A stretch of 64,000 nt of DNA from Niabella ginsenosidivorans. Its GTDB lineage: Bacteria; Bacteroidota; Bacteroidia; Chitinophagales; Chitinophagaceae. Below are positions 1-64,000 of the stretch, in pieces. The notes beneath the pieces are model-generated. The model had not been told where the DNA came from. It did not search any database and worked only from the letters and a program-made list of their open reading frames with translations. The first letter of the stretch is position 1; every line of letters begins with the position of its first letter. Position numbers and translations under genes: made by a program. The DNA lies in assembly GCF_001654455.1 (NCBI RefSeq), contig NZ_CP015772.1, positions 434,001 to 498,000 of the forward strand, given 5' to 3'.

Positions 1-13
1 TAATTTTATAACG

Positions 14-292
14 ATGGATATACCTGCATTTCCAAACGGGTTTGATTCCTGGCACAAGACCCATTTTGAAGTAGTGGAAGCGCTTTGTTATTTAAGAGAT
101 CTGGAAGAAACCCGGCAAACAAAAAATTTTGCTGAGATGCTGAACCGGAGCGCTACGGAAGACCTGTACCAGCTGGCAAAAACGCTTACCGACCGGTTTG
201 AAGAGCAGGCCCGGGAGCTCCCCCGAACCCGGACACTTTTTGAAGAAATTGAAGATTTTGTAGCAGGGGAAATAAAACAGAAAGCGCAATAA
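14..292 (+). CDS. hypothetical protein, 92 aa
   Basis: I do not recognise the family. The product is a small, charged, probably all-helical soluble protein without signal peptide or membrane segment. It looks real because its composition is balanced and it ends just short of hemW, which converges on it from the other strand. The frame stays open to the left edge of the window, so ATG at 14 is the likely start but an N-terminal extension outside the window cannot be excluded. Confidence 0.55.
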   Translation: MDIPAFPNGFDSWHKTHFEVVEALCYLRDLEETRQTKNFAEMLNRSATEDLYQLAKTLTDRFEEQARELPRTRTLFEEIEDFVAGEIKQKAQ

Positions 293-315
293 TCCTGCAA
301 AGAGCGTACTTAGTA

Positions 316-1437
316 CTATGCATCCAGGAACAGATCTGCTGCAATTCCGTCTGCATACAATTTGCCTTCATTGGTTAACCAGATAACGCTGCCGTGCTGC
401 TGCAAATGACCACGCCGGGTATGTTTTACTGCCTGTTCCAGTACATATTTTTTTCCCATCTCCGGCAACAGGGCCGTATCGATGCCCTCTGCTGTTCTCA
501 GGGCAATCATGATGTATTCATTGAACCTTTGTACAGGGGTCAGTATTTCCTCTTCAAAGGGAATATTTCCCTCATTAATGGCATGGATGTATTTTTGATT
601 GCTGGCCACGTTCCACCTGCGCGCCATGCCGTTAAAGGAATGGGCTGAAGGGCCAAAGCCCCAATAGGGCACTCCTTTCCAATAGGCGCTGTTGTGGCGG
701 CTGCGGAAACCCGGTTTTGCAAAATTGGAGATCTCATAATGCTCGAATCCCGCGTCTTTCAGCCAGTTCATCAGCAATAAGAATTGCTCTGATTGCCTGC
801 CGGCATCAATATCATTTTTTTCATGCTTTCGGATCATTTTATCCAGCGGCGTCTTTGGTTCTATCGTTAATGCATAACAGGAAAGATGCGGAACGCCCAA
901 TTCCAGTGCGGTTTCCACGTTTTGCCGCCAACGCCCATCGCTTAAACCCGGAACACCATAGATCAGGTCAATAGTGATGTTTTCAAAATCATTCAGGGCA
1001 AGTAGCAGTCCCTGCCTTGCCTGTTCTGCGTTGTGTGCCCGGTTCATCCACCGCAGGTCTTCCTCAAAAAAAGACTGTACCCCGATGCTCAATCGATTAA
1101 TACCGGCCTTTTTCCATGCTTTTAACTGCGCTGCAGATAAATCGTCCGGGTTGGCCTCTAATGTTATTTCTGCGTCATCAGCAACCGGGTAATACCGGTT
1201 TGCCTGTTCCAGTAAATGGGCTATTGCATCCGTTTCCAGCAAACTGGGTGTACCCCCACCAAAATAAAGGGTTGCAACGGGCTGCTGCTTAATAAAGCCA
1301 CCTGCACCTGCCAACTGCATTTCCCTTTCAATGGCATCCACCAGTTGCTTCTTATAGTGCAGAGAGGTGGTAAAATGAAAATTGCAATAATTACAGGCCT
1401 GCCTGCAAAAAGGAATATGAATATAAATACCCGCCAA
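316..1437 (-). CDS. hemW: HemW-like radical SAM protein (heme chaperone family)
   Basis: A 373-residue radical SAM protein of the HemW type, formerly annotated as oxygen-independent coproporphyrinogen III oxidase-like. The N-terminus IYIHIPFC followed by C-x3-C-x2-C (CRQACNYC) binds the 4Fe-4S cluster that cleaves S-adenosylmethionine. YFGGGTPS follows as the SAM-binding glycine motif, and SIGVQSF and HYEISNFAKPG are typical of HemW rather than of HemN. The start MAGIYIHIP is the usual one for the family. Family knowledge places it in heme delivery to respiratory proteins; it is not expected to have HemN oxidase activity. It is transcribed away from the Omp85-type gene at 1834. Confidence 0.93.
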   Translation of the reverse strand: MAGIYIHIPFCRQACNYCNFHFTTSLHYKKQLVDAIEREMQLAGAGGFIKQQPVATLYFGGGTPSLLETDAIAHLLEQANRYYPVADDAEITLEANPDDLSAAQLKAWKKAGINRLSIGVQSFFEEDLRWMNRAHNAEQARQGLLLALNDFENITIDLIYGVPGLSDGRWRQNVETALELGVPHLSCYALTIEPKTPLDKMIRKHEKNDIDAGRQSEQFLLLMNWLKDAGFEHYEISNFAKPGFRSRHNSAYWKGVPYWGFGPSAHSFNGMARRWNVASNQKYIHAINEGNIPFEEEILTPVQRFNEYIMIALRTAEGIDTALLPEMGKKYVLEQAVKHTRRGHLQQHGSVIWLTNEGKLYADGIAADLFLDA

Positions 1438-1650
1438 TGGTGCTGTTTAAATAATGAGAATACGCTATAATCAAAAATATCTGCCTTTTAGACCCAACTG
1501 CCATGATGTTTGGGCTGGAAATGCTGTTGTCAAAGACCAAAGTTAATTCGAAAATTGAAAGCAAATCACAACTGTTTTCTTCAAATAGCGTTTATTTTGC
1601 AGTTGCCAATGACAGATGTGTTATTGTTTTGGAAATCAATCTTTCTTTTT

Positions 1651-1828
1651 GTCATGCCGTTCCGATAGTTCGGAATTGTTTCGGCATCTATTTATCGCTA
1701 ATTTGGACCCTGAAACAAAAACAGATCCCGGAACAGGTCCGGGATGACATCTTCAGGGTGAGCCGTAAGAATAATTGTCATTGCCTCATCCGAACTTTCG
1801 GATGGTTTTGTTTTTACAAATGGAAAAC
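1651..1828 (+). repeat. interspersed palindromic repeat, copy 1
   Basis: A composite element that starts GTCATGCCG, contains a small hairpin (TTCCGA/TCGGAA), then a part beginning ACCCTGAAACAAAAACAGAT and ending GGGATGAC, then a tail with the palindrome ATCCGAACTTTCGGAT. The segment from about 1705 to 1828 is repeated in inverted orientation at 14326-14450 with roughly 95% identity by eye, while the 5' hairpin part has diverged. The copy ends only 6 bases before the ATG of the Omp85-type gene. Confidence 0.85.
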
Positions 1829-1833
1829 TCAGG

Positions 1834-3642
1834 ATGGCAAAGGTACAATACCTTTTAATGCTTTTTGCTTTTTTATGGATGAGCCTGTGCGCCTCTTCCC
1901 AAAACCGGTATGTGCTGCACATAGAGCCGGCAGACCGCGATACAGGTTTTATCCGGAATGAGCTGCAGTTAAAAACAGACTTTATTAACCAGGCGGATTG
2001 CCAGCAATATGTAAGCCAGCTGTTGCCTGCATTGCAAACACGCGGATATGTTACCGCATCCATCGATACGGTCCGTTTTGATACGGCTGCGGCTTACCTG
2101 AAACTGTTTACCGGTGGAATTTATAAATGGGAGTCGCTCACCACATCAGCTGAAAGCCGTAAATGGCTGGCCCAGGCAGGCTATAGCCCGGAGGTGTTCA
2201 TGAATCGCCCTCTTGATTACCAGGCATTGGGGAGGCTGCAACTACAGCTTCTCGATTATTTTGAGAATCACGGATATCCCTTTGCAAAAATATTTGTAGA
2301 TAATCTTAATATTGACGGCGATAAAGTTTCCGGGCGGCTACAGGTACAGCCTGGCCCGCTTTACCGGATCGACAGCATTAAAATAACCGGGAATGCTAAG
2401 CTCAGCAACGACTATCTGCAGAATTTCCTTGATCTCAAAAACGGCTCGTTATACAATAAAGAAAAGCTGCAGCGCATCAGCGCTGAATTAAAGAAGCTCA
2501 ACTATATTGAAGAAACGCACGATCCCCAATTTTACTGGGGCAGTACCGGCGGCGTTGTAGAACTTTTTTTGGAGCAGCGAAAAAGCAACCAGGTCAATTT
2601 TATCATTGGATTTTTACCCAATGCCAACACCGGCAACGGTCAGTCCAATAAATTGGCCATTACCGGTGAGGGATTGCTCAATCTTAAAAATGCTTTGGGT
2701 GGTGGTGAAACCATTGGCCTTCTCTGGCAAAAGCTGGCCGCATCTTCTCAGCAATTAAATGTGGCGTTTCAGCAGCCTTATCTGTTCCGGTCGCTTTTCG
2801 GGCTTGATTTTGGGCTCAATATGTTAAAGCGGGATTCCAGCTATTTAAATTTCGACTATCATATAGGCGCACAATATGCGTTCAATACAAAGCAAAGCGC
2901 CAAATTGTTCTTCAGCCAGTTTTCCACTATTGTCAACAGCATAGATAAAGATGTGATTCTTCAAACCCGGCAATTACCTGCCGAAGCAGATGTGCGGATT
3001 TCCAATGTTGGTGTGGAATACCTTGTGAATACCACCAATTATATTTTTAATCCTGTATCCGGACTGGATATTCACTTTACAGGTACTGCCGGTATCAAAA
3101 AAATAAAACGAAACAACCAGGTACTGGATCTGGAAGACCCTGATGATCCCGGCTTTGATTTTGCAAGCCTTTATGATACCGTAAAACTGAGCTCTTACCA
3201 GGTGCGTACCACCCTGGGTGCTGCTAACTATTTTCCTTTATCAAAAAAAGGGGTCAGCACATTAAAAACCGCTATCCAGGCGGGTTATCTGGGCGGAGGA
3301 AATCTTTTCCGGAATGAGCTGTTCCAGATTGGCGGTTACCGGTTATTGCGTGGTTTTGATGAAGCCAGCCAGTACCTGTCTCAATATGCTATCGGTACGC
3401 TGGAATACCGTTACCTGATCGGGGAGAACTCTAACCTGAATGTGTTTGCAGATGGGGGCTGGGGGCGGGATGGCAGCCGGGGTGTTAACCAGAACTATAC
3501 CTACATCGGCCTTGGCATCGGTATTGCTTTTGAAACAAAAGTAGGCATCTTTAATCTTGCCTGGGCAGTAGGCAAACGAAATGATACGGAGCTGAACCTG
3601 CGGCAGTCAAAAATACATTTTGGTTTTGTAAGTTATTTTTGA
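1834..3642 (+). CDS. Omp85/BamA-TamA-like outer-membrane protein with POTRA domains
   Basis: A 602-residue protein with an N-terminal signal peptide (hydrophobic LLMLFAFLWMSLCA, then SSQ). POTRA-like segments span roughly residues 25-245 (for example YRIDSIKITGNAKLSNDYLQ), and a C-terminal 16-strand-type barrel includes the conserved GYRLLRGFDE segment and an aromatic end, GFVSYF. This is the Omp85 plan, shared by BamA, TamA and related secretion pores; at 602 residues it is closer to TamA-like proteins than to full BamA. ATG at 1834 is only 6 bases after a repeat element; Met9 at 1858 is an alternative start that keeps the signal peptide. The promoter was not identified and may lie in or before the repeat. 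Confidence 0.85.
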   Translation: MAKVQYLLMLFAFLWMSLCASSQNRYVLHIEPADRDTGFIRNELQLKTDFINQADCQQYVSQLLPALQTRGYVTASIDTVRFDTAAAYLKLFTGGIYKWESLTTSAESRKWLAQAGYSPEVFMNRPLDYQALGRLQLQLLDYFENHGYPFAKIFVDNLNIDGDKVSGRLQVQPGPLYRIDSIKITGNAKLSNDYLQNFLDLKNGSLYNKEKLQRISAELKKLNYIEETHDPQFYWGSTGGVVELFLEQRKSNQVNFIIGFLPNANTGNGQSNKLAITGEGLLNLKNALGGGETIGLLWQKLAASSQQLNVAFQQPYLFRSLFGLDFGLNMLKRDSSYLNFDYHIGAQYAFNTKQSAKLFFSQFSTIVNSIDKDVILQTRQLPAEADVRISNVGVEYLVNTTNYIFNPVSGLDIHFTGTAGIKKIKRNNQVLDLEDPDDPGFDFASLYDTVKLSSYQVRTTLGAANYFPLSKKGVSTLKTAIQAGYLGGGNLFRNELFQIGGYRLLRGFDEASQYLSQYAIGTLEYRYLIGENSNLNVFADGGWGRDGSRGVNQNYTYIGLGIGIAFETKVGIFNLAWAVGKRNDTELNLRQSKIHFGFVSYF

Positions 3643-3654
3643 GAGGGGGGATGG

Positions 3655-3960
3655 GGGAAGTCAGAAGTTAGAAGTCGGAAGTCAGGTGTTCAGGCAGGAG
3701 AGTTATCAGTATTGATTTCAGATATTAGATATTAATATTTAGACTTCAGGTATCCGGCATCAAAACGAACTATTAACTATGGACTAAGAGAGTAATCAGC
3801 CGGACAGTCTGAATCAACTATGAACTATCGACCATAATTCCCTTCCATGTCCTGAAAAAAGTGAACACTTTAGCTGAACATTGACTATTGCGTATTGAAA
3901 ATTGATTATTAATATGCAACAATCAATTTTCAATATTCAACGTTCATTGATTGCTGACCA
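3655..3960. repeat. degenerate intergenic short-word repeat tract
   Basis: The gap of about 490 bases between the Omp85 gene and the S9 peptidase begins with degenerate short words such as GAAGTCAGAAGTTAGAAGTC, then ATTAACTATGGACTA and GAACTATCGACCATAATTC, then ATTGAAAATTGATTATTAAT with a near inverse AATCAATTTTCAATATTCAA. No reading frame of gene quality is present. Tracts of this kind are frequent between genes in Bacteroidota; a related tract lies inside metG at 50219-50340. Confidence 0.7.
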
Positions 3961-4012
3961 CGCCCCCCGCCTCCCGCCAAAATTTCTCCTTCCCGGCAGC
4001 ATGCATTTTAAC

Positions 4013-4080
4013 TACATTTGCACAAACCGACATGAAATTTTTCATGCCGAAATTACATAAAAGGGCATGAAAAATTTCAT
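4013..4080 (+). promoter_or_regulatory. -7 element and 17-bp inverted repeat in the leader of the S9 peptidase gene
   Basis: TACATTTG at 4013-4020 fits the Bacteroidota -7 consensus TAnnTTTG; no good -33 TTTG is present. Directly downstream, ATGAAATTTTTCATGCC (4032-4048) and its exact reverse complement (4064-4080) form 17-bp arms around a 15-base loop. If transcription begins about 5-8 bases after the -7 element, the mRNA would start with this hairpin. Each arm also contains its own short dyad CATGAAA/TTTCATG, so a DNA operator is also possible. Confidence 0.55.
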
Positions 4081-4135
4081 CAAAGGTTCCTCTTGGCCAA
4101 AAACAATAATAAATTTACAAGAGAAATTTTCAGTA

Positions 4136-6043
4136 ATGAAACCATTTTTCATCACCGTATTTGTATTTTCTATGCTCAAAGCTACTGCACAGCAAAACCT
4201 AAGCCCGGAAACGCTTTTGAAACTGGGAAGGGTTAGCACTGTTGGAATTTCAAAAGACAAAAAGAACCTGGTTTACAAGGTAGCTACTCCCAACCTTGCA
4301 GAAAATAAAATGGAGACCAAACAATATGCTATTCCCCTTGCGGGCGGACAGGCAACAGCCATAGCCAACACAGATGAAATAGTGGAAAATAGCCGTATTT
4401 CGCCGGATGGGAAATACATACTGAGCAGTGAAGAAGTGCTGTTAAAAAAAGTAATGGGCAAGGATATTTACCCGGAGCTGGATCAGACGTCGGCGCAGGT
4501 GTATACATCGCTGAACTACCGCCACTGGGATAAATGGTTTGATGGTCGTTTCAGTCATGTGTTTTTTGCACCTTATGCTGATGGAAAAGCAGGAGATAAA
4601 AAAGACATTATGCCGGGTGGACCTTATTTCTGCCCGCAGCAGCCTTTTGGGGGAGATGAAGACTTTATCTGGACACCCGACAGTAAGAAAATTGTTTACG
4701 TAACCAAAAAGAAATTTGGTACGGACTATGCCATCAGCACCAATACCGATATTTACGAATATGACATTGCTACCGGCCAGACAAAGAACCTCACAGAAAA
4801 CAACAAGGGTTATGATATAGCACCGGCATTTAATAAAGAGGGCAAAATGGCCTGGCTGCAAATGAAAACGCCGGGTTATGAAGCAGATAAAAACGACCTG
4901 GTGGTGCTGACCAACGGAACCACCGTAAATCTTACCGGGCACAATGACCAGATCCATGTATCTTCTTTTATCTGGGGGAGCGATGGAAAGACCCTGTACT
5001 TTATTGCGCCGGTTGATGGCACGGAACAGGTTTTTTCCGTGAATGACATTGGTCTTACGCGCATGCTGCCCCGCATCCGGCAGATCTCCAAAGGGGACTT
5101 TGATATCACTGCTATTGCAGCACAGGTGGGCGATGAATTGATCGTTTCAAAAGAAGCCATTTCCCGTGCAGCAGAACTGTACCGGCTCAATATTAAAACC
5201 GGAGCCTTCACCCAGCTGACCCATGTAAATGATGAAGCGTATCAAACAATTGCCCCTGTAAGAACCGAACGCCGGTGGATTACCACGTCGGATCATAAAA
5301 AGATGATGGAATGGATAGTGTACCCGCCGGGTTTTGATCCCAATAAAAAATACCCCACTTTGCTGTACTGCCAGGGTGGCCCGCAATCCGCCACCACACA
5401 ATTTTTTTCTTACCGTTGGAATTTTCAGCTGATGGCTTCGCAGGGATACATAGTTGTTGTTCCTTCAAGACGCGGGATGCCGGGGTTTGGAACCGCATGG
5501 AATGCTGAAGTAAGCAAACATTGGGGCGGGCAGGTATTGCAGGATTACCTGGATGCGATCGATGATATTTCCAAAGAGCCCTATGTAGACAAAAACCGCA
5601 GGGGCGCCGTTGGCGCAAGCTTTGGAGGCTATTCTATTTTTGCTTTGGCTGCAAAGCATGAAGGCCGGTTTAAGACCTTTATTGCGCACGACGGGGTTTT
5701 TGATTTTGTAAGCATGACCGGTACAACGGATGAATTGTGGTTTGAGAACTGGGAAAAAGGGGGCTATTACTGGGAAAAGGAAAACAAAGCGGCACAGGCA
5801 TCTTATGCGGCATCTCCCTCCAACTTTGTTGCACAATGGAACACGCCCATTATGATTGTGCAGGGCGGCAAGGATTACCGGGTGCCCATTGAGCAGGGAC
5901 AGGGCGCTTTTCAGGCAGCACAGCTAAGAGGAATAAAGAGCAAATTCCTTTATTTCCCCGATGAGAACCATTGGGTGTTAAAGCCGCAGAACGCTATGGT
6001 CTGGCAACGCGAATTCTTTGGCTGGCTGAAGGAAACGCTGTAA
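4136..6043 (+). CDS. S9 family peptidase (prolyl oligopeptidase / dipeptidyl peptidase type), secreted
   Basis: A 635-residue secreted serine peptidase. From the chosen start the protein opens with a signal peptide (MKPFFITVFVFSMLKATAQ); an upstream in-frame ATG at 4067 would put 23 polar residues before it and lies inside an inverted repeat, so it was not used. A beta-propeller-like region (about residues 25-370, with WTPDSKKIVY-type blades) precedes an alpha/beta-hydrolase domain. The catalytic triad is readable: Ser495 in GASFGGYS, Asp580 in GGKDYRVP and His612 in DENHWVLK. The role is probably cleavage of oligopeptides in the periplasm. A strong terminator follows at 6063. Confidence 0.92.
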   Translation: MKPFFITVFVFSMLKATAQQNLSPETLLKLGRVSTVGISKDKKNLVYKVATPNLAENKMETKQYAIPLAGGQATAIANTDEIVENSRISPDGKYILSSEEVLLKKVMGKDIYPELDQTSAQVYTSLNYRHWDKWFDGRFSHVFFAPYADGKAGDKKDIMPGGPYFCPQQPFGGDEDFIWTPDSKKIVYVTKKKFGTDYAISTNTDIYEYDIATGQTKNLTENNKGYDIAPAFNKEGKMAWLQMKTPGYEADKNDLVVLTNGTTVNLTGHNDQIHVSSFIWGSDGKTLYFIAPVDGTEQVFSVNDIGLTRMLPRIRQISKGDFDITAIAAQVGDELIVSKEAISRAAELYRLNIKTGAFTQLTHVNDEAYQTIAPVRTERRWITTSDHKKMMEWIVYPPGFDPNKKYPTLLYCQGGPQSATTQFFSYRWNFQLMASQGYIVVVPSRRGMPGFGTAWNAEVSKHWGGQVLQDYLDAIDDISKEPYVDKNRRGAVGASFGGYSIFALAAKHEGRFKTFIAHDGVFDFVSMTGTTDELWFENWEKGGYYWEKENKAAQASYAASPSNFVAQWNTPIMIVQGGKDYRVPIEQGQGAFQAAQLRGIKSKFLYFPDENHWVLKPQNAMVWQREFFGWLKETL

Positions 6044-6062
6044 AATAATTCCTGTACATTGA

Positions 6063-6091
6063 AAGCCGGGTTCTGAAAGCCCGGCTTTTTT
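6063..6091 (+). terminator. intrinsic terminator after the S9 peptidase
   Basis: Arms AAGCCGGG (6063-6070) and CCCGGCTT (6080-6087) enclose a 9-base loop and are followed by a T run. Confidence 0.85.
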
Positions 6092-6124
6092 ACCCATATC
6101 GATCTTCGCAAATAAAAATGCACA

Positions 6125-6664
6125 ATGACTGATCAGACCAATAGCGTGCCTTTTTCCATTCAGCCGGTTCTTGAAAATGAAGTGGTAAAATTAGTTCCGT
6201 TGAAAGAAACCGATTTTGAGCGTTTGTATGCCGTAGCTTCAGATCCGAAGGTATGGGAAATGCATCCCAATAAAAACCGTTATGAACCGGAGGTGTTCAG
6301 GGCCTTTTTTGAAGGAGCCATAGAAAGCGGCGGCGCTTTTTTGATTTTTGATAAGCTTAGCGGGGAGCTGGCGGGCAGCAGCCGTTTTTATAATTACAGT
6401 GCGGAGGAGAACAGTATTTTTATCGGCTATACTTTTTATGCTGTTAAATGCTGGGGTACCGGTTTTAATACGCAGGTAAAGCATTTAATGCTGGATTATA
6501 TTTTTCAATTTGTTAATACGGTTTACTTCCATATCGGTGCTGAAAATTATCGCTCGCAAAAAGCAATTGAAAAACTGAACGCTGTAAAAATAAAAGAAGA
6601 ATGGGTAACTTATCAGGGAGAACCGGATCGTTTAAACTTTGTGTATAAGATCAGCCGGGAGTAG
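6125..6664 (+). CDS. GNAT family N-acetyltransferase (RimJ/RimL-like)
   Basis: A 179-residue cytoplasmic protein of the GNAT fold. It has the N-terminal VKLVPLKETDFERLYAVASDPKVWEMHP typical of the RimJ/RimL-like Acetyltransf_3 branch, a central strand pair (GSSRFYNYSAEENSIFIGYTF) and a C-terminal NYRSQKAIEKLNAVKIKEEW motif. This branch acetylates amino groups of protein N-termini or small molecules; the substrate here cannot be told. It is the only gene between the S9 terminator and a repeat-bearing gap. Confidence 0.85.
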   Translation: MTDQTNSVPFSIQPVLENEVVKLVPLKETDFERLYAVASDPKVWEMHPNKNRYEPEVFRAFFEGAIESGGAFLIFDKLSGELAGSSRFYNYSAEENSIFIGYTFYAVKCWGTGFNTQVKHLMLDYIFQFVNTVYFHIGAENYRSQKAIEKLNAVKIKEEWVTYQGEPDRLNFVYKISRE

Positions 6665-6901
6665 GGTTTTCCGTGAAAGATAAAACCATTGAGCCATTAA
6701 GGGTCATTAATGTTTGATAATGATCCTGTATCAAAATCATTTTTATAAACTTTTCTCTCGTTCATCTTCCAGTCAGTGCAGACCTGCTTACCGGCCAACC
6801 CGGGGCGCTCCCGTGGTTTTTGTCCGCACTATTGCTATCAACTTATGGCCCGAGCCTATAGCTCTCCGCTTTTATTACTGTTATTTTGGGGTTGACTAAA
6901 A

Positions 6902-6967
6902 AGCCCCCTTGACTGTCACCCCGAAACTTCGGGGGAGCCTGACGAAATATAGACAATCAAGGGGGCA
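6902..6967 (-). terminator. long-stem terminator for aconitase, with a repeat in its loop
   Basis: On the minus strand GCCCCCTTGATTGTC pairs with GACAGTCAAGGGGGC, with one bulge or mismatch, and is followed by TTTTTAG, as expected for an intrinsic terminator about 55 bases downstream of the aconitase stop. The loop is unusually long (about 36 bases) and itself contains a hairpin, CCCCGAAGTTTCGGGG. Confidence 0.6.
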
Positions 6968-6990
6968 GCCTTCGTCAGGCTCAGGCTGAC
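6915..6990 (+). repeat. palindromic GTCA...TGAC interspersed repeat
   Basis: The segment begins GTCACCCCGAAACTTCGGGG and ends TTCGTCAGGCTCAGGCTGAC, with the inverted words GCCTGACGAA and TTCGTCAGGC. The GTCA/TGAC boundaries match the other palindromic elements in this window. The rest of the 6665-7022 gap shows nothing gene-like. Confidence 0.55.
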
Positions 6991-7022
6991 ATTATTTTGG
7001 GTCACCTCACAGGTCTGGTCGT

Positions 7023-9797
7023 TTAATTATTCCTCAGATACTCCCGTAACACATATTGCAGGATGCCGCTGTTCTTGTAATATTCAATTTCAATGGCAGA
7101 GTCCAGCCGGGCTTTTACCTTGAAATCAATTACTTTTCCGCCGGGATGCACTGCTTTTACATCCAGTAATTTATGAGGCGTAAGATTGTTAGCAAGGCCG
7201 GTAATCGTATAGGTTTCTGTTCCATCCAATCCAAGTGAGGCCGCATTTTGCCCCTCCACAAAAACCAGCGGCGCTACGCCCATGCCTACCAGGTTGCTGC
7301 GGTGAATGCGTTCAAAACTTTCGGCAATGACCGCTTTAATGCCCAGCAGGAATGTTCCTTTAGCCGCCCAGTCGCGCGAAGAGCCGGAGCCGTATTCCTT
7401 ACCAGCCAGAACGATTAGTGGCGTTTTATCTTCCTGGTAAGTCATTGCAGTTTCATAAACGGTTTTTATGTCACCGGTTGGAAAGTAACGGCTGAAGCCC
7501 CCTTCGCGGTCTGCTATCTTGTTTTTAATGCGCACATTGGCAAAAGTGCCGCGCATCATTACCTCATGGTTACCCCTGCGGGAGCCATAGGAGTTAAAGT
7601 CGGCCTTGGTAACGCCATGCGCCAGCAGGTATTGTCCTGCAGCGCTTTCTTCTTTGAAGGAACCTGCCGGGGAAATGTGATCGGTAGTAACAGAATCGCC
7701 TAAATATAATAACACACGGGCGTCTTTTATGTCTGTTACGGGATCCGGGGTTTCCTTCAGGTCTTCAAAGAAAGGAGATTCTTTAATATAGGTTGAATTT
7801 TTGTCCCACTGGTAATTCTGATCAAGGCTCACTTCCAGGTGTTGCCAGTCGGTAGAGCCGTCAAAGATCACGTCATATACCTGCTGGAAATCATCCTGCT
7901 TCACGCATTCATTAATGGTATGCACAATATCTTCCCGGCTGGGCCATATGTCTTTCAGGTACACAGGATCGCCGTTCGGGTCATAATCCAGCGGGTCTTC
8001 CAGCAGGTTCACATCCACCCGCCCTACCAGCGCATAAGCTACTACCAGCATGGGCGACATTAAAAAATTCATCTTCACCTGCGGATGTACCCTTGCCTCA
8101 AAATTCCGGTTGCCGGAAAGTACGGATGCTACTACCAGCTCTCCCTTTTCAACGGCTTCTGCTATTTGCGGGGGCAGCGGCCCGGAGTTGCCGATGCAGG
8201 AGGTGCACCCATAGCCTACGGTATGAAAGCGCAGCGCATCCAGGTCTGCATTCAGACCGGAACGTTCCAGGTACTGGGTCACCACTTTAGAGCCCGGGGC
8301 TAAAGAGGTTTTTACCCATGATTTGGTGCGCAGCCCTTTTTCCACGGCGTTGCGTGCCAGCAGCCCTGCGCCGATCATTACGGCGGGGTTGGACGTATTG
8401 GTACAACTGGTAATGGCGGCAATAACAATACTGCCATCGCTTAACACATATTCGTTATTCCTGTGTTTGATGCGGACGGATTGAATGGATTCTGTAATAA
8501 CTTCATGAGGTGCTGTATTTTCAACCGGCACTTTGCCAAAGATGAATTCCGTACCGGAACCTCCTTCTGTTAGCCAGGCTGATTCTTTCCGTTCCGGCAC
8601 CGGGTAATATTGGCGGTTGTGTTCATTGGTTAAAAGGGCAGCGAATTTTGCTCCCAGCTCCTTTACCAGTATTTTATCCTGCGGACGTTTTGGTCCGGAA
8701 ACAGTGGGTTCCAGGGAAGAAAGATCAAACTCTACAACGGAAGAATAACTGATCTTTTCATTGCCCGTGCGCCATAGCAGATTTTCTTTACAGTAGGCTT
8801 CTACAATCTTTATCTGCTCCGCGGAACGGTTGGTGGAATGCATGTATTCCAGTGTGCGGTTATCTATGGGAAAGTAGGTGACGGTACAGCCAAACTCCGG
8901 CGACATATTGGATATAGTGGCACGATCGGTTACGGTAAGGTTATCCAGCCCGTCTCCGAACACTTCCACGAATTTGCCCACCACGCCCTTATCGCGCAAT
9001 ATTTTGGTAATGGAAAGCACCATATCCGTGGCGGTGCACTGGTCAGGGATCTTTCCTGTTAATTTTAAGCCGATCACTTCAGGGCAGGTAAAAAAGATCG
9101 GCTGCCCCAGCATGGCTGCTTCTGCCTCAATACCGCCCACTCCCCAGCCAATAACGCCAATACCATTTACCATAGGAGTATGTGAATCGGTACCTACCAG
9201 GGAATCAGGAAATAACCAGCCGTCCCGCTCAATAACGCCCTTTGCCAGGTATTCCAGGTTTACCTGATGGCAAATGCCCATACCCGGGGGAACTACCGTA
9301 AAATTATTCAACCCTTTTTGTGCCCATTTCAACAGCTCATAGCGTTCCTTGTTACGGTCAAATTCCAGTCCTACATTTTTATCATAGGAATAATCCGTGC
9401 CAAAATAATCCACCTGTACGGAATGGTCAATCACCAGGTCTACCGGTATGGCCGGGTTAATTTTCTGTCCGTCCTTGCCGTGCCGCACAAATTCTGCCCG
9501 CAAAGAGGCCATGTCCACCACCGCCGGAACCCCCGTAAAATCCTGCATAAGGATACGTGCCGGCTTAAACGGAATATCCTTATCAACAGGTGTTGGTGAC
9601 CATTCTGCCAGCGTTTGTACATGCTCATCAGTAATACTGAACCCATCATAGTTCCGTAATACATTTTCCAGCAGAATGCGGATACTGAAGGGGAGATGCT
9701 CCACAGAACCCTGTGGCAGGTCTTTTAAGGAGCTGTAATGGTACTGCTTTCCATTAACCTCAATTTCTTTTTGGGCTTTTGCTTTTGAACTACTCAT
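7023..9797 (-). CDS. acnA: aconitate hydratase (AcnA/IRP-type)
   Basis: A 924-residue monomeric aconitase of the AcnA/IRP1 class that isomerises citrate to isocitrate in the TCA cycle. Visible marks are QDFTGVPAVVD near the N-terminus, GTDSHTPMVNG, the cluster cysteines in AAITSCTNTSNPAVM and GYGCTSCIGNSGPL, and the C-terminal swivel domain with LGDSVTTDHISPAG, GSSRDWAAKGT and SFERIHRSNLVGMG. I chose the start at MSSSKAKAQKEIEVNG; the frame extends 18 codons further upstream (MKKHFFELTCC...), but those residues are not aconitase-like. Length is slightly above the usual 890-900. No leuCD genes occur here, and the length and domain order rule out LeuCD. Confidence 0.96.
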   Translation of the reverse strand: MSSSKAKAQKEIEVNGKQYHYSSLKDLPQGSVEHLPFSIRILLENVLRNYDGFSITDEHVQTLAEWSPTPVDKDIPFKPARILMQDFTGVPAVVDMASLRAEFVRHGKDGQKINPAIPVDLVIDHSVQVDYFGTDYSYDKNVGLEFDRNKERYELLKWAQKGLNNFTVVPPGMGICHQVNLEYLAKGVIERDGWLFPDSLVGTDSHTPMVNGIGVIGWGVGGIEAEAAMLGQPIFFTCPEVIGLKLTGKIPDQCTATDMVLSITKILRDKGVVGKFVEVFGDGLDNLTVTDRATISNMSPEFGCTVTYFPIDNRTLEYMHSTNRSAEQIKIVEAYCKENLLWRTGNEKISYSSVVEFDLSSLEPTVSGPKRPQDKILVKELGAKFAALLTNEHNRQYYPVPERKESAWLTEGGSGTEFIFGKVPVENTAPHEVITESIQSVRIKHRNNEYVLSDGSIVIAAITSCTNTSNPAVMIGAGLLARNAVEKGLRTKSWVKTSLAPGSKVVTQYLERSGLNADLDALRFHTVGYGCTSCIGNSGPLPPQIAEAVEKGELVVASVLSGNRNFEARVHPQVKMNFLMSPMLVVAYALVGRVDVNLLEDPLDYDPNGDPVYLKDIWPSREDIVHTINECVKQDDFQQVYDVIFDGSTDWQHLEVSLDQNYQWDKNSTYIKESPFFEDLKETPDPVTDIKDARVLLYLGDSVTTDHISPAGSFKEESAAGQYLLAHGVTKADFNSYGSRRGNHEVMMRGTFANVRIKNKIADREGGFSRYFPTGDIKTVYETAMTYQEDKTPLIVLAGKEYGSGSSRDWAAKGTFLLGIKAVIAESFERIHRSNLVGMGVAPLVFVEGQNAASLGLDGTETYTITGLANNLTPHKLLDVKAVHPGGKVIDFKVKARLDSAIEIEYYKNSGILQYVLREYLRNN

Positions 9798-9971
9798 AAC
9801 GGTTATCTTAATAATAAAGCAACAAGTTAATTCAAAAAAATGTTTTTTCATAGGAAAACAGGCGTTAAAATAGGGAAGAAAATAATACCCGGAACAGGCG
9901 TTGACAACCGCCGCAGATTCCGGCCTGCCTATCGTTAAAGTTTATTGTATTTTGCAGGTAAAAGTACCGCT

Positions 9972-10547
9972 ATGTATGACTTGTTGATTGCAACGTTCAG
10001 CCGGTTTATAAAACTGGATGATATTGAAAAAGTATACCTTATGACTATTTTTAAAGAAAAGCAGGTGCAAAAAAACGATTTCTTTTTAAAAGAAGGAACG
10101 GTTTGCAGGGAGGTGGGCTTTATCATAAAAGGTATGGTACGGTATTACATTAATAAAGACGGGGAGGAAAAGATTTATGGGTTTGGAAAAGAAGGTGATT
10201 TTGTTTGCAACTATGAAAGCTTTTTAAGTAAACAGCCTTCCGGTAAGAATATCCGGCACATGGAAGAAGGAGTTTTGCTTACGGTATCCTATGATAACCT
10301 GCAGTTGTTTTATAAGAATGTAAGACAAGGCGAACGTTTTGGCCGTTTGATAAGCGAGCACCTTTTTGTAGAAGCGCTCGGGCAGATCACTTCCCTTTAT
10401 ACCGATTCCGCAGAGGACCGGTATCACAACTTTGTGCAGTTATACCCGGACCTGCAGCAGCGCATTCCTCAATATTATATATCTTCTTATGTAGGGGTAA
10501 AACCTCAGTCGCTCAGCCGTATAAGAAAAAGGATCGCTGCTCATTAA
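9972..10547 (+). CDS. Crp/Fnr family transcriptional regulator
   Basis: A 191-residue protein with an N-terminal cyclic-nucleotide-binding-like domain (about residues 10-125; FLKEGTVCREVGFIIKGMVRYY and FGKEGDFVCNYESF) and a short C-terminal helix-turn-helix ending YISSYVGVKPQSLSRIRKRI. This is the compact Bacteroidota form in which the ligand site is often not that of true CRP. The start at 9972 gives the usual length; an in-frame ATG at 9945 would add nine residues. It precedes two small membrane-protein genes on the same strand, which it may control. Confidence 0.88.
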   Translation: MYDLLIATFSRFIKLDDIEKVYLMTIFKEKQVQKNDFFLKEGTVCREVGFIIKGMVRYYINKDGEEKIYGFGKEGDFVCNYESFLSKQPSGKNIRHMEEGVLLTVSYDNLQLFYKNVRQGERFGRLISEHLFVEALGQITSLYTDSAEDRYHNFVQLYPDLQQRIPQYYISSYVGVKPQSLSRIRKRIAAH

Positions 10548-10616
10548 TTAACCTGGGTGCATCACCAGGTGTTTGCAATAGCGGAAGTTTGTGGTAACAA
10601 TAAAAAATAGTCCACA

Positions 10617-11027
10617 ATGCAAAAAATTCCACAAAAAACCGCTTTTACGCTATCCCTGATCACGGGTCTGACATTAATCTTTATCGGTATCCGTTTTTTC
10701 GTAATGCCACTGGTTGCTGAAACCGCTTTTGGTATCCATACCCATACCGGGGGCGACTATTCTTTCCAATACATTAAAGGCATACGGGATCTTTTTTGCG
10801 GGGTGATCCTGCTGCTGTTGCTTTTTACAAGGCAATACAAAGCGCTTGGTCTGATTCTGTTGGTCAGTATTATGATACCTGCTGCTGATTTTGGAGTTGT
10901 GATTAGCCATCCGGATTTTGAAGCTGCAAAATTGTTCCCGCACGTTATTGCAGTGCTCCTTGGTTTGGGCCTGGGTTCCTATTATTTAATAAATACATCA
11001 AAAAAGAAAGATCATGTGGCTCTTTAA
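10617..11027 (+). CDS. DUF4267-like integral membrane protein
   Basis: A 136-residue protein with about four hydrophobic helices (for example LSLITGLTLIFIGIRFFV, FCGVILLLLLF, LGLILLVSIMIPAADFGVVI and FPHVIAVLLGLGLGSYYLI). The pattern FQYIKGIRDLFCGV between helices one and two resembles DUF4267. Function unknown. It follows the Crp/Fnr gene after about 70 bases and overlaps the next gene by 14 bases, so the three probably form an operon. Confidence 0.75.
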   Translation: MQKIPQKTAFTLSLITGLTLIFIGIRFFVMPLVAETAFGIHTHTGGDYSFQYIKGIRDLFCGVILLLLLFTRQYKALGLILLVSIMIPAADFGVVISHPDFEAAKLFPHVIAVLLGLGLGSYYLINTSKKKDHVAL

Positions 11028-11343
11028 TACCGTTCTGATCCTGCATTTTCTGTCGTTCCTGATCTTTGCCGCTACATTGATGGCAGTATACCCGAAAAAA
11101 GAGCGAAGGCTATACAGATATGCTATTTTTCTGGGTATTGCAATATTAATAACCGGTTTAAGTATGGTTATGCTGCATTATCCTGCTGTGCAATACAATA
11201 AAATTGTTCCCAAGCTGGTTATTTTTGTTATCATCAGCATATTGTGTGGTATTTATAGCAAGAAAGCTTTACCTGCAGGTGTTTATTTTACAATGCTTGG
11301 GTTGCTTGTGCTGGCAAGCCTGATCGGCGTAGCCCGGTTTTAA
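11014..11343 (+). CDS. small integral membrane protein, function unknown
   Basis: A 109-residue protein with four predicted membrane helices and a short basic loop (YPKKERRLYRY) after the first. The arrangement HFLSFLIFAATLM ... GLSMVML ... VPKLVIFVIISILCGIY resembles SirB/DUF2269-type quinol-oxidase-like membrane proteins, but the match is weak. It is translationally coupled to the DUF4267-like gene by a 14-base overlap. Confidence 0.7.
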   Translation: MWLFNTVLILHFLSFLIFAATLMAVYPKKERRLYRYAIFLGIAILITGLSMVMLHYPAVQYNKIVPKLVIFVIISILCGIYSKKALPAGVYFTMLGLLVLASLIGVARF

Positions 11344-11363
11344 AAAAGAATAAGGATGGCAGC

Positions 11364-12893
11364 TTATTCCTCGTCTTCTTCAATGTAAAAACTGAATAAT
11401 TCATCCTTCTGCCCCTTCCGGCGCATCTTCAGGTATTCTTTACTTTCAATAAACTGTTCATAAACAATAGCATGGATGATCCTGTTCCTGAAATTGACGA
11501 TCCCCCATTTTTTATTTTTCTGTACGGCATAATAGCCGGGGTTGAAGCCGATCTTATACATCTGTTCATATTGAGGCGCTATAAGTATTCTGCCCGTGGA
11601 ATCGATCAGCCCGTATCGGTTCTCTTTTGAAATGATCTGCAGCCCCGGGGTTGTGGGAATACCAAAATAGACGGGGTTGGTTTTGATGGTACAGTTTTTG
11701 TCAAGCAGGAGCCTGTTTGCAGGGTGGGAGAGGTCTAAGATATAGCTGCCATCCGCATTGCAGGCAAAAACGGCATTAGTGGCCACATTGCCGATCCTGT
11801 AAGCCTCCGGCCATAATTTTTCACCTCTGAAATTATAAACATAAACCGAAGTGTCCTTATTAACGGTTACTAAAAGCGTATCTTTTAGCGGGAATACATT
11901 GCTGTATTGCAGGGGAATGATCGTTTCCCTGTTGCTGTTCATTACACCGCTCAGTCCGTTTTGCTGAACAATGTAAAGATCCCTGCTGAGCGGGAAAATA
12001 TAGTTGTATGCAACAGATAGCAGCTCTTTACCCGCTAAGGTATAAGCCCCCTGTTTTTTGTTTTTTTCAACCACCAGCACATCGTTCCGGTATTGGATAG
12101 CATTGTAAATGGCAGGCATAACAAAATGCCCGAGCGTGTCGATCAACCCTGTCTTCCCCATTGTAGTATTGGTGGCAGTATAAAAATAAGGGGCTACCTC
12201 ATTAAGCCGGTAACCGGTGATGGGGTCAAACAGTTGCTGCCCGTTTCTGTTAATCAGCGTTACTCCCCCGTTCTTCAGCTGTACCCATGTGTAGCCATTA
12301 TAAAACCGCTCCAGGTCAATAAACAGGGTAGGAGTCAACAGCCGGCCCCTGCTGGTATAGATCCGGTATCCCGCCGTTGTTTTTACGGCAAATTTTCCAT
12401 CGTTCAAACTGATCATCTCGCTGTATTGCAGTGGAAGGATTACGTTATTCAAAGTATCTATAAGGCCCCATTTATTATTTTTTGCCACCATGCACCTGCC
12501 TGCTTCAAAAGATGTAGCTGCATCATCATACTCAAACGGGATTACGATCCTGCCCCTGTTGTTTATAAAGCCTCTTTTTAGTTTACCGTTTTTGGTAATG
12601 CCTGCCTGTGCTTTATCTTCATCAAAGCGGTCGTATATATAATCGTACTTAGGAGCTGCTACAAGATGGCCGGTTGAATCCACCAGCCCTTCTTTCCCGG
12701 CTTTATTCCGTACTACGGCAACCCCGTTGCTGATGCAGCCCACAAACTCATAGGTGGCTTTCAGCTGCTTCATCAGGCTCTTGTCAAATTTTTGGGCACT
12801 GCCTGTTACAACGGCGCTCAGCATTAAAAGAGTACAGCTAATAAGGGCAAAAGTGGGCTGTAGTATGTTTTTTATAGTCAGCATCCGGCGCAT
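11364..12893 (-). CDS. WG-repeat protein, secreted
   Basis: A 509-residue protein with a signal peptide (hydrophobic LISCTLLMLSAVVTGSAQ) followed by many WG-type repeats of the form K-W-G-L-I-D-x-x-N/G, such as KKWGIVNFRNRII, NKWGLIDTLNNVILP and YGLIDSTGRILIAPQYE. WG repeats form beta-propeller-like scaffolds; ligands are generally unknown. The C-terminus is acidic (YIEEDEE). Met1 and Met4 (12884) are equivalent start candidates. It is convergent with the small membrane-protein gene. Confidence 0.88.
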   Translation of the reverse strand: MRRMLTIKNILQPTFALISCTLLMLSAVVTGSAQKFDKSLMKQLKATYEFVGCISNGVAVVRNKAGKEGLVDSTGHLVAAPKYDYIYDRFDEDKAQAGITKNGKLKRGFINNRGRIVIPFEYDDAATSFEAGRCMVAKNNKWGLIDTLNNVILPLQYSEMISLNDGKFAVKTTAGYRIYTSRGRLLTPTLFIDLERFYNGYTWVQLKNGGVTLINRNGQQLFDPITGYRLNEVAPYFYTATNTTMGKTGLIDTLGHFVMPAIYNAIQYRNDVLVVEKNKKQGAYTLAGKELLSVAYNYIFPLSRDLYIVQQNGLSGVMNSNRETIIPLQYSNVFPLKDTLLVTVNKDTSVYVYNFRGEKLWPEAYRIGNVATNAVFACNADGSYILDLSHPANRLLLDKNCTIKTNPVYFGIPTTPGLQIISKENRYGLIDSTGRILIAPQYEQMYKIGFNPGYYAVQKNKKWGIVNFRNRIIHAIVYEQFIESKEYLKMRRKGQKDELFSFYIEEDEE

Positions 12894-12948
12894 AGGTATT
12901 TTTCTTATTTTCAGCCCGAAAATACTAAACTTTTAATATTCCAGGCAG

Positions 12949-13917
12949 ATGGCTGCTGAACCGATCAATAAATTCGACAGGATCATTGCTATTCTGATAC
13001 AGCTGCAATCCCGGCGTATAGTAAAAGCACAGGACCTGGCCAACCGGTTTGAAGTAAGCCTGCGCACCATATACCGCGATATCCGCAGCCTGCAGACCGC
13101 CGGTGTGCCGATTTCCGGCGAGGCCGGAGTCGGATATGAGCTGGTGGAAGGCTACCGTTTGCCGCCGGTGATGTTTACACGCGAAGAAGCGTCCAGTTTT
13201 GTTGCGGCAGAAAAACTGATGGAGCGTTTTATTGATAAACGTTTGGGGGATCATTTTGCTGCGGCCATAGCAAAGATGAAAGCAGTGCTGCGTATGACAG
13301 AAAAGGACTGGATCAGCAGCATTGAGCCTCAGGTAATGGTGCGTGGAGGGCAGCCCATTTTTAATGACAAAGTACCTGATGCGCTGTCCGTATTATTTGA
13401 TAGCCTTGCACAAAAAGTGCAGATTGAAATTAATTATAAAAAGCTGGAATCAGACCAGGCAGCATTACGGACAATAGAACCGGTAGGCGTATTCCATGAA
13501 AATGAGTTCTGGTATATGATGGCCTATTGCCACCTCAGAAAAGATTACCGCCGCTTTCGTACCGACCGCATACAGGGGATAAAAAAACTGGAGATACCCT
13601 TTGCAAAAGAGCACCCTGGGCTGGAACATTTCCTGGATCGGCAGCAGGATGCTCCCAGAACTAAAGTACGCATCCTTGTAACGCCAGCAATTGCAAAATA
13701 CCTCGACCGGCAAAAAAGCCATCAGGGATTTGTGGAACAAAAGGTAACGGATAAGGGCATCGAAATGACCTTTATGAGCCGTTATCCTGAAAGCGATTTT
13801 GCCCGTTGGTTTATAACGTTCGGGGATTATGCAACCCTGCTGGAACCCGTATCATTAAAGAAGACCATCCGGGAAATTTTAGAAAAACAGTTGAAGAATC
13901 TGAGCGATGAGGCGTGA
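12949..13917 (+). CDS. YafY/WYL-domain transcriptional regulator
   Basis: A 322-residue DeoR-like regulator. The N-terminal HTH (about residues 8-65; FDRIIAILIQLQSRRIVKAQDLANRFEVSLRTIYRDIRSL) is followed by EGYRLPPVMFTREEA and a WYL domain (about 145-225, with EFWYMMAYCHLRKDYRRFRTDRIQ) and a WCX-like C-terminus (ESDFARWFITFGDYATLLEP). In Bacteroidota such regulators often control DinB, VOC and similar detoxification-type genes. A DinB gene with an operator-like dyad lies 0.8 kb downstream, so it is a candidate regulator of that promoter (inference). Confidence 0.9.
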   Translation: MAAEPINKFDRIIAILIQLQSRRIVKAQDLANRFEVSLRTIYRDIRSLQTAGVPISGEAGVGYELVEGYRLPPVMFTREEASSFVAAEKLMERFIDKRLGDHFAAAIAKMKAVLRMTEKDWISSIEPQVMVRGGQPIFNDKVPDALSVLFDSLAQKVQIEINYKKLESDQAALRTIEPVGVFHENEFWYMMAYCHLRKDYRRFRTDRIQGIKKLEIPFAKEHPGLEHFLDRQQDAPRTKVRILVTPAIAKYLDRQKSHQGFVEQKVTDKGIEMTFMSRYPESDFARWFITFGDYATLLEPVSLKKTIREILEKQLKNLSDEA

Positions 13918-14105
13918 GAGATGAGATAATGGGTATAAAACCCCGGTTTTAGCTGTGGGTATGCTTCAGGCTCTGACGCAGGTTGTTACCGGGACCGGTA
14001 TCATAAAAGGCCTTTTCGGGTTAACACCGGCTAATTTCAGGAAAGTAGTAAAGAGGGCAGGCCGGGAAGGATTTCTGGTATTCAGATCTGCAGGCCGGCA
14101 GATGA

Positions 14106-14170
14106 TGATTACAAATATGTAATCAAAAAATCTGTAATCAAAGATATTGATTACAAAATTCCTGATTACA
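14106..14170. promoter_or_regulatory. cluster of five TGATTACA/TGTAATCA half-sites
   Basis: TGATTACA or its complement TGTAATCA occurs at 14106, 14118, 14133, 14148 and 14163. The first pair forms a dyad with a 4-base spacer, the next pair a dyad with a 7-base spacer, and the third with the fifth forms a 10-bp-arm dyad (TCTGTAATCA/TGATTACAGA). The TTACA-N4-TGTAA geometry resembles BlaI/MecI-type operators, but no such regulator and no start codon is close, so it is an orphan cluster. Confidence 0.5.
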
Positions 14171-14325
14171 GATTGACTCGTCCTGAAAAAGGTTGATACT
14201 GTGACTTACCCGGAAAAAGAGTATAATGGATACGTGCTTCAACGGCAGGCATCCGGTTTTATCATTTTAGGGTATCTAACTTGCCTTTAAGAGGATAAAC
14301 CTCTATGGCGCTAGTGCCGTGTCAA

Positions 14326-14522
14326 GTTTTCCATTTGTAAAAACAAAATCATCCGAAAGTTCGGATGAGGCAATGACAATCATTCTTACGGGTCACTCTG
14401 AAGATGTCATCCCGCACCTGTTCCGGGATCTGTTTTTGTTTCAGGGTCTGTTAGGTGATCATATACATAGATGCTGAAATACCCGTCCAACCGGGGTTGT
14501 CCGGGCGGAAATTCAGCATGAC
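14326..14522 (-). repeat. interspersed palindromic repeat, copy 2
   Basis: An inverted copy of the element at 1651-1828. Read on the minus strand it begins GTCATGCTGAATTTC, has a hairpin with TTCAGCATCT, then the part beginning GACCCTGAAACAAAAAC that ends GCGGGATGAC, then the tail through ATCCGAACTTTCGGAT to TGGAAAAC. Confidence 0.85.
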
Positions 14523-14587
14523 TAAAGTATGATTGGTTTTCAACGTATAATGCAGTCTGTCATTGGCAGCCTAAATGTTCATTTGGA

Positions 14588-14652
14588 ATTTCCCGCAGAA
14601 TGCGCTGACTGACGCAGATAATCAAATCATTCTGCGCTTTTCTGCGGGAAAT
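14588..14652. repeat. 12-bp inverted repeat
   Basis: ATTTCCCGCAGA (14588-14599) and TCTGCGGGAAAT (14641-14652) are perfect arms; the inner words ATGCGC, ACGCAGAT and TCTGCGC add further pairing. Together with the neighbouring repeats it fills the 13918-14701 gap, where I see no gene. Confidence 0.65.
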
Positions 14653-14701
14653 ATTGCTCTGCACTTTAGAATTGACAGGACACTGGTCCTGTACGTACAG
14701 C

Positions 14702-15193
14702 TCATTTACCTCTTTCCCAAAAGAACGGAGGGGTAATGCCCAGTGCCCTCAGATAAACATACCCCTGCGCCCGGTGATGAATTTCATTGTCTATGAAATA
14801 AAAAATATTTTCATAAACAGGAAACGCATACTGCCCGAACAGGTTAACTATTTTTTGAAAGCCGGCTTCAGGAATTTGCCTGTAATAGGTATTGATCGTT
14901 TTGGTAGCAGTGTCCCAGAGCTTTAAAAGCTCCTTTTTGGAGGTTGCCTCAAAAGCTGCTTCATTATAAGGGCGTTCATCCTGTTCCACGATTCCTTTAA
15001 GTGCAGGACCACCGATCGCCAGTAACTCTGCAACTAATTTGGCAAAAGGCCGCATACCGCCTATTGAAAATTCAAAAAGCTCTTTTTCAGGAAAGGCCTC
15101 GATCACCCTGCGGGTAAGATTGCGGTGCCCCTGCCAGTGCTTTAATAATTGTTCTTTGCTCACTGCTGTGGTTTGTTTTGCTGTAGTTGTCAT
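14702..15193 (-). CDS. DinB superfamily protein
   Basis: A 163-residue four-helix DinB-fold protein. The metal-binding histidines expected of the fold are represented by HWQGHRN near the N-terminus and DNEIHHRAQGYVYLRALG near the C-terminus, a typical DinB ending followed by ITPPFFW. These proteins are putative metal-dependent thiol or small-molecule transferases, of unknown substrate. Its promoter carries a TAnnTTTG element with an 11-bp-spaced TGACA-N6-TGTCA dyad, shared with the small gene at 22484. Confidence 0.85.
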   Translation of the reverse strand: MTTTAKQTTAVSKEQLLKHWQGHRNLTRRVIEAFPEKELFEFSIGGMRPFAKLVAELLAIGGPALKGIVEQDERPYNEAAFEATSKKELLKLWDTATKTINTYYRQIPEAGFQKIVNLFGQYAFPVYENIFYFIDNEIHHRAQGYVYLRALGITPPFFWERGK

Positions 15194-15218
15194 GATGCTT
15201 TGTTGTTGATTTATAGTT

Positions 15219-15253
15219 CAAAACTATGCCGGGGGAGTGACAAGGGGCTGTCA
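15219..15253 (-). promoter_or_regulatory. dyad-controlled promoter of the DinB gene
   Basis: On the minus strand TAGTTTTG (15219-15226) matches TAnnTTTG. Eleven bases upstream of it is the dyad TGACAAGGGGCTGTCA (15238-15253). No TTTG -33 element is present; the dyad lies where it would be, which suggests activator-dependent initiation. Confidence 0.6.
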
Positions 15254-15356
15254 GCAGCAGAACAAAAAACAGCAGTCCTCATAATTTTTTTTGCAGTAAC
15301 TGGATGATTGATTACTTTTCATTATCTAAACCTTACATTTTAAATCAAAGCAAGAC

Positions 15357-18320
15357 ATGAGAAAGATCTTATTTTTTTATTTAGGATTGCTGTTTTCTAT
15401 TGTGAGTTACTCGCAAACAGATGTGAAGGGGACAGTTAAAAATGCCGATTCCGGTGAACCGATCCCCGGGGCAAGTATTGTAGTAAAAGGTACCAGGCAG
15501 GGAGTGATTTCAGGGGAAGACGGACGCTTTTCGCTAAAAGTGCCTAAGGGATTTGATGCGCTGGAGGTTTCTGCTGTTACTTTTTTAACGCAGGAAGTAA
15601 CAGTGGCCCCGGAACTGGATATACGCTTGAAAACGAGCGGCAGCACAGATCTGAACGAAGTTATGGTTGTTGGGTATGGTACCAAAATAAAAAGGGATGT
15701 TACTTCCTCAATCAGCAGGGTCAGTGCAAAAGATTTTGAAGAGCAACCGGTCAGTAGTTTTGAGCAGGCGCTGCAGGGGCGGGCATCTGGTGTTTTTATT
15801 AATTCCGGCAGTGGCAAGCTGGGGCAGGGGTTAAAAATAAGGGTAAGAGGGATCTCTTCCATTTCTGCCGGTCAGCAGCCTTTTGTGGTTATAGATGGGG
15901 TTCCGGTGGTTAACCAGCAGCTGAGCAGTTCCGATGAGCCGGACAATCCGCTGGCCACATTGAACCCGGATGATATAGAAAGTATTGAAGTTCTGAAAGA
16001 TGCCTCTTCAGCCGCCATATATGGCGCCCGCGCTTCCAATGGGGTGATTCTGGTTACCACAAAAAGCGGAAAACAGGGTAAAACAAAAGTAAATATTGGT
16101 ATATCCAACGGATGGTCTACCCCCACACATTATCAGCAGTTTTTGAACGCAGACCAGTACAGGGAACTGTTCACGGCAGCGGCTGAAAATGCGGGATATA
16201 ATGCTGCTGATGAGTTTGCATCCGAAACAGGTACAGATGACTGGAACAGCAATAATAACACCAACTGGGCAAAAGCAGCGTTTCAAAACGGGTATGTACG
16301 GCAATATACCGCTTCAGTATCGGGAGGTGATGCACGCACCCGTTTCCTTGCAAGTGCCAGTTATAATGATCAGAAAGGGATCATTATCGGAAACCGGCTA
16401 ACCAGGGCAACCGGCAGGATAAACCTGGAGCATGATCTGAATAAGATTTTTAAGGTAGGGGCTAATATTTCGCTGAACCAGACCAATAATTACCGGGTCA
16501 GCAGTGATAACGCTTTTAGTAACCCGGTTCAGCTAAATGCATTGCCTCCTATACAGCCTATGTATGATCCGGCTACCGGATTACTGAACAGGAATACGCT
16601 TTATTACAATAGTCTGATTGAAGTGGAAGGAAATAACCGGAACTGGAACAAGATCTACCGTACAACAAGCAGTGCATTTATTGAAGCGAATATTCTTCCA
16701 AACCTGAAATTCCGCAGCCAGAATGGTATTGACTGGACAAACTTGCAGGAATCGAATTTCCTTGGCAGGCGCACTGAGGACGGCGCTCCCGGCGGCTATA
16801 GTTATGAAGGGCAAACCACCAGTTCAATATTTACAACCACTAATACCCTGTCCTGGTTAAAATCTTTTGCCAAAACCGATGTGGATGCTCTTGCGGGAAT
16901 TGAATATCAGAACGGGAAAGTAAGCGGAGAGAATGTGACCGGCCGGGCATTTCCAAGTGATAAATTTACAAGAATAGCGAGTGCTGCTATTATTACAGGT
17001 GGCTCCTCAACAGCCACCCAATACCGGTTTATGTCTTATTTTTTCAGATCTAACTTCAAATTTGATGAGAAGTACCTGCTGAGCGCAAGTGTTCGTGCCG
17101 ATGGATCTTCAAGGTTTAGTAAAAATAAACCTTACGGGGTATTTCCCGCTGTTTCTGCGGGATGGATTATTTCGCAGGAAAATTTCTTAAAAGAATCGAA
17201 AGCGCTCAGTTTTCTGAAACTGAGATCCAGCTATGGCAGAACGGGCAATGCAGAAATCGGGAACTTTAGCTCGCTGACATTGTTTGAAAGTTCTCCTTAT
17301 GCAAATATTGCGGGTATTATAGCTTCCCAGGTAGGCGATCCCAACCTGAGCTGGGAAAAAACAGATCAGTTTGATTTAGGCCTTGATTTTGGCTTTTTGA
17401 ATAACCGCATCTCTGGTGAAGTGGATTATTTCTTTAAGAAAACAAAAGACCTGCTGCTGGATATTCCACTGCCATCTGTAAACGGTTTTACCGTTATTAC
17501 AAAAAATATAGGTGATATGCAGAATAAGGGCTGGGAGTTTGTGCTGAATGCGGATGTGATAAGAAATGCGGCTTTTAAGTGGACTACCTCCTTTAATATA
17601 TCTACTTACAGAAATAAAGTAACAAGGCTGGTAGCTCCCGTACAGCCTACTGACCGAAATGTAGGCCGGTTAGCTGTGGGGGCTCCTTTCGGGCAATTCT
17701 ATACCAAAAAATATATGGGTGTGGACCCGGATAACGGGGATGCGCTGTATATGAAGGCGGACGGAACCACCACTAATGATTACGGGCTGGCAGTAGATAC
17801 CGTTGTGGGCAACCCGAACCCTGATTATTATGGCGGGTGGAATAATAAGATCTCCTATAAAGGTTTTGACCTCGATATCTTAACCCAGTTTGTAAAAGGG
17901 GGTGATATCTTTAACCTGGCAGGGATCTTCCAGTCGGTAAATGGTGACTATTTTGATAACCAAACAGTGGATCAAATGAACTATTGGAAAAAGCCGGGGG
18001 ATGTTACGAATGTTCCGCAACCAAGGTTGTACGAAGGCAACGGCACCAATAAAAGCAGCCGGTGGGTACAGGATGGGTCCTATTTCCGTTTAAAATCTGT
18101 TACGTTGAGCTACAGTTTGCCCAGGCAGCTTGCCGGTAAAGTAAAAGCCAGTAATATTAAATTGTTTTTGTCTGGGCAAAACCTTTTGACATTAACCAAG
18201 TATAAAGGTTACGACCCTGAAGTCAATACCCAGTTTATCGGTTCTGTAAACCTCAATCACGATTTTTATACTCCCCCCCTGGCCAAAACGTTTTTGATAG
18301 GCCTGAATGTTGATTTATAA
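15357..18320 (+). CDS. SusC/RagA-type TonB-linked outer-membrane protein
   Basis: A 987-residue TonB-dependent importer. It has a signal peptide (MRKILFFYLGLLFSIVSYSQ), a carboxypeptidase-regulatory-like domain (about 22-105; VKGTVKNADSGEPIPGASIVVKGT), a TonB-interacting segment ahead of the plug (VMVVGYGTKIKRDVTSSISRV), the plug with IRVRGISSISAGQQPFVVIDG and DASSAAIYGARASNGVILVTTK, and a long barrel ending FLIGLNVDL. SusC proteins form the import pore beneath a SusD lid. No sigma/anti-sigma pair or hybrid sensor is adjacent, so regulation is not evident here. It is followed after 24 bases by its SusD partner. Confidence 0.95.
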   Translation: MRKILFFYLGLLFSIVSYSQTDVKGTVKNADSGEPIPGASIVVKGTRQGVISGEDGRFSLKVPKGFDALEVSAVTFLTQEVTVAPELDIRLKTSGSTDLNEVMVVGYGTKIKRDVTSSISRVSAKDFEEQPVSSFEQALQGRASGVFINSGSGKLGQGLKIRVRGISSISAGQQPFVVIDGVPVVNQQLSSSDEPDNPLATLNPDDIESIEVLKDASSAAIYGARASNGVILVTTKSGKQGKTKVNIGISNGWSTPTHYQQFLNADQYRELFTAAAENAGYNAADEFASETGTDDWNSNNNTNWAKAAFQNGYVRQYTASVSGGDARTRFLASASYNDQKGIIIGNRLTRATGRINLEHDLNKIFKVGANISLNQTNNYRVSSDNAFSNPVQLNALPPIQPMYDPATGLLNRNTLYYNSLIEVEGNNRNWNKIYRTTSSAFIEANILPNLKFRSQNGIDWTNLQESNFLGRRTEDGAPGGYSYEGQTTSSIFTTTNTLSWLKSFAKTDVDALAGIEYQNGKVSGENVTGRAFPSDKFTRIASAAIITGGSSTATQYRFMSYFFRSNFKFDEKYLLSASVRADGSSRFSKNKPYGVFPAVSAGWIISQENFLKESKALSFLKLRSSYGRTGNAEIGNFSSLTLFESSPYANIAGIIASQVGDPNLSWEKTDQFDLGLDFGFLNNRISGEVDYFFKKTKDLLLDIPLPSVNGFTVITKNIGDMQNKGWEFVLNADVIRNAAFKWTTSFNISTYRNKVTRLVAPVQPTDRNVGRLAVGAPFGQFYTKKYMGVDPDNGDALYMKADGTTTNDYGLAVDTVVGNPNPDYYGGWNNKISYKGFDLDILTQFVKGGDIFNLAGIFQSVNGDYFDNQTVDQMNYWKKPGDVTNVPQPRLYEGNGTNKSSRWVQDGSYFRLKSVTLSYSLPRQLAGKVKASNIKLFLSGQNLLTLTKYKGYDPEVNTQFIGSVNLNHDFYTPPLAKTFLIGLNVDL

Positions 18321-18344
18321 TCTGACTCACTAAAAAACAAAGAA

Positions 18345-19721
18345 ATGAGAAAAGTATTTTATATAATTGCAATGAGCTTTTGCCTGCTGATACAGTTCTC
18401 GTGTAAAAAAATCCTTGATGTTGCACCGGAGCAGTCCATCGAGGCTGGTAATGCTATTGAAAATGATCAGGATGTTGAGGCCTTGATCATAGGAGGGTAT
18501 TCCATTATGGGAAGAGGGTCCCTGTATGGCACCAACCTTTTGATGATCCCGGATCTGTTGGCAAGTGAAGACTATTGCTCATGGAGGGGCACCTTTGTGA
18601 GCTATGATGATATTTCATTAAAGCAGATGACCCCGGATAATGCAGACGTGACCCGTACCTGGACAGATGCATACGCCGCAATCAATAATGCAAATATTGT
18701 ATTGGAAAATATAGACAAGGTGCAGGATGAAGAATTAAAAAAGACCCTGCAGGGCGAAGCTTATTTTATCCGCGGGATCATGCACTTTGAATTGGTGCGG
18801 TTATATGCACTGCCCTGGGGCGCTACGCCCGGCAACAGCCAGATGGGTGTTGTAATTAAAACCACACCCACAACAACAGAAGACCAGGCCTTTTTGAAAA
18901 CACCGAGATCGTCTGTTGCAGAAGTATACAAACAGGTAATAGAAGACCTTCAGGCAGCCATTCAGGTATTGCCAGATGACAATGGCACAAGAGCCGATAA
19001 ATTTACAGCCTATGCTTTTTTGAGCAGGGTATATATGCAACAGCAGGACTATGTAAAAGCCCGTGATGCGGCATCGGAAGTAATCAAAAGCGGGAAGTAT
19101 AAAATGAATGCTTCCATTTCTGCAGTTTTTGCAAACAAAAATACTGATGAGTCAATCTGGGAAATTCAGCAGAATGAACAAAATAACGCGGGAGATGCCA
19201 ACGACGGCATGGCTACCTTTTATGCAAGCCTGGACGGGATCGGCCGTGCAGATGTACGTATTGATGCGGGTTTTATAGATACTTATCCCGCAGGTGATTA
19301 CAGGAGCACCGGGTGGTATTATGAAGGTACAGGCAGAAGGCCCGGGAATATGTACTGTTCAAAATGGCTTTCACCTTATCAAAACCTGCCGGTTGTGCGT
19401 ATTGCAGAAATGTACCTGAACCGTGCAGAATGTAATCAACGGTTGGGCACAACGGTTGGCGCCACTCCGCAGCAGGACCTGGCACAGATCCGGAATGAGA
19501 TCAGAGTGGGGCTGGATCCTGTGGTGAACCCCGGGCTTCAGGCGATACTGGATGAGCGGTTTCATGAACTGGCTTTTGAAGGAACCCGGATCCATGATCT
19601 GAGAAGGCTTCATTTGGCAACGGGTGATTTTGACTGGAATGCCAACGAACTGGTATTCCCGATCCCGCAGCGGGATGTGGATGCTTCTGAAAAAATAATT
19701 AAGCAGAACCCGGGGTACTGA
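18345..19721 (+). CDS. SusD/RagB family nutrient-binding outer-membrane lipoprotein
   Basis: A 458-residue partner of the SusC protein upstream. The N-terminus MRKVFYIIAMSFCLLIQFSCKK has a lipobox-like FSC with the acylated Cys at 20. TPR-like helices follow (EAYFIRGIMHFELVRLYALPWG and KFTAYAFLSRVYMQQQDYVKARDAASEVI), and the C-terminal RagB motif VVRIAEMYLNRAECNQRLG ... ILDERFHELAFEGTRIHDLRRL is clear. It sits on the cell surface and caps the SusC pore. At 458 residues it is on the short side for SusD. Because the next gene is a peptidase, the ligand is likelier a peptide than a glycan (inference). Confidence 0.94.
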   Translation: MRKVFYIIAMSFCLLIQFSCKKILDVAPEQSIEAGNAIENDQDVEALIIGGYSIMGRGSLYGTNLLMIPDLLASEDYCSWRGTFVSYDDISLKQMTPDNADVTRTWTDAYAAINNANIVLENIDKVQDEELKKTLQGEAYFIRGIMHFELVRLYALPWGATPGNSQMGVVIKTTPTTTEDQAFLKTPRSSVAEVYKQVIEDLQAAIQVLPDDNGTRADKFTAYAFLSRVYMQQQDYVKARDAASEVIKSGKYKMNASISAVFANKNTDESIWEIQQNEQNNAGDANDGMATFYASLDGIGRADVRIDAGFIDTYPAGDYRSTGWYYEGTGRRPGNMYCSKWLSPYQNLPVVRIAEMYLNRAECNQRLGTTVGATPQQDLAQIRNEIRVGLDPVVNPGLQAILDERFHELAFEGTRIHDLRRLHLATGDFDWNANELVFPIPQRDVDASEKIIKQNPGY

Positions 19722-19919
19722 GTGCCTGTTTGAAAATTCGCCGGTAGTTTTCATATACCAGATTTTTCGCTGATCCCATCGGTCTTTCGCAGAAGGTACA
19801 GCATCAGCTATGAAACCATCTGGCATGCCCGGTCATCGGGAACGAAGGGCTGCGGGCACTGTATGCGCAAGCTATTAATTGTAAACAGGCCATAAAAAGC
19901 GCATCATTACAGAAAATTT

Positions 19920-22415
19920 ATGTTTAAAAGATTTTTTCTTCTTATTTCAGTTGGGTGGTATTGTACAAGCGGTTTTTCCCAGTTACAGGCGCCCGAAAGT
20001 TTTTTGGGCTATAAACCGGGTAACCGTTTTACACCGCATTACAGGTTAGTGGAGTATTTTAAGCATGTGGCCGCCAACAGCAAAATGGTGCAATTGTATC
20101 AGTATGGCGAAACCAATGAGCACCGGCCTTTGATAGTGGCTTATGTGGGGGAAGAGCAAAATCTGCAGCATATTGATGCAATCCGTCAAAAAAATCTGGC
20201 AATGGCTAACGGGCAGGCCCAGGCTGCCGGGGCGCCTGTTATTGTTTGGCTCAGCTATAATGTGCATGGTAATGAGCCGGCCTCATCTGAGGCCGCCATG
20301 CTTACTTTATACGAACTGGTAAACCCCGCCAATGCCGGAACGAAGGAATGGCTGAAAAATACACTGGTAATTATTGATCCCTGCCTGAACCCTGACGGCC
20401 GCGACCGGTATGTGAACTGGTATAATGGCGTTGTAGGCAAATCAGCCAACGCCTTCCCACAGGCACGGGAACACAGGGAGCCCTGGCCCCAGGGCAGAAG
20501 CAACCATTATAATTTTGACCTGAACCGCGACTGGGCCTGGCAAACACAGCAGGAAAGCCGGTACCGTGTGGCATTGTACAACCAATGGCTACCCCAGATA
20601 CACGTAGATTTTCACGAGCAGGGATACAATGCCCCCTATTATTTTGCTCCCGCGGCAGAACCCTACCACGATGTATTAACCAAATGGCAGCGCGATTTTC
20701 AGAAAGTGATCGGTAAAAACCACGCTAAGTATTTTGACCAGAAGGGTTGGCTATATTTTACCAAAGAGCGCTTTGATCTGTTTTACCCTTCCTATGGCGA
20801 TACATACCCGCTGTATAGCGGAGCAATAGGCATGACCTACGAGCAGGGCGGAATAAGTGCCGGGCTTGCCGTACAGGCCGGTGACGGAGATACCGTGACC
20901 CTGGTAAGCAGGGTGGCGCATCATGTTACTACCGGGTTAAGCACGGTGGAAACCGCATCAGCAAACGCAGCACAGCTGCTGCAGCAGTATAGCGATTATT
21001 TTGCAAACGCTGCTGAAGGCAAAACCGGCAGCTACAGGTCTTTTATTATTAAATACAGCAAAGCAGATGAACAAAAACTGGATGCGCTGAAAAAATTACT
21101 GACGAAAAACAGTATCCGCTATGGTACTGCCACCGGAAGCGGAAAAGGGTGGAATTACGATACCCGCAGGGAAGAAACCTTCTCCATTGAAAAAAAGGAT
21201 ATAGTGGTCAGCACCCGGCAGCCCAGATCCGCACTGATACAGGTGTTGTTTGAACCGGAATCAAGGCTTACCGATTCTGTAACCTATGACATTACTGCCT
21301 GGGCACTTCCTTATGCCTATGGTCTAAAAGGCTATGCCTCCAGACAGGTCTTTACCGTTAATGCCGTTACTGCCAACGATGAGGTACGGGGGGGTATAAA
21401 TGAGGCTTATGGGTACGTAATGCCCTGGGGAATGAATACCGCCAGGGCTGCGGCACAGTTGCTGCAAAACCGGGTAAAACTGCGGATTGCGGAAAACGAT
21501 TTTACGTTCAATCATCAGAAGTTCTCAAAAGGCGCTGTGATCATTTTAAAAACAGGCAATAACCTGCCTTCAAGCGACCTGCTTGCAAAGGTGAAGGCCG
21601 CAGCAGATAGCAATATGGTTCCCGTATCTGCCGTAAGCACGGGCATGGTAGATACAGGATTTGATTTTGGAAGCCCTTCAGTACGGGCTGTTAAAGCGCC
21701 GCGGGTAGTGCTGGTAACGGGGCCGGAAGCCAGTGCCTATGCTGCTGGTGAAGTGTGGAGTTTTTTTGATAATGAATTAAAATATCCCGTTAGCCTGGTA
21801 AACAGTAACGACCTCAATAAACTGAATCTGGGCAATGTGGATGTGATCATTGTACCTGATGGCAATTATGATTTTCTTTCCGGCAAAGAATCATCGGCCT
21901 TTATTGCAGCCTGGGTAAGAAACGGGGGACGACTGATTGCGCTGGAAAGCGCGGTGACCCAATTGTCAAAACTGGACTGGTGCAGCCTGAAACTCAAGGA
22001 GGACAGCGCCTCCCGGAAAGACAGTATTATAAAGCCATCTGTATTTGGCAGCCGTGAGCGGGAAGAGGTTTCTGAAACCACACCCGGATCCATATACAGG
22101 GTAAGGGTTGATAATACGCACCCGCTGATGTTTGGTTATCCGGACTACTACTATACATTGAAGATGGACAATAAGATTTACAGGCCTATTGCAAAAGACG
22201 GATGGAATGTGGGCATCATCAATTCAGATAATAAGATGTCCGGGTTCACCGGAACGAAATTATTAAAAAAAATGAAAGACGGCGTTCTGTTTGCCGTACA
22301 GGATCTTGGTAAGGGAAACATCATTTATCTGACGGATGATGTGCTGTTCCGGAACTTCTGGGAAAATGGGAAGCTGCTATTTACAAATGCAGTGTTCCTG
22401 GTTGGGGAAGATTGA
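19920..22415 (+). CDS. M14 family zinc carboxypeptidase, secreted
   Basis: An 831-residue secreted metallopeptidase. After a signal peptide (FFLLISVGWYCTSGFSQ), the M14 domain carries the zinc motif H-x-x-E in NVHGNEPASSEAAM, the NPDGRDRYVNW segment, FDLNRDW with the substrate-binding Asn-Arg, the third zinc ligand in HVDFHEQGY, and TYEQGG with the probable catalytic Glu. A long C-terminal region (about residues 560-831) has a glutamine-amidotransferase-like DUF4350 flavour (VVLVTGPEASAYAAGEVWSFFD; AWVRNGGRLIALE). It follows SusCD by about 200 bases and probably trims the peptide they import. Confidence 0.9.
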   Translation: MFKRFFLLISVGWYCTSGFSQLQAPESFLGYKPGNRFTPHYRLVEYFKHVAANSKMVQLYQYGETNEHRPLIVAYVGEEQNLQHIDAIRQKNLAMANGQAQAAGAPVIVWLSYNVHGNEPASSEAAMLTLYELVNPANAGTKEWLKNTLVIIDPCLNPDGRDRYVNWYNGVVGKSANAFPQAREHREPWPQGRSNHYNFDLNRDWAWQTQQESRYRVALYNQWLPQIHVDFHEQGYNAPYYFAPAAEPYHDVLTKWQRDFQKVIGKNHAKYFDQKGWLYFTKERFDLFYPSYGDTYPLYSGAIGMTYEQGGISAGLAVQAGDGDTVTLVSRVAHHVTTGLSTVETASANAAQLLQQYSDYFANAAEGKTGSYRSFIIKYSKADEQKLDALKKLLTKNSIRYGTATGSGKGWNYDTRREETFSIEKKDIVVSTRQPRSALIQVLFEPESRLTDSVTYDITAWALPYAYGLKGYASRQVFTVNAVTANDEVRGGINEAYGYVMPWGMNTARAAAQLLQNRVKLRIAENDFTFNHQKFSKGAVIILKTGNNLPSSDLLAKVKAAADSNMVPVSAVSTGMVDTGFDFGSPSVRAVKAPRVVLVTGPEASAYAAGEVWSFFDNELKYPVSLVNSNDLNKLNLGNVDVIIVPDGNYDFLSGKESSAFIAAWVRNGGRLIALESAVTQLSKLDWCSLKLKEDSASRKDSIIKPSVFGSREREEVSETTPGSIYRVRVDNTHPLMFGYPDYYYTLKMDNKIYRPIAKDGWNVGIINSDNKMSGFTGTKLLKKMKDGVLFAVQDLGKGNIIYLTDDVLFRNFWENGKLLFTNAVFLVGED

Positions 22416-22483
22416 TTGTTACCGGTTATATCCGTAAAAGCATGAAGGCAGTTGCTTGTCAGCAATGCTATCAGGATAAAAAA

Positions 22484-22687
22484 TCAGCACAGGGAGCCCT
22501 GGCCGATATTTTTTAGACTGAATGCCCAGAACCGCGGAATTGTTACGATCATTTGCCGGAAGGGGTCCTGTGCCGCTTTGCCAGGCGCATCTGGAACCGG
22601 CTGGTTCTTATTTATTTTTTGAGATGTACAGTAACCCTGTTCATTGATCGTTAGCTTTGTTGCTGCTTTTGTTTTTCCGTTGCTCAT
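22484..22687 (-). CDS. small hypothetical protein, 67 aa
   Basis: I do not recognise this protein. It is basic and polar in its first half (MSNGKTKAATKLTINEQGY) with a proline-rich middle. The start at 22687 was chosen because a TAnnTTTG element (22708-22715) lies just upstream; an in-frame ATG at 22732 would overlap that promoter. The gene is supported mainly by sharing an unusual promoter layout with the DinB gene at 14702; coding evidence by itself is weak. Confidence 0.4.
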   Translation of the reverse strand: MSNGKTKAATKLTINEQGYCTSQKINKNQPVPDAPGKAAQDPFRQMIVTIPRFWAFSLKNIGQGSLC

Positions 22688-22707
22688 ATCTGTTGCTTTA
22701 ATAAATT

Positions 22708-22742
22708 CAAAGCTAAAACAGACAGGTGACAAGGGATTGTCA
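22708..22742 (-). promoter_or_regulatory. dyad-controlled promoter of the 67-aa gene
   Basis: On the minus strand TAGCTTTG (22708-22715) matches TAnnTTTG, and TGACAAGGGATTGTCA (22727-22742) lies 11 bases upstream. Spacing, dyad arms and the adjoining GCAG are the same as at 15219-15253. Confidence 0.6.
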
Positions 22743-22818
22743 GCAGGAACAGCTGTTTTTTAAAATCGTTTTATCCTATATGTCTGATCTGTTTGAAAAA
22801 GACCGGCTTTGGGGTGTT

Positions 22819-23538
22819 TTATATCCATTGTGCAAACTGTCGCGCATTTTCTATTGCGGCCGTTCCCCATGTATTGTTAAAGAATACATAGGCTTCCTTT
22901 AAATACTGTGCGGCATGTATTGTTTCAAATACCTTTTTTAACGTCTTTTGCGGGTATGCAGACTTATAGAGCACAGGCTTGCCATGAAAGCGGTAATAGG
23001 CAGTTGATGCATTTATAAAAACGGTATCGGGAATATTTCCGGGGTAGCTTTGACCGCAAAAAACAATATGCTGCTTTCCCAGCTCCTTAATGAGCGGTTG
23101 CCGGAACCAGGAATCGTGACGAAATTCAACGGCTACTTTCATATGAGGCGCAATGCTATTGATAAGCAGTTCCAGGCGCTCATCTGTATAGCTGAATTTT
23201 GGAGGGAACTGCATCAGCAGGATGCCCAGCTTTTCTTTCAGGCCCTTTGAAATATGCTGGTAAAAGTCAGTTAAAAGATCTTCGCAATTTTTAAGCTGGT
23301 GCAGATGGGTAATTAACCGGGGTACCTTCAGGCTGAATAAAAAGCTTTCCGGGCTTCCTGTGTACCAGTTTTTCAGGCTTTTGGAAGAAGGGGTTCTGTA
23401 AAAACTGGAATTGATTTCAATACTGTTAAACTGGGTACAGTAATAGGTGAACCAGTTTTTCTGAGCGAGCGGTTCCGGATAAAAATGACCTTTCCATTCC
23501 TTATAAGAAAAACCGGAACAACCGATGTACCATTTCAT
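22819..23538 (-). CDS. DUF72 (YecE-like) protein
   Basis: A 239-residue TIM-barrel-like DUF72 protein of unknown activity. Family marks are the start WYIGCSGFSYKEWKGHFYP, FNSIEINSSFYRTPSSKSLKNW, FLFSLKVPRLITH, LLMQFPPKFSY, VAVEFRHDSWF and the C-terminal AYVFFNNTWGTAAIENA. Length is normal. It lies alone between the 67-aa gene and ilvA on the minus strand. Confidence 0.93.
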   Translation of the reverse strand: MKWYIGCSGFSYKEWKGHFYPEPLAQKNWFTYYCTQFNSIEINSSFYRTPSSKSLKNWYTGSPESFLFSLKVPRLITHLHQLKNCEDLLTDFYQHISKGLKEKLGILLMQFPPKFSYTDERLELLINSIAPHMKVAVEFRHDSWFRQPLIKELGKQHIVFCGQSYPGNIPDTVFINASTAYYRFHGKPVLYKSAYPQKTLKKVFETIHAAQYLKEAYVFFNNTWGTAAIENARQFAQWI

Positions 23539-23699
23539 TGCTGATTACATGTTTAAAAGCTTAATTCATATATCGTACCAGGATTGTAAATATTGACAGG
23601 AACAAGCGGCGTGAAGACGCATAATAGTGCCGCAGTAATTTTACATGAATTTTGATGCGGATGGGCATATGACCAATATGCAAAAACAATAATGATTGA

Positions 23700-24938
23700 T
23701 TATACCAAATAACTGAAAAGGGTGTCATCCTTGTTCAATTCAGTGAATTCGATCTGCATTTTTTCGAGGTGCTCTATCAGGGGGAAATAGTCTTCCCGGT
23801 TCTTTAATTCAATACCAATTAAGGCGGGGCCGCTTTCCTTATTGGTCTTTTGCATGTATTCAAAGCGGGTAATATCGTCCGTCGGTCCCAGTACATCATT
23901 TACAAATTCCTTCAGGGCGCCCGGTCGCTGCGCAAAGTTGATCAGGAAATAATGTTTGAGCCCTTCATATTGTAAACTCCGTTCTTTTATTTCCTGCATC
24001 CGGTCAATATCATTATTGCTGCCGCTTACAATGCACACTACATTTTTACCCTTTATTTCATCTTTGATCAGGTCCAGCGCAGCTATCGACATGGCTCCTG
24101 CCGGTTCAGCCACAATGGCATCCTTATTATATAATTGTAATATAGTGGTACAGATCTTTCCTTCGGGCACCAGTAGCACCCTGTCTAAAATAGTTTTGCA
24201 CAGGTTAAAAGTGATATCCCCTACGCGCTTCACAGCAGCACCGTCTACAAAACGGTCAATATTTTTTAGTTCTACGGGATAACCGGCTTTTAATGCTTCG
24301 GTCATTGAAGGGGCGCCTTCCGGCTCAGCGCCAATGATCCTGGTTTGAGGACTTATGCTTTTTATAAAAGTACCCGCACCGGCACATAACCCACCGCCGC
24401 CAATGGGAATAATAATATAATCGATCTTTTTAAGCTGCTCCCAGGTTTCCACACCAACTGTAGCCTGGCCTTCAATTATTTTTTCATCATCAAAAGGATG
24501 AACAAAGGTCATATTATTTTCTGCCGTAAATTTTTTAGCTACGTTGGCGCAGTCATCATATGTGTCTCCGGTTAACCGGATCTCAATATTATCTCCTCCA
24601 AACATTTGGGTTTGCGTTATTTTTTGTTTGGGAGTGATGGAGGGCATAAAAATGATTCCCCGGATGTTTAATGCCTTGCAGCTGTAGGCAAAGCCCTGAG
24701 CGTGATTGCCGGCACTGGCACATACTACGCCGCATTCCAGCTTTTCTTTTGGCAAAGAGCTCATCATATTGTAGGCGCCCCGCAGTTTGTAGGAACGTAC
24801 CACCTGCAGATCTTCGCGTTTAAGATAAACAGCGCAATTATATTGCCTGGATAGGTTTTGATTGTATTGTAAAGGCGTATTGGCAACAATGCCTTTTAAC
24901 CGTTCAGTTGCTTTTTCAAATTCAATGCTCATGCCCAA
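23700..24938 (-). CDS. ilvA: threonine ammonia-lyase (threonine deaminase)
   Basis: A 412-residue PLP enzyme that converts threonine to 2-oxobutyrate, the first dedicated step of isoleucine synthesis. The PLP lysine is Lys51 in SYKLRGA, the glycine loop is IPIGGGGLCAGAG and the serine motif is VVCIVSGSNNDIDRM. A single ACT-like regulatory segment closes the protein (HYFLINFAQRPGALKEFVNDVLG), so it is a short, probably feedback-regulated biosynthetic form. Met3 (24932) is an alternative start. It lies about 2.2 kb downstream of ilvC on the same strand and completes the isoleucine pathway seen here. Confidence 0.95.
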   Translation of the reverse strand: MGMSIEFEKATERLKGIVANTPLQYNQNLSRQYNCAVYLKREDLQVVRSYKLRGAYNMMSSLPKEKLECGVVCASAGNHAQGFAYSCKALNIRGIIFMPSITPKQKITQTQMFGGDNIEIRLTGDTYDDCANVAKKFTAENNMTFVHPFDDEKIIEGQATVGVETWEQLKKIDYIIIPIGGGGLCAGAGTFIKSISPQTRIIGAEPEGAPSMTEALKAGYPVELKNIDRFVDGAAVKRVGDITFNLCKTILDRVLLVPEGKICTTILQLYNKDAIVAEPAGAMSIAALDLIKDEIKGKNVVCIVSGSNNDIDRMQEIKERSLQYEGLKHYFLINFAQRPGALKEFVNDVLGPTDDITRFEYMQKTNKESGPALIGIELKNREDYFPLIEHLEKMQIEFTELNKDDTLFSYLV

Positions 24939-24994
24939 AGGTAAAAGGAATAAAGGTTTTACGCTTGGAATCAGTATAATTTTATTATCTGATG

Positions 24995-25819
24995 CTACTT
25001 TGAAAACTTAAAGCCAACCCCCAGGGTCAGGTAGAACAGATTTTTGCCGGTTTCTCCTTCCAGTAAATGCTGCGGCACAACATAGGCCGGTATTATTACC
25101 GCATAAAACTTTCCTGCAACAGCAACAACCGGTACGGATGCTTCGTATGCTAAAATGTTAAACCCATCATATGTTTGGGTCGTTTCCTGTTCGGATACAG
25201 GTATTCCCAAAAAACTCTTTCGCTCAATATACGTTTTAGTGAATTTTTGAGTGCCTGCATACATGTACAGCGATGGGTCTATTGCAAAGGCTACATGACT
25301 GCCTGCCTTATGCAGAACAAAAATATGATCTAAGCCAAGTGTGGTGCCGATATCTGTTTGCTTGCCGCTGAACTTTAGATCAGCACCGGCGTTAATGTTG
25401 ACTACGGTTTTATAACTGGCGTTAATCCCCGTTTGTGCCTTTAATGCTGATTGGGGCAGCTCACTTTTATCCTTGTACAGGATCTGCGTATAAAAAATAT
25501 TGCCATTAAATTGTTTTGAAGGTTTAAAGCGGTATCCGCCTTCTATGGTTGTTCCGGCATAGGTTACAGAAGAGGCTTTGTTCTGAATAAAAATGAAATT
25601 ACTCTGTATATACAGACCGTTTTTTAACTGAAAACCGATATTAGGTAACAGGCCACTGCTTTGAAGACTGTCTGTTCTTCCAAAATAGTGCAGTCTTGTC
25701 TGGTAATTAACTCCTATGCTCAGTTCGTTTTTTTTAGTGCTGTCCTGCTGCCCTAAGCAGAATATAGGAGCCAGCATTAGCAGGGCAACAGGGATTGTCT
25801 TTTTTCTCAGCATATGCAT
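24995..25819 (-). CDS. hypothetical outer-membrane beta-barrel protein
   Basis: A 274-residue protein with a signal peptide (TIPVALLMLAPIFCLGQ) and alternating amphipathic strands rich in Tyr/Thr/Gly, ending NLFYLTLGVGFKFSK, which looks like the final strand of a small barrel with an aromatic residue near the end. I do not recognise the family. It lies between ilvA and the Ala-rich secreted protein, with a terminator separating it from the latter. Confidence 0.6.
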   Translation of the reverse strand: MHMLRKKTIPVALLMLAPIFCLGQQDSTKKNELSIGVNYQTRLHYFGRTDSLQSSGLLPNIGFQLKNGLYIQSNFIFIQNKASSVTYAGTTIEGGYRFKPSKQFNGNIFYTQILYKDKSELPQSALKAQTGINASYKTVVNINAGADLKFSGKQTDIGTTLGLDHIFVLHKAGSHVAFAIDPSLYMYAGTQKFTKTYIERKSFLGIPVSEQETTQTYDGFNILAYEASVPVVAVAGKFYAVIIPAYVVPQHLLEGETGKNLFYLTLGVGFKFSK

Positions 25820-25856
25820 ACTGCCGGTTTTTAAGTTTCATTACAGGGTAAAAATT

Positions 25857-25881
25857 GCCCTCTTGTTTGTTACAAGAGGGC
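25857..25881 (-). terminator. hairpin terminator after the Ala-rich gene
   Basis: GCCCTCTTGT and ACAAGAGGGC are perfect 10-bp arms around TTGTT. On the minus strand the stem is followed by AATTTTTA, which fits termination of the gene ending at 25930. Confidence 0.75.
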
Positions 25882-25929
25882 TGGTATTTATGAATTCAGG
25901 TTAAATAAAGAAATAAATCATTATGGATT

Positions 25930-26595
25930 TTATTGATTAGTGGTTGCATTGCCACTACCAGAAGCGCTCACCGTTACCGTTGCGCCTGCAGACGGAAGAA
26001 TGCTCTTTGCTTTACCGGTTGCTTTCTGGGCACCGGTTGTTACGGCTTTTGCTGCGCTCTTTGTTTCCTGAGTGATTGTCTTAGCTGTTTCTTTGGCCTT
26101 TGCCTTTGCACCGGGAACAGCTGCCTGTACGCCGGTAGCGGTTTCACCGTTAGCGCCTGCGTTTACATCACCTGCCTGTATGACCGCGTTTTCATGGGTA
26201 TGTGCGGCCACATTACCTTTTTTCCCAGTAGCGGATGCGCCGGCGGAAACGGAACCGGAAGTTGGTGCGCCTGCAGTTACAGCAGCGCCTGAAGCAGCTG
26301 CGCTTTTTGCAGCAACAGTTGTGTTATTTACTGCATTGCCCGCAGCTGTTCTTGTCCGGTCTATCGCATTTGCAGTGGCGGCTTTTGTTTTGTCCACCGT
26401 ATTAGTAGTTGCAGCGGACACCTTATTTGCAGCATTGGTTGCTGCAGATGCGGCTTTTGTGGCGCTTACAGCCGATGAAACGGAGCCGCCTACAGAAGCT
26501 TTCACCGCAGATCCCACGCCTATTTGCGCGTCAGCAGCATTTACGAATATCAGGGCAAACGCTGCCATTGAAAGTTGCAAAATTTTCTTTTTCAT
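25930..26595 (-). CDS. Ala-rich low-complexity secreted protein
   Basis: A 221-residue protein with a signal peptide (MKKKILQLSMAAFALIFVNAADA) and a body dominated by Ala, Thr, Val, Ser, Gly and Lys. Imperfect units such as TNTVDKTKAATANAIDRTRT recall 11-residue amphipathic (LEA- or apolipoprotein-like) helices at about residues 45-100, and again at about 165-195 (AKAKETAKTITQETKSAAK). No catalytic motif is visible. It may be a periplasmic stress or cell-envelope protein. The strand opposite also has a long open frame, a shadow of the biased composition. Confidence 0.7.
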   Translation of the reverse strand: MKKKILQLSMAAFALIFVNAADAQIGVGSAVKASVGGSVSSAVSATKAASAATNAANKVSAATTNTVDKTKAATANAIDRTRTAAGNAVNNTTVAAKSAAASGAAVTAGAPTSGSVSAGASATGKKGNVAAHTHENAVIQAGDVNAGANGETATGVQAAVPGAKAKAKETAKTITQETKSAAKAVTTGAQKATGKAKSILPSAGATVTVSASGSGNATTNQ

Positions 26596-26697
26596 AAAAA
26601 TAGTTTTTAATAGCTCTATACTAAGCTAATATCAACTACTATGCCAGAGCAACTATGTGAAACACGCGGGATTGGCAGCAGCAAGTTCTTTATTTTT

Positions 26698-26820
26698 TAA
26701 TTGATTCGTTATCAATAATGAACCCTTTGTCAATTAACAGATCATTATGCGCCCGGCTTATATTCATTGAAGCTTCAAAAAGCCTTGTCCGGGCTGCCGC
26801 GTCTTCATCTGTTCTTCATA
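26698..26820 (-). pseudogene. possible C-terminal gene fragment, about 40 codons
   Basis: On the minus strand a stop-free frame of about 40 codons ends ...EASMNISRAHNDLLIDKG... and then NESIKK before TAA. Its composition is protein-like and it is preceded by an in-frame stop rather than a start. It could be the remaining 3' end of a lost gene, or a 25-codon ORF from its internal ATG. Evidence is weak. Confidence 0.2.
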
Positions 26821-26954
26821 ATTGTCTCTTATAGTTTAGGGGTAAAAGAAATGCCATCTTCTTATCACCTGTAGCGTTTTTATTATGGACAATTGACATT
26901 CCGCGTCTTGCTGTATTAATAATATTGCAGAATACTGCTATGCTGCATATAAAA

Positions 26955-27097
26955 GAGGCTGTGTCAAAATAAAAAAAGCCGTCATACCGGCTGAAGCGAA
27001 GCAAAACGGAGATATCTCATAATCAATACAAAACATTTTATAAGATTTTTCCGGTTACACTACGTTTCGCTCGAAATGACGACTTTTGATACACCCT
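26955..27097. mobile_element. MITE-like element with GAGGCTGT(A/G)TCAAAA terminal inverted repeats, copy A
   Basis: About 143 bp bounded by GAGGCTGTGTCAAAA and, inverted, GAGGGTGTATCAAAA. The interior is a palindromic unit from GTCATACCGGCTGAAGCGAA to CTACGTTTCGCTCGAAATGAC. There is no ORF of gene quality. The same ends occur at 43383-43513 around a different interior. It lies 23 bases downstream of the ilvC stop. Confidence 0.65.
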
Positions 27098-27119
27098 CTT
27101 TTAAAAGGGCTTTAGCCGT

Positions 27120-28172
27120 TTATACCGCCTGGTTCTCCGGGCGAAGGCTGCGTACAGTTTTTCCTGCCTGCCACATTTCGCTTTCCTGCAGTTCTTTCAG
27201 CTCTGCATTCAGTTTTTCACGGTAATCAGGCTGGGAATTGCTGTCGATAGAACGTTGGGATTCTTTACCGGTTGCCACGCTTTCATACAGCTCTTCAAAT
27301 ACAGGTTGGGTGGCATCCTTGAATTTTTTCCACCAATCCAAAGCACCACGCTGGGCCGTTGTAGAACAGTTGGCATACATCCAGTCCATGCCGTTTTCTG
27401 CAACCAGCGGCATCAGAGATTGGGTCAGTTCTTCCACTGTTTCATTGAAGGCTTCAGAAGGAGAGTGGCCCTTGGAACGCAGTACTTCATATTGTGCAGC
27501 AAAGATCCCCTGGATCGCGCCCATTAATGTACCTCTTTCACCAGTCAGGTCAGAGAATACCTCTTTCTTGAAATCGGTTTCAAACAGGTATCCACTGCCT
27601 ACTGCAATGCCCAATGCAATAACACGATCCTTTGCTTTGCCGGTAGCATCCTGGAAAATAGCATAGGAGCTGTTCAGCCCGCGGCCCTGCAGGAACATAC
27701 GACGCAAAGAAGTACCGGAGCCTTTGGGGGCTACTAAAAATACGTCAACATCTTTAGGAGGTACAATGCCTGTCTGCTCATTGAACGTGATGCCAAAGCC
27801 ATGAGAGAAATACAGGGCCTTGCCGGGAGTTAAATATTTTTGAACGGTAGGCCACAGCGCTATCTGGGCTGCGTCGCTCAACAGGTAACAGATAATGGTG
27901 CCGCGCTGTAATGCTTCTTCAATTTCAAATAACGTTTCACCCGGAACAAAACCATCTGCCACAGCTTTATCCCAGCTTTTTGAATTTTTACGCTGGCCAA
28001 CGATTACATTGATGCCATTGTCTTTTTGGTTTAAGGCCTGACCGGGCCCCTGAACTCCATAACCGATAACTGCCACAGTTTCGTCTTTTAAAATTTCCTG
28101 AGCCTTGCTTAATGGAAATTCCTCCCTGGTCACTACGTTTTCTTCAACGCCGCCAAAATTTAACTTTGCCAT
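27120..28172 (-). CDS. ilvC: ketol-acid reductoisomerase
   Basis: A 350-residue class I enzyme that isomerises and reduces acetolactate or acetohydroxybutyrate in Val/Leu/Ile synthesis. The NADPH motif is VIGYGVQGPGQA, with basic/polar residues in VGQRKNSKSW favouring NADPH. The metal and substrate region includes VAPKGSGTSLRRMFLQGRG, FSDLTGERGTLMG and EVLRSKGHSPSEAFNETVEEL. The single knotted domain length is usual for class I. It is the last ilv gene of the contiguous minus-strand block, following a DinB gene after 87 bases. Confidence 0.97.
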   Translation of the reverse strand: MAKLNFGGVEENVVTREEFPLSKAQEILKDETVAVIGYGVQGPGQALNQKDNGINVIVGQRKNSKSWDKAVADGFVPGETLFEIEEALQRGTIICYLLSDAAQIALWPTVQKYLTPGKALYFSHGFGITFNEQTGIVPPKDVDVFLVAPKGSGTSLRRMFLQGRGLNSSYAIFQDATGKAKDRVIALGIAVGSGYLFETDFKKEVFSDLTGERGTLMGAIQGIFAAQYEVLRSKGHSPSEAFNETVEELTQSLMPLVAENGMDWMYANCSTTAQRGALDWWKKFKDATQPVFEELYESVATGKESQRSIDSNSQPDYREKLNAELKELQESEMWQAGKTVRSLRPENQAV

Positions 28173-28259
28173 TTGATTTTTAGTTTTTTGCTTTAGTTTG
28201 TTATAAAGCTTTTGTGATTGATTTATTGCCTGCCCGACGGCAGACAGGTTTAAAAATAA

Positions 28260-28727
28260 TTATTTTTCTGTATTTAAAATGCGTTTGTAATCCCTGATTA
28301 TCTGGCAGTGGACTGCATCATGAAGCGCTACTGTGGTAATCATATCCTCTATGGTTGTAACCGGAACACCAAAAGTATCGGTGGTATATTCCGCAATGCT
28401 CGCAAACCGGTTACTGTTCACCGCGTCCCTTACGGCCGGGGTAAAGGTATTGGATAATTCAATGAGCTCCCTGATTGTTGCTGTTGTTACCGGCGTTTCC
28501 GGGCGGGTGCCCTTTCTGTATTGATCCAGGTGGGGAATCAGGAAATCAGGGTCCGCCTGTGTGGCGCGGAAAACAAGGCTGTAGCCGCTCACGACCAGGT
28601 GCCCGAAATTCCAGGCGATATTATTATTAAACCCTGAGGGGATCCTGTTCAGGTCTCCGAGAGAAGTTTCGTTGATGATCGCTATGGCCTTTTGCCGGGT
28701 ACTGTTAATGATGTCAAATATATACAT
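28260..28727 (-). CDS. DinB superfamily protein
   Basis: A 155-residue DinB_2-type four-helix protein: WNFGHLVVSGYSLVFRAT carries the first His and TTVALHDAVHCQIIRDYKRIL the C-terminal His pair, which together form the usual metal site. It follows the VOC gene after 3 bases, so the two are probably co-translated. This is the second of three DinB-family genes in the window and it is inserted between ilvN and ilvC. Confidence 0.85.
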   Translation of the reverse strand: MYIFDIINSTRQKAIAIINETSLGDLNRIPSGFNNNIAWNFGHLVVSGYSLVFRATQADPDFLIPHLDQYRKGTRPETPVTTATIRELIELSNTFTPAVRDAVNSNRFASIAEYTTDTFGVPVTTIEDMITTVALHDAVHCQIIRDYKRILNTEK

Positions 28728-28730
28728 TGC

Positions 28731-29108
28731 TCAATCTTTGTGGTCAGTTTTTTTTTCGTTAAAAGAAATTTTATTATGGAAAGGGTCATTGACCGTTACG
28801 CACCAGGAACCGTAAAAGGTTTCGTCCAGCCCCGGACGGTTGTATTTATAATTTTTGCCGGCCAGCTCTTTATGAAACGCTTTTAAGCCGGTGCACCAGA
28901 GAAACACATTTGCACCGGGAGATGCATCGCCGTGATGCTCACTCAGGTGCAGGGTAAGATTGCCTTTGGTGATTTCCATATAAACAGGCATACCGGGCTC
29001 AAACCGGTGCTCCCATTCAATGGTAAATCCCAGCCACTGCACATAAAATTCAACGGCTTTTGGGTAATCAAAGATCCGGAGCACCGGTATGGTTTTTTCT
29101 ATATCCAT
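28731..29108 (-). CDS. VOC family (glyoxalase/bleomycin-resistance-like) protein
   Basis: A 125-residue single VOC domain: IPVLRIFDYPKAVEFYVQWLGFTIEWEHRF at the N-terminus, LTLHLSEHHGD as the central metal or substrate strand and WCVTVNDPFHNKISFNE at the end. The layout matches the bleomycin-resistance-protein-like branch. Substrate unknown. It lies between ilvN and a DinB gene in a tight pair with the latter. Confidence 0.88.
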   Translation of the reverse strand: MDIEKTIPVLRIFDYPKAVEFYVQWLGFTIEWEHRFEPGMPVYMEITKGNLTLHLSEHHGDASPGANVFLWCTGLKAFHKELAGKNYKYNRPGLDETFYGSWCVTVNDPFHNKISFNEKKTDHKD

Positions 29109-29136
29109 AGTCTGGTTTTAAAATACCTTTTTAATC

Positions 29137-29724
29137 TTACATACTGAATATTTTGTCCTGCTCATTCAGGTATTGATTTTCGATCACCTCTTCGCCAGGC
29201 TGCTTTGCTTCAAATTCCTTGATCTTTTTATGAAATCCCTCGCTGGCCTTGATAATGGCTACGCGCGCACCGCGAACAAATTCGATCAGCCCGTATTTTT
29301 CAAAGAGGGACACCAGTTTATCAGTTTCCTCCCTGTGGCCGGTACATTCAAAAACCGTATAGTCATTGTTAATGGCTACCACACGCGCACCATATTCTCT
29401 TAAAATGCGCTCTACCACCATCTTTTCAGTTACCTGGCGGGTAGGTACTTTATATAACGCCAGTTCCTGCCATACAATTTCATCATTCAGGTGGTAATAG
29501 GCCTTTAGCACTTCTACCTGCTTTTCTATTTGCCTGCAAAGTTTTTTTACTACTTCCTCTGTTTCCTCAATCAGGATATTAAAACGGTGTATGCCCGGTA
29601 TTTCAGATGAAGAAGTGTTCAATGCATCAATGTTTATTTTTCTTCTTGAGAAAATAATGGTAATGCGCGCCAGTAAACCGATCTGGTCTTCTGCGTAAAC
29701 GGTAATGGTGTATTGTTGTTTCAT
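29137..29724 (-). CDS. ilvN: acetolactate synthase regulatory (small) subunit
   Basis: A 195-residue regulatory subunit of acetohydroxyacid synthase. The N-terminal ACT domain (YTITVYAEDQIGLLARITIIFSRRKINIDALN) binds the feedback amino acid, classically valine. The C-terminal half (RQVTEKMVVERILREYGARVVAINNDYTVFECTG) matches the ALS_ss_C domain. The catalytic subunit is at 31615; two methyltransferases and a four-helix-bundle gene intervene, an unusual split of ilvBN. Confidence 0.94.
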   Translation of the reverse strand: MKQQYTITVYAEDQIGLLARITIIFSRRKINIDALNTSSSEIPGIHRFNILIEETEEVVKKLCRQIEKQVEVLKAYYHLNDEIVWQELALYKVPTRQVTEKMVVERILREYGARVVAINNDYTVFECTGHREETDKLVSLFEKYGLIEFVRGARVAIIKASEGFHKKIKEFEAKQPGEEVIENQYLNEQDKIFSM

Positions 29725-29760
29725 TCTGTGTTTGAATTATGAATAATGAGTAATGAATAA

Positions 29761-30204
29761 TCAATAATGGGTGAATTTAATCAATCCGGAAAGTTGTTTG
29801 TAACACTTGATAAGTGGTTCTTCTAAATGTTTTATTTCATCGATTGTTGTATAACTGAGATCTGTAGCTAAATCTAATGCTGCATCAACTTCTATAACGG
29901 AGCCTCTTGATATTTTAAAAAACCGGCATCTTTCAGCGCTGGATTTTCTGGAACACCCTTCAGCAAGATTCAAATGAGCCAATATAGCTTCTCTTCTTAT
30001 TTGATTGACGAGAGAAAATTTTTCTTCTTTTGGGAAGGGCTCTGTTGCTTTACAACGAGCCACAACAAATGATCCCGTTAGTTTGTAGATCTCTGTTTTT
30101 GTATGCGCCAGTTGTAAAAACATAATTTCTGATTTATTCCTGTTTATAAAATGACTTAGTTGTATCGACCGTTTTTCTTTCATCAACAATAATTCATCGC
30201 TCAT
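29761..30204 (-). CDS. four-helix-bundle protein (23S rRNA intervening-sequence protein family)
   Basis: A 147-residue protein of the S23/four-helix-bundle family (IVP-like, related in fold to Avd): FSLVNQIRREAILAHLNLAEGCSRKSSAERCRFFKISRGSVIEVDAALDLA is the signature. ATG at 30204 was chosen; the codon before it is GTG. The start overlaps a degenerate word tract (TGAGTGATGAGCGATGAATT on the minus strand) and the 3' flank (29725-29770) is another such tract. It follows the methyltransferase stop within 4 bases. The function of stand-alone members is unknown; no reverse transcriptase is near. Confidence 0.85.
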   Translation of the reverse strand: MSDELLLMKEKRSIQLSHFINRNKSEIMFLQLAHTKTEIYKLTGSFVVARCKATEPFPKEEKFSLVNQIRREAILAHLNLAEGCSRKSSAERCRFFKISRGSVIEVDAALDLATDLSYTTIDEIKHLEEPLIKCYKQLSGLIKFTHY

Positions 30205-30207
30205 CAC

Positions 30208-30921
30208 TCACTTTATTCCTCCAAAAGCTGCAAAGCACATGTTCTTATGTAAGATCTCTGTTATGCGGAAACCCGTTTTCTTCATCAGCTCTAACTGGTA
30301 GGTTACGGAGCGTGGGCTGTCTTCTTTTGCAACATATTCCAGCACGGTCCGCCGGTAGGCTTTGTCCTTGACCGATTCCAGGTAATCGCCATAGCGTTCC
30401 CAGGTGTAATCACTGACGGCGCTGCTTTCCTGTGTGACCAGGTCGGAGATCATCAGGCAACCACCCGGTTTCAGCAGATTGTACAGTTTCTGAAACGTGG
30501 CTTCCCAGTCATGATCATCCCGCAGATGGTGTAAAACCGCCCCGGCAAGAATAATATCAAAGTGATTTTCCGGAAGTACTACTTTCCGGATGTCTCCCTG
30601 AACGGGGGTTACGTTATGCCGGGCTGCTGCAGAAACCCTTTCAAAAGCCTTATCCAGCATGGGTCTGCTGAGGTCATTCAGCGTGCAGTTCAGCTCCGGC
30701 AATTTCTTTAGCATCATAAGCGTATAATTGCCTGCCCCACAGCCGATGTCCAGCAATTGGGTGGCCGCCGGAACGATCCGTTTTGCCGCCTCGGTGATCA
30801 GCTCCAGTGATACGGTTGCATCAATCGTGGATACCTGCCCGGTATCCAGGTTCGAAAACCGTTCAACATCGTTGTCAAACCGTTGCTTTATTTCTTCTAC
30901 TGTTGATTTCTGCTCCATTGT
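30208..30921 (-). CDS. class I SAM-dependent methyltransferase
   Basis: A 237-residue methyltransferase. Motif I LLDIGCGAGNYTL binds SAM, the acidic loop is CTLNDLSRPMLD, HFDIILAGAVLHHLRDDHDW is motif IV and LLKPGGCLMISDLV is the post-motif strand. Substrate unknown. The start at 30921 (MEQKSTVEEI) is preferred over an in-frame ATG seven codons upstream. It lies within the ilv block between ilvB and ilvN, after a second, unrelated methyltransferase gene. Confidence 0.85.
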   Translation of the reverse strand, partial: TMEQKSTVEEIKQRFDNDVERFSNLDTGQVSTIDATVSLELITEAAKRIVPAATQLLDIGCGAGNYTLMMLKKLPELNCTLNDLSRPMLDKAFERVSAAARHNVTPVQGDIRKVVLPENHFDIILAGAVLHHLRDDHDWEATFQKLYNLLKPGGCLMISDLVTQESSAVSDYTWERYGDYLESVKDKAYRRTVLEYVAKEDSPRSVTYQLELMKKTGFRITEILHKNMCFAAFGGIK

Positions 30922-30984
30922 TTTATTGATAATGTTCAACAACCGGGGTGGATCTGATATTCAATATGGCCGGTTCGGTTACCA

Positions 30985-31572
30985 TTATGGATTCATAGAA
31001 TGTTTTGTGGCAATAATGATTCCTGTAGACCAGTTTAATTTGGTAATCGCCAGGTCTTTTCTTTTACCGATCATTGTTATAAAGGCCGCTGCTTTTGCCG
31101 CATGGCCTTCCGGCCAGTTGGGCTGTGGTAGCATGTCGTCAATGACATAGAAGCCACCTTCGTTCAGCTGCGCAATTGTTTCTTCAAACAGGTCATATTT
31201 GCCTGGCATGGCATCAGCGAATATGAAATCAAACCCCGGGCCGGTATAACTGCTGATCCATTCATACCCGTCGGCAAGAACAAAACTAACCCGGTCATCA
31301 TTCAGGTATTCCTTCGCGATGTTTAACAAAACTGCATTGTTTTCAATACTTGTAAGCCGTGAACTTTTATCCATTCCTTCCAGAATCCATGATGCCGAAA
31401 GCCCGCTCCCTGTGCCCAGTTCCAGGATATTGGAACCAGGTTTGGACGCCACTAAGGTTTTTAAAAGACTACCCGTTTGCAGATCAGATGCCATATTGAA
31501 ATCTAATGATCTTGTAGCGCTTAGTATATTGTTATACTGAACAGGGATGTCCGGGAAAATATTATCCTGCAT
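30985..31572 (-). CDS. O-methyltransferase-like SAM-dependent enzyme
   Basis: A 195-residue protein resembling O-methyltransferase family 3 (catechol-O-methyltransferase-like): ILELGTGSGLSASWILEGM, TSIENNAVLLNIAKEYL, FDFIFADAMPGKYDLFEE and GGFYVIDDMLPQPNW, the last with the metal-site Asp pair position. Substrate unknown. It directly follows ilvB after 42 bases and precedes a second methyltransferase, so both are likely transcribed with the ilv genes. Confidence 0.82.
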   Translation of the reverse strand: MQDNIFPDIPVQYNNILSATRSLDFNMASDLQTGSLLKTLVASKPGSNILELGTGSGLSASWILEGMDKSSRLTSIENNAVLLNIAKEYLNDDRVSFVLADGYEWISSYTGPGFDFIFADAMPGKYDLFEETIAQLNEGGFYVIDDMLPQPNWPEGHAAKAAAFITMIGKRKDLAITKLNWSTGIIIATKHSMNP

Positions 31573-31614
31573 TATTTGTTTATTTTTGATCCGGCAGCTG
31601 CCATCAGGGTTCGA

Positions 31615-33387
31615 CTACTTTAGCCTGATCTCACTTACGCTGCAGCCCTGCGGCACCATCGGAAATACATTATTTTCTTTGCCTACTTTTATTTCCAGCA
31701 AATATGGCCCATCATGATCCAGCATTGTTTTAAGAGACGTTTTCAGGTCTGCGCGCTGATCGATGGATTGGCCTTCTATTCCATAGGATTTTGCGAGCAT
31801 TACAAAATCGGGGCTGGTGATGTTTACAAAGGAGTAACGCCTGTCATGGAATAATTGCTGCCACTGGCGTACCATTCCCAGAAACTCATTATTCAGGATC
31901 AGGATCTTTACAGCCGCCCCGAATTGCATAATGGTGCCCAGTTCCTGCAGGGTCATCTGGAATCCGCCATCACCAATAATCGCAACCACGGTTCTGTCTG
32001 GTGTACCGTATTTTGCTCCTATGGCAGCAGGTAATCCAAACCCCATAGTTCCCAGCCCGCCCGAGGTGATATTGCTTCTTGTATGGTTGAATTTTGCATA
32101 ACGGCAGGCCACCATCTGGTGCTGCCCCACATCTGTTACAATAACGGCATCGCCTTTTGTCAGCTCATTCAGCGCCTCCATCACTTCTGCCATGGACATT
32201 ACAGGGCCTTTGGGGTGCATTTCCGGTTCAATGCATTCCTTTATTTCTTCCGCCTCGTACTTCTTAAATTGTTTCAGCCATTTTGAATGGTCTTTTGCTT
32301 CAATCAGCCTGGTTAATAAAGGCAGGGTCTCCTTACAGTCGCCCCAAACGGCAACGGTTGTTTTTACGTTCTTGTCAATTTCTGCCGGATCTATATCCAG
32401 GTGAATTACTTTAGCCTGTTTGGCATATTTGTCTAACCGTCCTGTAACGCGGTCATCAAAGCGCATACCTACCGCAATCAGCACATCGCATTCATTGGTT
32501 AAAACATTAGGTCCGTAATTACCATGCATGCCCAGCATTCCCACACCTAAGGGGTGGTTAGTTGGAATGGCTCCTTCGCCCATGATGGTCCATGCTGCGG
32601 GGAGGTTGCCCTTTTCAATAAAGGTTTTAAATTCTTTTTCTGCCTGGCCCAGGATCACGCCCTGACCAAAGATCACAAAAGGCTTTTTAGCGCTGTTGAT
32701 CAGCTTTGCAGCTTCTGCTATGTATTCTTTGCGGATGATGGGCTTGGGGCGATAGCTGCGCACATGCTCACATCTCTGGTAGCCCGGATATTCAAACTGC
32801 TGAAGCTGCGCATTTTTTGTAATATCTACCAACACGGGGCCGGGCCGGCCGCTGCGGGCAATATAAAAGGCTTTTGCAAGAACAGAGGGGATCTCTGCCG
32901 CATCCGTGATCTGGTAATTCCATTTGGTTACCGGCATGGTCACATTGATCACGTCTGTTTCCTGGAAAGCGTCTGTTCCCAGCAAATGGGCAAACACCTG
33001 GCCGGTGATGCAAACCAGGGGAGTAGAGTCAATTTGCGCGTCTGCCAGGCCGGTCACCAGGTTGGTGGCACCGGGGCCGCTGGTAGCAAAGGCAACACCT
33101 ACTTTACCGCTGGTGCGCGCAAAGCCCTGGGCGGCGTGTACACCACCCTGCTCATGGCGTACAAGAATGTGCTGCAACCGGTCAGTATAATCATACAATG
33201 CATCGTAAATAGGCATAATAGCCCCGCCGGGATAGCCAAAAATGGTATTTACTTCTTCTGCTATCAATGCTTCCATTACAGCCTGGCTGCCTGTAAGGGT
33301 TGATCCCTTTTTTACTGCTGCTGAGGCTTTTGGAGCCGCTTTCTTGTTTGTTCCGGCTGTTTTATTTTTTAACTGGATCGTTTCCAT
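31615..33387 (-). CDS. ilvB: acetolactate synthase catalytic (large) subunit
   Basis: A 590-residue TPP enzyme that condenses pyruvate with pyruvate or 2-oxobutyrate. The catalytic Glu lies in EEVNTIFGYPGGAIMP, the FAD/central domain includes GVGMLGMHGNYGPN and GMRFDDRVTG, and the TPP/Mg motif is GDGGFQMTLQELGTIMQF ... NN. An N-terminal extension of about 30 Lys/Ala-rich residues precedes the domain. It follows a DinB gene after 32 bases, and its small subunit ilvN lies 1.9 kb further along. Confidence 0.96.
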   Translation of the reverse strand: METIQLKNKTAGTNKKAAPKASAAVKKGSTLTGSQAVMEALIAEEVNTIFGYPGGAIMPIYDALYDYTDRLQHILVRHEQGGVHAAQGFARTSGKVGVAFATSGPGATNLVTGLADAQIDSTPLVCITGQVFAHLLGTDAFQETDVINVTMPVTKWNYQITDAAEIPSVLAKAFYIARSGRPGPVLVDITKNAQLQQFEYPGYQRCEHVRSYRPKPIIRKEYIAEAAKLINSAKKPFVIFGQGVILGQAEKEFKTFIEKGNLPAAWTIMGEGAIPTNHPLGVGMLGMHGNYGPNVLTNECDVLIAVGMRFDDRVTGRLDKYAKQAKVIHLDIDPAEIDKNVKTTVAVWGDCKETLPLLTRLIEAKDHSKWLKQFKKYEAEEIKECIEPEMHPKGPVMSMAEVMEALNELTKGDAVIVTDVGQHQMVACRYAKFNHTRSNITSGGLGTMGFGLPAAIGAKYGTPDRTVVAIIGDGGFQMTLQELGTIMQFGAAVKILILNNEFLGMVRQWQQLFHDRRYSFVNITSPDFVMLAKSYGIEGQSIDQRADLKTSLKTMLDHDGPYLLEIKVGKENNVFPMVPQGCSVSEIRLK

Positions 33388-33419
33388 ATTTTATTTTTTA
33401 AGCTGCCTTTTAATTTTTT

Positions 33420-33914
33420 TTAATTGCGATAATAAACAATAAGATCTGTAGCATTTACATCCGTATAACCCACCTGCCTGAGCAGGGTCACCAATTGGCC
33501 ACGGTGATAAGTGGCGTGATTGACGACCTGTGCAAATAGCTGGTAATATTTTGCGGAAGATGCTTCACCATTGAAACGCTTAAAATGAAGCTGGTCGCTC
33601 AGGCGGCTTTCATCAAAGGCTGTAACGAATGCCTTGAATTGCCCAGACAATTGTTTCCATAGCGCAATATGCTCTTCTTTCGTGCCCTGGAACGTCTTTT
33701 CTAACTGCTCAACATTTTCTTTTCCGTGCAGTCTTTGCACCCAGGCATCTTCTGAAGAAAGCATGTGGAGCGTTGTTTGCCGGATGCTGCCAAAGCTGCT
33801 GATGACCGGCTGGTTCCATTGCTCATTGCTGATATTGCTTAACCAGCCACAGGTAATTTCTGTTGCCCATAGATGGTATGCTGCCAGCTCCGTGAAATAG
33901 TTATCCATTTTCAA
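33420..33914 (-). CDS. DinB-like protein
   Basis: A 164-residue DinB-fold protein: AAYHLWATEITCGWL, TTLHMLSSEDAWVQRLHG and the ending FAQVVNHATYHRGQLVTLLRQVG provide the three His positions of the fold. This is the third DinB homologue in the window. Met1 (33914) and Met3 (33908) are equivalent starts. It lies immediately before ilvB, with 32 bases between, and after the ORF6N gene. Confidence 0.85.
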   Translation of the reverse strand: MKMDNYFTELAAYHLWATEITCGWLSNISNEQWNQPVISSFGSIRQTTLHMLSSEDAWVQRLHGKENVEQLEKTFQGTKEEHIALWKQLSGQFKAFVTAFDESRLSDQLHFKRFNGEASSAKYYQLFAQVVNHATYHRGQLVTLLRQVGYTDVNATDLIVYYRN

Positions 33915-33937
33915 ATTGCCTGTTTTTTTTTACCGGA

Positions 33938-34513
33938 TTATTTTTTAAATCCTATTCGTTCCCTGTTTTCCCATTTTCGCTCAGCCGCTTTTTCATCCAA
34001 TAAATTTTCGAGCGCATCATAAATATGGCTGAGCTGCACATCATGCCCGCCGACTCGTTCTTTCAATTCTTTTATCTGCTCTTTAATGTCATTTTGTTGC
34101 AGCAAAATTTTTCTTACTTCCACAAATGCCCGCATGATGGCTATATTCATCTGAATAGCGCGATCACTGTTTAAAATACCACTCAGCATCGCCACGCCCT
34201 GTTCGGTAAAAGCATACGGCAATGTACTACGATGCCTTTGGGAACCGGTCACAAATTGTGACCGGTTCCCTGTAGTATTTTGATTATCAATGCTTTCAAT
34301 ATATGCTACATTAACTTCTGGTTTTATGTTGGTCCATTCCTGACGGGTGAGCTGAAACATAAAGTCTTTTGGAAAGCGTTTGATATTTCTTTTTACAGCC
34401 TGATTAAACGCCTTTGTTTCCACTTCATACAGCGCTGCCAGGTCAAAGTCAAGAAGCACCCGTTCACCTCTGATTTCATAAATCCTGTTTTGTATGGATC
34501 GTATTATCTGCAT
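33938..34513 (-). CDS. ORF6N domain protein
   Basis: A 191-residue ORF6N (KilA-N-associated) DNA-binding-type protein: RIYEIRGERVLLDFDLAALYEVETKAFNQAVKRNIKRFP, DFMFQLTRQEW, LPYAFTEQGVAMLSGILNSDRAIQMNI and a C-terminal coiled coil (LLQQNDIKEQIKELKERVGGHDVQL). Members occur in phages and widely in Bacteroidota chromosomes with unknown function. The gene contains a perfect 31-bp palindrome at 34240-34270 that codes for the segment around NRSQFVTGS. It sits between the candidate immunity gene and a DinB gene. Confidence 0.9.
   Translation of the reverse strand: MQIIRSIQNRIYEIRGERVLLDFDLAALYEVETKAFNQAVKRNIKRFPKDFMFQLTRQEWTNIKPEVNVAYIESIDNQNTTGNRSQFVTGSQRHRSTLPYAFTEQGVAMLSGILNSDRAIQMNIAIMRAFVEVRKILLQQNDIKEQIKELKERVGGHDVQLSHIYDALENLLDEKAAERKWENRERIGFKK
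34240..34270. repeat. perfect 31-bp palindrome inside the ORF6N gene
   Basis: Arms of 15 bp, GGGAACCGGTCACAA and its exact complement, flank a single central base. Outer bases TACTAC and GTAGTA extend the symmetry imperfectly. Confidence 0.9.
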
Positions 34514-34538
34514 TTTAATTGTTATCAGAACTATAGTG

Positions 34539-34934
34539 CTATCTTTTTTGCATTATCGCGCTTATAATAATCAGTATAACCGGAAGCATGGCATAACCCC
34601 AGCAAAAAAAAGTTCCAAAACCTGTAGACTGAAATATTGTGTTCTTATAATAATTGATATTACAAAAAGACTTGTATCGGTCATTTGTTATTAAGTAATT
34701 ATAGATGGGTAAACATGCTACTATACCACCAAGAAGGTAGAGAAGTTTGTATTTAGAATTAATGTTGATGATCGGAATATTCAATATGTTATTTAAATTC
34801 AGTATAATACCCAAAATCAATAAAAGGGTGAATAAAGCGGTTAAAGAAAAAGCATACGTATCCGGATCTTTGTCCGGCCATCTTGCATTGTAGAACATAT
34901 AAATCCTGAAAAAAAAATATTTAAGGAAAAGCAT
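34539..34934 (-). CDS. small membrane protein, candidate immunity protein
   Basis: A 131-residue protein with about three membrane helices (SLTALFTLLLILGIIL, YLLGGIVACLPIYNYLI and MLPVILIIISAIM) and a polar N-terminal FRIYMFYNARWPDKDPDTY. Its composition is visibly more AT-rich than its neighbours. ATG at 34934 was chosen because it starts 13 bases after the upstream stop; longer frames would run far into the preceding gene. Small membrane proteins of this style are common beside Rhs-type toxin ends in Bacteroidota, hence the immunity proposal (inference). Confidence 0.5.
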   Translation of the reverse strand: MLFLKYFFFRIYMFYNARWPDKDPDTYAFSLTALFTLLLILGIILNLNNILNIPIININSKYKLLYLLGGIVACLPIYNYLITNDRYKSFCNINYYKNTIFQSTGFGTFFCWGYAMLPVILIIISAIMQKR

Positions 34935-34947
34935 CAACAATGAGTTT

Positions 34948-35862
34948 TTAAGGTACGTACATGATCCTCCTGGCTTTATAATAACTGTCAGCAGCATCCT
35001 CAATACTTTTTGCTGTTGGTAAAATAAAGTTTTGCCATACTTCATGCCACCAGTCATTTCCTGAAAGTGTGAGCACCCCATCCGTCAGGAAATACAATCC
35101 CGAAATGATCCAGCCGGGACCAGGAATAAAGGCCACCCCGGTCATGATTACGTCCAGGGCCAGTTTGCCGTTTGCCTCGGCGGTAAATCCTTTATTCGCT
35201 GCGTCTGCAACTGATAACACCACTCCGCCGGCTGCGGTTAAATGACCTGCTACTTTTACAAGTTTCATTGTTTTAAAAGTGGCATTAAAAGCCGCTTTTT
35301 CAACAGCAACAGCATCAGCAGCAACGGCTGCATTGCCTTTGAATCCTGTTTTCCAGACCCGCTTCCCGTTCCAGTTAGCAATAAACTTCCCTTCTTTTAC
35401 TACTGTTTTAAATGTTTCATAATCTTTGATGGTCAAATAGGCCTCGGTAGCTGTACCGGTAGCTGCCATTCCTATACCTGATAAGGGTATCCAGTTTTTT
35501 GAAAAATAATTGCCGGCAACGCTGTTATTTCTATAATAGGTGTTATCCCTTGCTGCCCTCATGTCTGAACCTGTAACAGAATAGGAGGATTGAGGTACTG
35601 TTAATCTTTTACCTTGCGTGCGCAGATCTAAGCTGTTAAGATGGGCATATGTATTGCCGCTCACTTCCCGGAACGTATATACCCGGCTGGTGTCCGGGCG
35701 TAACGTACCGTCGCTTAAAATGCCGGGCCTGCAAACCGGAAAACGATCCGGTTTAAAACCAAAATCACGAACCAAACGGCTTTGAGCCTGGATGCTGTTT
35801 TTATGAGTGCCATACAGATAATCATGGAACAGCATTATTTGGGTAGCATCATCCTTTGTCAT
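34948..35862 (-). CDS. candidate polymorphic-toxin C-terminal-like protein
   Basis: A 304-residue protein without signal peptide that I cannot assign to a family. Residues 1-195 are polar, and about 205-265 form two glycine-rich hydrophobic hairpins (VAGHLTAAGGVVLSVADA; VIMTGVAFIPGPGWIISGLYF) followed by TDGVLTLSGNDWWHEV. Such GFIPG-type hairpins occur in C-terminal parts of Rhs and other polymorphic toxins, so this may be a pore-forming or membrane-inserting toxin module detached from its carrier. The following gene encodes a small membrane protein that could be its immunity partner. It is inserted between ilvD and ilvB. Confidence 0.45.
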   Translation of the reverse strand: MTKDDATQIMLFHDYLYGTHKNSIQAQSRLVRDFGFKPDRFPVCRPGILSDGTLRPDTSRVYTFREVSGNTYAHLNSLDLRTQGKRLTVPQSSYSVTGSDMRAARDNTYYRNNSVAGNYFSKNWIPLSGIGMAATGTATEAYLTIKDYETFKTVVKEGKFIANWNGKRVWKTGFKGNAAVAADAVAVEKAAFNATFKTMKLVKVAGHLTAAGGVVLSVADAANKGFTAEANGKLALDVIMTGVAFIPGPGWIISGLYFLTDGVLTLSGNDWWHEVWQNFILPTAKSIEDAADSYYKARRIMYVP

Positions 35863-35897
35863 TGTTTGCTGTTTTAAGGTATTTGCCTGTTACAAAA

Positions 35898-37583
35898 TTA
35901 CGCTTCATCCGTTACACAGCCTTCACTCGCAGACTTCACAAATTTTGCATATTTGTACAGCACACCGCTGGTGGCCTTAGGCGCAGGGCGTTTCCACGCG
36001 GCCCGGCGTTTGGCAATTTCTTCCTCGGAAACTTTTAACGTAAGCGTGTTCTTAATGGCATCTATTTCAATAATGTCATTATCCTGCACCAGGCCTATTA
36101 AGCCGCCTTCATAAGCTTCCGGGGTAATATGCCCTACAACAAAGCCGTGCGTACCTCCGCTGAACCGGCCATCGGTAATCAGGGCAACAGAATTACCCAA
36201 ACCTGCACCAATGATGGCTCCTGTGGGTTTCAGCATTTCGGGCATGCCGGGTGCGCCTTTGGGCCCGATGTTACGTATAACCACCACATCGCCTGCATGC
36301 ACCCTGCCGCTTGATATACCAGCGATCAGATCCTGCTCACCGTCAAATACGCGCGCGGTGCCTTCAAAGCGCTCACCTTCTTTCCCGGTAATCTTTGCCA
36401 CGCTTCCGCCCTCGGCAAGGTTTCCGTACAGTATCTGCAGGTGCCCTGTTTTCTTTATGGGGTCTTCTAACGGCTGCACAATTTTCTGTTCATCAAAATT
36501 CAGTTCCGGCACATCCTGCAAATTTTCTGCAACGGTCTTTCCGGTTACGGTAAGGCAGTCGCCGTGCAGCATTCCGTTCTTTAATAAATACTTCATTACC
36601 GGGGGTAAGCCACCCTGTTTGTGTAAATCCTCCATCAGGTATTTTCCGCTTGGCTTAAAATCGGCCAGCATAGGCACTTTATCGCTTATTTTCTGAAAAT
36701 CATCAATGGTCAGATCCACACCTGCAGCTTTTGCCACGGCAATCAGGTGCAGCACGGCATTGGTGCTTCCGCCCAGGACCATTATTACGGTAATGGCATT
36801 TTCAAATGCCTTGCGTGTCATAATGTCTTTGGGTTTAATATCTTTTTCCAGTAACAGTTTAATGGCCTTACCGATGGTTTCACACTCTTTCTGCTTGTCT
36901 TCACTTAAGGCAGGGTTACTGCTGGAGTAGGGCAGGCTCATGCCCAGGGCTTCAGCCGCACTTGCCATTGTATTTGCGGTGTACATGCCGCCACAGGCAC
37001 CTGCTCCCGGGCAGGAATGACGGATAATGCCTTTAAAATCTGCCTCATCCAGGTTCCCTGCGATCTTTTGCCCCAATGCTTCAAAGGCTGAAACAATGTT
37101 GAGGTTATCCTGTCCTTTATAATGACCGGCTGCAATGGTGCCGCCGTACAGCATAATACCCGGGCGATTCAGCCGTGCCATGGCCATTAATGAACCCGGC
37201 ATATTTTTATCGCAACCCGGAATGGTGATCAATGCATCGTAGTATTGAGCACCTGCGTTGGTTTCAATGCTGTCCGCAATCAGGTCGCGGCTAACAAGGC
37301 TGTAACGCATTCCATTAGTACCCATACTGATGCCGTCACTCACTCCGATGGTATAAAACCTTAAACCTTTAAGATTTTCAGCGTTTACGCTGTCACGCAC
37401 TTTTGTGGCCAGGTCGTTCAGGTGCATGTTACAGGGATTGCCGTCCCATCCCATGCTTACAATGCCCACCTGCGGCTTACCGAAATCTTCCTCTTTAAAA
37501 CCGATGGCATAATACATTGCCTGCGCGCCCGGTAGCGTTTCATCCTGTGTAAGGGTCCTGGAATACTTGTTTAACTCTGCCAT
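35898..37583 (-). CDS. ilvD: dihydroxy-acid dehydratase
   Basis: A 561-residue iron-sulfur enzyme that dehydrates dihydroxy acids to 2-oxo acids in Val/Ile/Leu synthesis. The cluster cysteines lie in [26 protein letters not shown] and [19 protein letters not shown], with the Lys of DKN the expected carbamylated metal ligand. [12 protein letters not shown] and [26 protein letters not shown] are typical. The transcript is preceded by a leader peptide and terminator (37622-37821) that form an attenuator. The next gene on the operon is the toxin-like gene, 35 bases away. Confidence 0.97.
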
Positions 37584-37621
37584 ACTGTTTGCTTATGTTT
37601 ATTATGTTTAAATCGTATACT

Positions 37622-37649
37622 AAAAAACCCGCCTTTATGGAGGCGGGTT
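37622..37649 (-). terminator. ilv attenuator terminator
   Basis: On the minus strand AACCCGCCT and AGGCGGGTT form a 9-bp stem around CCATAA followed by TTTTTTA, an intrinsic terminator 39 bases upstream of the ilvD ATG. Its 5' arm plus loop (CCCGCCTCCAT) can instead pair with ATGGAGGAGGG in the leader-peptide gene, 10 of 11 bases, which would prevent the terminator from forming. Confidence 0.9.
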
Positions 37650-37672
37650 ATATCGGAAATCCGTTTGTTTTA

Positions 37673-37771
37673 CTAAATAATCCCTCCTCCATTTTTATGT
37701 AAAATGACAATGGCAAAGACCACAATAGCATTGCGGAATAATTGAGAACGGTTATGTGCATTGTCAAACAT
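37673..37771 (-). CDS. ilv operon leader peptide, 32 aa
   Basis: An ORF of 32 codons from ATG 37771 to TAG 37673, located between a promoter and the attenuator terminator. Codons 15-24 read AIVVFAIVIL and codons 31-32 are Ile-Ile, so 10 of 32 residues are Ile, Val or Leu, the end products of the operon. Codons 27-30 (AAT GGA GGA GGG) contain the antiterminator strand. A ribosome stalled on the Ile/Val codons for lack of charged tRNA would leave that strand free to trap the terminator; a ribosome reaching the stop codon would cover it and let the terminator form. It is too short for ordinary gene callers. Confidence 0.85.
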   Translation of the reverse strand: MFDNAHNRSQLFRNAIVVFAIVILHKNGGGII

Positions 37772-37790
37772 CAATTGGAGAAGCTTTCAG

Positions 37791-37821
37791 CGAATATAAA
37801 GCCTCTGCTGTTTGCATCAAA
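37791..37821 (-). promoter_or_regulatory. promoter of the ilv leader
   Basis: On the minus strand TTTG (37818-37821), a 19-base spacer and TATATTCG (37791-37798) match the Bacteroidota TTTG-N19-TAnnTTTG promoter with one mismatch in the -7 box. The leader ATG begins about 20 bases downstream, so its 5' leader would be short. Confidence 0.6.
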
Positions 37822-37870
37822 ATTTTTTAACAGAAAAAAATTGATGTATATAAAGAACTATACGAAATGG

Positions 37871-38863
37871 TTAAATGATCGTTGATTTCTGCAATGCCAT
37901 ATTTTCACCTTTGGCAAAGCCGGGTATAGAGCCCCGTATAAAATCGCTGATCAGCTCACCTATTGTACTGGTTGAATAATTATTGACCGGGTCAATATCT
38001 TTTGCAACAAAACCATGCAGCAATGTCCAGTTTACAGCGGTGCGCACAATTAACGCCTCTTCATGCATGTTAAAATAATTCAGCATGATAGCGGCTGCCA
38101 GAATTGTTCCTGCCGGGTTGACCTGATTTTTTCCTGTATCTGCGTCCTTTATGCCAAAAGCAGGACCGAAGAAAGAACTGTGCTCTGTGGCCAGAACAGA
38201 AGGGATCATTGCCGGGGTGCCGGAAAGTGCCGCTGCCTGATGAAACAGGTAGTAGCCCGCATCCATGTTAGTGATGATGACATCAAAATCTGCCGGGTGG
38301 TGCATGAATGCCCGTATGGCATTGCTTATTTCCATATGCTCAATGAGCACTCCGGGATATTCTTTACCATATTGTGTCAGCAGGGGCTGCCAGGAAGCCG
38401 TGCTGCCGGCTGCTTCAGAAGTACGGATAAACGTAATTTTTTGTTTCCGGCCTGAAGCCTGCTCAAAAGCAGACTGGGCAATTCTCCTGCGGCTGCCCTC
38501 GCCTGCTGTTAAAGTGGGCTCCTGGTAAAGGATCAGATTTACGTTCTCAATGTATTTATTCTTTAAAGGCGATAAATGATGCAGTGAATGATATACCACC
38601 ACCGGCTGCGCAATGGCAAACAGCGGGAATTCTTTTTGAATTACTTCCGCTGCTGCACTGCCTGCGAAGAGCACTGCGTCAGCAACTGCAATAATATCTT
38701 TTGAATCCTGCGAAAGATGCGGTGCTGAAAGATCGGGCAAAACAGATGTAAACTCAAACAGATGCTCATACTGCTCGGCAACAGCTTTTAATACCTTTGC
38801 TGCCTGTTCTGTTGCTTCTGCTGCTGCCCCCGGCTCTTCTATGATCGCGATCTTCTTTTTCAT
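37871..38863 (-). CDS. isopropylmalate/isocitrate dehydrogenase-like protein, probably inactive
   Basis: A 330-residue relative of LeuB. The second half aligns with the family (FDVIITNMDAGYYLFHQAAALSGTPAMIPS ... FGPAFGIKDADTGKNQVNPAGTILAAAIMLNYF). Key positions have changed: the N-terminal GDGIGPE loop is replaced by EEPGAAAEA, and the metal-binding Asp residues of the usual N-x-x-G-D-I-L-S-D segment are lost (NMDAGYYLFHQ). It is therefore unlikely to be a normal dehydrogenase and may be regulatory or serve another reaction. It starts 1 base after the ABC-ATPase gene ends and lies between leuA and ilvD, where leuB would be expected. Confidence 0.7.
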   Translation of the reverse strand: MKKKIAIIEEPGAAAEATEQAAKVLKAVAEQYEHLFEFTSVLPDLSAPHLSQDSKDIIAVADAVLFAGSAAAEVIQKEFPLFAIAQPVVVYHSLHHLSPLKNKYIENVNLILYQEPTLTAGEGSRRRIAQSAFEQASGRKQKITFIRTSEAAGSTASWQPLLTQYGKEYPGVLIEHMEISNAIRAFMHHPADFDVIITNMDAGYYLFHQAAALSGTPAMIPSVLATEHSSFFGPAFGIKDADTGKNQVNPAGTILAAAIMLNYFNMHEEALIVRTAVNWTLLHGFVAKDIDPVNNYSTSTIGELISDFIRGSIPGFAKGENMALQKSTII

Positions 38864-38864
38864 T

Positions 38865-40358
38865 TTATAAAGCCTTATGTGTTAATGCGGTTTTTGATTT
38901 TATGACCGGGTGTGGAACGGTCTTTTTATAAACCGCAGGTATCCCTTTGTTCAGTTCCAGTACGTGTTTTACACAGGCAGGAACCTCGTCGTCATAATGG
39001 CTGATGAAGAGCTGGGTCATTCCCGTTTCCCGGTGAATGCGCTCTAACAGCTGCACCACCATTTTTGACTGCTGGTCATCCAACCCCTGGCAGGGCTCAT
39101 CCAGCGCCAGCATCAGCGGGTCTTTGATCAATGCTCTTGCAATGAGCACCAGGCGCTGCTCGCCACTTGATAAAGAAGACAGCGGGCGATGCGCTTTGTC
39201 CTGTAATGCAAAGAACGAAAGCCATTCATTTACTTTTGCGGTCTGGGCCTCATTTAATTTCCGGAACAGCCCGATCGTATCAAAGAAGCCGGAACCTACC
39301 GCCTGTGCAATAGATGTGGAGCGGTCAAAGAAATTCTGCAGTTCGGGCGACACAAAGCCGATGCGGCTTTTAATATCCCAGATGCTTTCACCGGTGCCCC
39401 GTCTTTTGCCGAATAAATAGATTTGCTGGGAATAAGCCTGCGGGTTATCCCCGTTTATTAAACTGAGCAGGGTAGATTTGCCGGCACCGTTGTGGCCTTT
39501 GATTTGCCAGCACTCTCCATTGTTTACCTGCCAGTTGATATTGTTTAAAATAATGGTATTGCCATACCGGATAGTAACGTCCTTCATGGTAATGAGCGGA
39601 CCTATATGGTAGGCTTTTTTCATTGCCGGAAGCGGGGCCTCAAATTGCCGCACCTGCATAGATTCCATAAAGCCCAGCTTTTCTACAGGAGCATAATTGA
39701 TCACTGCCCCGTCTGCCATTTCTGCAAAATGAGTAATGCTTGCAGGCAGCTCATGGCTGTCGGTTATCAATATTAGAGTAATGCCGTCTGCTGCCAGCTG
39801 GTTCAGCACTTTGTGCAATACCTTCCGGCTTTTGACATCCAGGCCGGTAAATACTTTATCCAGGATCAGGATGTCCGGGTGCGCTAACAAATGGCTGATC
39901 AGCTGCATTTTCTTTAATTCACCATTGGACAGCTGGATCAAAGGCGTATGAGCACGGTGTGTTAGCTGAAACTGCTCCAGCCAGTTGCTGATCGCCTCCG
40001 GGCTTCCTTTTTTTAACAGCTCTTCTGTTAAGGTTGCCGCATCTTCCGCATCACAGGTATTGAAGCGTTGCTGGTAATAGAAATCAGCAACATTGGATTT
40101 GTTTTTTAAGGGATGCGTTGCAGGAACATAGGCTACGGTGGGTTTTACGGGTTCATTGTTCCTTTTATAAGCTATAGTGCCGGCATGGAATAGTTCTCCC
40201 TTCAGGGCTTTTGCCAGCAAGGTTTTACCACTGCCGCTTGCGCCAAACAGGGCCAGGTGCTCTCCGGCATTTAGGGTAAAGCTGATGTTGTCCAACAGCA
40301 GCCTGCCCGCCTGTTGCACTGTTACATTGTTTAAAATAATATTAAAGTTCCGTTCCAT
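38865..40358 (-). CDS. tandem ABC ATPase (ModF/PhrA-like)
   Basis: A 497-residue soluble protein with two ABC domains and no membrane segment. Domain 1 (about 7-230): Walker A GASGSGKT, signature LSNGELKK, Walker B ILILDKVFTGLD, where the usual catalytic Glu after Asp is Lys. Domain 2 (about 252-480): Walker A GHNGAGKS, signature LSSGEQR and Walker B LMLALDEPCQGLD, with the catalytic Glu intact. The tandem layout without a permease is that of ModF/PhrA, whose role is poorly defined. It lies between leuA and the LeuB-like gene and is nearly fused to the latter, suggesting joint regulation. Confidence 0.85.
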   Translation of the reverse strand: MERNFNIILNNVTVQQAGRLLLDNISFTLNAGEHLALFGASGSGKTLLAKALKGELFHAGTIAYKRNNEPVKPTVAYVPATHPLKNKSNVADFYYQQRFNTCDAEDAATLTEELLKKGSPEAISNWLEQFQLTHRAHTPLIQLSNGELKKMQLISHLLAHPDILILDKVFTGLDVKSRKVLHKVLNQLAADGITLILITDSHELPASITHFAEMADGAVINYAPVEKLGFMESMQVRQFEAPLPAMKKAYHIGPLITMKDVTIRYGNTIILNNINWQVNNGECWQIKGHNGAGKSTLLSLINGDNPQAYSQQIYLFGKRRGTGESIWDIKSRIGFVSPELQNFFDRSTSIAQAVGSGFFDTIGLFRKLNEAQTAKVNEWLSFFALQDKAHRPLSSLSSGEQRLVLIARALIKDPLMLALDEPCQGLDDQQSKMVVQLLERIHRETGMTQLFISHYDDEVPACVKHVLELNKGIPAVYKKTVPHPVIKSKTALTHKAL

Positions 40359-40468
40359 GTTTCAACCTCCGGATAAGGTGTTTACTGGGTTGTACGGCTG
40401 ATAGAAGCACTGCTGCTGAACTGGGTGTAGCAAGAGCACTGCTGTTAATGCTGCAGCCGGTTAAAAAG

Positions 40469-41629
40469 TTATGCCATCGACTTTACTTTGTCTGCCATCT
40501 CTTTCAGATCATGATCCTCTACTTCTTTTTTGGCATCCGCCACATTCAGGAACTGCTGATACAGCTCATCTACCTGATTGCGGTCAAAATCATATCCCAG
40601 ATTTTTGAAACGGTAAGCCAGTGCACTGCGGCCGCTGCGCGCTGTTAATACAATGCGGGAAGTGTCCGCGCCCACTTCATGCGGGGCGATGATCTCATAA
40701 GTGGAAGACTCTTTAAGGAACCCATCCTGGTGAATGCCGGATGAGTGCGAAAAAGCATTGTCACCGACGACGGCCTTATTGGGTTGCACCACCATGCGCA
40801 TGGTATCTGCCACATTCCGGCTTATTGGTAATAATTGCGTGGTATCCACATCTGTATACAGGTTCAGCTCAGGGTGCTTTTTTATAGCCATTACCACTTC
40901 TTCCAGAGAAGTGTTCCCTGCGCGCTCGCCAATGCCATTAATGGTGCATTCGATCTGTCTTGCGCCTGCAATGGCGCCGGCTATTGAGTTGGCCGTAGCC
41001 AGGCCCAGGTCATTATGGCAATGACAGCTGAAAATGGCTTTATCAGCGTTGGGCACATTATTTAACAGGTACGTGAATTTTTCAGCATACTGATGCGGCA
41101 AACAGGAACCGGTGGTGTCCGGAACATTTACCACAGTAGCGCCTGCGGCAATAACGGCCTCTGCCAGCTGTGCCAGGAACTGAAGATCGGCCCGGCCGGC
41201 ATCTTCTGCAAAGAATTCCACATCCGGTACCAGGTTGCGCGCCAGCTTTACTGCTTTAACAGCACGTTCCAGTATATCTTCACGGGTGGTGTTGAATTTG
41301 TATTTGATGTGATTGTCTGATGAACCGATACCCGTATGAATGCGCGGGCGAACAGCAGGTTTGAGCGCTTCAGCAGCCACTTCAATGTCCTTTTGTACGG
41401 CACGGGTAAGACCGCATATGGTGGCATTCTTTACCACTTTTGCTATTTCATTTACGGAAGCAAAATCTCCGGGGCTTGAAATGGGAAAACCGGCTTCAAT
41501 AATGTCTACGCCAAGAGCTTCCAGTTTCAGTGCCAATTTGATTTTTTCTTCCGTATTCAGCTTGCAACCGGGCACCTGCTCGCCATCCCTCAATGTAGTG
41601 TCAAAAATAAAAACCTTGTTATCCGCCAT
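40469..41629 (-). CDS. leuA: 2-isopropylmalate synthase, short form
   Basis: A 386-residue Claisen-type enzyme joining acetyl-CoA and 2-oxoisovalerate in leucine synthesis. The signature [30 protein letters not shown] and the metal motif [16 protein letters not shown] are clear, as is [17 protein letters not shown]. It lacks the C-terminal allosteric LeuA dimer domain of about 130 residues, so Leu feedback in the classic way is not expected. Homocitrate synthase or citramalate synthase are alternatives on sequence alone, but the ilv context favours LeuA. It opens the minus-strand branched-chain block. Confidence 0.88.
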
Positions 41630-41830
41630 AATTCAATTTATTTAATTTAGAATTGTTATTTTCAATACCTGCTGATATAACTGAATAATGCAGTTGATTG
41701 TTATAATATTAAAAATAACCAGAGGTTCCGGAATATGGAAACCAATTTATGAAGATACTTACATTGAATAAAAGAAGTTATTGAATTTTAATTTATTGAT
41801 AATCAATTATAAAAGGAGGACCAAATTACG

Positions 41831-43414
41831 ATGCCCAGTAAATCGACAGACGCTTTGTTTCAATTGATAAAATCGCTGGAAAAATCTGAGAAACGTAATT
41901 TAAAGCTTTTTGCCGGCAGGAACTCAGGGGCGGAAACCTTAAAAAGCATGCAACTGTTCAATGCCCTGGACAAGCTTCCGGAGTATGATGAAAAGATGCT
42001 GCTGAAAAAAGTGCCTGCCGTAAGCAAGCAACAATTGTCTAATACCAAGGCATTGCTGTATAAGCAGATCCTGGGGAGCCTGCGGATCATCCGGGAGGAT
42101 ATGAATGTGGATATGCAGTTGCGTGAAATGATGGACAGCGCGCGCATTCTTTATAATAAAGGCTTATACCTGCAAACGTTGAAGATACTGGATAAAATGA
42201 AAGAGCTGGCAAGATGCTACCACCAGCTGACCTATTTACAGCAGGCGCTTTTTTTTGAAAAAAAGATAGAGGGCCTGTACATTACCCGCAGCATTCAGAA
42301 CCGGGCCGATGAACTGGCGCGGGAAGCGGACGCGGTTACAGAAACCGTCAATAATATCAATACGCTTTCAAACCTTGCATTACAGTTATACAGCTGGTAT
42401 ATACAGAACGGCCATGCAAGAAACGAGAACGATATTAAAACAGTGCGGCTTTTTTTTGAGAAAAGCCTCCCTAAGAATGCGGCGCAGCTTCAGGGTTTTT
42501 ACGAAAAGCAATACTATTACCAGAGTTATGCCTGGTATGCGTTTATAAAGCTGGATTTCCTGATGTTTTACAGGTATACCCAAAAATGGGTGGATACGTT
42601 TGAGACGAACCCGCAGATGATCGCACTTGAAACAACCATGTATATTAAAGGGGTGCATAACCTGATGAGCGCGCATTTTGACCTGATGAACCGGGATAAA
42701 CTGGCGGCTACCATTAAACAATTCAAGCACTTTGTGCAAACAAAGCTGGTGCAGGATAATAACAATAACCGTATTACCGGTTATGTGTACCTGTATACCG
42801 CGGTGATCAACCTGCACTTCCTGGAGGGGACGTTTAATAAAGGCTTAAAGATGGTTCCTTACCTGGAAGAAATGCTGGTAGAGCATGGGCTGTATCTGGA
42901 CCGGCATAAAGTAATGGTATTCTATTATAAAATAGCCTGCCTGTATTTTGGCAGTGGTGACAATAAAAAAGCGATTGATTATTTAAACCGGATCATTAAT
43001 CAAAAGGATGACCTGAGAACCGACCTGCAATGTTATTCAAGGCTGTTGCACTTAATAGCCCATTATGAATTAGGAAATTTTGATCTGCTGGAATACCTGA
43101 TCAAATCTGTTTACCGCTATATGGCCAAAATGGAGAACCTGAGCAAGGTAGAGGAGGAGATGTTCCGTTTTTTAAGGAACGCCTTTAAATTTAATGCAAA
43201 GACCATCCGGCCTGAATTTGAAAAACTGCTGACCAAGCTGAAGCGTTATCAACATAACCGCCTTGAAGCAAGAGCCTTTGCCTATCTGGATGTGATCAGC
43301 TGGCTGGAAAGTAAACTATACGGGATCAATGTGCAGGACGTGATCCGGAAGAAATACCTGCGGGCATCAAGGAGCACAAAAAGAGGCTGTATCAAAAGGC
43401 ATTTCAGAACGTAA
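41831..43414 (+). CDS. hypothetical all-helical (TPR-like) protein
   Basis: A 527-residue cytoplasmic-looking protein built of repeated helix pairs, such as ILYNKGLYLQTLKILDKMKELARCYHQL and ACLYFGSGDNKKAIDYLNRIINQ, which resemble degenerate TPRs. I do not know a function. ATG at 41831 is preceded by a clear AAAGGAGGA Shine-Dalgarno-like site, uncommon in this phylum. The last 11 or so residues (KRGCIKRHFRT) are encoded by the start of a MITE-like element, so the original stop codon has probably been displaced. Confidence 0.75.
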   Translation: MPSKSTDALFQLIKSLEKSEKRNLKLFAGRNSGAETLKSMQLFNALDKLPEYDEKMLLKKVPAVSKQQLSNTKALLYKQILGSLRIIREDMNVDMQLREMMDSARILYNKGLYLQTLKILDKMKELARCYHQLTYLQQALFFEKKIEGLYITRSIQNRADELAREADAVTETVNNINTLSNLALQLYSWYIQNGHARNENDIKTVRLFFEKSLPKNAAQLQGFYEKQYYYQSYAWYAFIKLDFLMFYRYTQKWVDTFETNPQMIALETTMYIKGVHNLMSAHFDLMNRDKLAATIKQFKHFVQTKLVQDNNNNRITGYVYLYTAVINLHFLEGTFNKGLKMVPYLEEMLVEHGLYLDRHKVMVFYYKIACLYFGSGDNKKAIDYLNRIINQKDDLRTDLQCYSRLLHLIAHYELGNFDLLEYLIKSVYRYMAKMENLSKVEEEMFRFLRNAFKFNAKTIRPEFEKLLTKLKRYQHNRLEARAFAYLDVISWLESKLYGINVQDVIRKKYLRASRSTKRGCIKRHFRT

Positions 43415-43513
43415 TGCCGTTCTGAACCAGGTTCAGAATCTATTGAGAATCATAGTTCATTTAGATGCTGAAATAAATTCAGCAAGACAATAGTGAACTT
43501 TTGATACAGCCCC
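43383..43513. mobile_element. MITE-like element with GAGGCTGTATCAAAAG terminal inverted repeats, copy B
   Basis: 131 bp bounded by GAGGCTGTATCAAAAG (43383-43398) and CTTTTGATACAGCCCC (43498-43513), 15 of 16 bases complementary. On the minus strand the interior reads GTCTTGCTGAATTTATTTCAGCATCT ... GATTCTGAACCTGGTTCAGAAC, related to the repeat at 62134. The left end overlaps the 3' end of the upstream gene. Confidence 0.8.
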
Positions 43514-43531
43514 ATCAGGGAGTACAAAAAA

Positions 43532-43559
43532 AAATCGCGTTTTACAACGCGATTTTTTC
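43532..43559. terminator. bidirectional terminator
   Basis: AAATCGCGTT (43532-43541) and AACGCGATTT (43546-43555) surround TTAC, with an A run before and a T run after. It serves the convergent genes ending at 43414 and 43577. Confidence 0.85.
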
Positions 43560-43576
43560 TTTTTAACAAAACCCGG

Positions 43577-43933
43577 TTACTTTGAATAATTCCTGAGGGT
43601 TTCGTTCGGATTAAATGTAAATCTGTTAAGCACTACTTTCTTTTTGTAAGGAACAATATAAGTGTTCTGCCCCTTCTGGTAAGAAATGGAAGTGTTCAAG
43701 TTAACATAATTATTATTTGAACTTTCGTTTGTTAATAATTTATCACCTCTGAACTGGTATTTGGAACGCAAAGAAAAAGAGTTTAACTGCCCGTTAAACC
43801 TGGAATCAGAAAAATAAGCGCTCTTTGATTTTTCTTTTCCGCGGTCAAAATTAACAGAGGGATCTTCGTTAGCATAAGAAACACCCCCTATAACCAGGAC
43901 AAAAATTGTGCTTAGTAAGAAGGTTTTCAACAT
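43577..43933 (-). CDS. small secreted hypothetical protein
   Basis: A 118-residue protein from the chosen start, which gives a clean signal peptide (MLKTFLLSTIFVLVIGGVSYA). The mature part is Asn/Ser/Tyr-rich with FDRGKEKSKSAYFSDSRF and FRGDKLLTNESSNNNYVNLN; no known domain. An in-frame ATG eleven codons upstream would bury the signal. TATTTTTG at 43964-43971 on the minus strand is a plausible -7 element. Confidence 0.6.
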   Translation of the reverse strand: MLKTFLLSTIFVLVIGGVSYANEDPSVNFDRGKEKSKSAYFSDSRFNGQLNSFSLRSKYQFRGDKLLTNESSNNNYVNLNTSISYQKGQNTYIVPYKKKVVLNRFTFNPNETLRNYSK

Positions 43934-44280
43934 TTTTAATGAATTTACTGATTTAAACTTAAACAAAAATACAACATAATATTAAGATTTGGAAATTTTA
44001 ATTTTTTTTTAACCCATACCCACTTATATTTAGTTTGCTAACACCTGTTCTGGTTTTTAATTGAAAATTATTCAATCAGGGTTATGAGGGCAGATATAAA
44101 ATGTAACTTATTGATAGTTAGTTTGTTGATGTGAATGCAACAAACGTCTGGTTTAGGGACTCTTATTATAAAGTTTTGCACACCGGAGGATAACTTGTTT
44201 GGGCGCCCAATAACAATATTTTACTATATTGGAACAAAATAAGGGTTTTGTGGTTTTGATAATGAAATAAAGGAGACGAT
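43934..44280. other. divergent intergenic region with TTGGGCGCCCAA palindrome
   Basis: This gap separates two divergently transcribed genes. It holds a perfect 12-bp palindrome TTGGGCGCCCAA (44199-44210) about 70 bases before the TPR start, followed by CCAATA ... TATTGG. The TPR start has a clear AAAGGAGACG site. No other structure was noted. Confidence 0.4.
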
Positions 44281-45705
44281 ATGAGAGAATATTCCCACCA
44301 AAGTGAAGAGCGCAAGGAAGAAATGGAAGAGTTACTGCAACGCTATGAAGACCTTAGAAATGGTAATTCCGTATCCTATCTTGAAGAAGAATCTTTTGAA
44401 CGTATTATAAATTATTTTGAATCGAAAGAAGCCTTTAAAAAAGCACTCCAGGCTACAGAAATAGCTATAGAACAATTTCCTTACTCAGCCGGGTTACTGG
44501 TAAAAAAAGCAGACCTTGTGCTGAACAACCGGGAGTATGATACAGCGCTGGAACTGCTGGATAAAGCAGCCATCTTTGACAGCAACGATATTGATATTTA
44601 TATTCTGAAAACGGAGGCGTTACTGGCCCTGGACCGGCAGGAGGAAGCCGTTGCGCTGCTGGGAGAAGCACTGAACCTTTTTGAAGGCGATGAAAAGATT
44701 GACCTGCTTTTTGAGCTGGCAGATGTTTATGACGACTATGAGGATTTTGAAAAGGTGTTTGACTGCCTGAAATGGATCCTGGAGCTGGAACCCAATAATG
44801 AAGAAGCGCTGTACAAGATCTGCTTCTGGACAGATTATACCGGCAGGAACGCGGAAAGTATTGAGCTGCACCAGAAGATCATTAATGAATATCCTTACAG
44901 TGAGCTGGCCTGGTTTAACCTGGGCGCGGCTTACCAGGGTATAAAACTGTATGAGAAAGCCATTGATGCTTATAAATATGCCGTAGCTATTGATGAAAAG
45001 TTTGACTATGCCTACCGTAATATTGGTGATGCATACATCCGGCTCAGAAAATATAAGGAGGCTATTGAAAGCCTGGAAAGGGTGCTGGAACTGGCCAAGC
45101 CGGAAGATGTTATTTACGAAGCCATTGGCTATTGTTATGAAAAGCTGAAAAACTATGCGCAGGCCCGGTTTTATTTCCGTAAGGCATCGCATCTTAATGA
45201 AGACAAAGGCGCGTTGCTGTATAAAATAGCATTGACCTATTACAAGGAAGATCAGTTTGAGCAATGTATCCGCCAACTGGAGGCCGCCTTAAGGATCAGG
45301 AATAATAACCCCGAGTATTTATTGCTGATGGGCCAAAGCAAACTGGCTTTGGGACTGGATAAGGACGCATTACAGTATTTCCTGAATGTGGTGCGTTTGC
45401 GCCCCAAACAGCTGATGGGCTGGGAATCGCTGCTGATCGGTCTTTACAAGGCCGGGCTTTTTGATGAAGGCTTGGAGCAGATCAGAAATGCCTGCCTGCA
45501 CCTAGGAACCGAAAAACCATTGTTTCATTATTATAAAGCGCTGTTTTATTTTGGCCTGAATCAGCCCAAACAGGCATTGGTTGAATTTGAGGAAGGACTA
45601 ATAAAGGGCCCCCGCTTTCTGAAAAGGGTTCTTGAAGTGGAACCCTCTCTTCTTCAGCGCCCTACAATAGGAGCGCTGATCCTGAAAAATAAGAAGCGCC
45701 GGTAA
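44281..45705 (+). CDS. TPR-repeat protein
   Basis: A 474-residue protein made largely of tetratricopeptide repeats; clear units are AWFNLGAAYQGIKLYEKAIDAYKYAVAI, AYRNIGDAYIRLRKYKEAIESLERVLEL and AIGYCYEKLKNYAQARFYFRKASHL (about residues 215-320). There is no signal peptide, and the N-terminus is acidic and charged. TPR proteins act as protein-interaction scaffolds; the partner is unknown. The start is supported by AAAGGAGACG eight bases upstream. Confidence 0.88.
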   Translation: MREYSHQSEERKEEMEELLQRYEDLRNGNSVSYLEEESFERIINYFESKEAFKKALQATEIAIEQFPYSAGLLVKKADLVLNNREYDTALELLDKAAIFDSNDIDIYILKTEALLALDRQEEAVALLGEALNLFEGDEKIDLLFELADVYDDYEDFEKVFDCLKWILELEPNNEEALYKICFWTDYTGRNAESIELHQKIINEYPYSELAWFNLGAAYQGIKLYEKAIDAYKYAVAIDEKFDYAYRNIGDAYIRLRKYKEAIESLERVLELAKPEDVIYEAIGYCYEKLKNYAQARFYFRKASHLNEDKGALLYKIALTYYKEDQFEQCIRQLEAALRIRNNNPEYLLLMGQSKLALGLDKDALQYFLNVVRLRPKQLMGWESLLIGLYKAGLFDEGLEQIRNACLHLGTEKPLFHYYKALFYFGLNQPKQALVEFEEGLIKGPRFLKRVLEVEPSLLQRPTIGALILKNKKRR

Positions 45706-45825
45706 CCGGCAGCATACTATATACTGATTTTGATATAAGACGGTTCCTGGCTATTGTTCATATACGGGGCAGCAACCCGTCTGAGAATAAAATTTTCCCA
45801 TTGTTCTGAATCCCGGATGCTCCAA

Positions 45826-48800
45826 TCATCCTTCTGCAGATTCCACGTTCCATAGCTTCAGAACTTCGGGTGATCTGAGCGAGAGCGGCTTTTCTTTTGA
45901 AGTATTTTTTAACGACGCCTGTTTTTTCAGTTTTTTCATATACCTCCGTTCCTGCTTCCTAATGCCTGGTAAACCAATGCTGGATTTGATACCGGAAAGA
46001 ATGGACTTGATGAGGAAATTGATGGGCGACTTATCCGTCAGCCGTTCAAAGAAGACCGGGGATCTTTTACCCCTGTTATTTTTGCGCAAAATAAGTGCAT
46101 TAGCCGCCCAGCTTACTACTTTATTCATAAAGGTTTGCGTTTTCTCCGGCAGCTTTTTCTTATCCAGTAAACGCAGCTTCAGGCCCCTGTAATACATTTG
46201 TAGCTGCCCTTTGGAATACCCGTTATTGCCAAGGGCCGTCATGGTAAGGCTGTCGAGATGCCCGCGCAGCACTTCTGCGCCCACCAGGGGTACCAGCACT
46301 TCATTCCATTTTTCAAGGTTCAGGGCGCCGGTACGCACCTGCATTAAAAAACGGCCGGCGGTATCCAGGTATGATTCACGAACGCGTAGTTGTGTGTTCA
46401 TGGCACCTATTACATTGGCACCGGCAACAATAAACAGGCTGTCCGCCGGACCCAGGTCATAGTTCTTTATATGATACATATGGGCATTCAGGTTATTTAC
46501 AGGGATGATGCCCAGTGTTTTGGTTTGGGGATTGATCTCCCTGTACTCAACATACATATTGGAAAGACCCAGGGAGTCAATATTTATTTTTATAGGAATG
46601 CCAAGGATCTGGCGGGTAGGCAGCAGTTTGTATTTGATGGCTGTGTCCGGCTGTGTTTTATCTTTAAAGGAGAGCAGGCGAATGGAATCTATATGTACTC
46701 CGCCGATCTTTAGAATGCTGTCGTTCCCGTAGATCTTTGTATCCCACGGTCCGCCGGTAATAGCGCCTGTAGCCACCTGCAGGTAATCTTCATTAAAGGC
46801 CTTTTTCCTGCTGTAGTCTTCAATGCTCTGGTTGGGCGAAAAGTTAAGAGAGTCTGCTTTAAAGAAACCGTTTTTGAAATTAAAATTGTACCAGTGCAAA
46901 TGGTTCTTAAATGTGGTAAAGCTTCCGGTAGCCCTGCGCACATCCAGCCTTGTACTGGCTTTTAGAATTTCGCCTATATTCTTTAAGGTTGCTGAGCCTA
47001 AATAAATATTGCGCACTTCCCCGGCATCCAGCTTAAGAACGGCATTCTTTTTCCCCAGGCTGTCAAAAACCAGTTTATCCATGGAAAGCACACTTAGTAA
47101 AGTGCTCCAGTCTACTTTTTCATCGCCATTCTTTTTAGCCTGCAGGCGCTCCAATAAAATATTTAATTTGTTATAGTCAGTTGCAAACCGGTTGCCATTA
47201 TCGTTGTTCAGGAACTCAAAATTGGTCAGGTATACCTTTACGGCATCTGCATCCAGTAGTTGCTTTTCTGTGGATTTCAGGTTACGGATATGCAGGTAGC
47301 TGTTTGCTGCCTGTCCATCCCATTTGATCGTGTTGGTTTGATTTTTTTTGTTCACGAACTGCAGCTCCAGGTGGGGGCGTTCCAGTAATGCCTCTCCTAA
47401 AAGGATCTCCGGCGCTTTCTTTTTGTTCTTTGCTCCGGCAGTGTCCTTTTTGCCAAAGTGAGCCAGTATATCCGGGTCAGAAAGAATGATCTTGTTTAGT
47501 TGCAGGTTGCCGTTTATGATGCGGCTGATATTGGGTATAACGGCAATTTGCGGAATATTGACAAGGATGGAATCTGTTTCCGTGATTTTTTGAAACTGCA
47601 GGTTTTTAAAAATACTGTTTTGCTGATCGTTTACCAGCATCTGATCTACAGCTAAGCGCATATCCGGGCCAGTCATTAAAAAATCCTTACCGGCAACGGC
47701 AAGGCCTTCCGCTATCAGACCTGCATTCTTCTTTTTGTAGATGCTTTTAGCATTAATGGAATTAAAAAATGCAGTAATGTTCCTGTTCTCCCGGTGAACG
47801 TTCAGTGAGGTATTATTGCCTTTAAGGTCTTTTAGCAGCAAGCCTGTGAGGGCCTTCTTTTTTTGTTTGTTTTCCTGTGCGGGCTGATCAATATTAACAG
47901 AAGCGCTTGCCCAGTGCAGGCCGGATAAAAGCATGTTCTGATTGGCGCTGTCCAGGATCACATCCCGGATACCGACCGTGCTGGCTACAGCATGAATACC
48001 ATCGCCTTTAAGAACAAGATCTGTTGCTTTGAGGCCGTTGGCATTGTCCATCTTAACATTGTTCAGTACTGCTGTCAACGGGCCTTTACTGAACCGTGCC
48101 CTAGTAAAATTGAGGGTTTTTACAGCGTTCTGTATATTTTTTACTTTTTTTGATGCAGTGAGCTCACCCGGTAAAACGGACAGGTTGGTATTGCTTAAAT
48201 GAAGAGCGGCGCCTTTACCGAATTTTAAATGGATATTCCCGTTCCGGATACCCAGCGCATCCAGGTTCATTACCTGCCCTATATCACTTAATGTTTGAAA
48301 AATACTTTTTTCCTTTTTGTTTTTTTTGGGCGCAACGGAATAGGTAATATCCGGGTTCATGAACGTGGCACTGCTGGCATTCAGTTTGTTCTGGTACAGG
48401 AGCGCTTCCCAGGAAAGCCCTTTCAGTTCAAACCTGGGCATCTGCAGGTCGTTGATCACTTTTCCTTTACGGAACTCCTGCAGCCGGAACTTTGTAAGGT
48501 AAATGGCATCATCCAGGAACTGTACACTGTCAAAAGACGTGGTATAACGCCCGTCCTGGAGCGATGTCTGGTAATTGTGCAGAGTCATCAGGAATTTTTC
48601 TACCCGAACGGGCTGCTCATAGTTTTGCCGTATCTGGAAGCCCTGCAGTTCAAAATCATTGTCTTTAGAAGTAAAGGAATTGATCTTTCCCTTGTTAATA
48701 GTGTTTACTTTTATAAAGGCGTTCTGCACTACCACATAGTTGAGCATAATGTCCCCGAAAAGCTGCTGCACAAGATCATCAACCTTCTGAATGCGCTTAT

Positions 48801-49845
48801 TGTGATGCCTTGCCGTTTTCTGGTCAGCATCCACATCCAGGAAAATCTTTGGATTCGCAGCAAATACGGAATCAGCCTTAATGACCTCGGAATAAAACAG
48901 CGTATCAAAGTTGATTTTGGTGAGGCGGAGACTGTCAAAATAGATCTTAAAGGCTGTTTTAGAACTGTCGCCTTTTACGCCACGGATCGTACAGCTGTCA
49001 AACTCAACACGCTTATCCTGCAGGGTGATCTTAAAGTTCTTGAAGCTGATCATGTGCCGGTTTCCCGGGAGGGTCAGGTTCTGATCGTGGGTCTGAATGG
49101 CTATATCTTCTGTAAACAGGATCTTTCCTTCCACCTTTTTGTGCCTGCCCGTGGTGGTACTGTCTACCTGCAGACCGTCCAGGCGGATGTGCACTTTATT
49201 CAGAACAAAAGGAGTTTCTTCCGGCCTTGTATTGTCAATTAATGAAAGCGAGCCGTTGTCCAAAAGAAAACGGTTTATCTTTAGTACATTGATCGCGTCA
49301 TTGATCGATTTTGCGATCCGCCCCATTTCCCTCGAAACCGTAAAATGATCATCGGCAGACGTGCCTGTGGTATCTTTTTTACGGGCTGTCCTCGTTCTTA
49401 CCTGCAGCCGGGTAAGGGTTACTGATGGTGAATAAAGGTGGATGGAATCTATAAGAATTTCCTTGTTGAACAGCAGGGGCAAAAACCCCTTTGCCTTAAT
49501 GGTGATCCGGTTAACGCTGACATTATATACAGAGTTGGCAGAGCTGTCGGCAGAATAAAAAACAGCCTTATTCAGTTCGATCCTGTTTTTGATCCAGTTG
49601 AACCTGAACTTTTCAATTTTCAGCTTTAATTTGCCTTTTGACTGCTGATCAACGATCTGTTCAATAGCGTCTTCCGCGTGGTCAATAAACCAGAAGTTAA
49701 AGGCTAGAATTACGGTAGCAAAAATACCCAGGGTGATCAACCCTATGCGGTAGTGCCTTCTTTTAACTCGTAAGTTCTTGAGCTTTAAATCTCGTAAACG
49801 GACCTTTGTCTTCAAACCTGGGTGCTTTATTCTTAAAAATAGCAA
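45826..49845 (-). CDS. AsmA-like/DUF748-type large envelope protein
   Basis: A 1339-residue protein with a basic cytoplasmic start, one membrane helix at about residues 36-56 (IGLITLGIFATVILAFNFWFI), and a very long periplasmic part of repeated beta segments such as LNKAVFYSADSSANSVYNVSVNRITIKAKGF and LNKIILSDPDILAHFG. This is the architecture of AsmA/TamB/YhdP-like bridge proteins thought to move lipids between membranes. The C-terminus is basic and contains a possible amphipathic end (LIKSILSGIKSSIGLPGIRKQERRYMKKLKKQ). Assignment to this superfamily is by architecture, not a firm motif. Confidence 0.65.
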   Translation of the reverse strand: MLFLRIKHPGLKTKVRLRDLKLKNLRVKRRHYRIGLITLGIFATVILAFNFWFIDHAEDAIEQIVDQQSKGKLKLKIEKFRFNWIKNRIELNKAVFYSADSSANSVYNVSVNRITIKAKGFLPLLFNKEILIDSIHLYSPSVTLTRLQVRTRTARKKDTTGTSADDHFTVSREMGRIAKSINDAINVLKINRFLLDNGSLSLIDNTRPEETPFVLNKVHIRLDGLQVDSTTTGRHKKVEGKILFTEDIAIQTHDQNLTLPGNRHMISFKNFKITLQDKRVEFDSCTIRGVKGDSSKTAFKIYFDSLRLTKINFDTLFYSEVIKADSVFAANPKIFLDVDADQKTARHHNKRIQKVDDLVQQLFGDIMLNYVVVQNAFIKVNTINKGKINSFTSKDNDFELQGFQIRQNYEQPVRVEKFLMTLHNYQTSLQDGRYTTSFDSVQFLDDAIYLTKFRLQEFRKGKVINDLQMPRFELKGLSWEALLYQNKLNASSATFMNPDITYSVAPKKNKKEKSIFQTLSDIGQVMNLDALGIRNGNIHLKFGKGAALHLSNTNLSVLPGELTASKKVKNIQNAVKTLNFTRARFSKGPLTAVLNNVKMDNANGLKATDLVLKGDGIHAVASTVGIRDVILDSANQNMLLSGLHWASASVNIDQPAQENKQKKKALTGLLLKDLKGNNTSLNVHRENRNITAFFNSINAKSIYKKKNAGLIAEGLAVAGKDFLMTGPDMRLAVDQMLVNDQQNSIFKNLQFQKITETDSILVNIPQIAVIPNISRIINGNLQLNKIILSDPDILAHFGKKDTAGAKNKKKAPEILLGEALLERPHLELQFVNKKNQTNTIKWDGQAANSYLHIRNLKSTEKQLLDADAVKVYLTNFEFLNNDNGNRFATDYNKLNILLERLQAKKNGDEKVDWSTLLSVLSMDKLVFDSLGKKNAVLKLDAGEVRNIYLGSATLKNIGEILKASTRLDVRRATGSFTTFKNHLHWYNFNFKNGFFKADSLNFSPNQSIEDYSRKKAFNEDYLQVATGAITGGPWDTKIYGNDSILKIGGVHIDSIRLLSFKDKTQPDTAIKYKLLPTRQILGIPIKINIDSLGLSNMYVEYREINPQTKTLGIIPVNNLNAHMYHIKNYDLGPADSLFIVAGANVIGAMNTQLRVRESYLDTAGRFLMQVRTGALNLEKWNEVLVPLVGAEVLRGHLDSLTMTALGNNGYSKGQLQMYYRGLKLRLLDKKKLPEKTQTFMNKVVSWAANALILRKNNRGKRSPVFFERLTDKSPINFLIKSILSGIKSSIGLPGIRKQERRYMKKLKKQASLKNTSKEKPLSLRSPEVLKLWNVESAEG

Positions 49846-49905
49846 AAAACCATGAATGCACCCGATAAAAGAAAAAAGACGGACTGTTATTTTCCGGTTC
49901 TGTTA

Positions 49906-52032
49906 CTAACGGATAGCGGCTCCGTCAGGCGCTTCATTATCTGCAGCCACAAACACCAGCCTGCCTTCCCGGTCTTCTGCCATAAGGATCATGCCGTTGC
50001 TTTCAATGCCCCTCATCTTGCGGGGGGCAAGGTTGGCAACCACCACCACCTTTTTGCCGGGTAATGTTTCCGGGCTGAAATGTGCTGCAATTCCTGAAAC
50101 AATGGTTCTTTTTTCAAAGCCCAGGTCAATCTCAAGCTTCAGCAGTTTATCTGCCTTTTGTACTTTTTCTGCTGTAAGGATGGTACCGGTGCGTAGATCG
50201 ATCTTTGAAAAATCATCAAAGGAGATCTGAGGTTTGAGATCTGAGACCTGAGAGGGCTGTCCGCTAACAACTGCCTGCTGATCACTGATTACTGATGACT
50301 GATCACTGACCACTGGTTGCTGCCCGCTACCAGCTCTTAGTTTCTCCAGTTGCGCTTCAATTTCAGCATCTTCAATTTTCCGGAACAGCAGCTCCGGTGC
50401 CCTGAGGCTGTAACCAACACTGAGCAGGTTCAGCTTACCCGCATTTTCCCAATCCAGCATCCGTTCTACCACCTTCATCATGTGCAATAGTTTCCTTGCC
50501 GTAGCCGGCAGGAAAGGATTGATCAGAATAGCAAGGTTTGCGGTCAGTTGTAAGCATAAATGTAAACAATTGTCAATCTTTTGCTGGCTGGCTTCCCGGT
50601 CTGGGTTGTCTGCCGTTAATTGTTTGGCAAGGATCCAGGGCTCTTTTTCCTGCATGTATTTATTTCCCTTACGGCTCAGGTCGATCACTTCAAACAAAGC
50701 ATCGCGGAAGCGGAAGTTATCCAGGGCCGCCTGCACCCTGGCCGGTGCCTGCTGGATGTCGGAAATAAAAGCTTTGTCTGCATCATCCAGCACTTCTCCA
50801 TGCAGGGGCGGAACCTTACCCCCACATAATTTGTGCATCAGTACAAACGTCCGGTTTACAAAGTTGCCAAAAACAGATACCAGCTCGTTATTGTTGCGAT
50901 CCTGGAAATCTTTCCAGGTAAAATCATTGTCCTTTGTTTCCGGCGCATTGCTGCAAAGCACATAGCGTAAAGTATCCTCGCAACCGGGAAAATCCTTTAC
51001 ATATTCATGCACCCAAACGGCCCAGTTACGGCTGGTGGATACTTTCTGGCCTTCAATATTTAAAAATTCATTAGCCGGCACATTGTCCGGCAATACAAAA
51101 CCCCCGTGCGCTTTCAGCATGGAGGGGAAAATAATGCAGTGGAATACAATATTGTCTTTTCCTATGAAATGGATCAGCCGGGTATCTTCCCTGCACCAGT
51201 AGTCGGCCCAGTTTTCAGTGAGCTCTTTGGTTGCTGAAATATAACCGATGGGGGCATCAAACCAAACATACAGCACTTTTCCTTCTGCATCCGGCAGCGG
51301 TACTTTAATGCCCCAGTTGCTGTCCCGGGTCATGGCGCGGGGCTGTAACCCGTTATCCAGCCAGCTTTTACATTGGCCGTATACATTGGCTTTCCATTCT
51401 TTATGGTCTTCCAGGATCCATTGTTTCAGCCATGCTTCATAATCCTGTAACGGAAAATACCAGTGTTTTGTCTTCTTTTTAACAGGAACGGCATCGCTCA
51501 GTGTGCTGCGCGGGTTGATGAGCTGTTCCGGAGATAAAGTGCTTCCGCATTTTTCACACTGGTCGCCATAAGCGTTTGGGTTGCCGCAAACAGGGCAGGT
51601 GCCGGTTATATAACGGTCTGCCAGGAACGTATTGGTCTTTTCATCATAAAACTGCTCGGTTTCCCTTTCCTCAAAGAGGCCTTTATCATAAAGCGCTTTA
51701 AAAAAAGCGGCTGCTGTTTCATGATGCACTTTATCGGAAGTGCGGGAATAGATATCAAAAGAAATGCCCATTTGCTGCATGCTTTCCTTGATCTGGGCAT
51801 GATATTTATTCACAATATCCTGCGGGCTGACGCCTTCCTTTAATGCGCGTATGGTAATGGGAACCCCATGCTCATCACTGCCACCTACAAATTTCACATC
51901 TTTTTTTTGCGCTCTTAAATACCGGGCATAAATATCAGCCGGTATATAACATCCGGCCAGGTGGCCGATATGAATAGGGCCATTGGCATAGGGCAAAGCG
52001 GCTGTTATTAATGTTCTTTTATAATCTTTCAT
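49906..52032 (-). CDS. metG: methionyl-tRNA synthetase with C-terminal tRNA-binding domain
   Basis: A 708-residue class I synthetase that charges tRNA-Met. HIGH is at residues 21-24 (PIHIGHLAG); the zinc knuckle is [18 protein letters not shown]; the KMSKS loop is changed to KVSTS ([13 protein letters not shown]), a variant known in some bacterial MetRS. The anticodon domain ends near residue 560, and a C-terminal EMAPII/Trbp111-like domain follows ([31 protein letters not shown]). The linker at about 565-604 is Gln/Ser/Val-rich and encoded by a tract that looks like an intergenic repeat. Confidence 0.97.
50219..50340 (-). repeat. short-word repeat tract within the metG linker
   Basis: On the coding strand words such as CAGTGGTCAGTGATCAGTC, ATCAGTAATCAGTGATCAG and GTCTCAGATCTCAAACCTCA follow each other. 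They match the vocabulary of non-coding tracts in this window (for example 52100-52125 on the plus strand, TTATCAGTGGTCAGTATTTA). Read in frame they give [16 protein letters not shown]-type residues. Confidence 0.8.
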
Positions 52033-52218
52033 TAACTGTACTTGAATTAGTCTGCAAAAATAGCCATTGTCAGTGAGATGTGAGAGGGGAGATTTCAGTT
52101 ATCAGTGGTCAGTATTTAGATTTCAGACTATCTGCCTGCTGCACTTTTTAAAAGTAATCCGCGAAATTATCAATTCCTTGTCAGTTGTATAAAGGTGATC
52201 TGCTGATATGCCGCCTGC

Positions 52219-52446
52219 TTACTCCAAACAGTCACCATTTTCAGCCTGCTTTTTCAGATCCCCGGCAGTAATAAAATGCCCTTGTTCAATTTCATCATTA
52301 CCCGTTTCTAAGTCCTTATTATATTCCTCCAATGTTTGCGGAATTTCTTTAGCCTTGTATCCAATACCCATCAATTTAAGTGTATGCAGCAGCCATTCTC
52401 TTTTTGAGGAATCTTTTATATTGTCGAAATTTATTATTAACTCCAT
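52219..52446 (-). CDS. small antitoxin-like hypothetical protein
   Basis: A 75-residue acidic protein beginning MELIINFDNIKDSSKREWLLHTLKLMGIGY and ending DEIEQGHFITAGDLKKQAENG. The form resembles small Bacteroidota antitoxins or addiction-module partners, with an N-terminal strand-helix and an acidic tail containing an EIEQGxFI(T)-type segment. No RelE/ParE-like toxin gene follows in the 186 bases before metG, so it would be solitary. Assignment is tentative. Confidence 0.5.
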   Translation of the reverse strand: MELIINFDNIKDSSKREWLLHTLKLMGIGYKAKEIPQTLEEYNKDLETGNDEIEQGHFITAGDLKKQAENGDCLE

Positions 52447-52529
52447 ATTTATTGTTTGGATAAGTTCTATAACAAATTAACCGGATTTTTCATCAAACAG
52501 GTAGCTGACTTTCATTTATCTTAGCATCC

Positions 52530-53561
52530 ATGAACCGTAAAACCTTTGTACAATCATCGCTGGCTGCACTGACTGCTGCAGGCCTTCCTGCATCCATGGC
52601 CTATGCGGGAGCGCAAAAACAGGTGGACATAAGCGGGGAAATCCCCCCGTTCTTAAAACCGGGCGACCTGATCGGTATTACTTCACCCGCCGGGTATATT
52701 ACGCGTGAAGAGATCCTTCCGGCTGCTGCACTGATGCAGCAGTGGGGTTTTAAAATAAGGGCGGGTTATACCATCGGTAAGCGGGACTTTACTTTTGGAG
52801 GAACCGATGCGGAAAGACTGGATGACCTGCAAAAGATGCTGGATGATGCGGATGTAAAAGCCATTATGTGCGCGCGTGGCGGCTATGGATCCGTGAGGAT
52901 CGTTGATGGATTGAAATGGGATCAATTCCGCCAGCGACCCAAGTGGGTGATCGGATTTAGTGATATTACGGTACTGCATTCACATATTCACCGCAATTTC
53001 GGGATCGCTACCATTCATTCCAAGATGTGCAACAGCTTTCCGGACGTTTGGGAAACGGCAGATCCGTTGCAGAAGGATACCATTGAATCCATCCGGAAGG
53101 CACTGACCGGTGAAAAAATGATGTATTCGGCGGAAGCTTTTAACAGTGTGAACAAACCGGGAACAGCAACGGGTATTCTGGTGGGCGGCAACCTGAAAAC
53201 CCTGGAAACGCTGGCCGGCTCGGCTTCAGATATTCATACAGATGGCAAGATCCTTTTTGTGGAAGATACGGGGGAATATATGTACAGCATCGACCGTATG
53301 CTCTGGAACCTGAAACGGACCGGCAAGCTGGCGAAGCTGGCCGGGTTGATCGTGGGGGGGATGAAGCTGAAACAGGATCCGCTGGATGAGCAGTTTGGTA
53401 AGAATATTTATGATTCGGTGCTGGAAAAAACAAAAGAATACAGCTACCCTGTTTGCTTCGATTTTCCGGTTGGGCACCAGATTGATAATTATGCCTACCG
53501 TTGTGGCACCCGCCATCAGTTAAATGTAACTATTAAAACCGCTACTTTAAACAGTTTGTAA
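52530..53561 (+). CDS. S66 LD-carboxypeptidase (MccF/LdcA-like), exported
   Basis: A 343-residue peptidase of family S66, which includes LD-carboxypeptidases of peptidoglycan recycling and MccF. A signal-like N-terminus (MNRKTFVQSSLAALTAAGLPASMAYAGA) precedes PFLKPGDLIGITSPAGYI. The catalytic Ser is in VIGFSDITVLHSH, the Glu in LFVEDTGEYMYSIDRML and the His in FPVGHQIDNYA. It ends 1 base before a second S66 gene with the same motif order, so the two are a tandem duplication with different localisation. Confidence 0.92.
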   Translation: MNRKTFVQSSLAALTAAGLPASMAYAGAQKQVDISGEIPPFLKPGDLIGITSPAGYITREEILPAAALMQQWGFKIRAGYTIGKRDFTFGGTDAERLDDLQKMLDDADVKAIMCARGGYGSVRIVDGLKWDQFRQRPKWVIGFSDITVLHSHIHRNFGIATIHSKMCNSFPDVWETADPLQKDTIESIRKALTGEKMMYSAEAFNSVNKPGTATGILVGGNLKTLETLAGSASDIHTDGKILFVEDTGEYMYSIDRMLWNLKRTGKLAKLAGLIVGGMKLKQDPLDEQFGKNIYDSVLEKTKEYSYPVCFDFPVGHQIDNYAYRCGTRHQLNVTIKTATLNSL

Positions 53562-53562
53562 A

Positions 53563-54477
53563 ATGATCATAAGGCAACCTCCTTTTTTAAAGAAAGGCGA
53601 TACGATCGGCATTGTTTGCCCGGCAGGATTTATGGATTATGCGAAAGCGGCAACATGCATCAGCGTGCTGGAAAAATGGGGCTTCCGGGTAAAAACAGGA
53701 GCCACACTGGGCGGAACATCAACCACTTATTTTTCAGGAACAGATGAAGAACGGCTGAAGGACCTTCAGCAAATGCTGAACGATGACGGAGTACAGGCCG
53801 TGCTTTGCGGCCGGGGCGGTTATGGTATGGGACGCATTATTGACCGCATTGATTTCAGTAAGTTTAAGAAACGACCCAAATGGGTGATCGGCTATAGCGA
53901 TATAACAATCTTTCACAGCCATATTTATACCAACTTTAAGATAAGCGGACTGCATTCTCCTATGGCAGCTGCTTTTAATGACGGGGAGTATAAAAATAAA
54001 TACATCCGGTCATTGCATGCTGCATTGACGGGGAAGAAAGCCAGTTACAAAGCCCGCCGTTCAAAATATAACCGCCACGGGCAGGCCACCGGCGAATTGA
54101 TCGGCGGAAATCTTTCGCTGCTGGTAACTGCAGTTGGCACAAAGTCGGACCTGCAAACAAAAGGAAAGATCCTGTTTGTGGAAGATGTTGGTGAAGAAAA
54201 GTACAGCATTGACCGGATGCTGTACCAGCTAAAACGAAGTGGTAAACTGGCGCATCTGGCCGGGATAGTTTTTGGCCGGTTTACAGATGTTGGTGATACC
54301 ACAAGGCCTTTCGGTCAGGAGGTCTATGAGATCTTATGGAATGTGGTTCGGGAATATGACTATCCTGTTTGTTTTGATTTTCCGGTAAGTCATGAAAAAG
54401 AGAACTATGCATTAAAGGTAGGTGGTACCTACCGGTTGGCGGTAGGGAAAGAGGGGGTAACACTTAAGGAAGCCTGA
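53563..54477 (+). CDS. S66 LD-carboxypeptidase, cytoplasmic paralogue
   Basis: A 304-residue S66 peptidase with the motifs PPFLKKGDTIGIVCPAGFM, VIGYSDITIFHSH (Ser), LFVEDVGEEKYSIDRML (Glu) and FPVSHEKENYALKVG (His). It lacks a signal peptide, unlike the copy upstream. The two start and stop within 2 bases of each other and are surely co-transcribed. Divergence between the copies is substantial, so the duplication is not recent. Confidence 0.92.
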   Translation: MIIRQPPFLKKGDTIGIVCPAGFMDYAKAATCISVLEKWGFRVKTGATLGGTSTTYFSGTDEERLKDLQQMLNDDGVQAVLCGRGGYGMGRIIDRIDFSKFKKRPKWVIGYSDITIFHSHIYTNFKISGLHSPMAAAFNDGEYKNKYIRSLHAALTGKKASYKARRSKYNRHGQATGELIGGNLSLLVTAVGTKSDLQTKGKILFVEDVGEEKYSIDRMLYQLKRSGKLAHLAGIVFGRFTDVGDTTRPFGQEVYEILWNVVREYDYPVCFDFPVSHEKENYALKVGGTYRLAVGKEGVTLKEA

Positions 54478-54714
54478 CCGTCTTTTACCGGCGGGCATAC
54501 CATTAACCCGGATACAGAGAAGCGGCCTGCTCCGGGATTATATAAGAGCCTGCCCGTTTCACAAAGTTACCCTTGTTCCAAACGTACAGGTATTTATATG
54601 CCACGCGTATTCACCACTGCATTACTGAAGAATCCTGCCATTAAAAGGTATTATTTAAGGACGGCTGATTCACCCGAAGTTCTTTTGTAGCAAAGCTCCG
54701 GGAAAAGATTACTA

Positions 54715-54745
54715 CGAATAGCTGCAAGGATTTTGCAGAAATTCG
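54715..54745. repeat. imperfect 31-bp palindrome
   Basis: CGAAT-AG-CTGCAA-GGATT-TTGCAG-AA-ATTCG is symmetric in its outer and inner blocks. It lies in the 600-base gap before oxyR, which holds no gene. Confidence 0.4.
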
Positions 54746-54795
54746 TCAAAACCCTTTTTTGGGCTTAAAATGCAGCTATTGTAATTTCATCAGTT

Positions 54796-54885
54796 GATAT
54801 GGCGCCCTAACAGGGTTTAATACGTTTCAGTTTTCCTTTGATTACCAATATACTGCCCCACAGGGCTGTTCTGTAGGGATGCGCC
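54796..54885. repeat. degenerate interspersed repeat
   Basis: The stretch with GGCGCCCTAACAGGG, TACCAATATACTGCCCC and ACAGGGCTGTTCTGTAGGG resembles the degenerate family of Bacteroidota intergenic repeats built on short hairpins of the CCCTA(N)CAGGG kind. The match is from memory of that family. No coding potential is seen between 54478 and 55078. Confidence 0.35.
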
Positions 54886-55078
54886 AGGGTAAGCAAACAG
54901 CCAGCTAATGTATGTAATAAAAGCGTCGTAAGGTGCAGCCTGTTTCATTTAAAATATGCCGGGAATAATGGCAAACCACTAAAATGCCATTGTAAATTTT
55001 TTCTGACTTGAACGGCAATATTTAGTTTTATAAATAAAACCGATTAATTTTATAATTCTATTGGTTAATTCTATATTT

Positions 55079-56029
55079 ATGACCTTACAGCAACTGGAAT
55101 ATATACTGGCAGTAGATGTCCACAGGAACTTTGTAAAGGCAGCAGATGCATGCTTTATTACCCAGCCAACCTTGAGCATGCAGATCCATAAGCTGGAAGA
55201 GGAGCTGGGCATAAAAATATTTGACCGCAGCAAGCAGCCTGTGGTGCCAACAGCTATCGGGCAGGGTGTGCTGGAGCATGCCCGCCGCGTCTTGCATGCG
55301 CGGAATGAGCTGGACCGGTTTATTGAAGATCAGAAGGGCACTATTTCCGGTCAACTGCGCATTGGAATTATTCCAACGCTGGCGCCCTACCTGCTGCCCA
55401 TATTTGTTCCTGCATTTATAAAAAAATACCCGGAGATCAAATTGATCGTGCAGGAGCTGATGACGGAACATATGATCCGGTATTTAAAAGAAGAACGGAT
55501 TGATGCCGGCATTTTGGTAACTCCTATTAATGAGCCAGGCATTAAAGAGCAGGTGCTGTTTTATGAAGAGCTGATGGTTTTTACTTCCAGGCAGAACAAA
55601 GCCTACCAGAAACAATACCTTCTGCCAAAGGACATTGATACCAGCAAGCTCTGGCTGCTGGAAGAAGGGCATTGCTTCCGGTCACAGATCATCTCTATCT
55701 GTGAATTGCAGCAACAAAGTCGTGAACATTCAGGGCTGGAATATGAAGCGGGGAGCATTGAAACCTTAAAGCGTATGGTAGAGATCAGCGACGGGGTAAC
55801 AATTATACCGGAACTGGCTGCCCTGCAAATGCCTAAAAGTCAGCAACAACTGATCCGCCATTTTAAGAAACCGGTGCCTGTGCGCGAGGTAAGCCTGGTG
55901 GTGCACAGGGATTTCCTGAAAGAAAAGCTGGTAACGGCGCTGCAAACGGAAATACTTGCAGCGGTGCCGGATAAATTAAAGAAGCCGCCTTCCCGCAATG
56001 TTATACCGGTTGTGGAGAGCGAAACTTAG
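55079..56029 (+). CDS. oxyR: OxyR-type LysR peroxide sensor
   Basis: A 316-residue LysR-family activator. The winged HTH (MTLQQLEYILAVDVHRNFVKAADACFITQPTLSMQIHKLEEELG) is followed by a substrate-binding-like domain containing LLEEGHCFRSQIISIC. With the ATG at 55079 the two cysteines fall at positions 199 and 208, the same numbers as the redox cysteines of E. coli OxyR; this supports both the identity and the start. An upstream TTG (55061) is less likely. It overlaps the 3' end of kup by 4 bases. Peroxide-responsive control of catalase/peroxidase genes is expected but none lies adjacent. Confidence 0.93.
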   Translation: MTLQQLEYILAVDVHRNFVKAADACFITQPTLSMQIHKLEEELGIKIFDRSKQPVVPTAIGQGVLEHARRVLHARNELDRFIEDQKGTISGQLRIGIIPTLAPYLLPIFVPAFIKKYPEIKLIVQELMTEHMIRYLKEERIDAGILVTPINEPGIKEQVLFYEELMVFTSRQNKAYQKQYLLPKDIDTSKLWLLEEGHCFRSQIISICELQQQSREHSGLEYEAGSIETLKRMVEISDGVTIIPELAALQMPKSQQQLIRHFKKPVPVREVSLVVHRDFLKEKLVTALQTEILAAVPDKLKKPPSRNVIPVVESET

Positions 56030-58005
56030 CTGGGATCCTCGATTCGCCGTAACTTTACGCTGGTAACCGGAGCCACAATTAACGGGAACTTCTCTACCGT
56101 AACATTGGAAAGATCCAGTCCAAAACCTTTTTCTTCAGAAAGGCTGATCTGTTTGATCATGAAATGCAGCTTCATGATGATCTTTTCAAGGAACGGGAGA
56201 TCATTATCCGGGCTCAGGTATTTTTCCATGACCATAAACTGGAAATCGCCAACCGTATTGCTGCTGGCAAGGCTTTCATACCGGCTGATGATGTTTACTT
56301 CATTGTTCACTACAAGGTCTTCCACCACTTTTTTAAACATAATGCTGATCCTTGGCTGAATACGGAATCCCAGACGGAAATCAATACGGATGATATCATT
56401 GGGGATGATGTGCTCCACCTTATATTCGGCGGTATAGGGGTCATCTAATGTGTCCACGTGCACAAACCAGTAAATATCTGCCCGTTTGGGCTTTTTGTTT
56501 AAAATGGAATAAATGATCTTGTGCTCAATTTCCTTGGGATTATCCGCACTGGTAAGGTAGATAAGGTGCGTAGCGTATTTGGCAATGGACCGGTCTGCGC
56601 TTAATTCCTGCATTTTAGGAATATAATGCTCCATACGCACAAATTCCACGTAGCGGTTTTTGATCTTTCTTGCACGATACCAAACATACATGACAATAAA
56701 CATCAGACCACCGATCATTACTGTTATATAGCCACCATGAACAAATTTTGCCAGCAATGCAATTAAATAGGCAATTTCTATTACCGCAAAACCAATAACG
56801 AATATATAGACCTTAATGGGTTTTATTCTTTTTAAAACCAGGTAATTGGCATAAAGAATGGTTGTCATAAGCATGGTTACGATAATGGCCAGGCCATAGG
56901 CGGCACCCATGCGGGATGATTGCTGGAAATATAAGACAACCCCGATGCACCCTATGAACATTAATGTGTTTACGGCGGGGATAAACAACTGCCCTTTTTC
57001 CTCTGACGGGTAGCGGATCTTTACCTTTGGCCAAAGGTTGAGGCGCATAGCCTCACTGATGAGGGTAAACGCTCCTGATATCATGGCCTGGCTGGCAATA
57101 ATTGCCGCCGTGGTGGCTATGATTACCCCCGGAACAATGAACCAGTCCGGCATCAGGTTATAAAAAGCATTAATTCCAAGGGTTTTCCTGACTGTTTCTG
57201 TAACGGTCAGCCCTTCATGGTGGGCCAGCAGGTAAGCGCCCTGCCCAAAATAACTCAGCAGCAGGCAGATTTTTACATAAACCCAGGAAATCCGGATATT
57301 ACCCCGGCCACAATGGCCCAGATCGCTGTAAAGGGCCTCGGCTCCTGTTGTACACAAAAACACCGCTCCCAATAGCCAGAAGCCATGCGGGTATTTGATT
57401 AAGAATTCTATTGCGTAATGAGGACTAAGCGCCCGGAAAATACTAAAGTCGTCTGAAATATGCAAAAGGCCAAATACCGCCAGCATGGTAAACCAGAGGA
57501 ACATTACAGGTCCGAATATTCTGCCGATAGAAGCGGTGCCAAACTGTTGAAGAAAAAAGAAAAGACAAAGAATAATAAGAACGATAATAACAATGGTGTC
57601 GGGCGCTATATGGCGCAGGGAAGGCAGGATAGATAAGCCTTCAACGGCTGAGGTGACTGTCATAGGTGGTGTGATCATACCATCGGCGATCATTGCGGCG
57701 CCTCCGATCATGGCAGGAATAACGAGCCACTTTCGCCGTCGCCGTACAAGCGCATATAAGGCAAAAGTGCCCCCTTCACCCCGGTTGTCAGCCCTTAAAA
57801 TAAGAACCACATACTTAATGGTGGTTTGCAAGGTAAGCGTCCAGATAATACAGGATAGCGATCCTATGATCAGCAATTCATCTATTTCCCGGTTTCCGAT
57901 AATTTCATTAAATACATATAAAGGGGAGGTTCCGATGTCTCCGTATATAATTCCCAGTGCAACAAGCAGCCCGGCTGCTGTGACTTTGTTTGTAGAAATT
58001 TTCAC
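56026..58005 (-). CDS. kup: KUP/Trk-type potassium uptake protein
   Basis: A 659-residue potassium transporter with about 12 membrane helices (ALGIIYGDIGTSPLYVFNEI is the family start, and GEGGTFALYALVRRRRKW the conserved loop) and a soluble C-terminal region of about 200 residues. K+ is probably taken up with protons. Length and start are typical. It converges on oxyR with a 4-base overlap of stop regions. Confidence 0.95.
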   Translation of the reverse strand: MKISTNKVTAAGLLVALGIIYGDIGTSPLYVFNEIIGNREIDELLIIGSLSCIIWTLTLQTTIKYVVLILRADNRGEGGTFALYALVRRRRKWLVIPAMIGGAAMIADGMITPPMTVTSAVEGLSILPSLRHIAPDTIVIIVLIILCLFFFLQQFGTASIGRIFGPVMFLWFTMLAVFGLLHISDDFSIFRALSPHYAIEFLIKYPHGFWLLGAVFLCTTGAEALYSDLGHCGRGNIRISWVYVKICLLLSYFGQGAYLLAHHEGLTVTETVRKTLGINAFYNLMPDWFIVPGVIIATTAAIIASQAMISGAFTLISEAMRLNLWPKVKIRYPSEEKGQLFIPAVNTLMFIGCIGVVLYFQQSSRMGAAYGLAIIVTMLMTTILYANYLVLKRIKPIKVYIFVIGFAVIEIAYLIALLAKFVHGGYITVMIGGLMFIVMYVWYRARKIKNRYVEFVRMEHYIPKMQELSADRSIAKYATHLIYLTSADNPKEIEHKIIYSILNKKPKRADIYWFVHVDTLDDPYTAEYKVEHIIPNDIIRIDFRLGFRIQPRISIMFKKVVEDLVVNNEVNIISRYESLASSNTVGDFQFMVMEKYLSPDNDLPFLEKIIMKLHFMIKQISLSEEKGFGLDLSNVTVEKFPLIVAPVTSVKLRRIEDPS

Positions 58006-58184
58006 TTGCTAATAAGTCCTTTTTACTGCAATAAAGCAGCAAAGTTTATATAAAGATTAATAAAGAAAAAACTTATTTTTTACGGTCTTTCCGGTATATT
58101 TTCCTTTTGAAAAAACGGGCTGTTAAAACCTTATCGGGTATTGAAGGAAAGCTGTACCTTTATAAACGAATAGGAATAAGTTTT

Positions 58185-59756
58185 ATGAAAAAGTTGATTT
58201 TTAACCTGTTACTAATCGGTTTCAGCCTTATTAACGTTGCAACTGCACAAAGTATTGTGTACGCTGATGTAAATAAAACAGACGTGCCCCGGATGAATTT
58301 TGAGATCATCGGAAAGCTGGCCAGTAATTATCTTATCTATAAAGAGGTAAAAGGGAGCCACCGGATCACTGTTTTTAATGAAAGCATGCAGCAACTGGAA
58401 ACGGTACCCATTACCCTGCTGCCCAAAAAAAAGGATCTGCTGGATGTGGGTTTTTATACTTTCTCCAACTTTGCGTATTTATTATACCAGTTCCAGCAGG
58501 GAAGCATCGTGTATTGTAATGCGGTGCGTATAGAGCCCAACGGAAAAATACTGGAAGAGCCGGTAACGCTGGATACCACGAGGATCGCCTATAAGGCCGA
58601 CCGTAAAATTTATACGGCGGCTCAGAGCGGTGACGGCAGCAAGATCATGATCTTTAAAATCAACAAAAAAGACCGCACGCGCCACCTGTTTACCACAAAA
58701 CTGTTTGACGCACAGTTAAACCTGCTCCAGGAAAGCCGGTATGCGCTGCCTATGAACAGAAGCGGCGATTATTTGTCCGGCTATAGCCTGGCAAACAACG
58801 GAGATTTTGCGTTTATCAAATACAACCGCTTAACAAGTGGGGATATAGAAGATGCAACGCTGATCGTAAAGCCCGCAGCTGTTGATGAATACCAGGAATA
58901 CCCGCTTGATATTAACAATCTTTTTCTGGATGATATTAAACTGAAGATTGATCAAGCCAATAACCGCTACCTGCTGACCTCGTTTTACTCCACCAAAAAA
59001 AGAGGAAATATTGCAGGATTGTACAATAGCGCGTTCAGTATTGACAGCCGTCAGCAGGTATTTAAGACAACTACAGCGTTTAATGATGAGCTGAAGAAAA
59101 AAATGAGCGGCAGGGCCAACAGCAAAAGAGCCTTTAATGATCTTTTTATAAACAGCATCATTATTCATGAGAACGGTGGCTTTTCAGTTGCGGCTGAAGC
59201 TCTGTATACCACAGGTGGAGCATGGGACCGCTGGGGTTACTGGGGTGGCCCTTATGGTTTCTATGGAGGTCCTTACGGGTTTTATGGCGGCTTTGGCTGG
59301 GGTTGGGGCTGGGGAGGCTTTTGGTCCCCCTATTATTATTACTCCCCCTTCTTCTACAGGAGCTACTGGTGGGGCGGATTAGGCTATGGATATGACTATG
59401 TAAGGTATAACGCAGGCAACCTTGCTGTGTTTTCCTTTGACAGGGAGGGCAACAGGACCACTGAAAATATTATTTTTAAAGACCAGTCAGAATCCGGAAC
59501 AGATGGCACTATTTCTTACCAGGTGCTGTTGAATAATGACCAGATGCATTTTATAATGAATCATTCCGGTAAAATAGCTGACCTTGACGACGTAGTGATT
59601 ACTGAAGACGGGCAAATGATAGAAAATGAGCCACGGGAGGCCAGGGACCGGTATGTAAATTTTATGCCCCGTTACGGAAAACAGGTAGGGCCCACCACCA
59701 TGATTATTCCTTATTCTTATAAAAAAAATATATCTTTTGCACGCGTTGATTTTTAA
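58185..59756 (+). CDS. secreted hypothetical protein with a Gly/Trp/Tyr-rich insert
   Basis: A 523-residue protein. The start at 58185 gives a signal peptide (MKKLIFNLLLIGFSLINVATAQ); the frame extends 26 codons upstream but those residues are not signal-like. The body (about 22-340) consists of beta-rich segments reminiscent of a propeller, with no known catalytic motif. Residues about 344-408 are extremely rich in Gly, Trp, Tyr and Phe (AWDRWGYWGGPYGFYGG and WGWGWGGFWSPYYYYSPFF), then ordinary sequence resumes. The insert looks like a flexible adhesive or phase-separating region. I do not recognise the family. Confidence 0.7.
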   Translation: MKKLIFNLLLIGFSLINVATAQSIVYADVNKTDVPRMNFEIIGKLASNYLIYKEVKGSHRITVFNESMQQLETVPITLLPKKKDLLDVGFYTFSNFAYLLYQFQQGSIVYCNAVRIEPNGKILEEPVTLDTTRIAYKADRKIYTAAQSGDGSKIMIFKINKKDRTRHLFTTKLFDAQLNLLQESRYALPMNRSGDYLSGYSLANNGDFAFIKYNRLTSGDIEDATLIVKPAAVDEYQEYPLDINNLFLDDIKLKIDQANNRYLLTSFYSTKKRGNIAGLYNSAFSIDSRQQVFKTTTAFNDELKKKMSGRANSKRAFNDLFINSIIIHENGGFSVAAEALYTTGGAWDRWGYWGGPYGFYGGPYGFYGGFGWGWGWGGFWSPYYYYSPFFYRSYWWGGLGYGYDYVRYNAGNLAVFSFDREGNRTTENIIFKDQSESGTDGTISYQVLLNNDQMHFIMNHSGKIADLDDVVITEDGQMIENEPREARDRYVNFMPRYGKQVGPTTMIIPYSYKKNISFARVDF

Positions 59757-59789
59757 TACGGTAAGGTTGTAAAGTAACTGGCTGTAGTT

Positions 59790-60782
59790 GTGATTGGAAC
59801 TTTTAAACAAAAAAACCCCGGAAATCTGATCATGATTTTCATTTTGGGTATCCTGCTCAAATTGCCGTGGTTGTTTGGAAAGTCTGCTGTTGTTATCCGC
59901 CCGCAGGACGGGTTTTTGTACGACCGGTTTATTAAGTTCCTGGAACCCCTTGCAGCCGTTTTTCCATCTGTATATGGCACTCTTGCTTTCCTGCTGATCT
60001 TCTGGCAGGCATACCTGCTTACTGTTTTTATCAATAACCAGCGCCTGGTTAACAGGCCCAATTATCTGGCAGGGATGGCATTAATGCTTATTTCTTCTTT
60101 TATTCCGGAATTCAACTATTTATCGGGCCCGTTGATCGTTTCCCTTCTTTTTTTGCTGGGATTTATCTCCATTTTCAGAGCGCATAATCATCCTAACGCC
60201 AGGGGGCTGATCTTTAACTGCGGGTTAGCATGCGGGCTGGCCACCATGTTTTTTCAGCCGGCTGTTTTCTTTATTTTGTGGGGCCTGATTGCGCTGGCTG
60301 TTTTACGGCCGTTCCGTTTTAATGAATGGCTGCTTCTGTTCATCGGGTTTACGGCGCCGTATTATTTTTATCTCATTTACCTGTTCCTGTCTGGTCAGTG
60401 GTCCACCGTTACCTCCATGATAGAACCTTTTAGTTTTGGCATCAGCCTGGAAAAACAGTCACTGTGGTTTGCCGGAGCCTTGTTTTTAACCATTTTGCCA
60501 CTTCTGGCAGGTATTTACTATATCAATGCCCTTTCATCAAAAATGCTTATCCAGATACGAAAAGGGTGGGTACTCTTTCTCCTGTATTTTGCAACCGCTG
60601 TTGTAATTGCACTGGTAAATCCCGGACCAGGCTTTGCAAACTGGGTATTGATCCTTGTTCCCTGCGCGGCTGTTCATGCTTTCGGATACCTGAACAGCGA
60701 GGTGAGGATTTATCCTGTGCTTTCGTTTTGGCTGACAGCAGGGTATATTATAGCCATTGAGGTAGCAGGCAGGTTTGCCTGA
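59790..60782 (+). CDS. DUF6427-like polytopic membrane protein
   Basis: A 330-residue protein with about nine membrane helices (for example LIMIFILGILLKLPWLFG; SLLFLLGFISIFRA; ATMFFQPAVFFILWGLIALAVL). The N-terminal segment FKQKNPGNLIMIFILGILLKLPWLF and the central FRPFRFNEWLL-like loop match the DUF6427 type. Function unknown. It lies 34 bases after the secreted protein and 74 bases before purQ. Confidence 0.8.
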   Translation: MIGTFKQKNPGNLIMIFILGILLKLPWLFGKSAVVIRPQDGFLYDRFIKFLEPLAAVFPSVYGTLAFLLIFWQAYLLTVFINNQRLVNRPNYLAGMALMLISSFIPEFNYLSGPLIVSLLFLLGFISIFRAHNHPNARGLIFNCGLACGLATMFFQPAVFFILWGLIALAVLRPFRFNEWLLLFIGFTAPYYFYLIYLFLSGQWSTVTSMIEPFSFGISLEKQSLWFAGALFLTILPLLAGIYYINALSSKMLIQIRKGWVLFLLYFATAVVIALVNPGPGFANWVLILVPCAAVHAFGYLNSEVRIYPVLSFWLTAGYIIAIEVAGRFA

Positions 60783-60800
60783 GCTGCTGCTTAAATTGAA

Positions 60801-60831
60801 TTTAAAATGAGGGACGCATTAGCTATCTTTG
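60801..60831 (+). promoter_or_regulatory. promoter of purQ
   Basis: TTTA (60801-60804), a 19-base spacer and TATCTTTG (60824-60831) fit the Bacteroidota TTTG/TAnnTTTG promoter with one -33 mismatch. The purQ ATG follows about 25 bases later. Confidence 0.6.
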
Positions 60832-60855
60832 CTTTTTAACCGAAATCAATCAATA

Positions 60856-61569
60856 ATGAAATTTGGAGTAGTCGTTTTCCCCGGATCCAATTGTGACAGG
60901 GATATGCTGGATGCTTTACAATATGACCTGAATCAGGAAGTGGTTCCTTTATGGCATAAGAGCGAGGACATCGGCTCTTTTTCAACGGAAGACTGTATTG
61001 TATTGCCCGGAGGATTTTCTTATGGCGATTATCTGCGCTGCGGCGCCATTGCTCGCTTTAGCCCTATTATGAAGCGGATTATTGAATTTGCAGAGAACGG
61101 AGGTAAAGTGTATGGTGTTTGTAACGGTTTCCAGATCTTATGTGAATCAGGGCTGCTGCCCGGAGCCTTATTGCGCAATGAACGTCAGCAGTATATCTGC
61201 AAAAATGTGTTTATAAAGGCAGACGGATTTTACAGGGAACGTATTTTGGATGATAAAGCGGTTTTCAGTGAAGTATATAAAATACCGGTTGCCCATGGAG
61301 AAGGGCGTTACTATGCAGACACGGCAACACTGGAACAATTAAAATCCAATGGCCAGATCCTCTTCCGCTATTGTAATGAAAACGGAACGGAAACACCCGA
61401 AAGTAATCCTAATGGCTCTATTGATCATATTGCCGGTATCAGTAATGAAGGGCGGAATGTTTTTGGGATGATGCCGCATCCGGAACGTGCCTGCAGCTCG
61501 GTTTTAGGCAATGAGGATGGTAAAAAGATCCTGACCTCCCTGTTAATGGCCAAGCAACTGGTTGCTTAA
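60856..61569 (+). CDS. purQ: phosphoribosylformylglycinamidine synthase subunit PurQ
   Basis: A 237-residue class I glutamine amidotransferase that supplies ammonia to PurL in purine synthesis. The catalytic cysteine is Cys89 in GVCNGFQILCESG; GGFSYGDYLRCGAIARFSPIM is characteristic of PurQ, and FGMMPHPERA contains the catalytic His. An in-frame start at 60829 would add nine residues, but MKFGVVVFPGSNCD is the family start and lies at normal promoter distance. purS and purL are not present in the window. Confidence 0.96.
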   Translation: MKFGVVVFPGSNCDRDMLDALQYDLNQEVVPLWHKSEDIGSFSTEDCIVLPGGFSYGDYLRCGAIARFSPIMKRIIEFAENGGKVYGVCNGFQILCESGLLPGALLRNERQQYICKNVFIKADGFYRERILDDKAVFSEVYKIPVAHGEGRYYADTATLEQLKSNGQILFRYCNENGTETPESNPNGSIDHIAGISNEGRNVFGMMPHPERACSSVLGNEDGKKILTSLLMAKQLVA

Positions 61570-61648
61570 TTTTAACGTCATTGGTTAAACCATCCTTTTC
61601 AGGAATTGTAAAAAAAGGCAAACCTATTAAATGATTAAATTATACTTA

Positions 61649-62098
61649 ATGAAGCATATTTTCTTTGGAGTACTGGCTGTATTGACCGTTGCAGCCGCAA
61701 GGGCACAGGACCCGGCAAGCTGGAAATTTTCTTCTAAAAAGGTGGGCGATAAGGTATACGAAGTACACATGGTGGCTACGCTGCAAAACGGCTGGCATTT
61801 ATACTCACAGCAGCAGCCAAAAGAGGCGATCGCTTACCCTACAAAATTTGATTTTACCAAAAACCCGTTAGTGGTGCGTACCGGAAGCGTTAAGGAAATG
61901 GGCAAAATGCAGAAAGTGCATGATGCTGCTACGAATTCCACAGCTTATCAATATGGAAATACGGTAACATTTGTTCAAAAGGTAACGCTGAAGGCAAATG
62001 CAAAAACATCGTTATCCGGAACTGTTGAGTACCAGACCTGTGATGACAAGAAATGTTTGCCTCCCAAGAAAGTTCCATTCCATATTCCCCTGGGATAA
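61649..62098 (+). CDS. secreted DsbD alpha-domain-like protein
   Basis: A 149-residue periplasmic protein. A signal peptide (MKHIFFGVLAVLTVAAARA) precedes a single domain resembling the N-terminal alpha domain of DsbD, with the conserved VEYQTCDDKKCLPPKKVPF whose two cysteines could form the redox disulfide. The membrane and C-terminal domains of DsbD are absent, so it is a stand-alone domain. Start at Met7 of the longer frame was chosen for the signal peptide. It follows purQ by 80 bases. Confidence 0.8.
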   Translation: MKHIFFGVLAVLTVAAARAQDPASWKFSSKKVGDKVYEVHMVATLQNGWHLYSQQQPKEAIAYPTKFDFTKNPLVVRTGSVKEMGKMQKVHDAATNSTAYQYGNTVTFVQKVTLKANAKTSLSGTVEYQTCDDKKCLPPKKVPFHIPLG

Positions 62099-62133
62099 AC
62101 AAAATAACCAGGGCCAACCAAAAAGTCCCTTTT

Positions 62134-62207
62134 GTCGTGCTGAATTTATTCCAGCCTCTAAAAGGGCGTCTGATTGTGAATGGATTCTGAAACAAGTTCA
62201 GAACGAC
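62134..62207 (+). repeat. GTCGTGCTGAATTTATT ... AGTTCAGAACGAC repeat
   Basis: A 74-base palindromic unit related on the opposite strand to the interior of the element at 43383: both have GTC-TGCTGAATTTATTxCAGC and GATTCTGAA(A/C)CxxGTTCAGAAC. It lies between the convergent genes ending at 62098 and 62259. Confidence 0.7.
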
Positions 62208-62258
62208 AATCTACTATAAACAGATTTTTTGATCAGCACCTACTTATAATTGAATTTT

Positions 62259-62822
62259 TTACTTTTCAGTGCCCCATCTGTAAGACGGGCTGTCAAAGCC
62301 GGCAAGATCCAGCACCCGGTCTACCACAGTATCCGCTACAGCTTCAACCGTTTGGGGTAGGCTGTAATAGGAAGGAGTTGCGGGGCAAATAATACCTCCT
62401 GCAAGGGTTATGGTTTCCATATTACGGATATGAACAAGATTATAAGGCGTTTCCCGCACCACGCAGATCAGCTTTCTTCGTTCTTTTAAAATGACATCAG
62501 CTGCACGTGTAATCAGGTCGTTGGAAATACCGGCTGCAATTCTTCCCAGTATGCCCATTGAGCAGGGAATAATGATCATAGTATCATACCGGCCGCTTCC
62601 GGATGCAAAAGGTGCATGAAAATCGGTAACTGAAAAGCAGGGAAATGCCGCCGTTTTAAAAGGGGTTCCTGTTTCTACCTTCCAGACCTCCCGTGCATTA
62701 TCAGTAACAATGATTGAAACCTGTTCCCACTGATCTTTTAATTGCTGGAATTTTGCAAGTAATCTGGCCGGGTAAACAGATCCGCTTGCTCCCGTAATGG
62801 CTACGACAACTTTTCTTTTCAT
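62259..62822 (-). CDS. ubiX: flavin prenyltransferase UbiX-like
   Basis: A 187-residue flavoprotein of the UbiX/Pad1 family that makes prenylated FMN for UbiD-type decarboxylases. VVAITGASGSVYPARLL is the FMN-binding start, IIIPCSMGILGRIAAGISNDLITRAADVILKERRKLICVVRETPYNLVHI covers the conserved catalytic part and AGGIICPATPSYY the C-terminal motif. UbiD is not in the window. Menaquinone synthesis, common in Bacteroidota, may use it; the pathway is an inference. Confidence 0.94.
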   Translation of the reverse strand: MKRKVVVAITGASGSVYPARLLAKFQQLKDQWEQVSIIVTDNAREVWKVETGTPFKTAAFPCFSVTDFHAPFASGSGRYDTMIIIPCSMGILGRIAAGISNDLITRAADVILKERRKLICVVRETPYNLVHIRNMETITLAGGIICPATPSYYSLPQTVEAVADTVVDRVLDLAGFDSPSYRWGTEK

Positions 62823-62903
62823 CTGATTTTTAGTTCATTAGGGATTTGGGATTAGAAAAAATCATAATAAAATGTGAAAATTGCTAATCCGCCTGATATT
62901 GGC

Positions 62904-62935
62904 CTTGCAAAATAGGAATTAAAGTTCTAATTTTG
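62904..62935 (+). promoter_or_regulatory. promoter of a candidate small RNA
   Basis: CTTG (62904-62907), a 20-base spacer and a perfect TAATTTTG (62928-62935) match the Bacteroidota promoter, and there is no ORF downstream before a terminator. Confidence 0.5.
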
Positions 62936-62941
62936 AAAGTG

Positions 62942-63020
62942 AATTTTCATAGGATAAGGTTTAATGGTTAATGGTTTTTGATGAAGGTCCCCAACGTGCA
63001 CAATGTTGGGGATTTTTTTT
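62942..63020 (+). ncRNA. candidate small RNA of about 80 nt
   Basis: The interval runs from about 6 bases after a consensus -7 element to the T run of a strong terminator (62988-63020). No ORF longer than 5 codons is inside. It could be a free small RNA or a short attenuated leader of the lipoprotein gene at 63124. The limits are predicted from the promoter and terminator only. Confidence 0.4.
62988..63020 (+). terminator. intrinsic terminator
   Basis: TCCCCAAC (62988-62995) and GTTGGGGA (63005-63012) flank a 9-base loop and are followed by eight T residues. It points rightward and has no protein gene immediately upstream on that strand. Confidence 0.85.
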
Positions 63021-63091
63021 ATCCTGCTTTATTTTAAATTGATTGCTCGGAATAGACGGATAGTCTTTTTTAAAGGTTGCATCAGTGCATT

Positions 63092-63099
63092 TATTTTTG
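63092..63099 (+). promoter_or_regulatory. -7 element before the lipoprotein gene
   Basis: TATTTTTG matches TAnnTTTG and lies 25 bases before the ATG at 63124; the -33 region is only T-rich. Confidence 0.4.
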
Positions 63100-63123
63100 T
63101 AATTTTCTTAAAATTGATTCAAT

Positions 63124-63627
63124 ATGATCATTAGAATTTTTGTGGTTTCACTGGGCCTATTGTTACTGACAGCCTGTAAAAATCCGGAGGCAAAGAAGCC
63201 TGAAGTGCCGGCAGACAGTACCGTCAATGCGGATACCAGCAATCCTGTTGCTGCTCCTCCTGAAAATAAGGATACCTCAACTGTAGCGGATATACACAGT
63301 AATAACGATTCTGTTATTTATTTAAACGCGTCTGGCAGGTTAAGCGACCTTACCGTTGACATTAAAAAAGATTATCAGCGGGTATATATCAGTGTACCGG
63401 TTAATGATACCAAAAAATTAAATGCCGTCTTAAAGCCCGAAGGAAAGAACAGGAACGTGCGTTTTAACCAGATTGAATTGCCTGATAAAAAAACGGATGG
63501 CCCCTTTGGGCTTAGTGTAGCATATTCTACCAAAAAGAATGGCACTTATGGTTTAATCATTGGCAGAAATAATATGGCCGAAGGAACGGTGAAAGGCCCG
63601 GTCAATGTTCATATTGTATTGGAATAA
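63124..63627 (+). CDS. lipoprotein, function unknown
   Basis: A 167-residue lipoprotein with signal peptide and lipobox LLTAC (MIIRIFVVSLGLLLLTACKN; acylated Cys18). A Pro/Thr/Ser/Asp-rich linker (about 25-60) precedes a small beta-domain with repeated Val/Ile strands (LTVDIKKDYQRVYISVPV). No family recognised. It is followed by a clear terminator at 63686. Confidence 0.8.
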   Translation: MIIRIFVVSLGLLLLTACKNPEAKKPEVPADSTVNADTSNPVAAPPENKDTSTVADIHSNNDSVIYLNASGRLSDLTVDIKKDYQRVYISVPVNDTKKLNAVLKPEGKNRNVRFNQIELPDKKTDGPFGLSVAYSTKKNGTYGLIIGRNNMAEGTVKGPVNVHIVLE

Positions 63628-63685
63628 CAGGTTGGGAACTTCCTTCCTGTCTGGGAATTGGAAGCAGATTTATACGGTTACCTGC

Positions 63686-63712
63686 AACAGCCCTTTACGG
63701 GGCTGTTTTTTT
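63686..63712 (+). terminator. intrinsic terminator after the lipoprotein gene
   Basis: AACAGCCC (63686-63693) and GGGCTGTT (63700-63707) around TTTACG, then a T run to 63712. The stretch 63713-63987 has no convincing gene; it only leads to the partial gene at the window edge. Confidence 0.85.
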
Positions 63713-63987
63713 ATGTTGGATGTCATACAGGCTTGTTTTGTAAAATGCTTATAATGAGGTGTTTATAGTTTTTAAAAGCAAGGTTAACACCCTATCAGCA
63801 TTAAAATATTGGTTTGGGCTGGCCTTTTTGGCGCTGTAGCTTTGTGGTATCAATTTAAAAAAGCGGTGCTATACAGGGCACCAATTGAGCTCACCAATCT
63901 GATTTGCTTGTCTCGTTTTGTTTGCCGCCAGGCGATATTGGCCGATGATGAAAACTTTATAAAAATTAAAACAAAAGGAGACGTAAA

Positions 63988-64000
63988 ATGAAAAATTTAA
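63988..64000 (+). CDS. start of a gene truncated by the window edge
   Basis: ATG at 63988 with an AAAAGGAGACG Shine-Dalgarno-like site eight bases upstream, the same sequence as before the TPR gene at 44281. Only four codons (MKNL) are visible, so the product cannot be told. Confidence 0.5.

Follow-up and report, generated by a model that had tools for sequence, protein, structure and literature searches.

A predicted four-segment transcription attenuator upstream of ilvD in Niabella ginsenosidivorans and its relatives

The leader-peptide attenuators of E. coli and Salmonella, as listed in the relevant part of PMC1183508, are those of ilvGMEDA, ilvBN, leu, thr, pheA, trp and his. For C. glutamicum ilvBNC, the passages on the leader describe an attenuator of three hairpins, of which the antiantiterminator, H1, shields the leader initiation region (PMC11857589). 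In F. psychrophilum, a 2021 transcriptome report speaks of ‘strong clues’ for leader-peptide attenuation before amino-acid operons (PMC9723704), in the same phylum and with the same proposed mechanism as considered here; the passage in question names no genes, ‘ilv’ is absent from the main text, and the passages on attenuation contain neither a segment architecture nor a family-wide comparison. Leader-peptide attenuation is thus both classic and already suspected in the phylum, and the ilvD leader described here is a further, well-supported case. A 2004 comparative attenuation study by Vitreschak and colleagues reportedly mentions Bacteroidetes/Chlorobi. We found no earlier description of the family's ilvD leader in the portions of the literature searched.

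The ilvD locus resembles the E. coli and Salmonella systems in having a leader ORF with control codons, a mutually exclusive antiterminator and terminator, and a terminator placed just before the structural gene. In trp, the control codons overlap with segment 1, which a stalled ribosome therefore masks, whereas segment 1 of the ilvD leader lies at the start codon, about 45–70 nt upstream of the control codons. H1 of C. glutamicum ilvBNC, as portrayed in that account, provides a precedent for such a segment, and the two systems are alike in being branched-chain amino acid leaders that do not rely on a ribosome binding site (PMC11857589). They differ in that the C. glutamicum leader, in the same passages, has an unrelated sequence (MTIIRLVVVTARRLP), belongs to another phylum, regulates another gene and has its transcription start one nucleotide from the start codon, whereas the ilvD leader has a short 5′ UTR (PMC11857589). 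No Rfam family reached its gathering score in the window (the whole stretch of 64,000 nucleotides that was analysed), so that no T-box, riboswitch or known leader was recognized there; the best of the relevant weak scores were 18.6 for Thr_leader (cut-off 55), 17.2 for Phe_leader (55) and 15.9 for Trp_leader (41). The locus gives a sequence-level view of a four-segment attenuator that is conserved across many genera of a Bacteroidota family and has no matching Rfam family. We regard the segment 1 at the start codon as the part most worth testing.

The leader and its surroundings

The features given with coordinates in this section lie on the minus strand of the window. The proposed regulated gene, ilvD (35898–37583), encodes a dihydroxy-acid dehydratase with Pfam matches to PF00920 ILVD_EDD_N and PF24877 ILV_EDD_C. 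A predicted promoter of the Bacteroidota type, TTTG-N19-TATATTCG, can be read at 37791–37821, with a -33 TTTG at 37821–37818, a spacer of 19 nt and the -7 box at 37798–37791. The original prediction had the motif and the spacer right, but gave the range as 37818–37791, whereas TTTG begins at 37821. By analogy with the TAnnTTTG box of F. psychrophilum, which the promoter passage of that report places at -12 to -5 (PMC9723704), transcription would start near 37786.

The ATG at 37771 opens a leader ORF of 32 codons, MFDNAHNRSQLFRNAIVVFAIVILHKNGGGII (37673–37771, stop TAG at 37675–37673), whose codons 15–24 read AIVVFAIVIL, in agreement with what had been claimed; the control codons are 16–24, IVVFAIVIL. 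Near its C-terminal end the peptide has Gly-Gly-Gly, encoded by segment 2 (ATGGAGGAGGG, 37682–37692), the antiterminator strand. This segment can pair at 10 of 11 positions with CCCGCCTCCAT at 37647–37637, again as originally described. That partner lies within segment 3 (37637–37649), which comprises the 5′ arm of the terminator and part of its loop. Segment 4 with the T run (37622–37634) completes the intrinsic terminator, a hairpin of -18.4 kcal/mol with a stem of 9 bp (37649–37641 with 37634–37626) and a T run at 37627–37622. The 9-bp terminator at 37649–37622 had been correctly identified, and only its distance from the ilvD ATG (37583) needs correction, from 39 bases to 38. The original prediction did not include segment 1 (CTTCTCCA, 37776–37783), which lies directly 5′ of the leader start codon and can form an 8-bp helix with the part of segment 2 that reads TGGAGGAG (37691–37684).

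Upstream of ilvD on the same strand lie a leuB-like gene, an ABC ATPase gene and leuA; on reading the region 5′ of leuA in the window, we saw no Ile/Leu/Val leader with terminator. The best Iso_dh stretch of the leuB-like protein (37871–38863) covers residues 125–305 (profile positions 163–348), in its C-terminal half; the N-terminal half looks strongly diverged, and the protein may therefore not be an ordinary LeuB. The ABC ATPase (38865–40358), with two ABC domains, is encoded downstream of leuA and upstream of the leuB-like gene; in one congener, G007, a similar-looking ORF was also seen by eye between leuA and leuB. The ilvB, ilvN and ilvC genes are found further downstream of ilvD, with other genes in between: 33420–35862, between ilvD and ilvB, holds an ORF6N-domain protein (PF10543), a DinB-like ORF and an ORF of 304 amino acids without a Pfam match, the Pfam comparison having covered the first and the third of these. 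Because of these intervening ORFs, co-transcription of ilvD with ilvBNC in N. ginsenosidivorans is uncertain.

Conservation of the leader and its link to ilvD

Hydrophobic ORFs arise easily by chance: when the 290-nt region was shuffled 5000 times under an order-1 Markov model, an ATG ORF with at least seven Ile, Leu or Val codons in 10 appeared 143 times. The window alone is therefore only suggestive, and conservation across relatives has to decide. The same figure is the point in favour of regarding the ORF as an ordinary small membrane-peptide gene with its own terminator, ilvD being transcribed from elsewhere. We think this extremely unlikely, because the promoter and ilvD are conserved on both sides of the leader and because of the behaviour of the segments, as set out below.

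Searching by ilvD protein homology, without use of the leader, gave 105 distinct upstream regions of at most 450 nt each (one of them 2 nt). Counted by eye, 23 of these, the window's included, contain an Ile/Leu/Val-rich ORF, and nearly all 23 ORFs end in Gly-Gly codons followed by a terminator; among the remaining regions there are many in which ilvD is not the first gene. The original prediction had proposed that relatives be searched for a conserved Ile/Val/Leu-rich ORF plus terminator before ilvD, and an ORF rich in Ile and Val with a terminator is indeed found there in the family.

From 21 of these leaders we built a covariance model, R1, of 113 positions with the terminator pairs only. 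In the N. ginsenosidivorans genome it finds one strong copy, that of the window (E 2e-14; next best 0.08), and across the family it matches 189 of 294 genomes and 77 of 101 genera at E ≤ 0.01. Among the matches we examined the strong ones further, as far down as E 1.9e-6; with L111 replaced by the window (the same copy), L240 dropped and five exact duplicates removed, they amount to 161 distinct leaders, the window included. At least seven Ile, Leu or Val codons in 10 are present in all 161 (seven of the leaders have 7 and 154 have 8–10), the window's 7 being among the weakest. R1 contains these codons, segment 2 and the terminator, so that finding them in the matches carries no independent weight; the model leaves out ilvD, the promoter and segment 1.

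ilvD lies within 1.5 kb downstream in 154 of the 161 leaders, directly (≤ 350 nt) in 62, the window among them, at 350–800 nt in two and at 800–1300 nt in 90. These last have one gene in between, which in the single case tested encodes an aminotransferase of class IV, as expected of ilvE. Of the other seven leaders, five have less than 1.2 kb of downstream sequence, and two, L148 and L170, are without ilvD within reach. In 89 of 160 relatives the 60 nt 5′ of the leader start contain the promoter motif TTTG-N18..20-TAnnTT, as against 54 of 3200 shuffles.

Coevolution of the segments and the proposed switch

The best contiguous pairing of each species' own two segments was compared with pairings across species for the 161 leaders. 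Own partners fit better for 1:2 (z 7.5), 2:3 (z 7.9) and 3:4 (z 33), and in none of the three did any of 5000 permutations reach the observed mean; the control pairings 1:3 (z 1.5) and 2:4 (z 1.6) stayed near zero (in subsets up to 2.2 and 1.8 respectively). Among representatives less than 55% identical, the values were 5.2 for 1:2 (45 leaders), 6.5 for 2:3 (43) and 8.4 for 3:4 (15). Compensatory change in the two stems had originally been suggested as a check, and across the family leaders the antiterminator and terminator strands do fit their own partners best.

We then slid a 20-nt window along the leaders of 82 representatives and scored coevolution with segment 2. The signal is strongest at -10..+9 relative to the start codon (z 6.7), with 5.4 at -20..-1 and 5.6 at 0..+19 on either side. 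The 20-nt windows that begin between -64 and -30 score from -0.4 to 1.5, and those that begin at +10 and +20 score 2.0 and 1.5 respectively. Relatedness alone does not produce the 1:2 signal, because the upstream windows have the same ancestry. Six or more contiguous 1:2 pairs can form in 137 of the 161 leaders. Examples of partner changes were taken from 151 of the 161, ten leaders without the segment-2 motif being left out: within one genus, L019 has CTCCTCCGT:ACGGAGGAG and L022 has CTCCTTCGT:ACGAAGGAG; L036 has ACGCCTCT:GGAGGCGT and L203 has CAACCT:AGGTTG. For 2:3, GGAAGTGG with CCACTTCC replaces the usual GGAGG..:..CCTCC in L004, L219, L221 and L243. In the genus set of seven sequences, 1:2 is 98.2% paired, compared with 53.6–75.0% in slid controls, and its covariation score is 0.262 versus 0.197 (14 of 500 shuffles); in the same seven sequences only one 1:2 pair shows changes in both partners, a number that is also reached by 266 of 500 shuffles, and 2:3 covariation is not above that of shuffles.

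These results bear on the small membrane peptide considered above, since segments 1 and 3, which extend beyond the coding sequence or fall entirely outside it, coevolve with segment 2, and since the distance from segment 2 to the end of the peptide is fixed while the N-terminus varies. We conclude instead, from the sequence comparisons, that the leader is in all likelihood a ribosome-mediated attenuator of transcription, built of four RNA segments that exclude one another and responding to shortage of Ile and Val, and that it is real and very probably functional. It combines a run of end-product codons, a terminator between leader ORF and ilvD, and an exclusive antiterminator that coevolves, with a protector or antiantiterminator pairing in the form of 1:2, whose coevolution is local to the start codon. 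Attenuation, as originally proposed, is thus supported by the conserved leader and the coevolution of its segments, the amino-acid response itself being predicted.

We envisage that the promoter at 37821–37791 would make an RNA from about 37786, whose 32-codon leader is translated. With ample charged Ile-tRNA and Val-tRNA, the ribosome would reach the stop codon and sit on segment 2; with segment 2 covered, the 3:4 terminator would form and transcription would end before ilvD. When these tRNAs are scarce, the ribosome would stall on codons 16–24, leaving segment 2, which begins about 15 nt past the last of the control codons, free to pair with nascent segment 3, and RNA polymerase would continue into ilvD. 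With no ribosome on segments 1 or 2, 1:2 would form, returning segment 3 to the terminator and closing the leader start site. The sequences show the parts of this scheme, their conservation and the coevolution of 1:2, 2:3 and 3:4; how the steps are timed, how the switch responds to amino acids and what 1:2 does are inferred.

The spacing is in general agreement with such a switch. Counted from its first base, the last control codon is 15 nt away from the start of segment 2 in 103 of at least 150 leaders; the median distance from the start of segment 2 to the stop codon is also 15 nt. The footprint of a bacterial ribosome extends about 12–13 nt past the first base of the A-site codon. With this footprint, a stall at the last control codon would just free segment 2, and a ribosome at termination would cover it; the earlier suggestion that a ribosome at the stop codon sits on the antiterminator strand thus fits, as far as spacing goes.

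Energies of the window's pairings are -14.6 (1:2), -18.5 (2:3) and -18.4 kcal/mol (3:4 hairpin), the medians over the 161 leaders being -10.9, -16.5 and -17.9 kcal/mol respectively. When whole leaders were folded at equilibrium with the ribosome footprints blocked, the states could not be told apart, the terminator winning in nearly every species. Because it prevails at equilibrium irrespective of the ribosome, antitermination must be kinetic. In a second scheme the RNA was cut before segment 4, and 2:3 was scored as formed at five or more expected pairs. It then formed in 148 of 161 leaders with the ribosome at the last control codon, in all 161 with the ribosome four codons earlier, and in all 161 when nothing but the start region was covered; with the ribosome at the stop codon it formed in 0 of 161 by construction, that part having been removed. 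Without a ribosome, 2:3 was still preferred to 1:2 in 149 of 161, so that 1:2 is doubtful as a firm equilibrium lock and, if protective, must act by forming first.

A further reading of 1:2, which we put forward tentatively and consider possible rather than probable, is that the attenuator closes itself: segment 2 would either pair with segment 3, and so open the operon, or fold onto the start codon after the pioneer ribosome. If so, leader translation would be shut off and the transcript committed to termination, giving one reading per transcript. On the evidence in the relevant part of PMC9976891, bacteria of this phylum do not initiate by Shine–Dalgarno pairing, so that the GGAGG inside the ORF would be free to serve as a switch strand. 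The leader also makes transcription–translation coupling and stall sensing testable in bacteria without Shine–Dalgarno initiation. In the N. ginsenosidivorans genome, the 16S tail pattern was found at four places, none a clear rRNA end, and we therefore make no claim about its anti-Shine–Dalgarno sequence.

Codon use bears on what the ribosome senses. Of the Ile, Leu and Val codons in the leaders, 51% are for Ile, 34% for Val and 14% for Leu; the control codons originally described as branched-chain are accordingly mainly those of Ile and Val, with little contribution from Leu. At the 153 loci compared, GTC accounts for 31% of Val codons in the leaders versus 9% in the ilvD frames, and CTA for 10% versus 2% of Leu codons, which may reflect a raised sensitivity to tRNA shortage or constraints on the RNA. 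That GTC is enriched beyond amino-acid need, and that III-VVV-III-P..GGG is well conserved at the residue level, could also be taken to mean that what counts is a sequence-specific arrest of the ribosome by the leader peptide, or translational coupling, and not the sensing of tRNA shortage. We judge this very unlikely, given that Ile, Leu and Val interchange freely, that an intrinsic terminator separates leader and gene, and that His, Phe and Thr/Ile leaders of the same layout in the same genome fit sensing of the cognate amino acid.

Distribution in the genus and other leaders

The leader is not universal in the genus. It is present at seven of the 15 congeneric ilvD loci examined, namely the window and six congeners, and at the other eight there is no such ORF within 450 nt upstream; G003 and G012, with broken ilvD matches, are outside this count. 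In the larger regions of five of the eight leaderless loci, leuA lies upstream, and no leader with terminator was recognized in these five regions. The leuB-like gene ends just before ilvD in G007 and G008, and in G001 ilvD follows closely behind leuA. G008 has a weak R1 match (E 0.006) somewhere in its genome.

This distribution, together with the position of ilvD in G001, G007 and G008 and the window's weak control run (7 in 10, with two non-branched-chain codons inside), might suggest that an ancestral attenuator is being lost in the genus and that the window's copy is a decaying remnant, no longer responsive. We consider this improbable, because the window has kept the promoter, all four segments and their spacing intact, its 1:2 pairing is strong (-14.6 kcal/mol) and its 2:3 is on a par with 3:4 in energy, and six congeners keep the leader. 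A working attenuator therefore remains our preferred interpretation for N. ginsenosidivorans.

In 395 genomes of the class, R1 has matches at E ≤ 0.001 in 31, of which 26 are outside the family. We viewed 25 outside-family loci, with gene starts judged by eye, and 17 of these precede amino-acid genes: hisG (three), aspartokinase (three), pheA (one), ilvE-ilvD (three), ilvD (four), a gene like that of the AHAS small subunit (two) and a threonine-dehydratase-like gene (one). The other eight are plain terminators by their look, or unreadable.

Inspection of gene upstream regions in the N. ginsenosidivorans genome gave three more candidates, with hairpin pairing judged by eye. Pattern searches were less useful there: a His-run pattern hit 39 unspecific places (27 + 12), compared with 32 for the reversed-pattern control, and a strict Thr/Ile pattern found none. 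A candidate His attenuator precedes hisG (L318:1064–1254), where an ORF ending ...MKILVHIHHHFADLPK, with the control run HIHHH, is followed by a hairpin and a T run. Before pheA (prephenate dehydratase), the ORF MKATKFFTWSYFSFFFFGTRPGTLLLK (control run FSFFFF) and a GC-rich terminator form a candidate Phe attenuator (L321:1199–1392), at which R1 has a weak match (E 0.84). Finally, a candidate Thr/Ile attenuator lies before thrA, the aspartokinase/homoserine dehydrogenase gene (L322:96–260), with the ORF MQYEVQNIQMNTGSVNGTTTTIITTPCGL, the control run TTTTIITT, a GGCC-AAA-GGCC hairpin and a T run.
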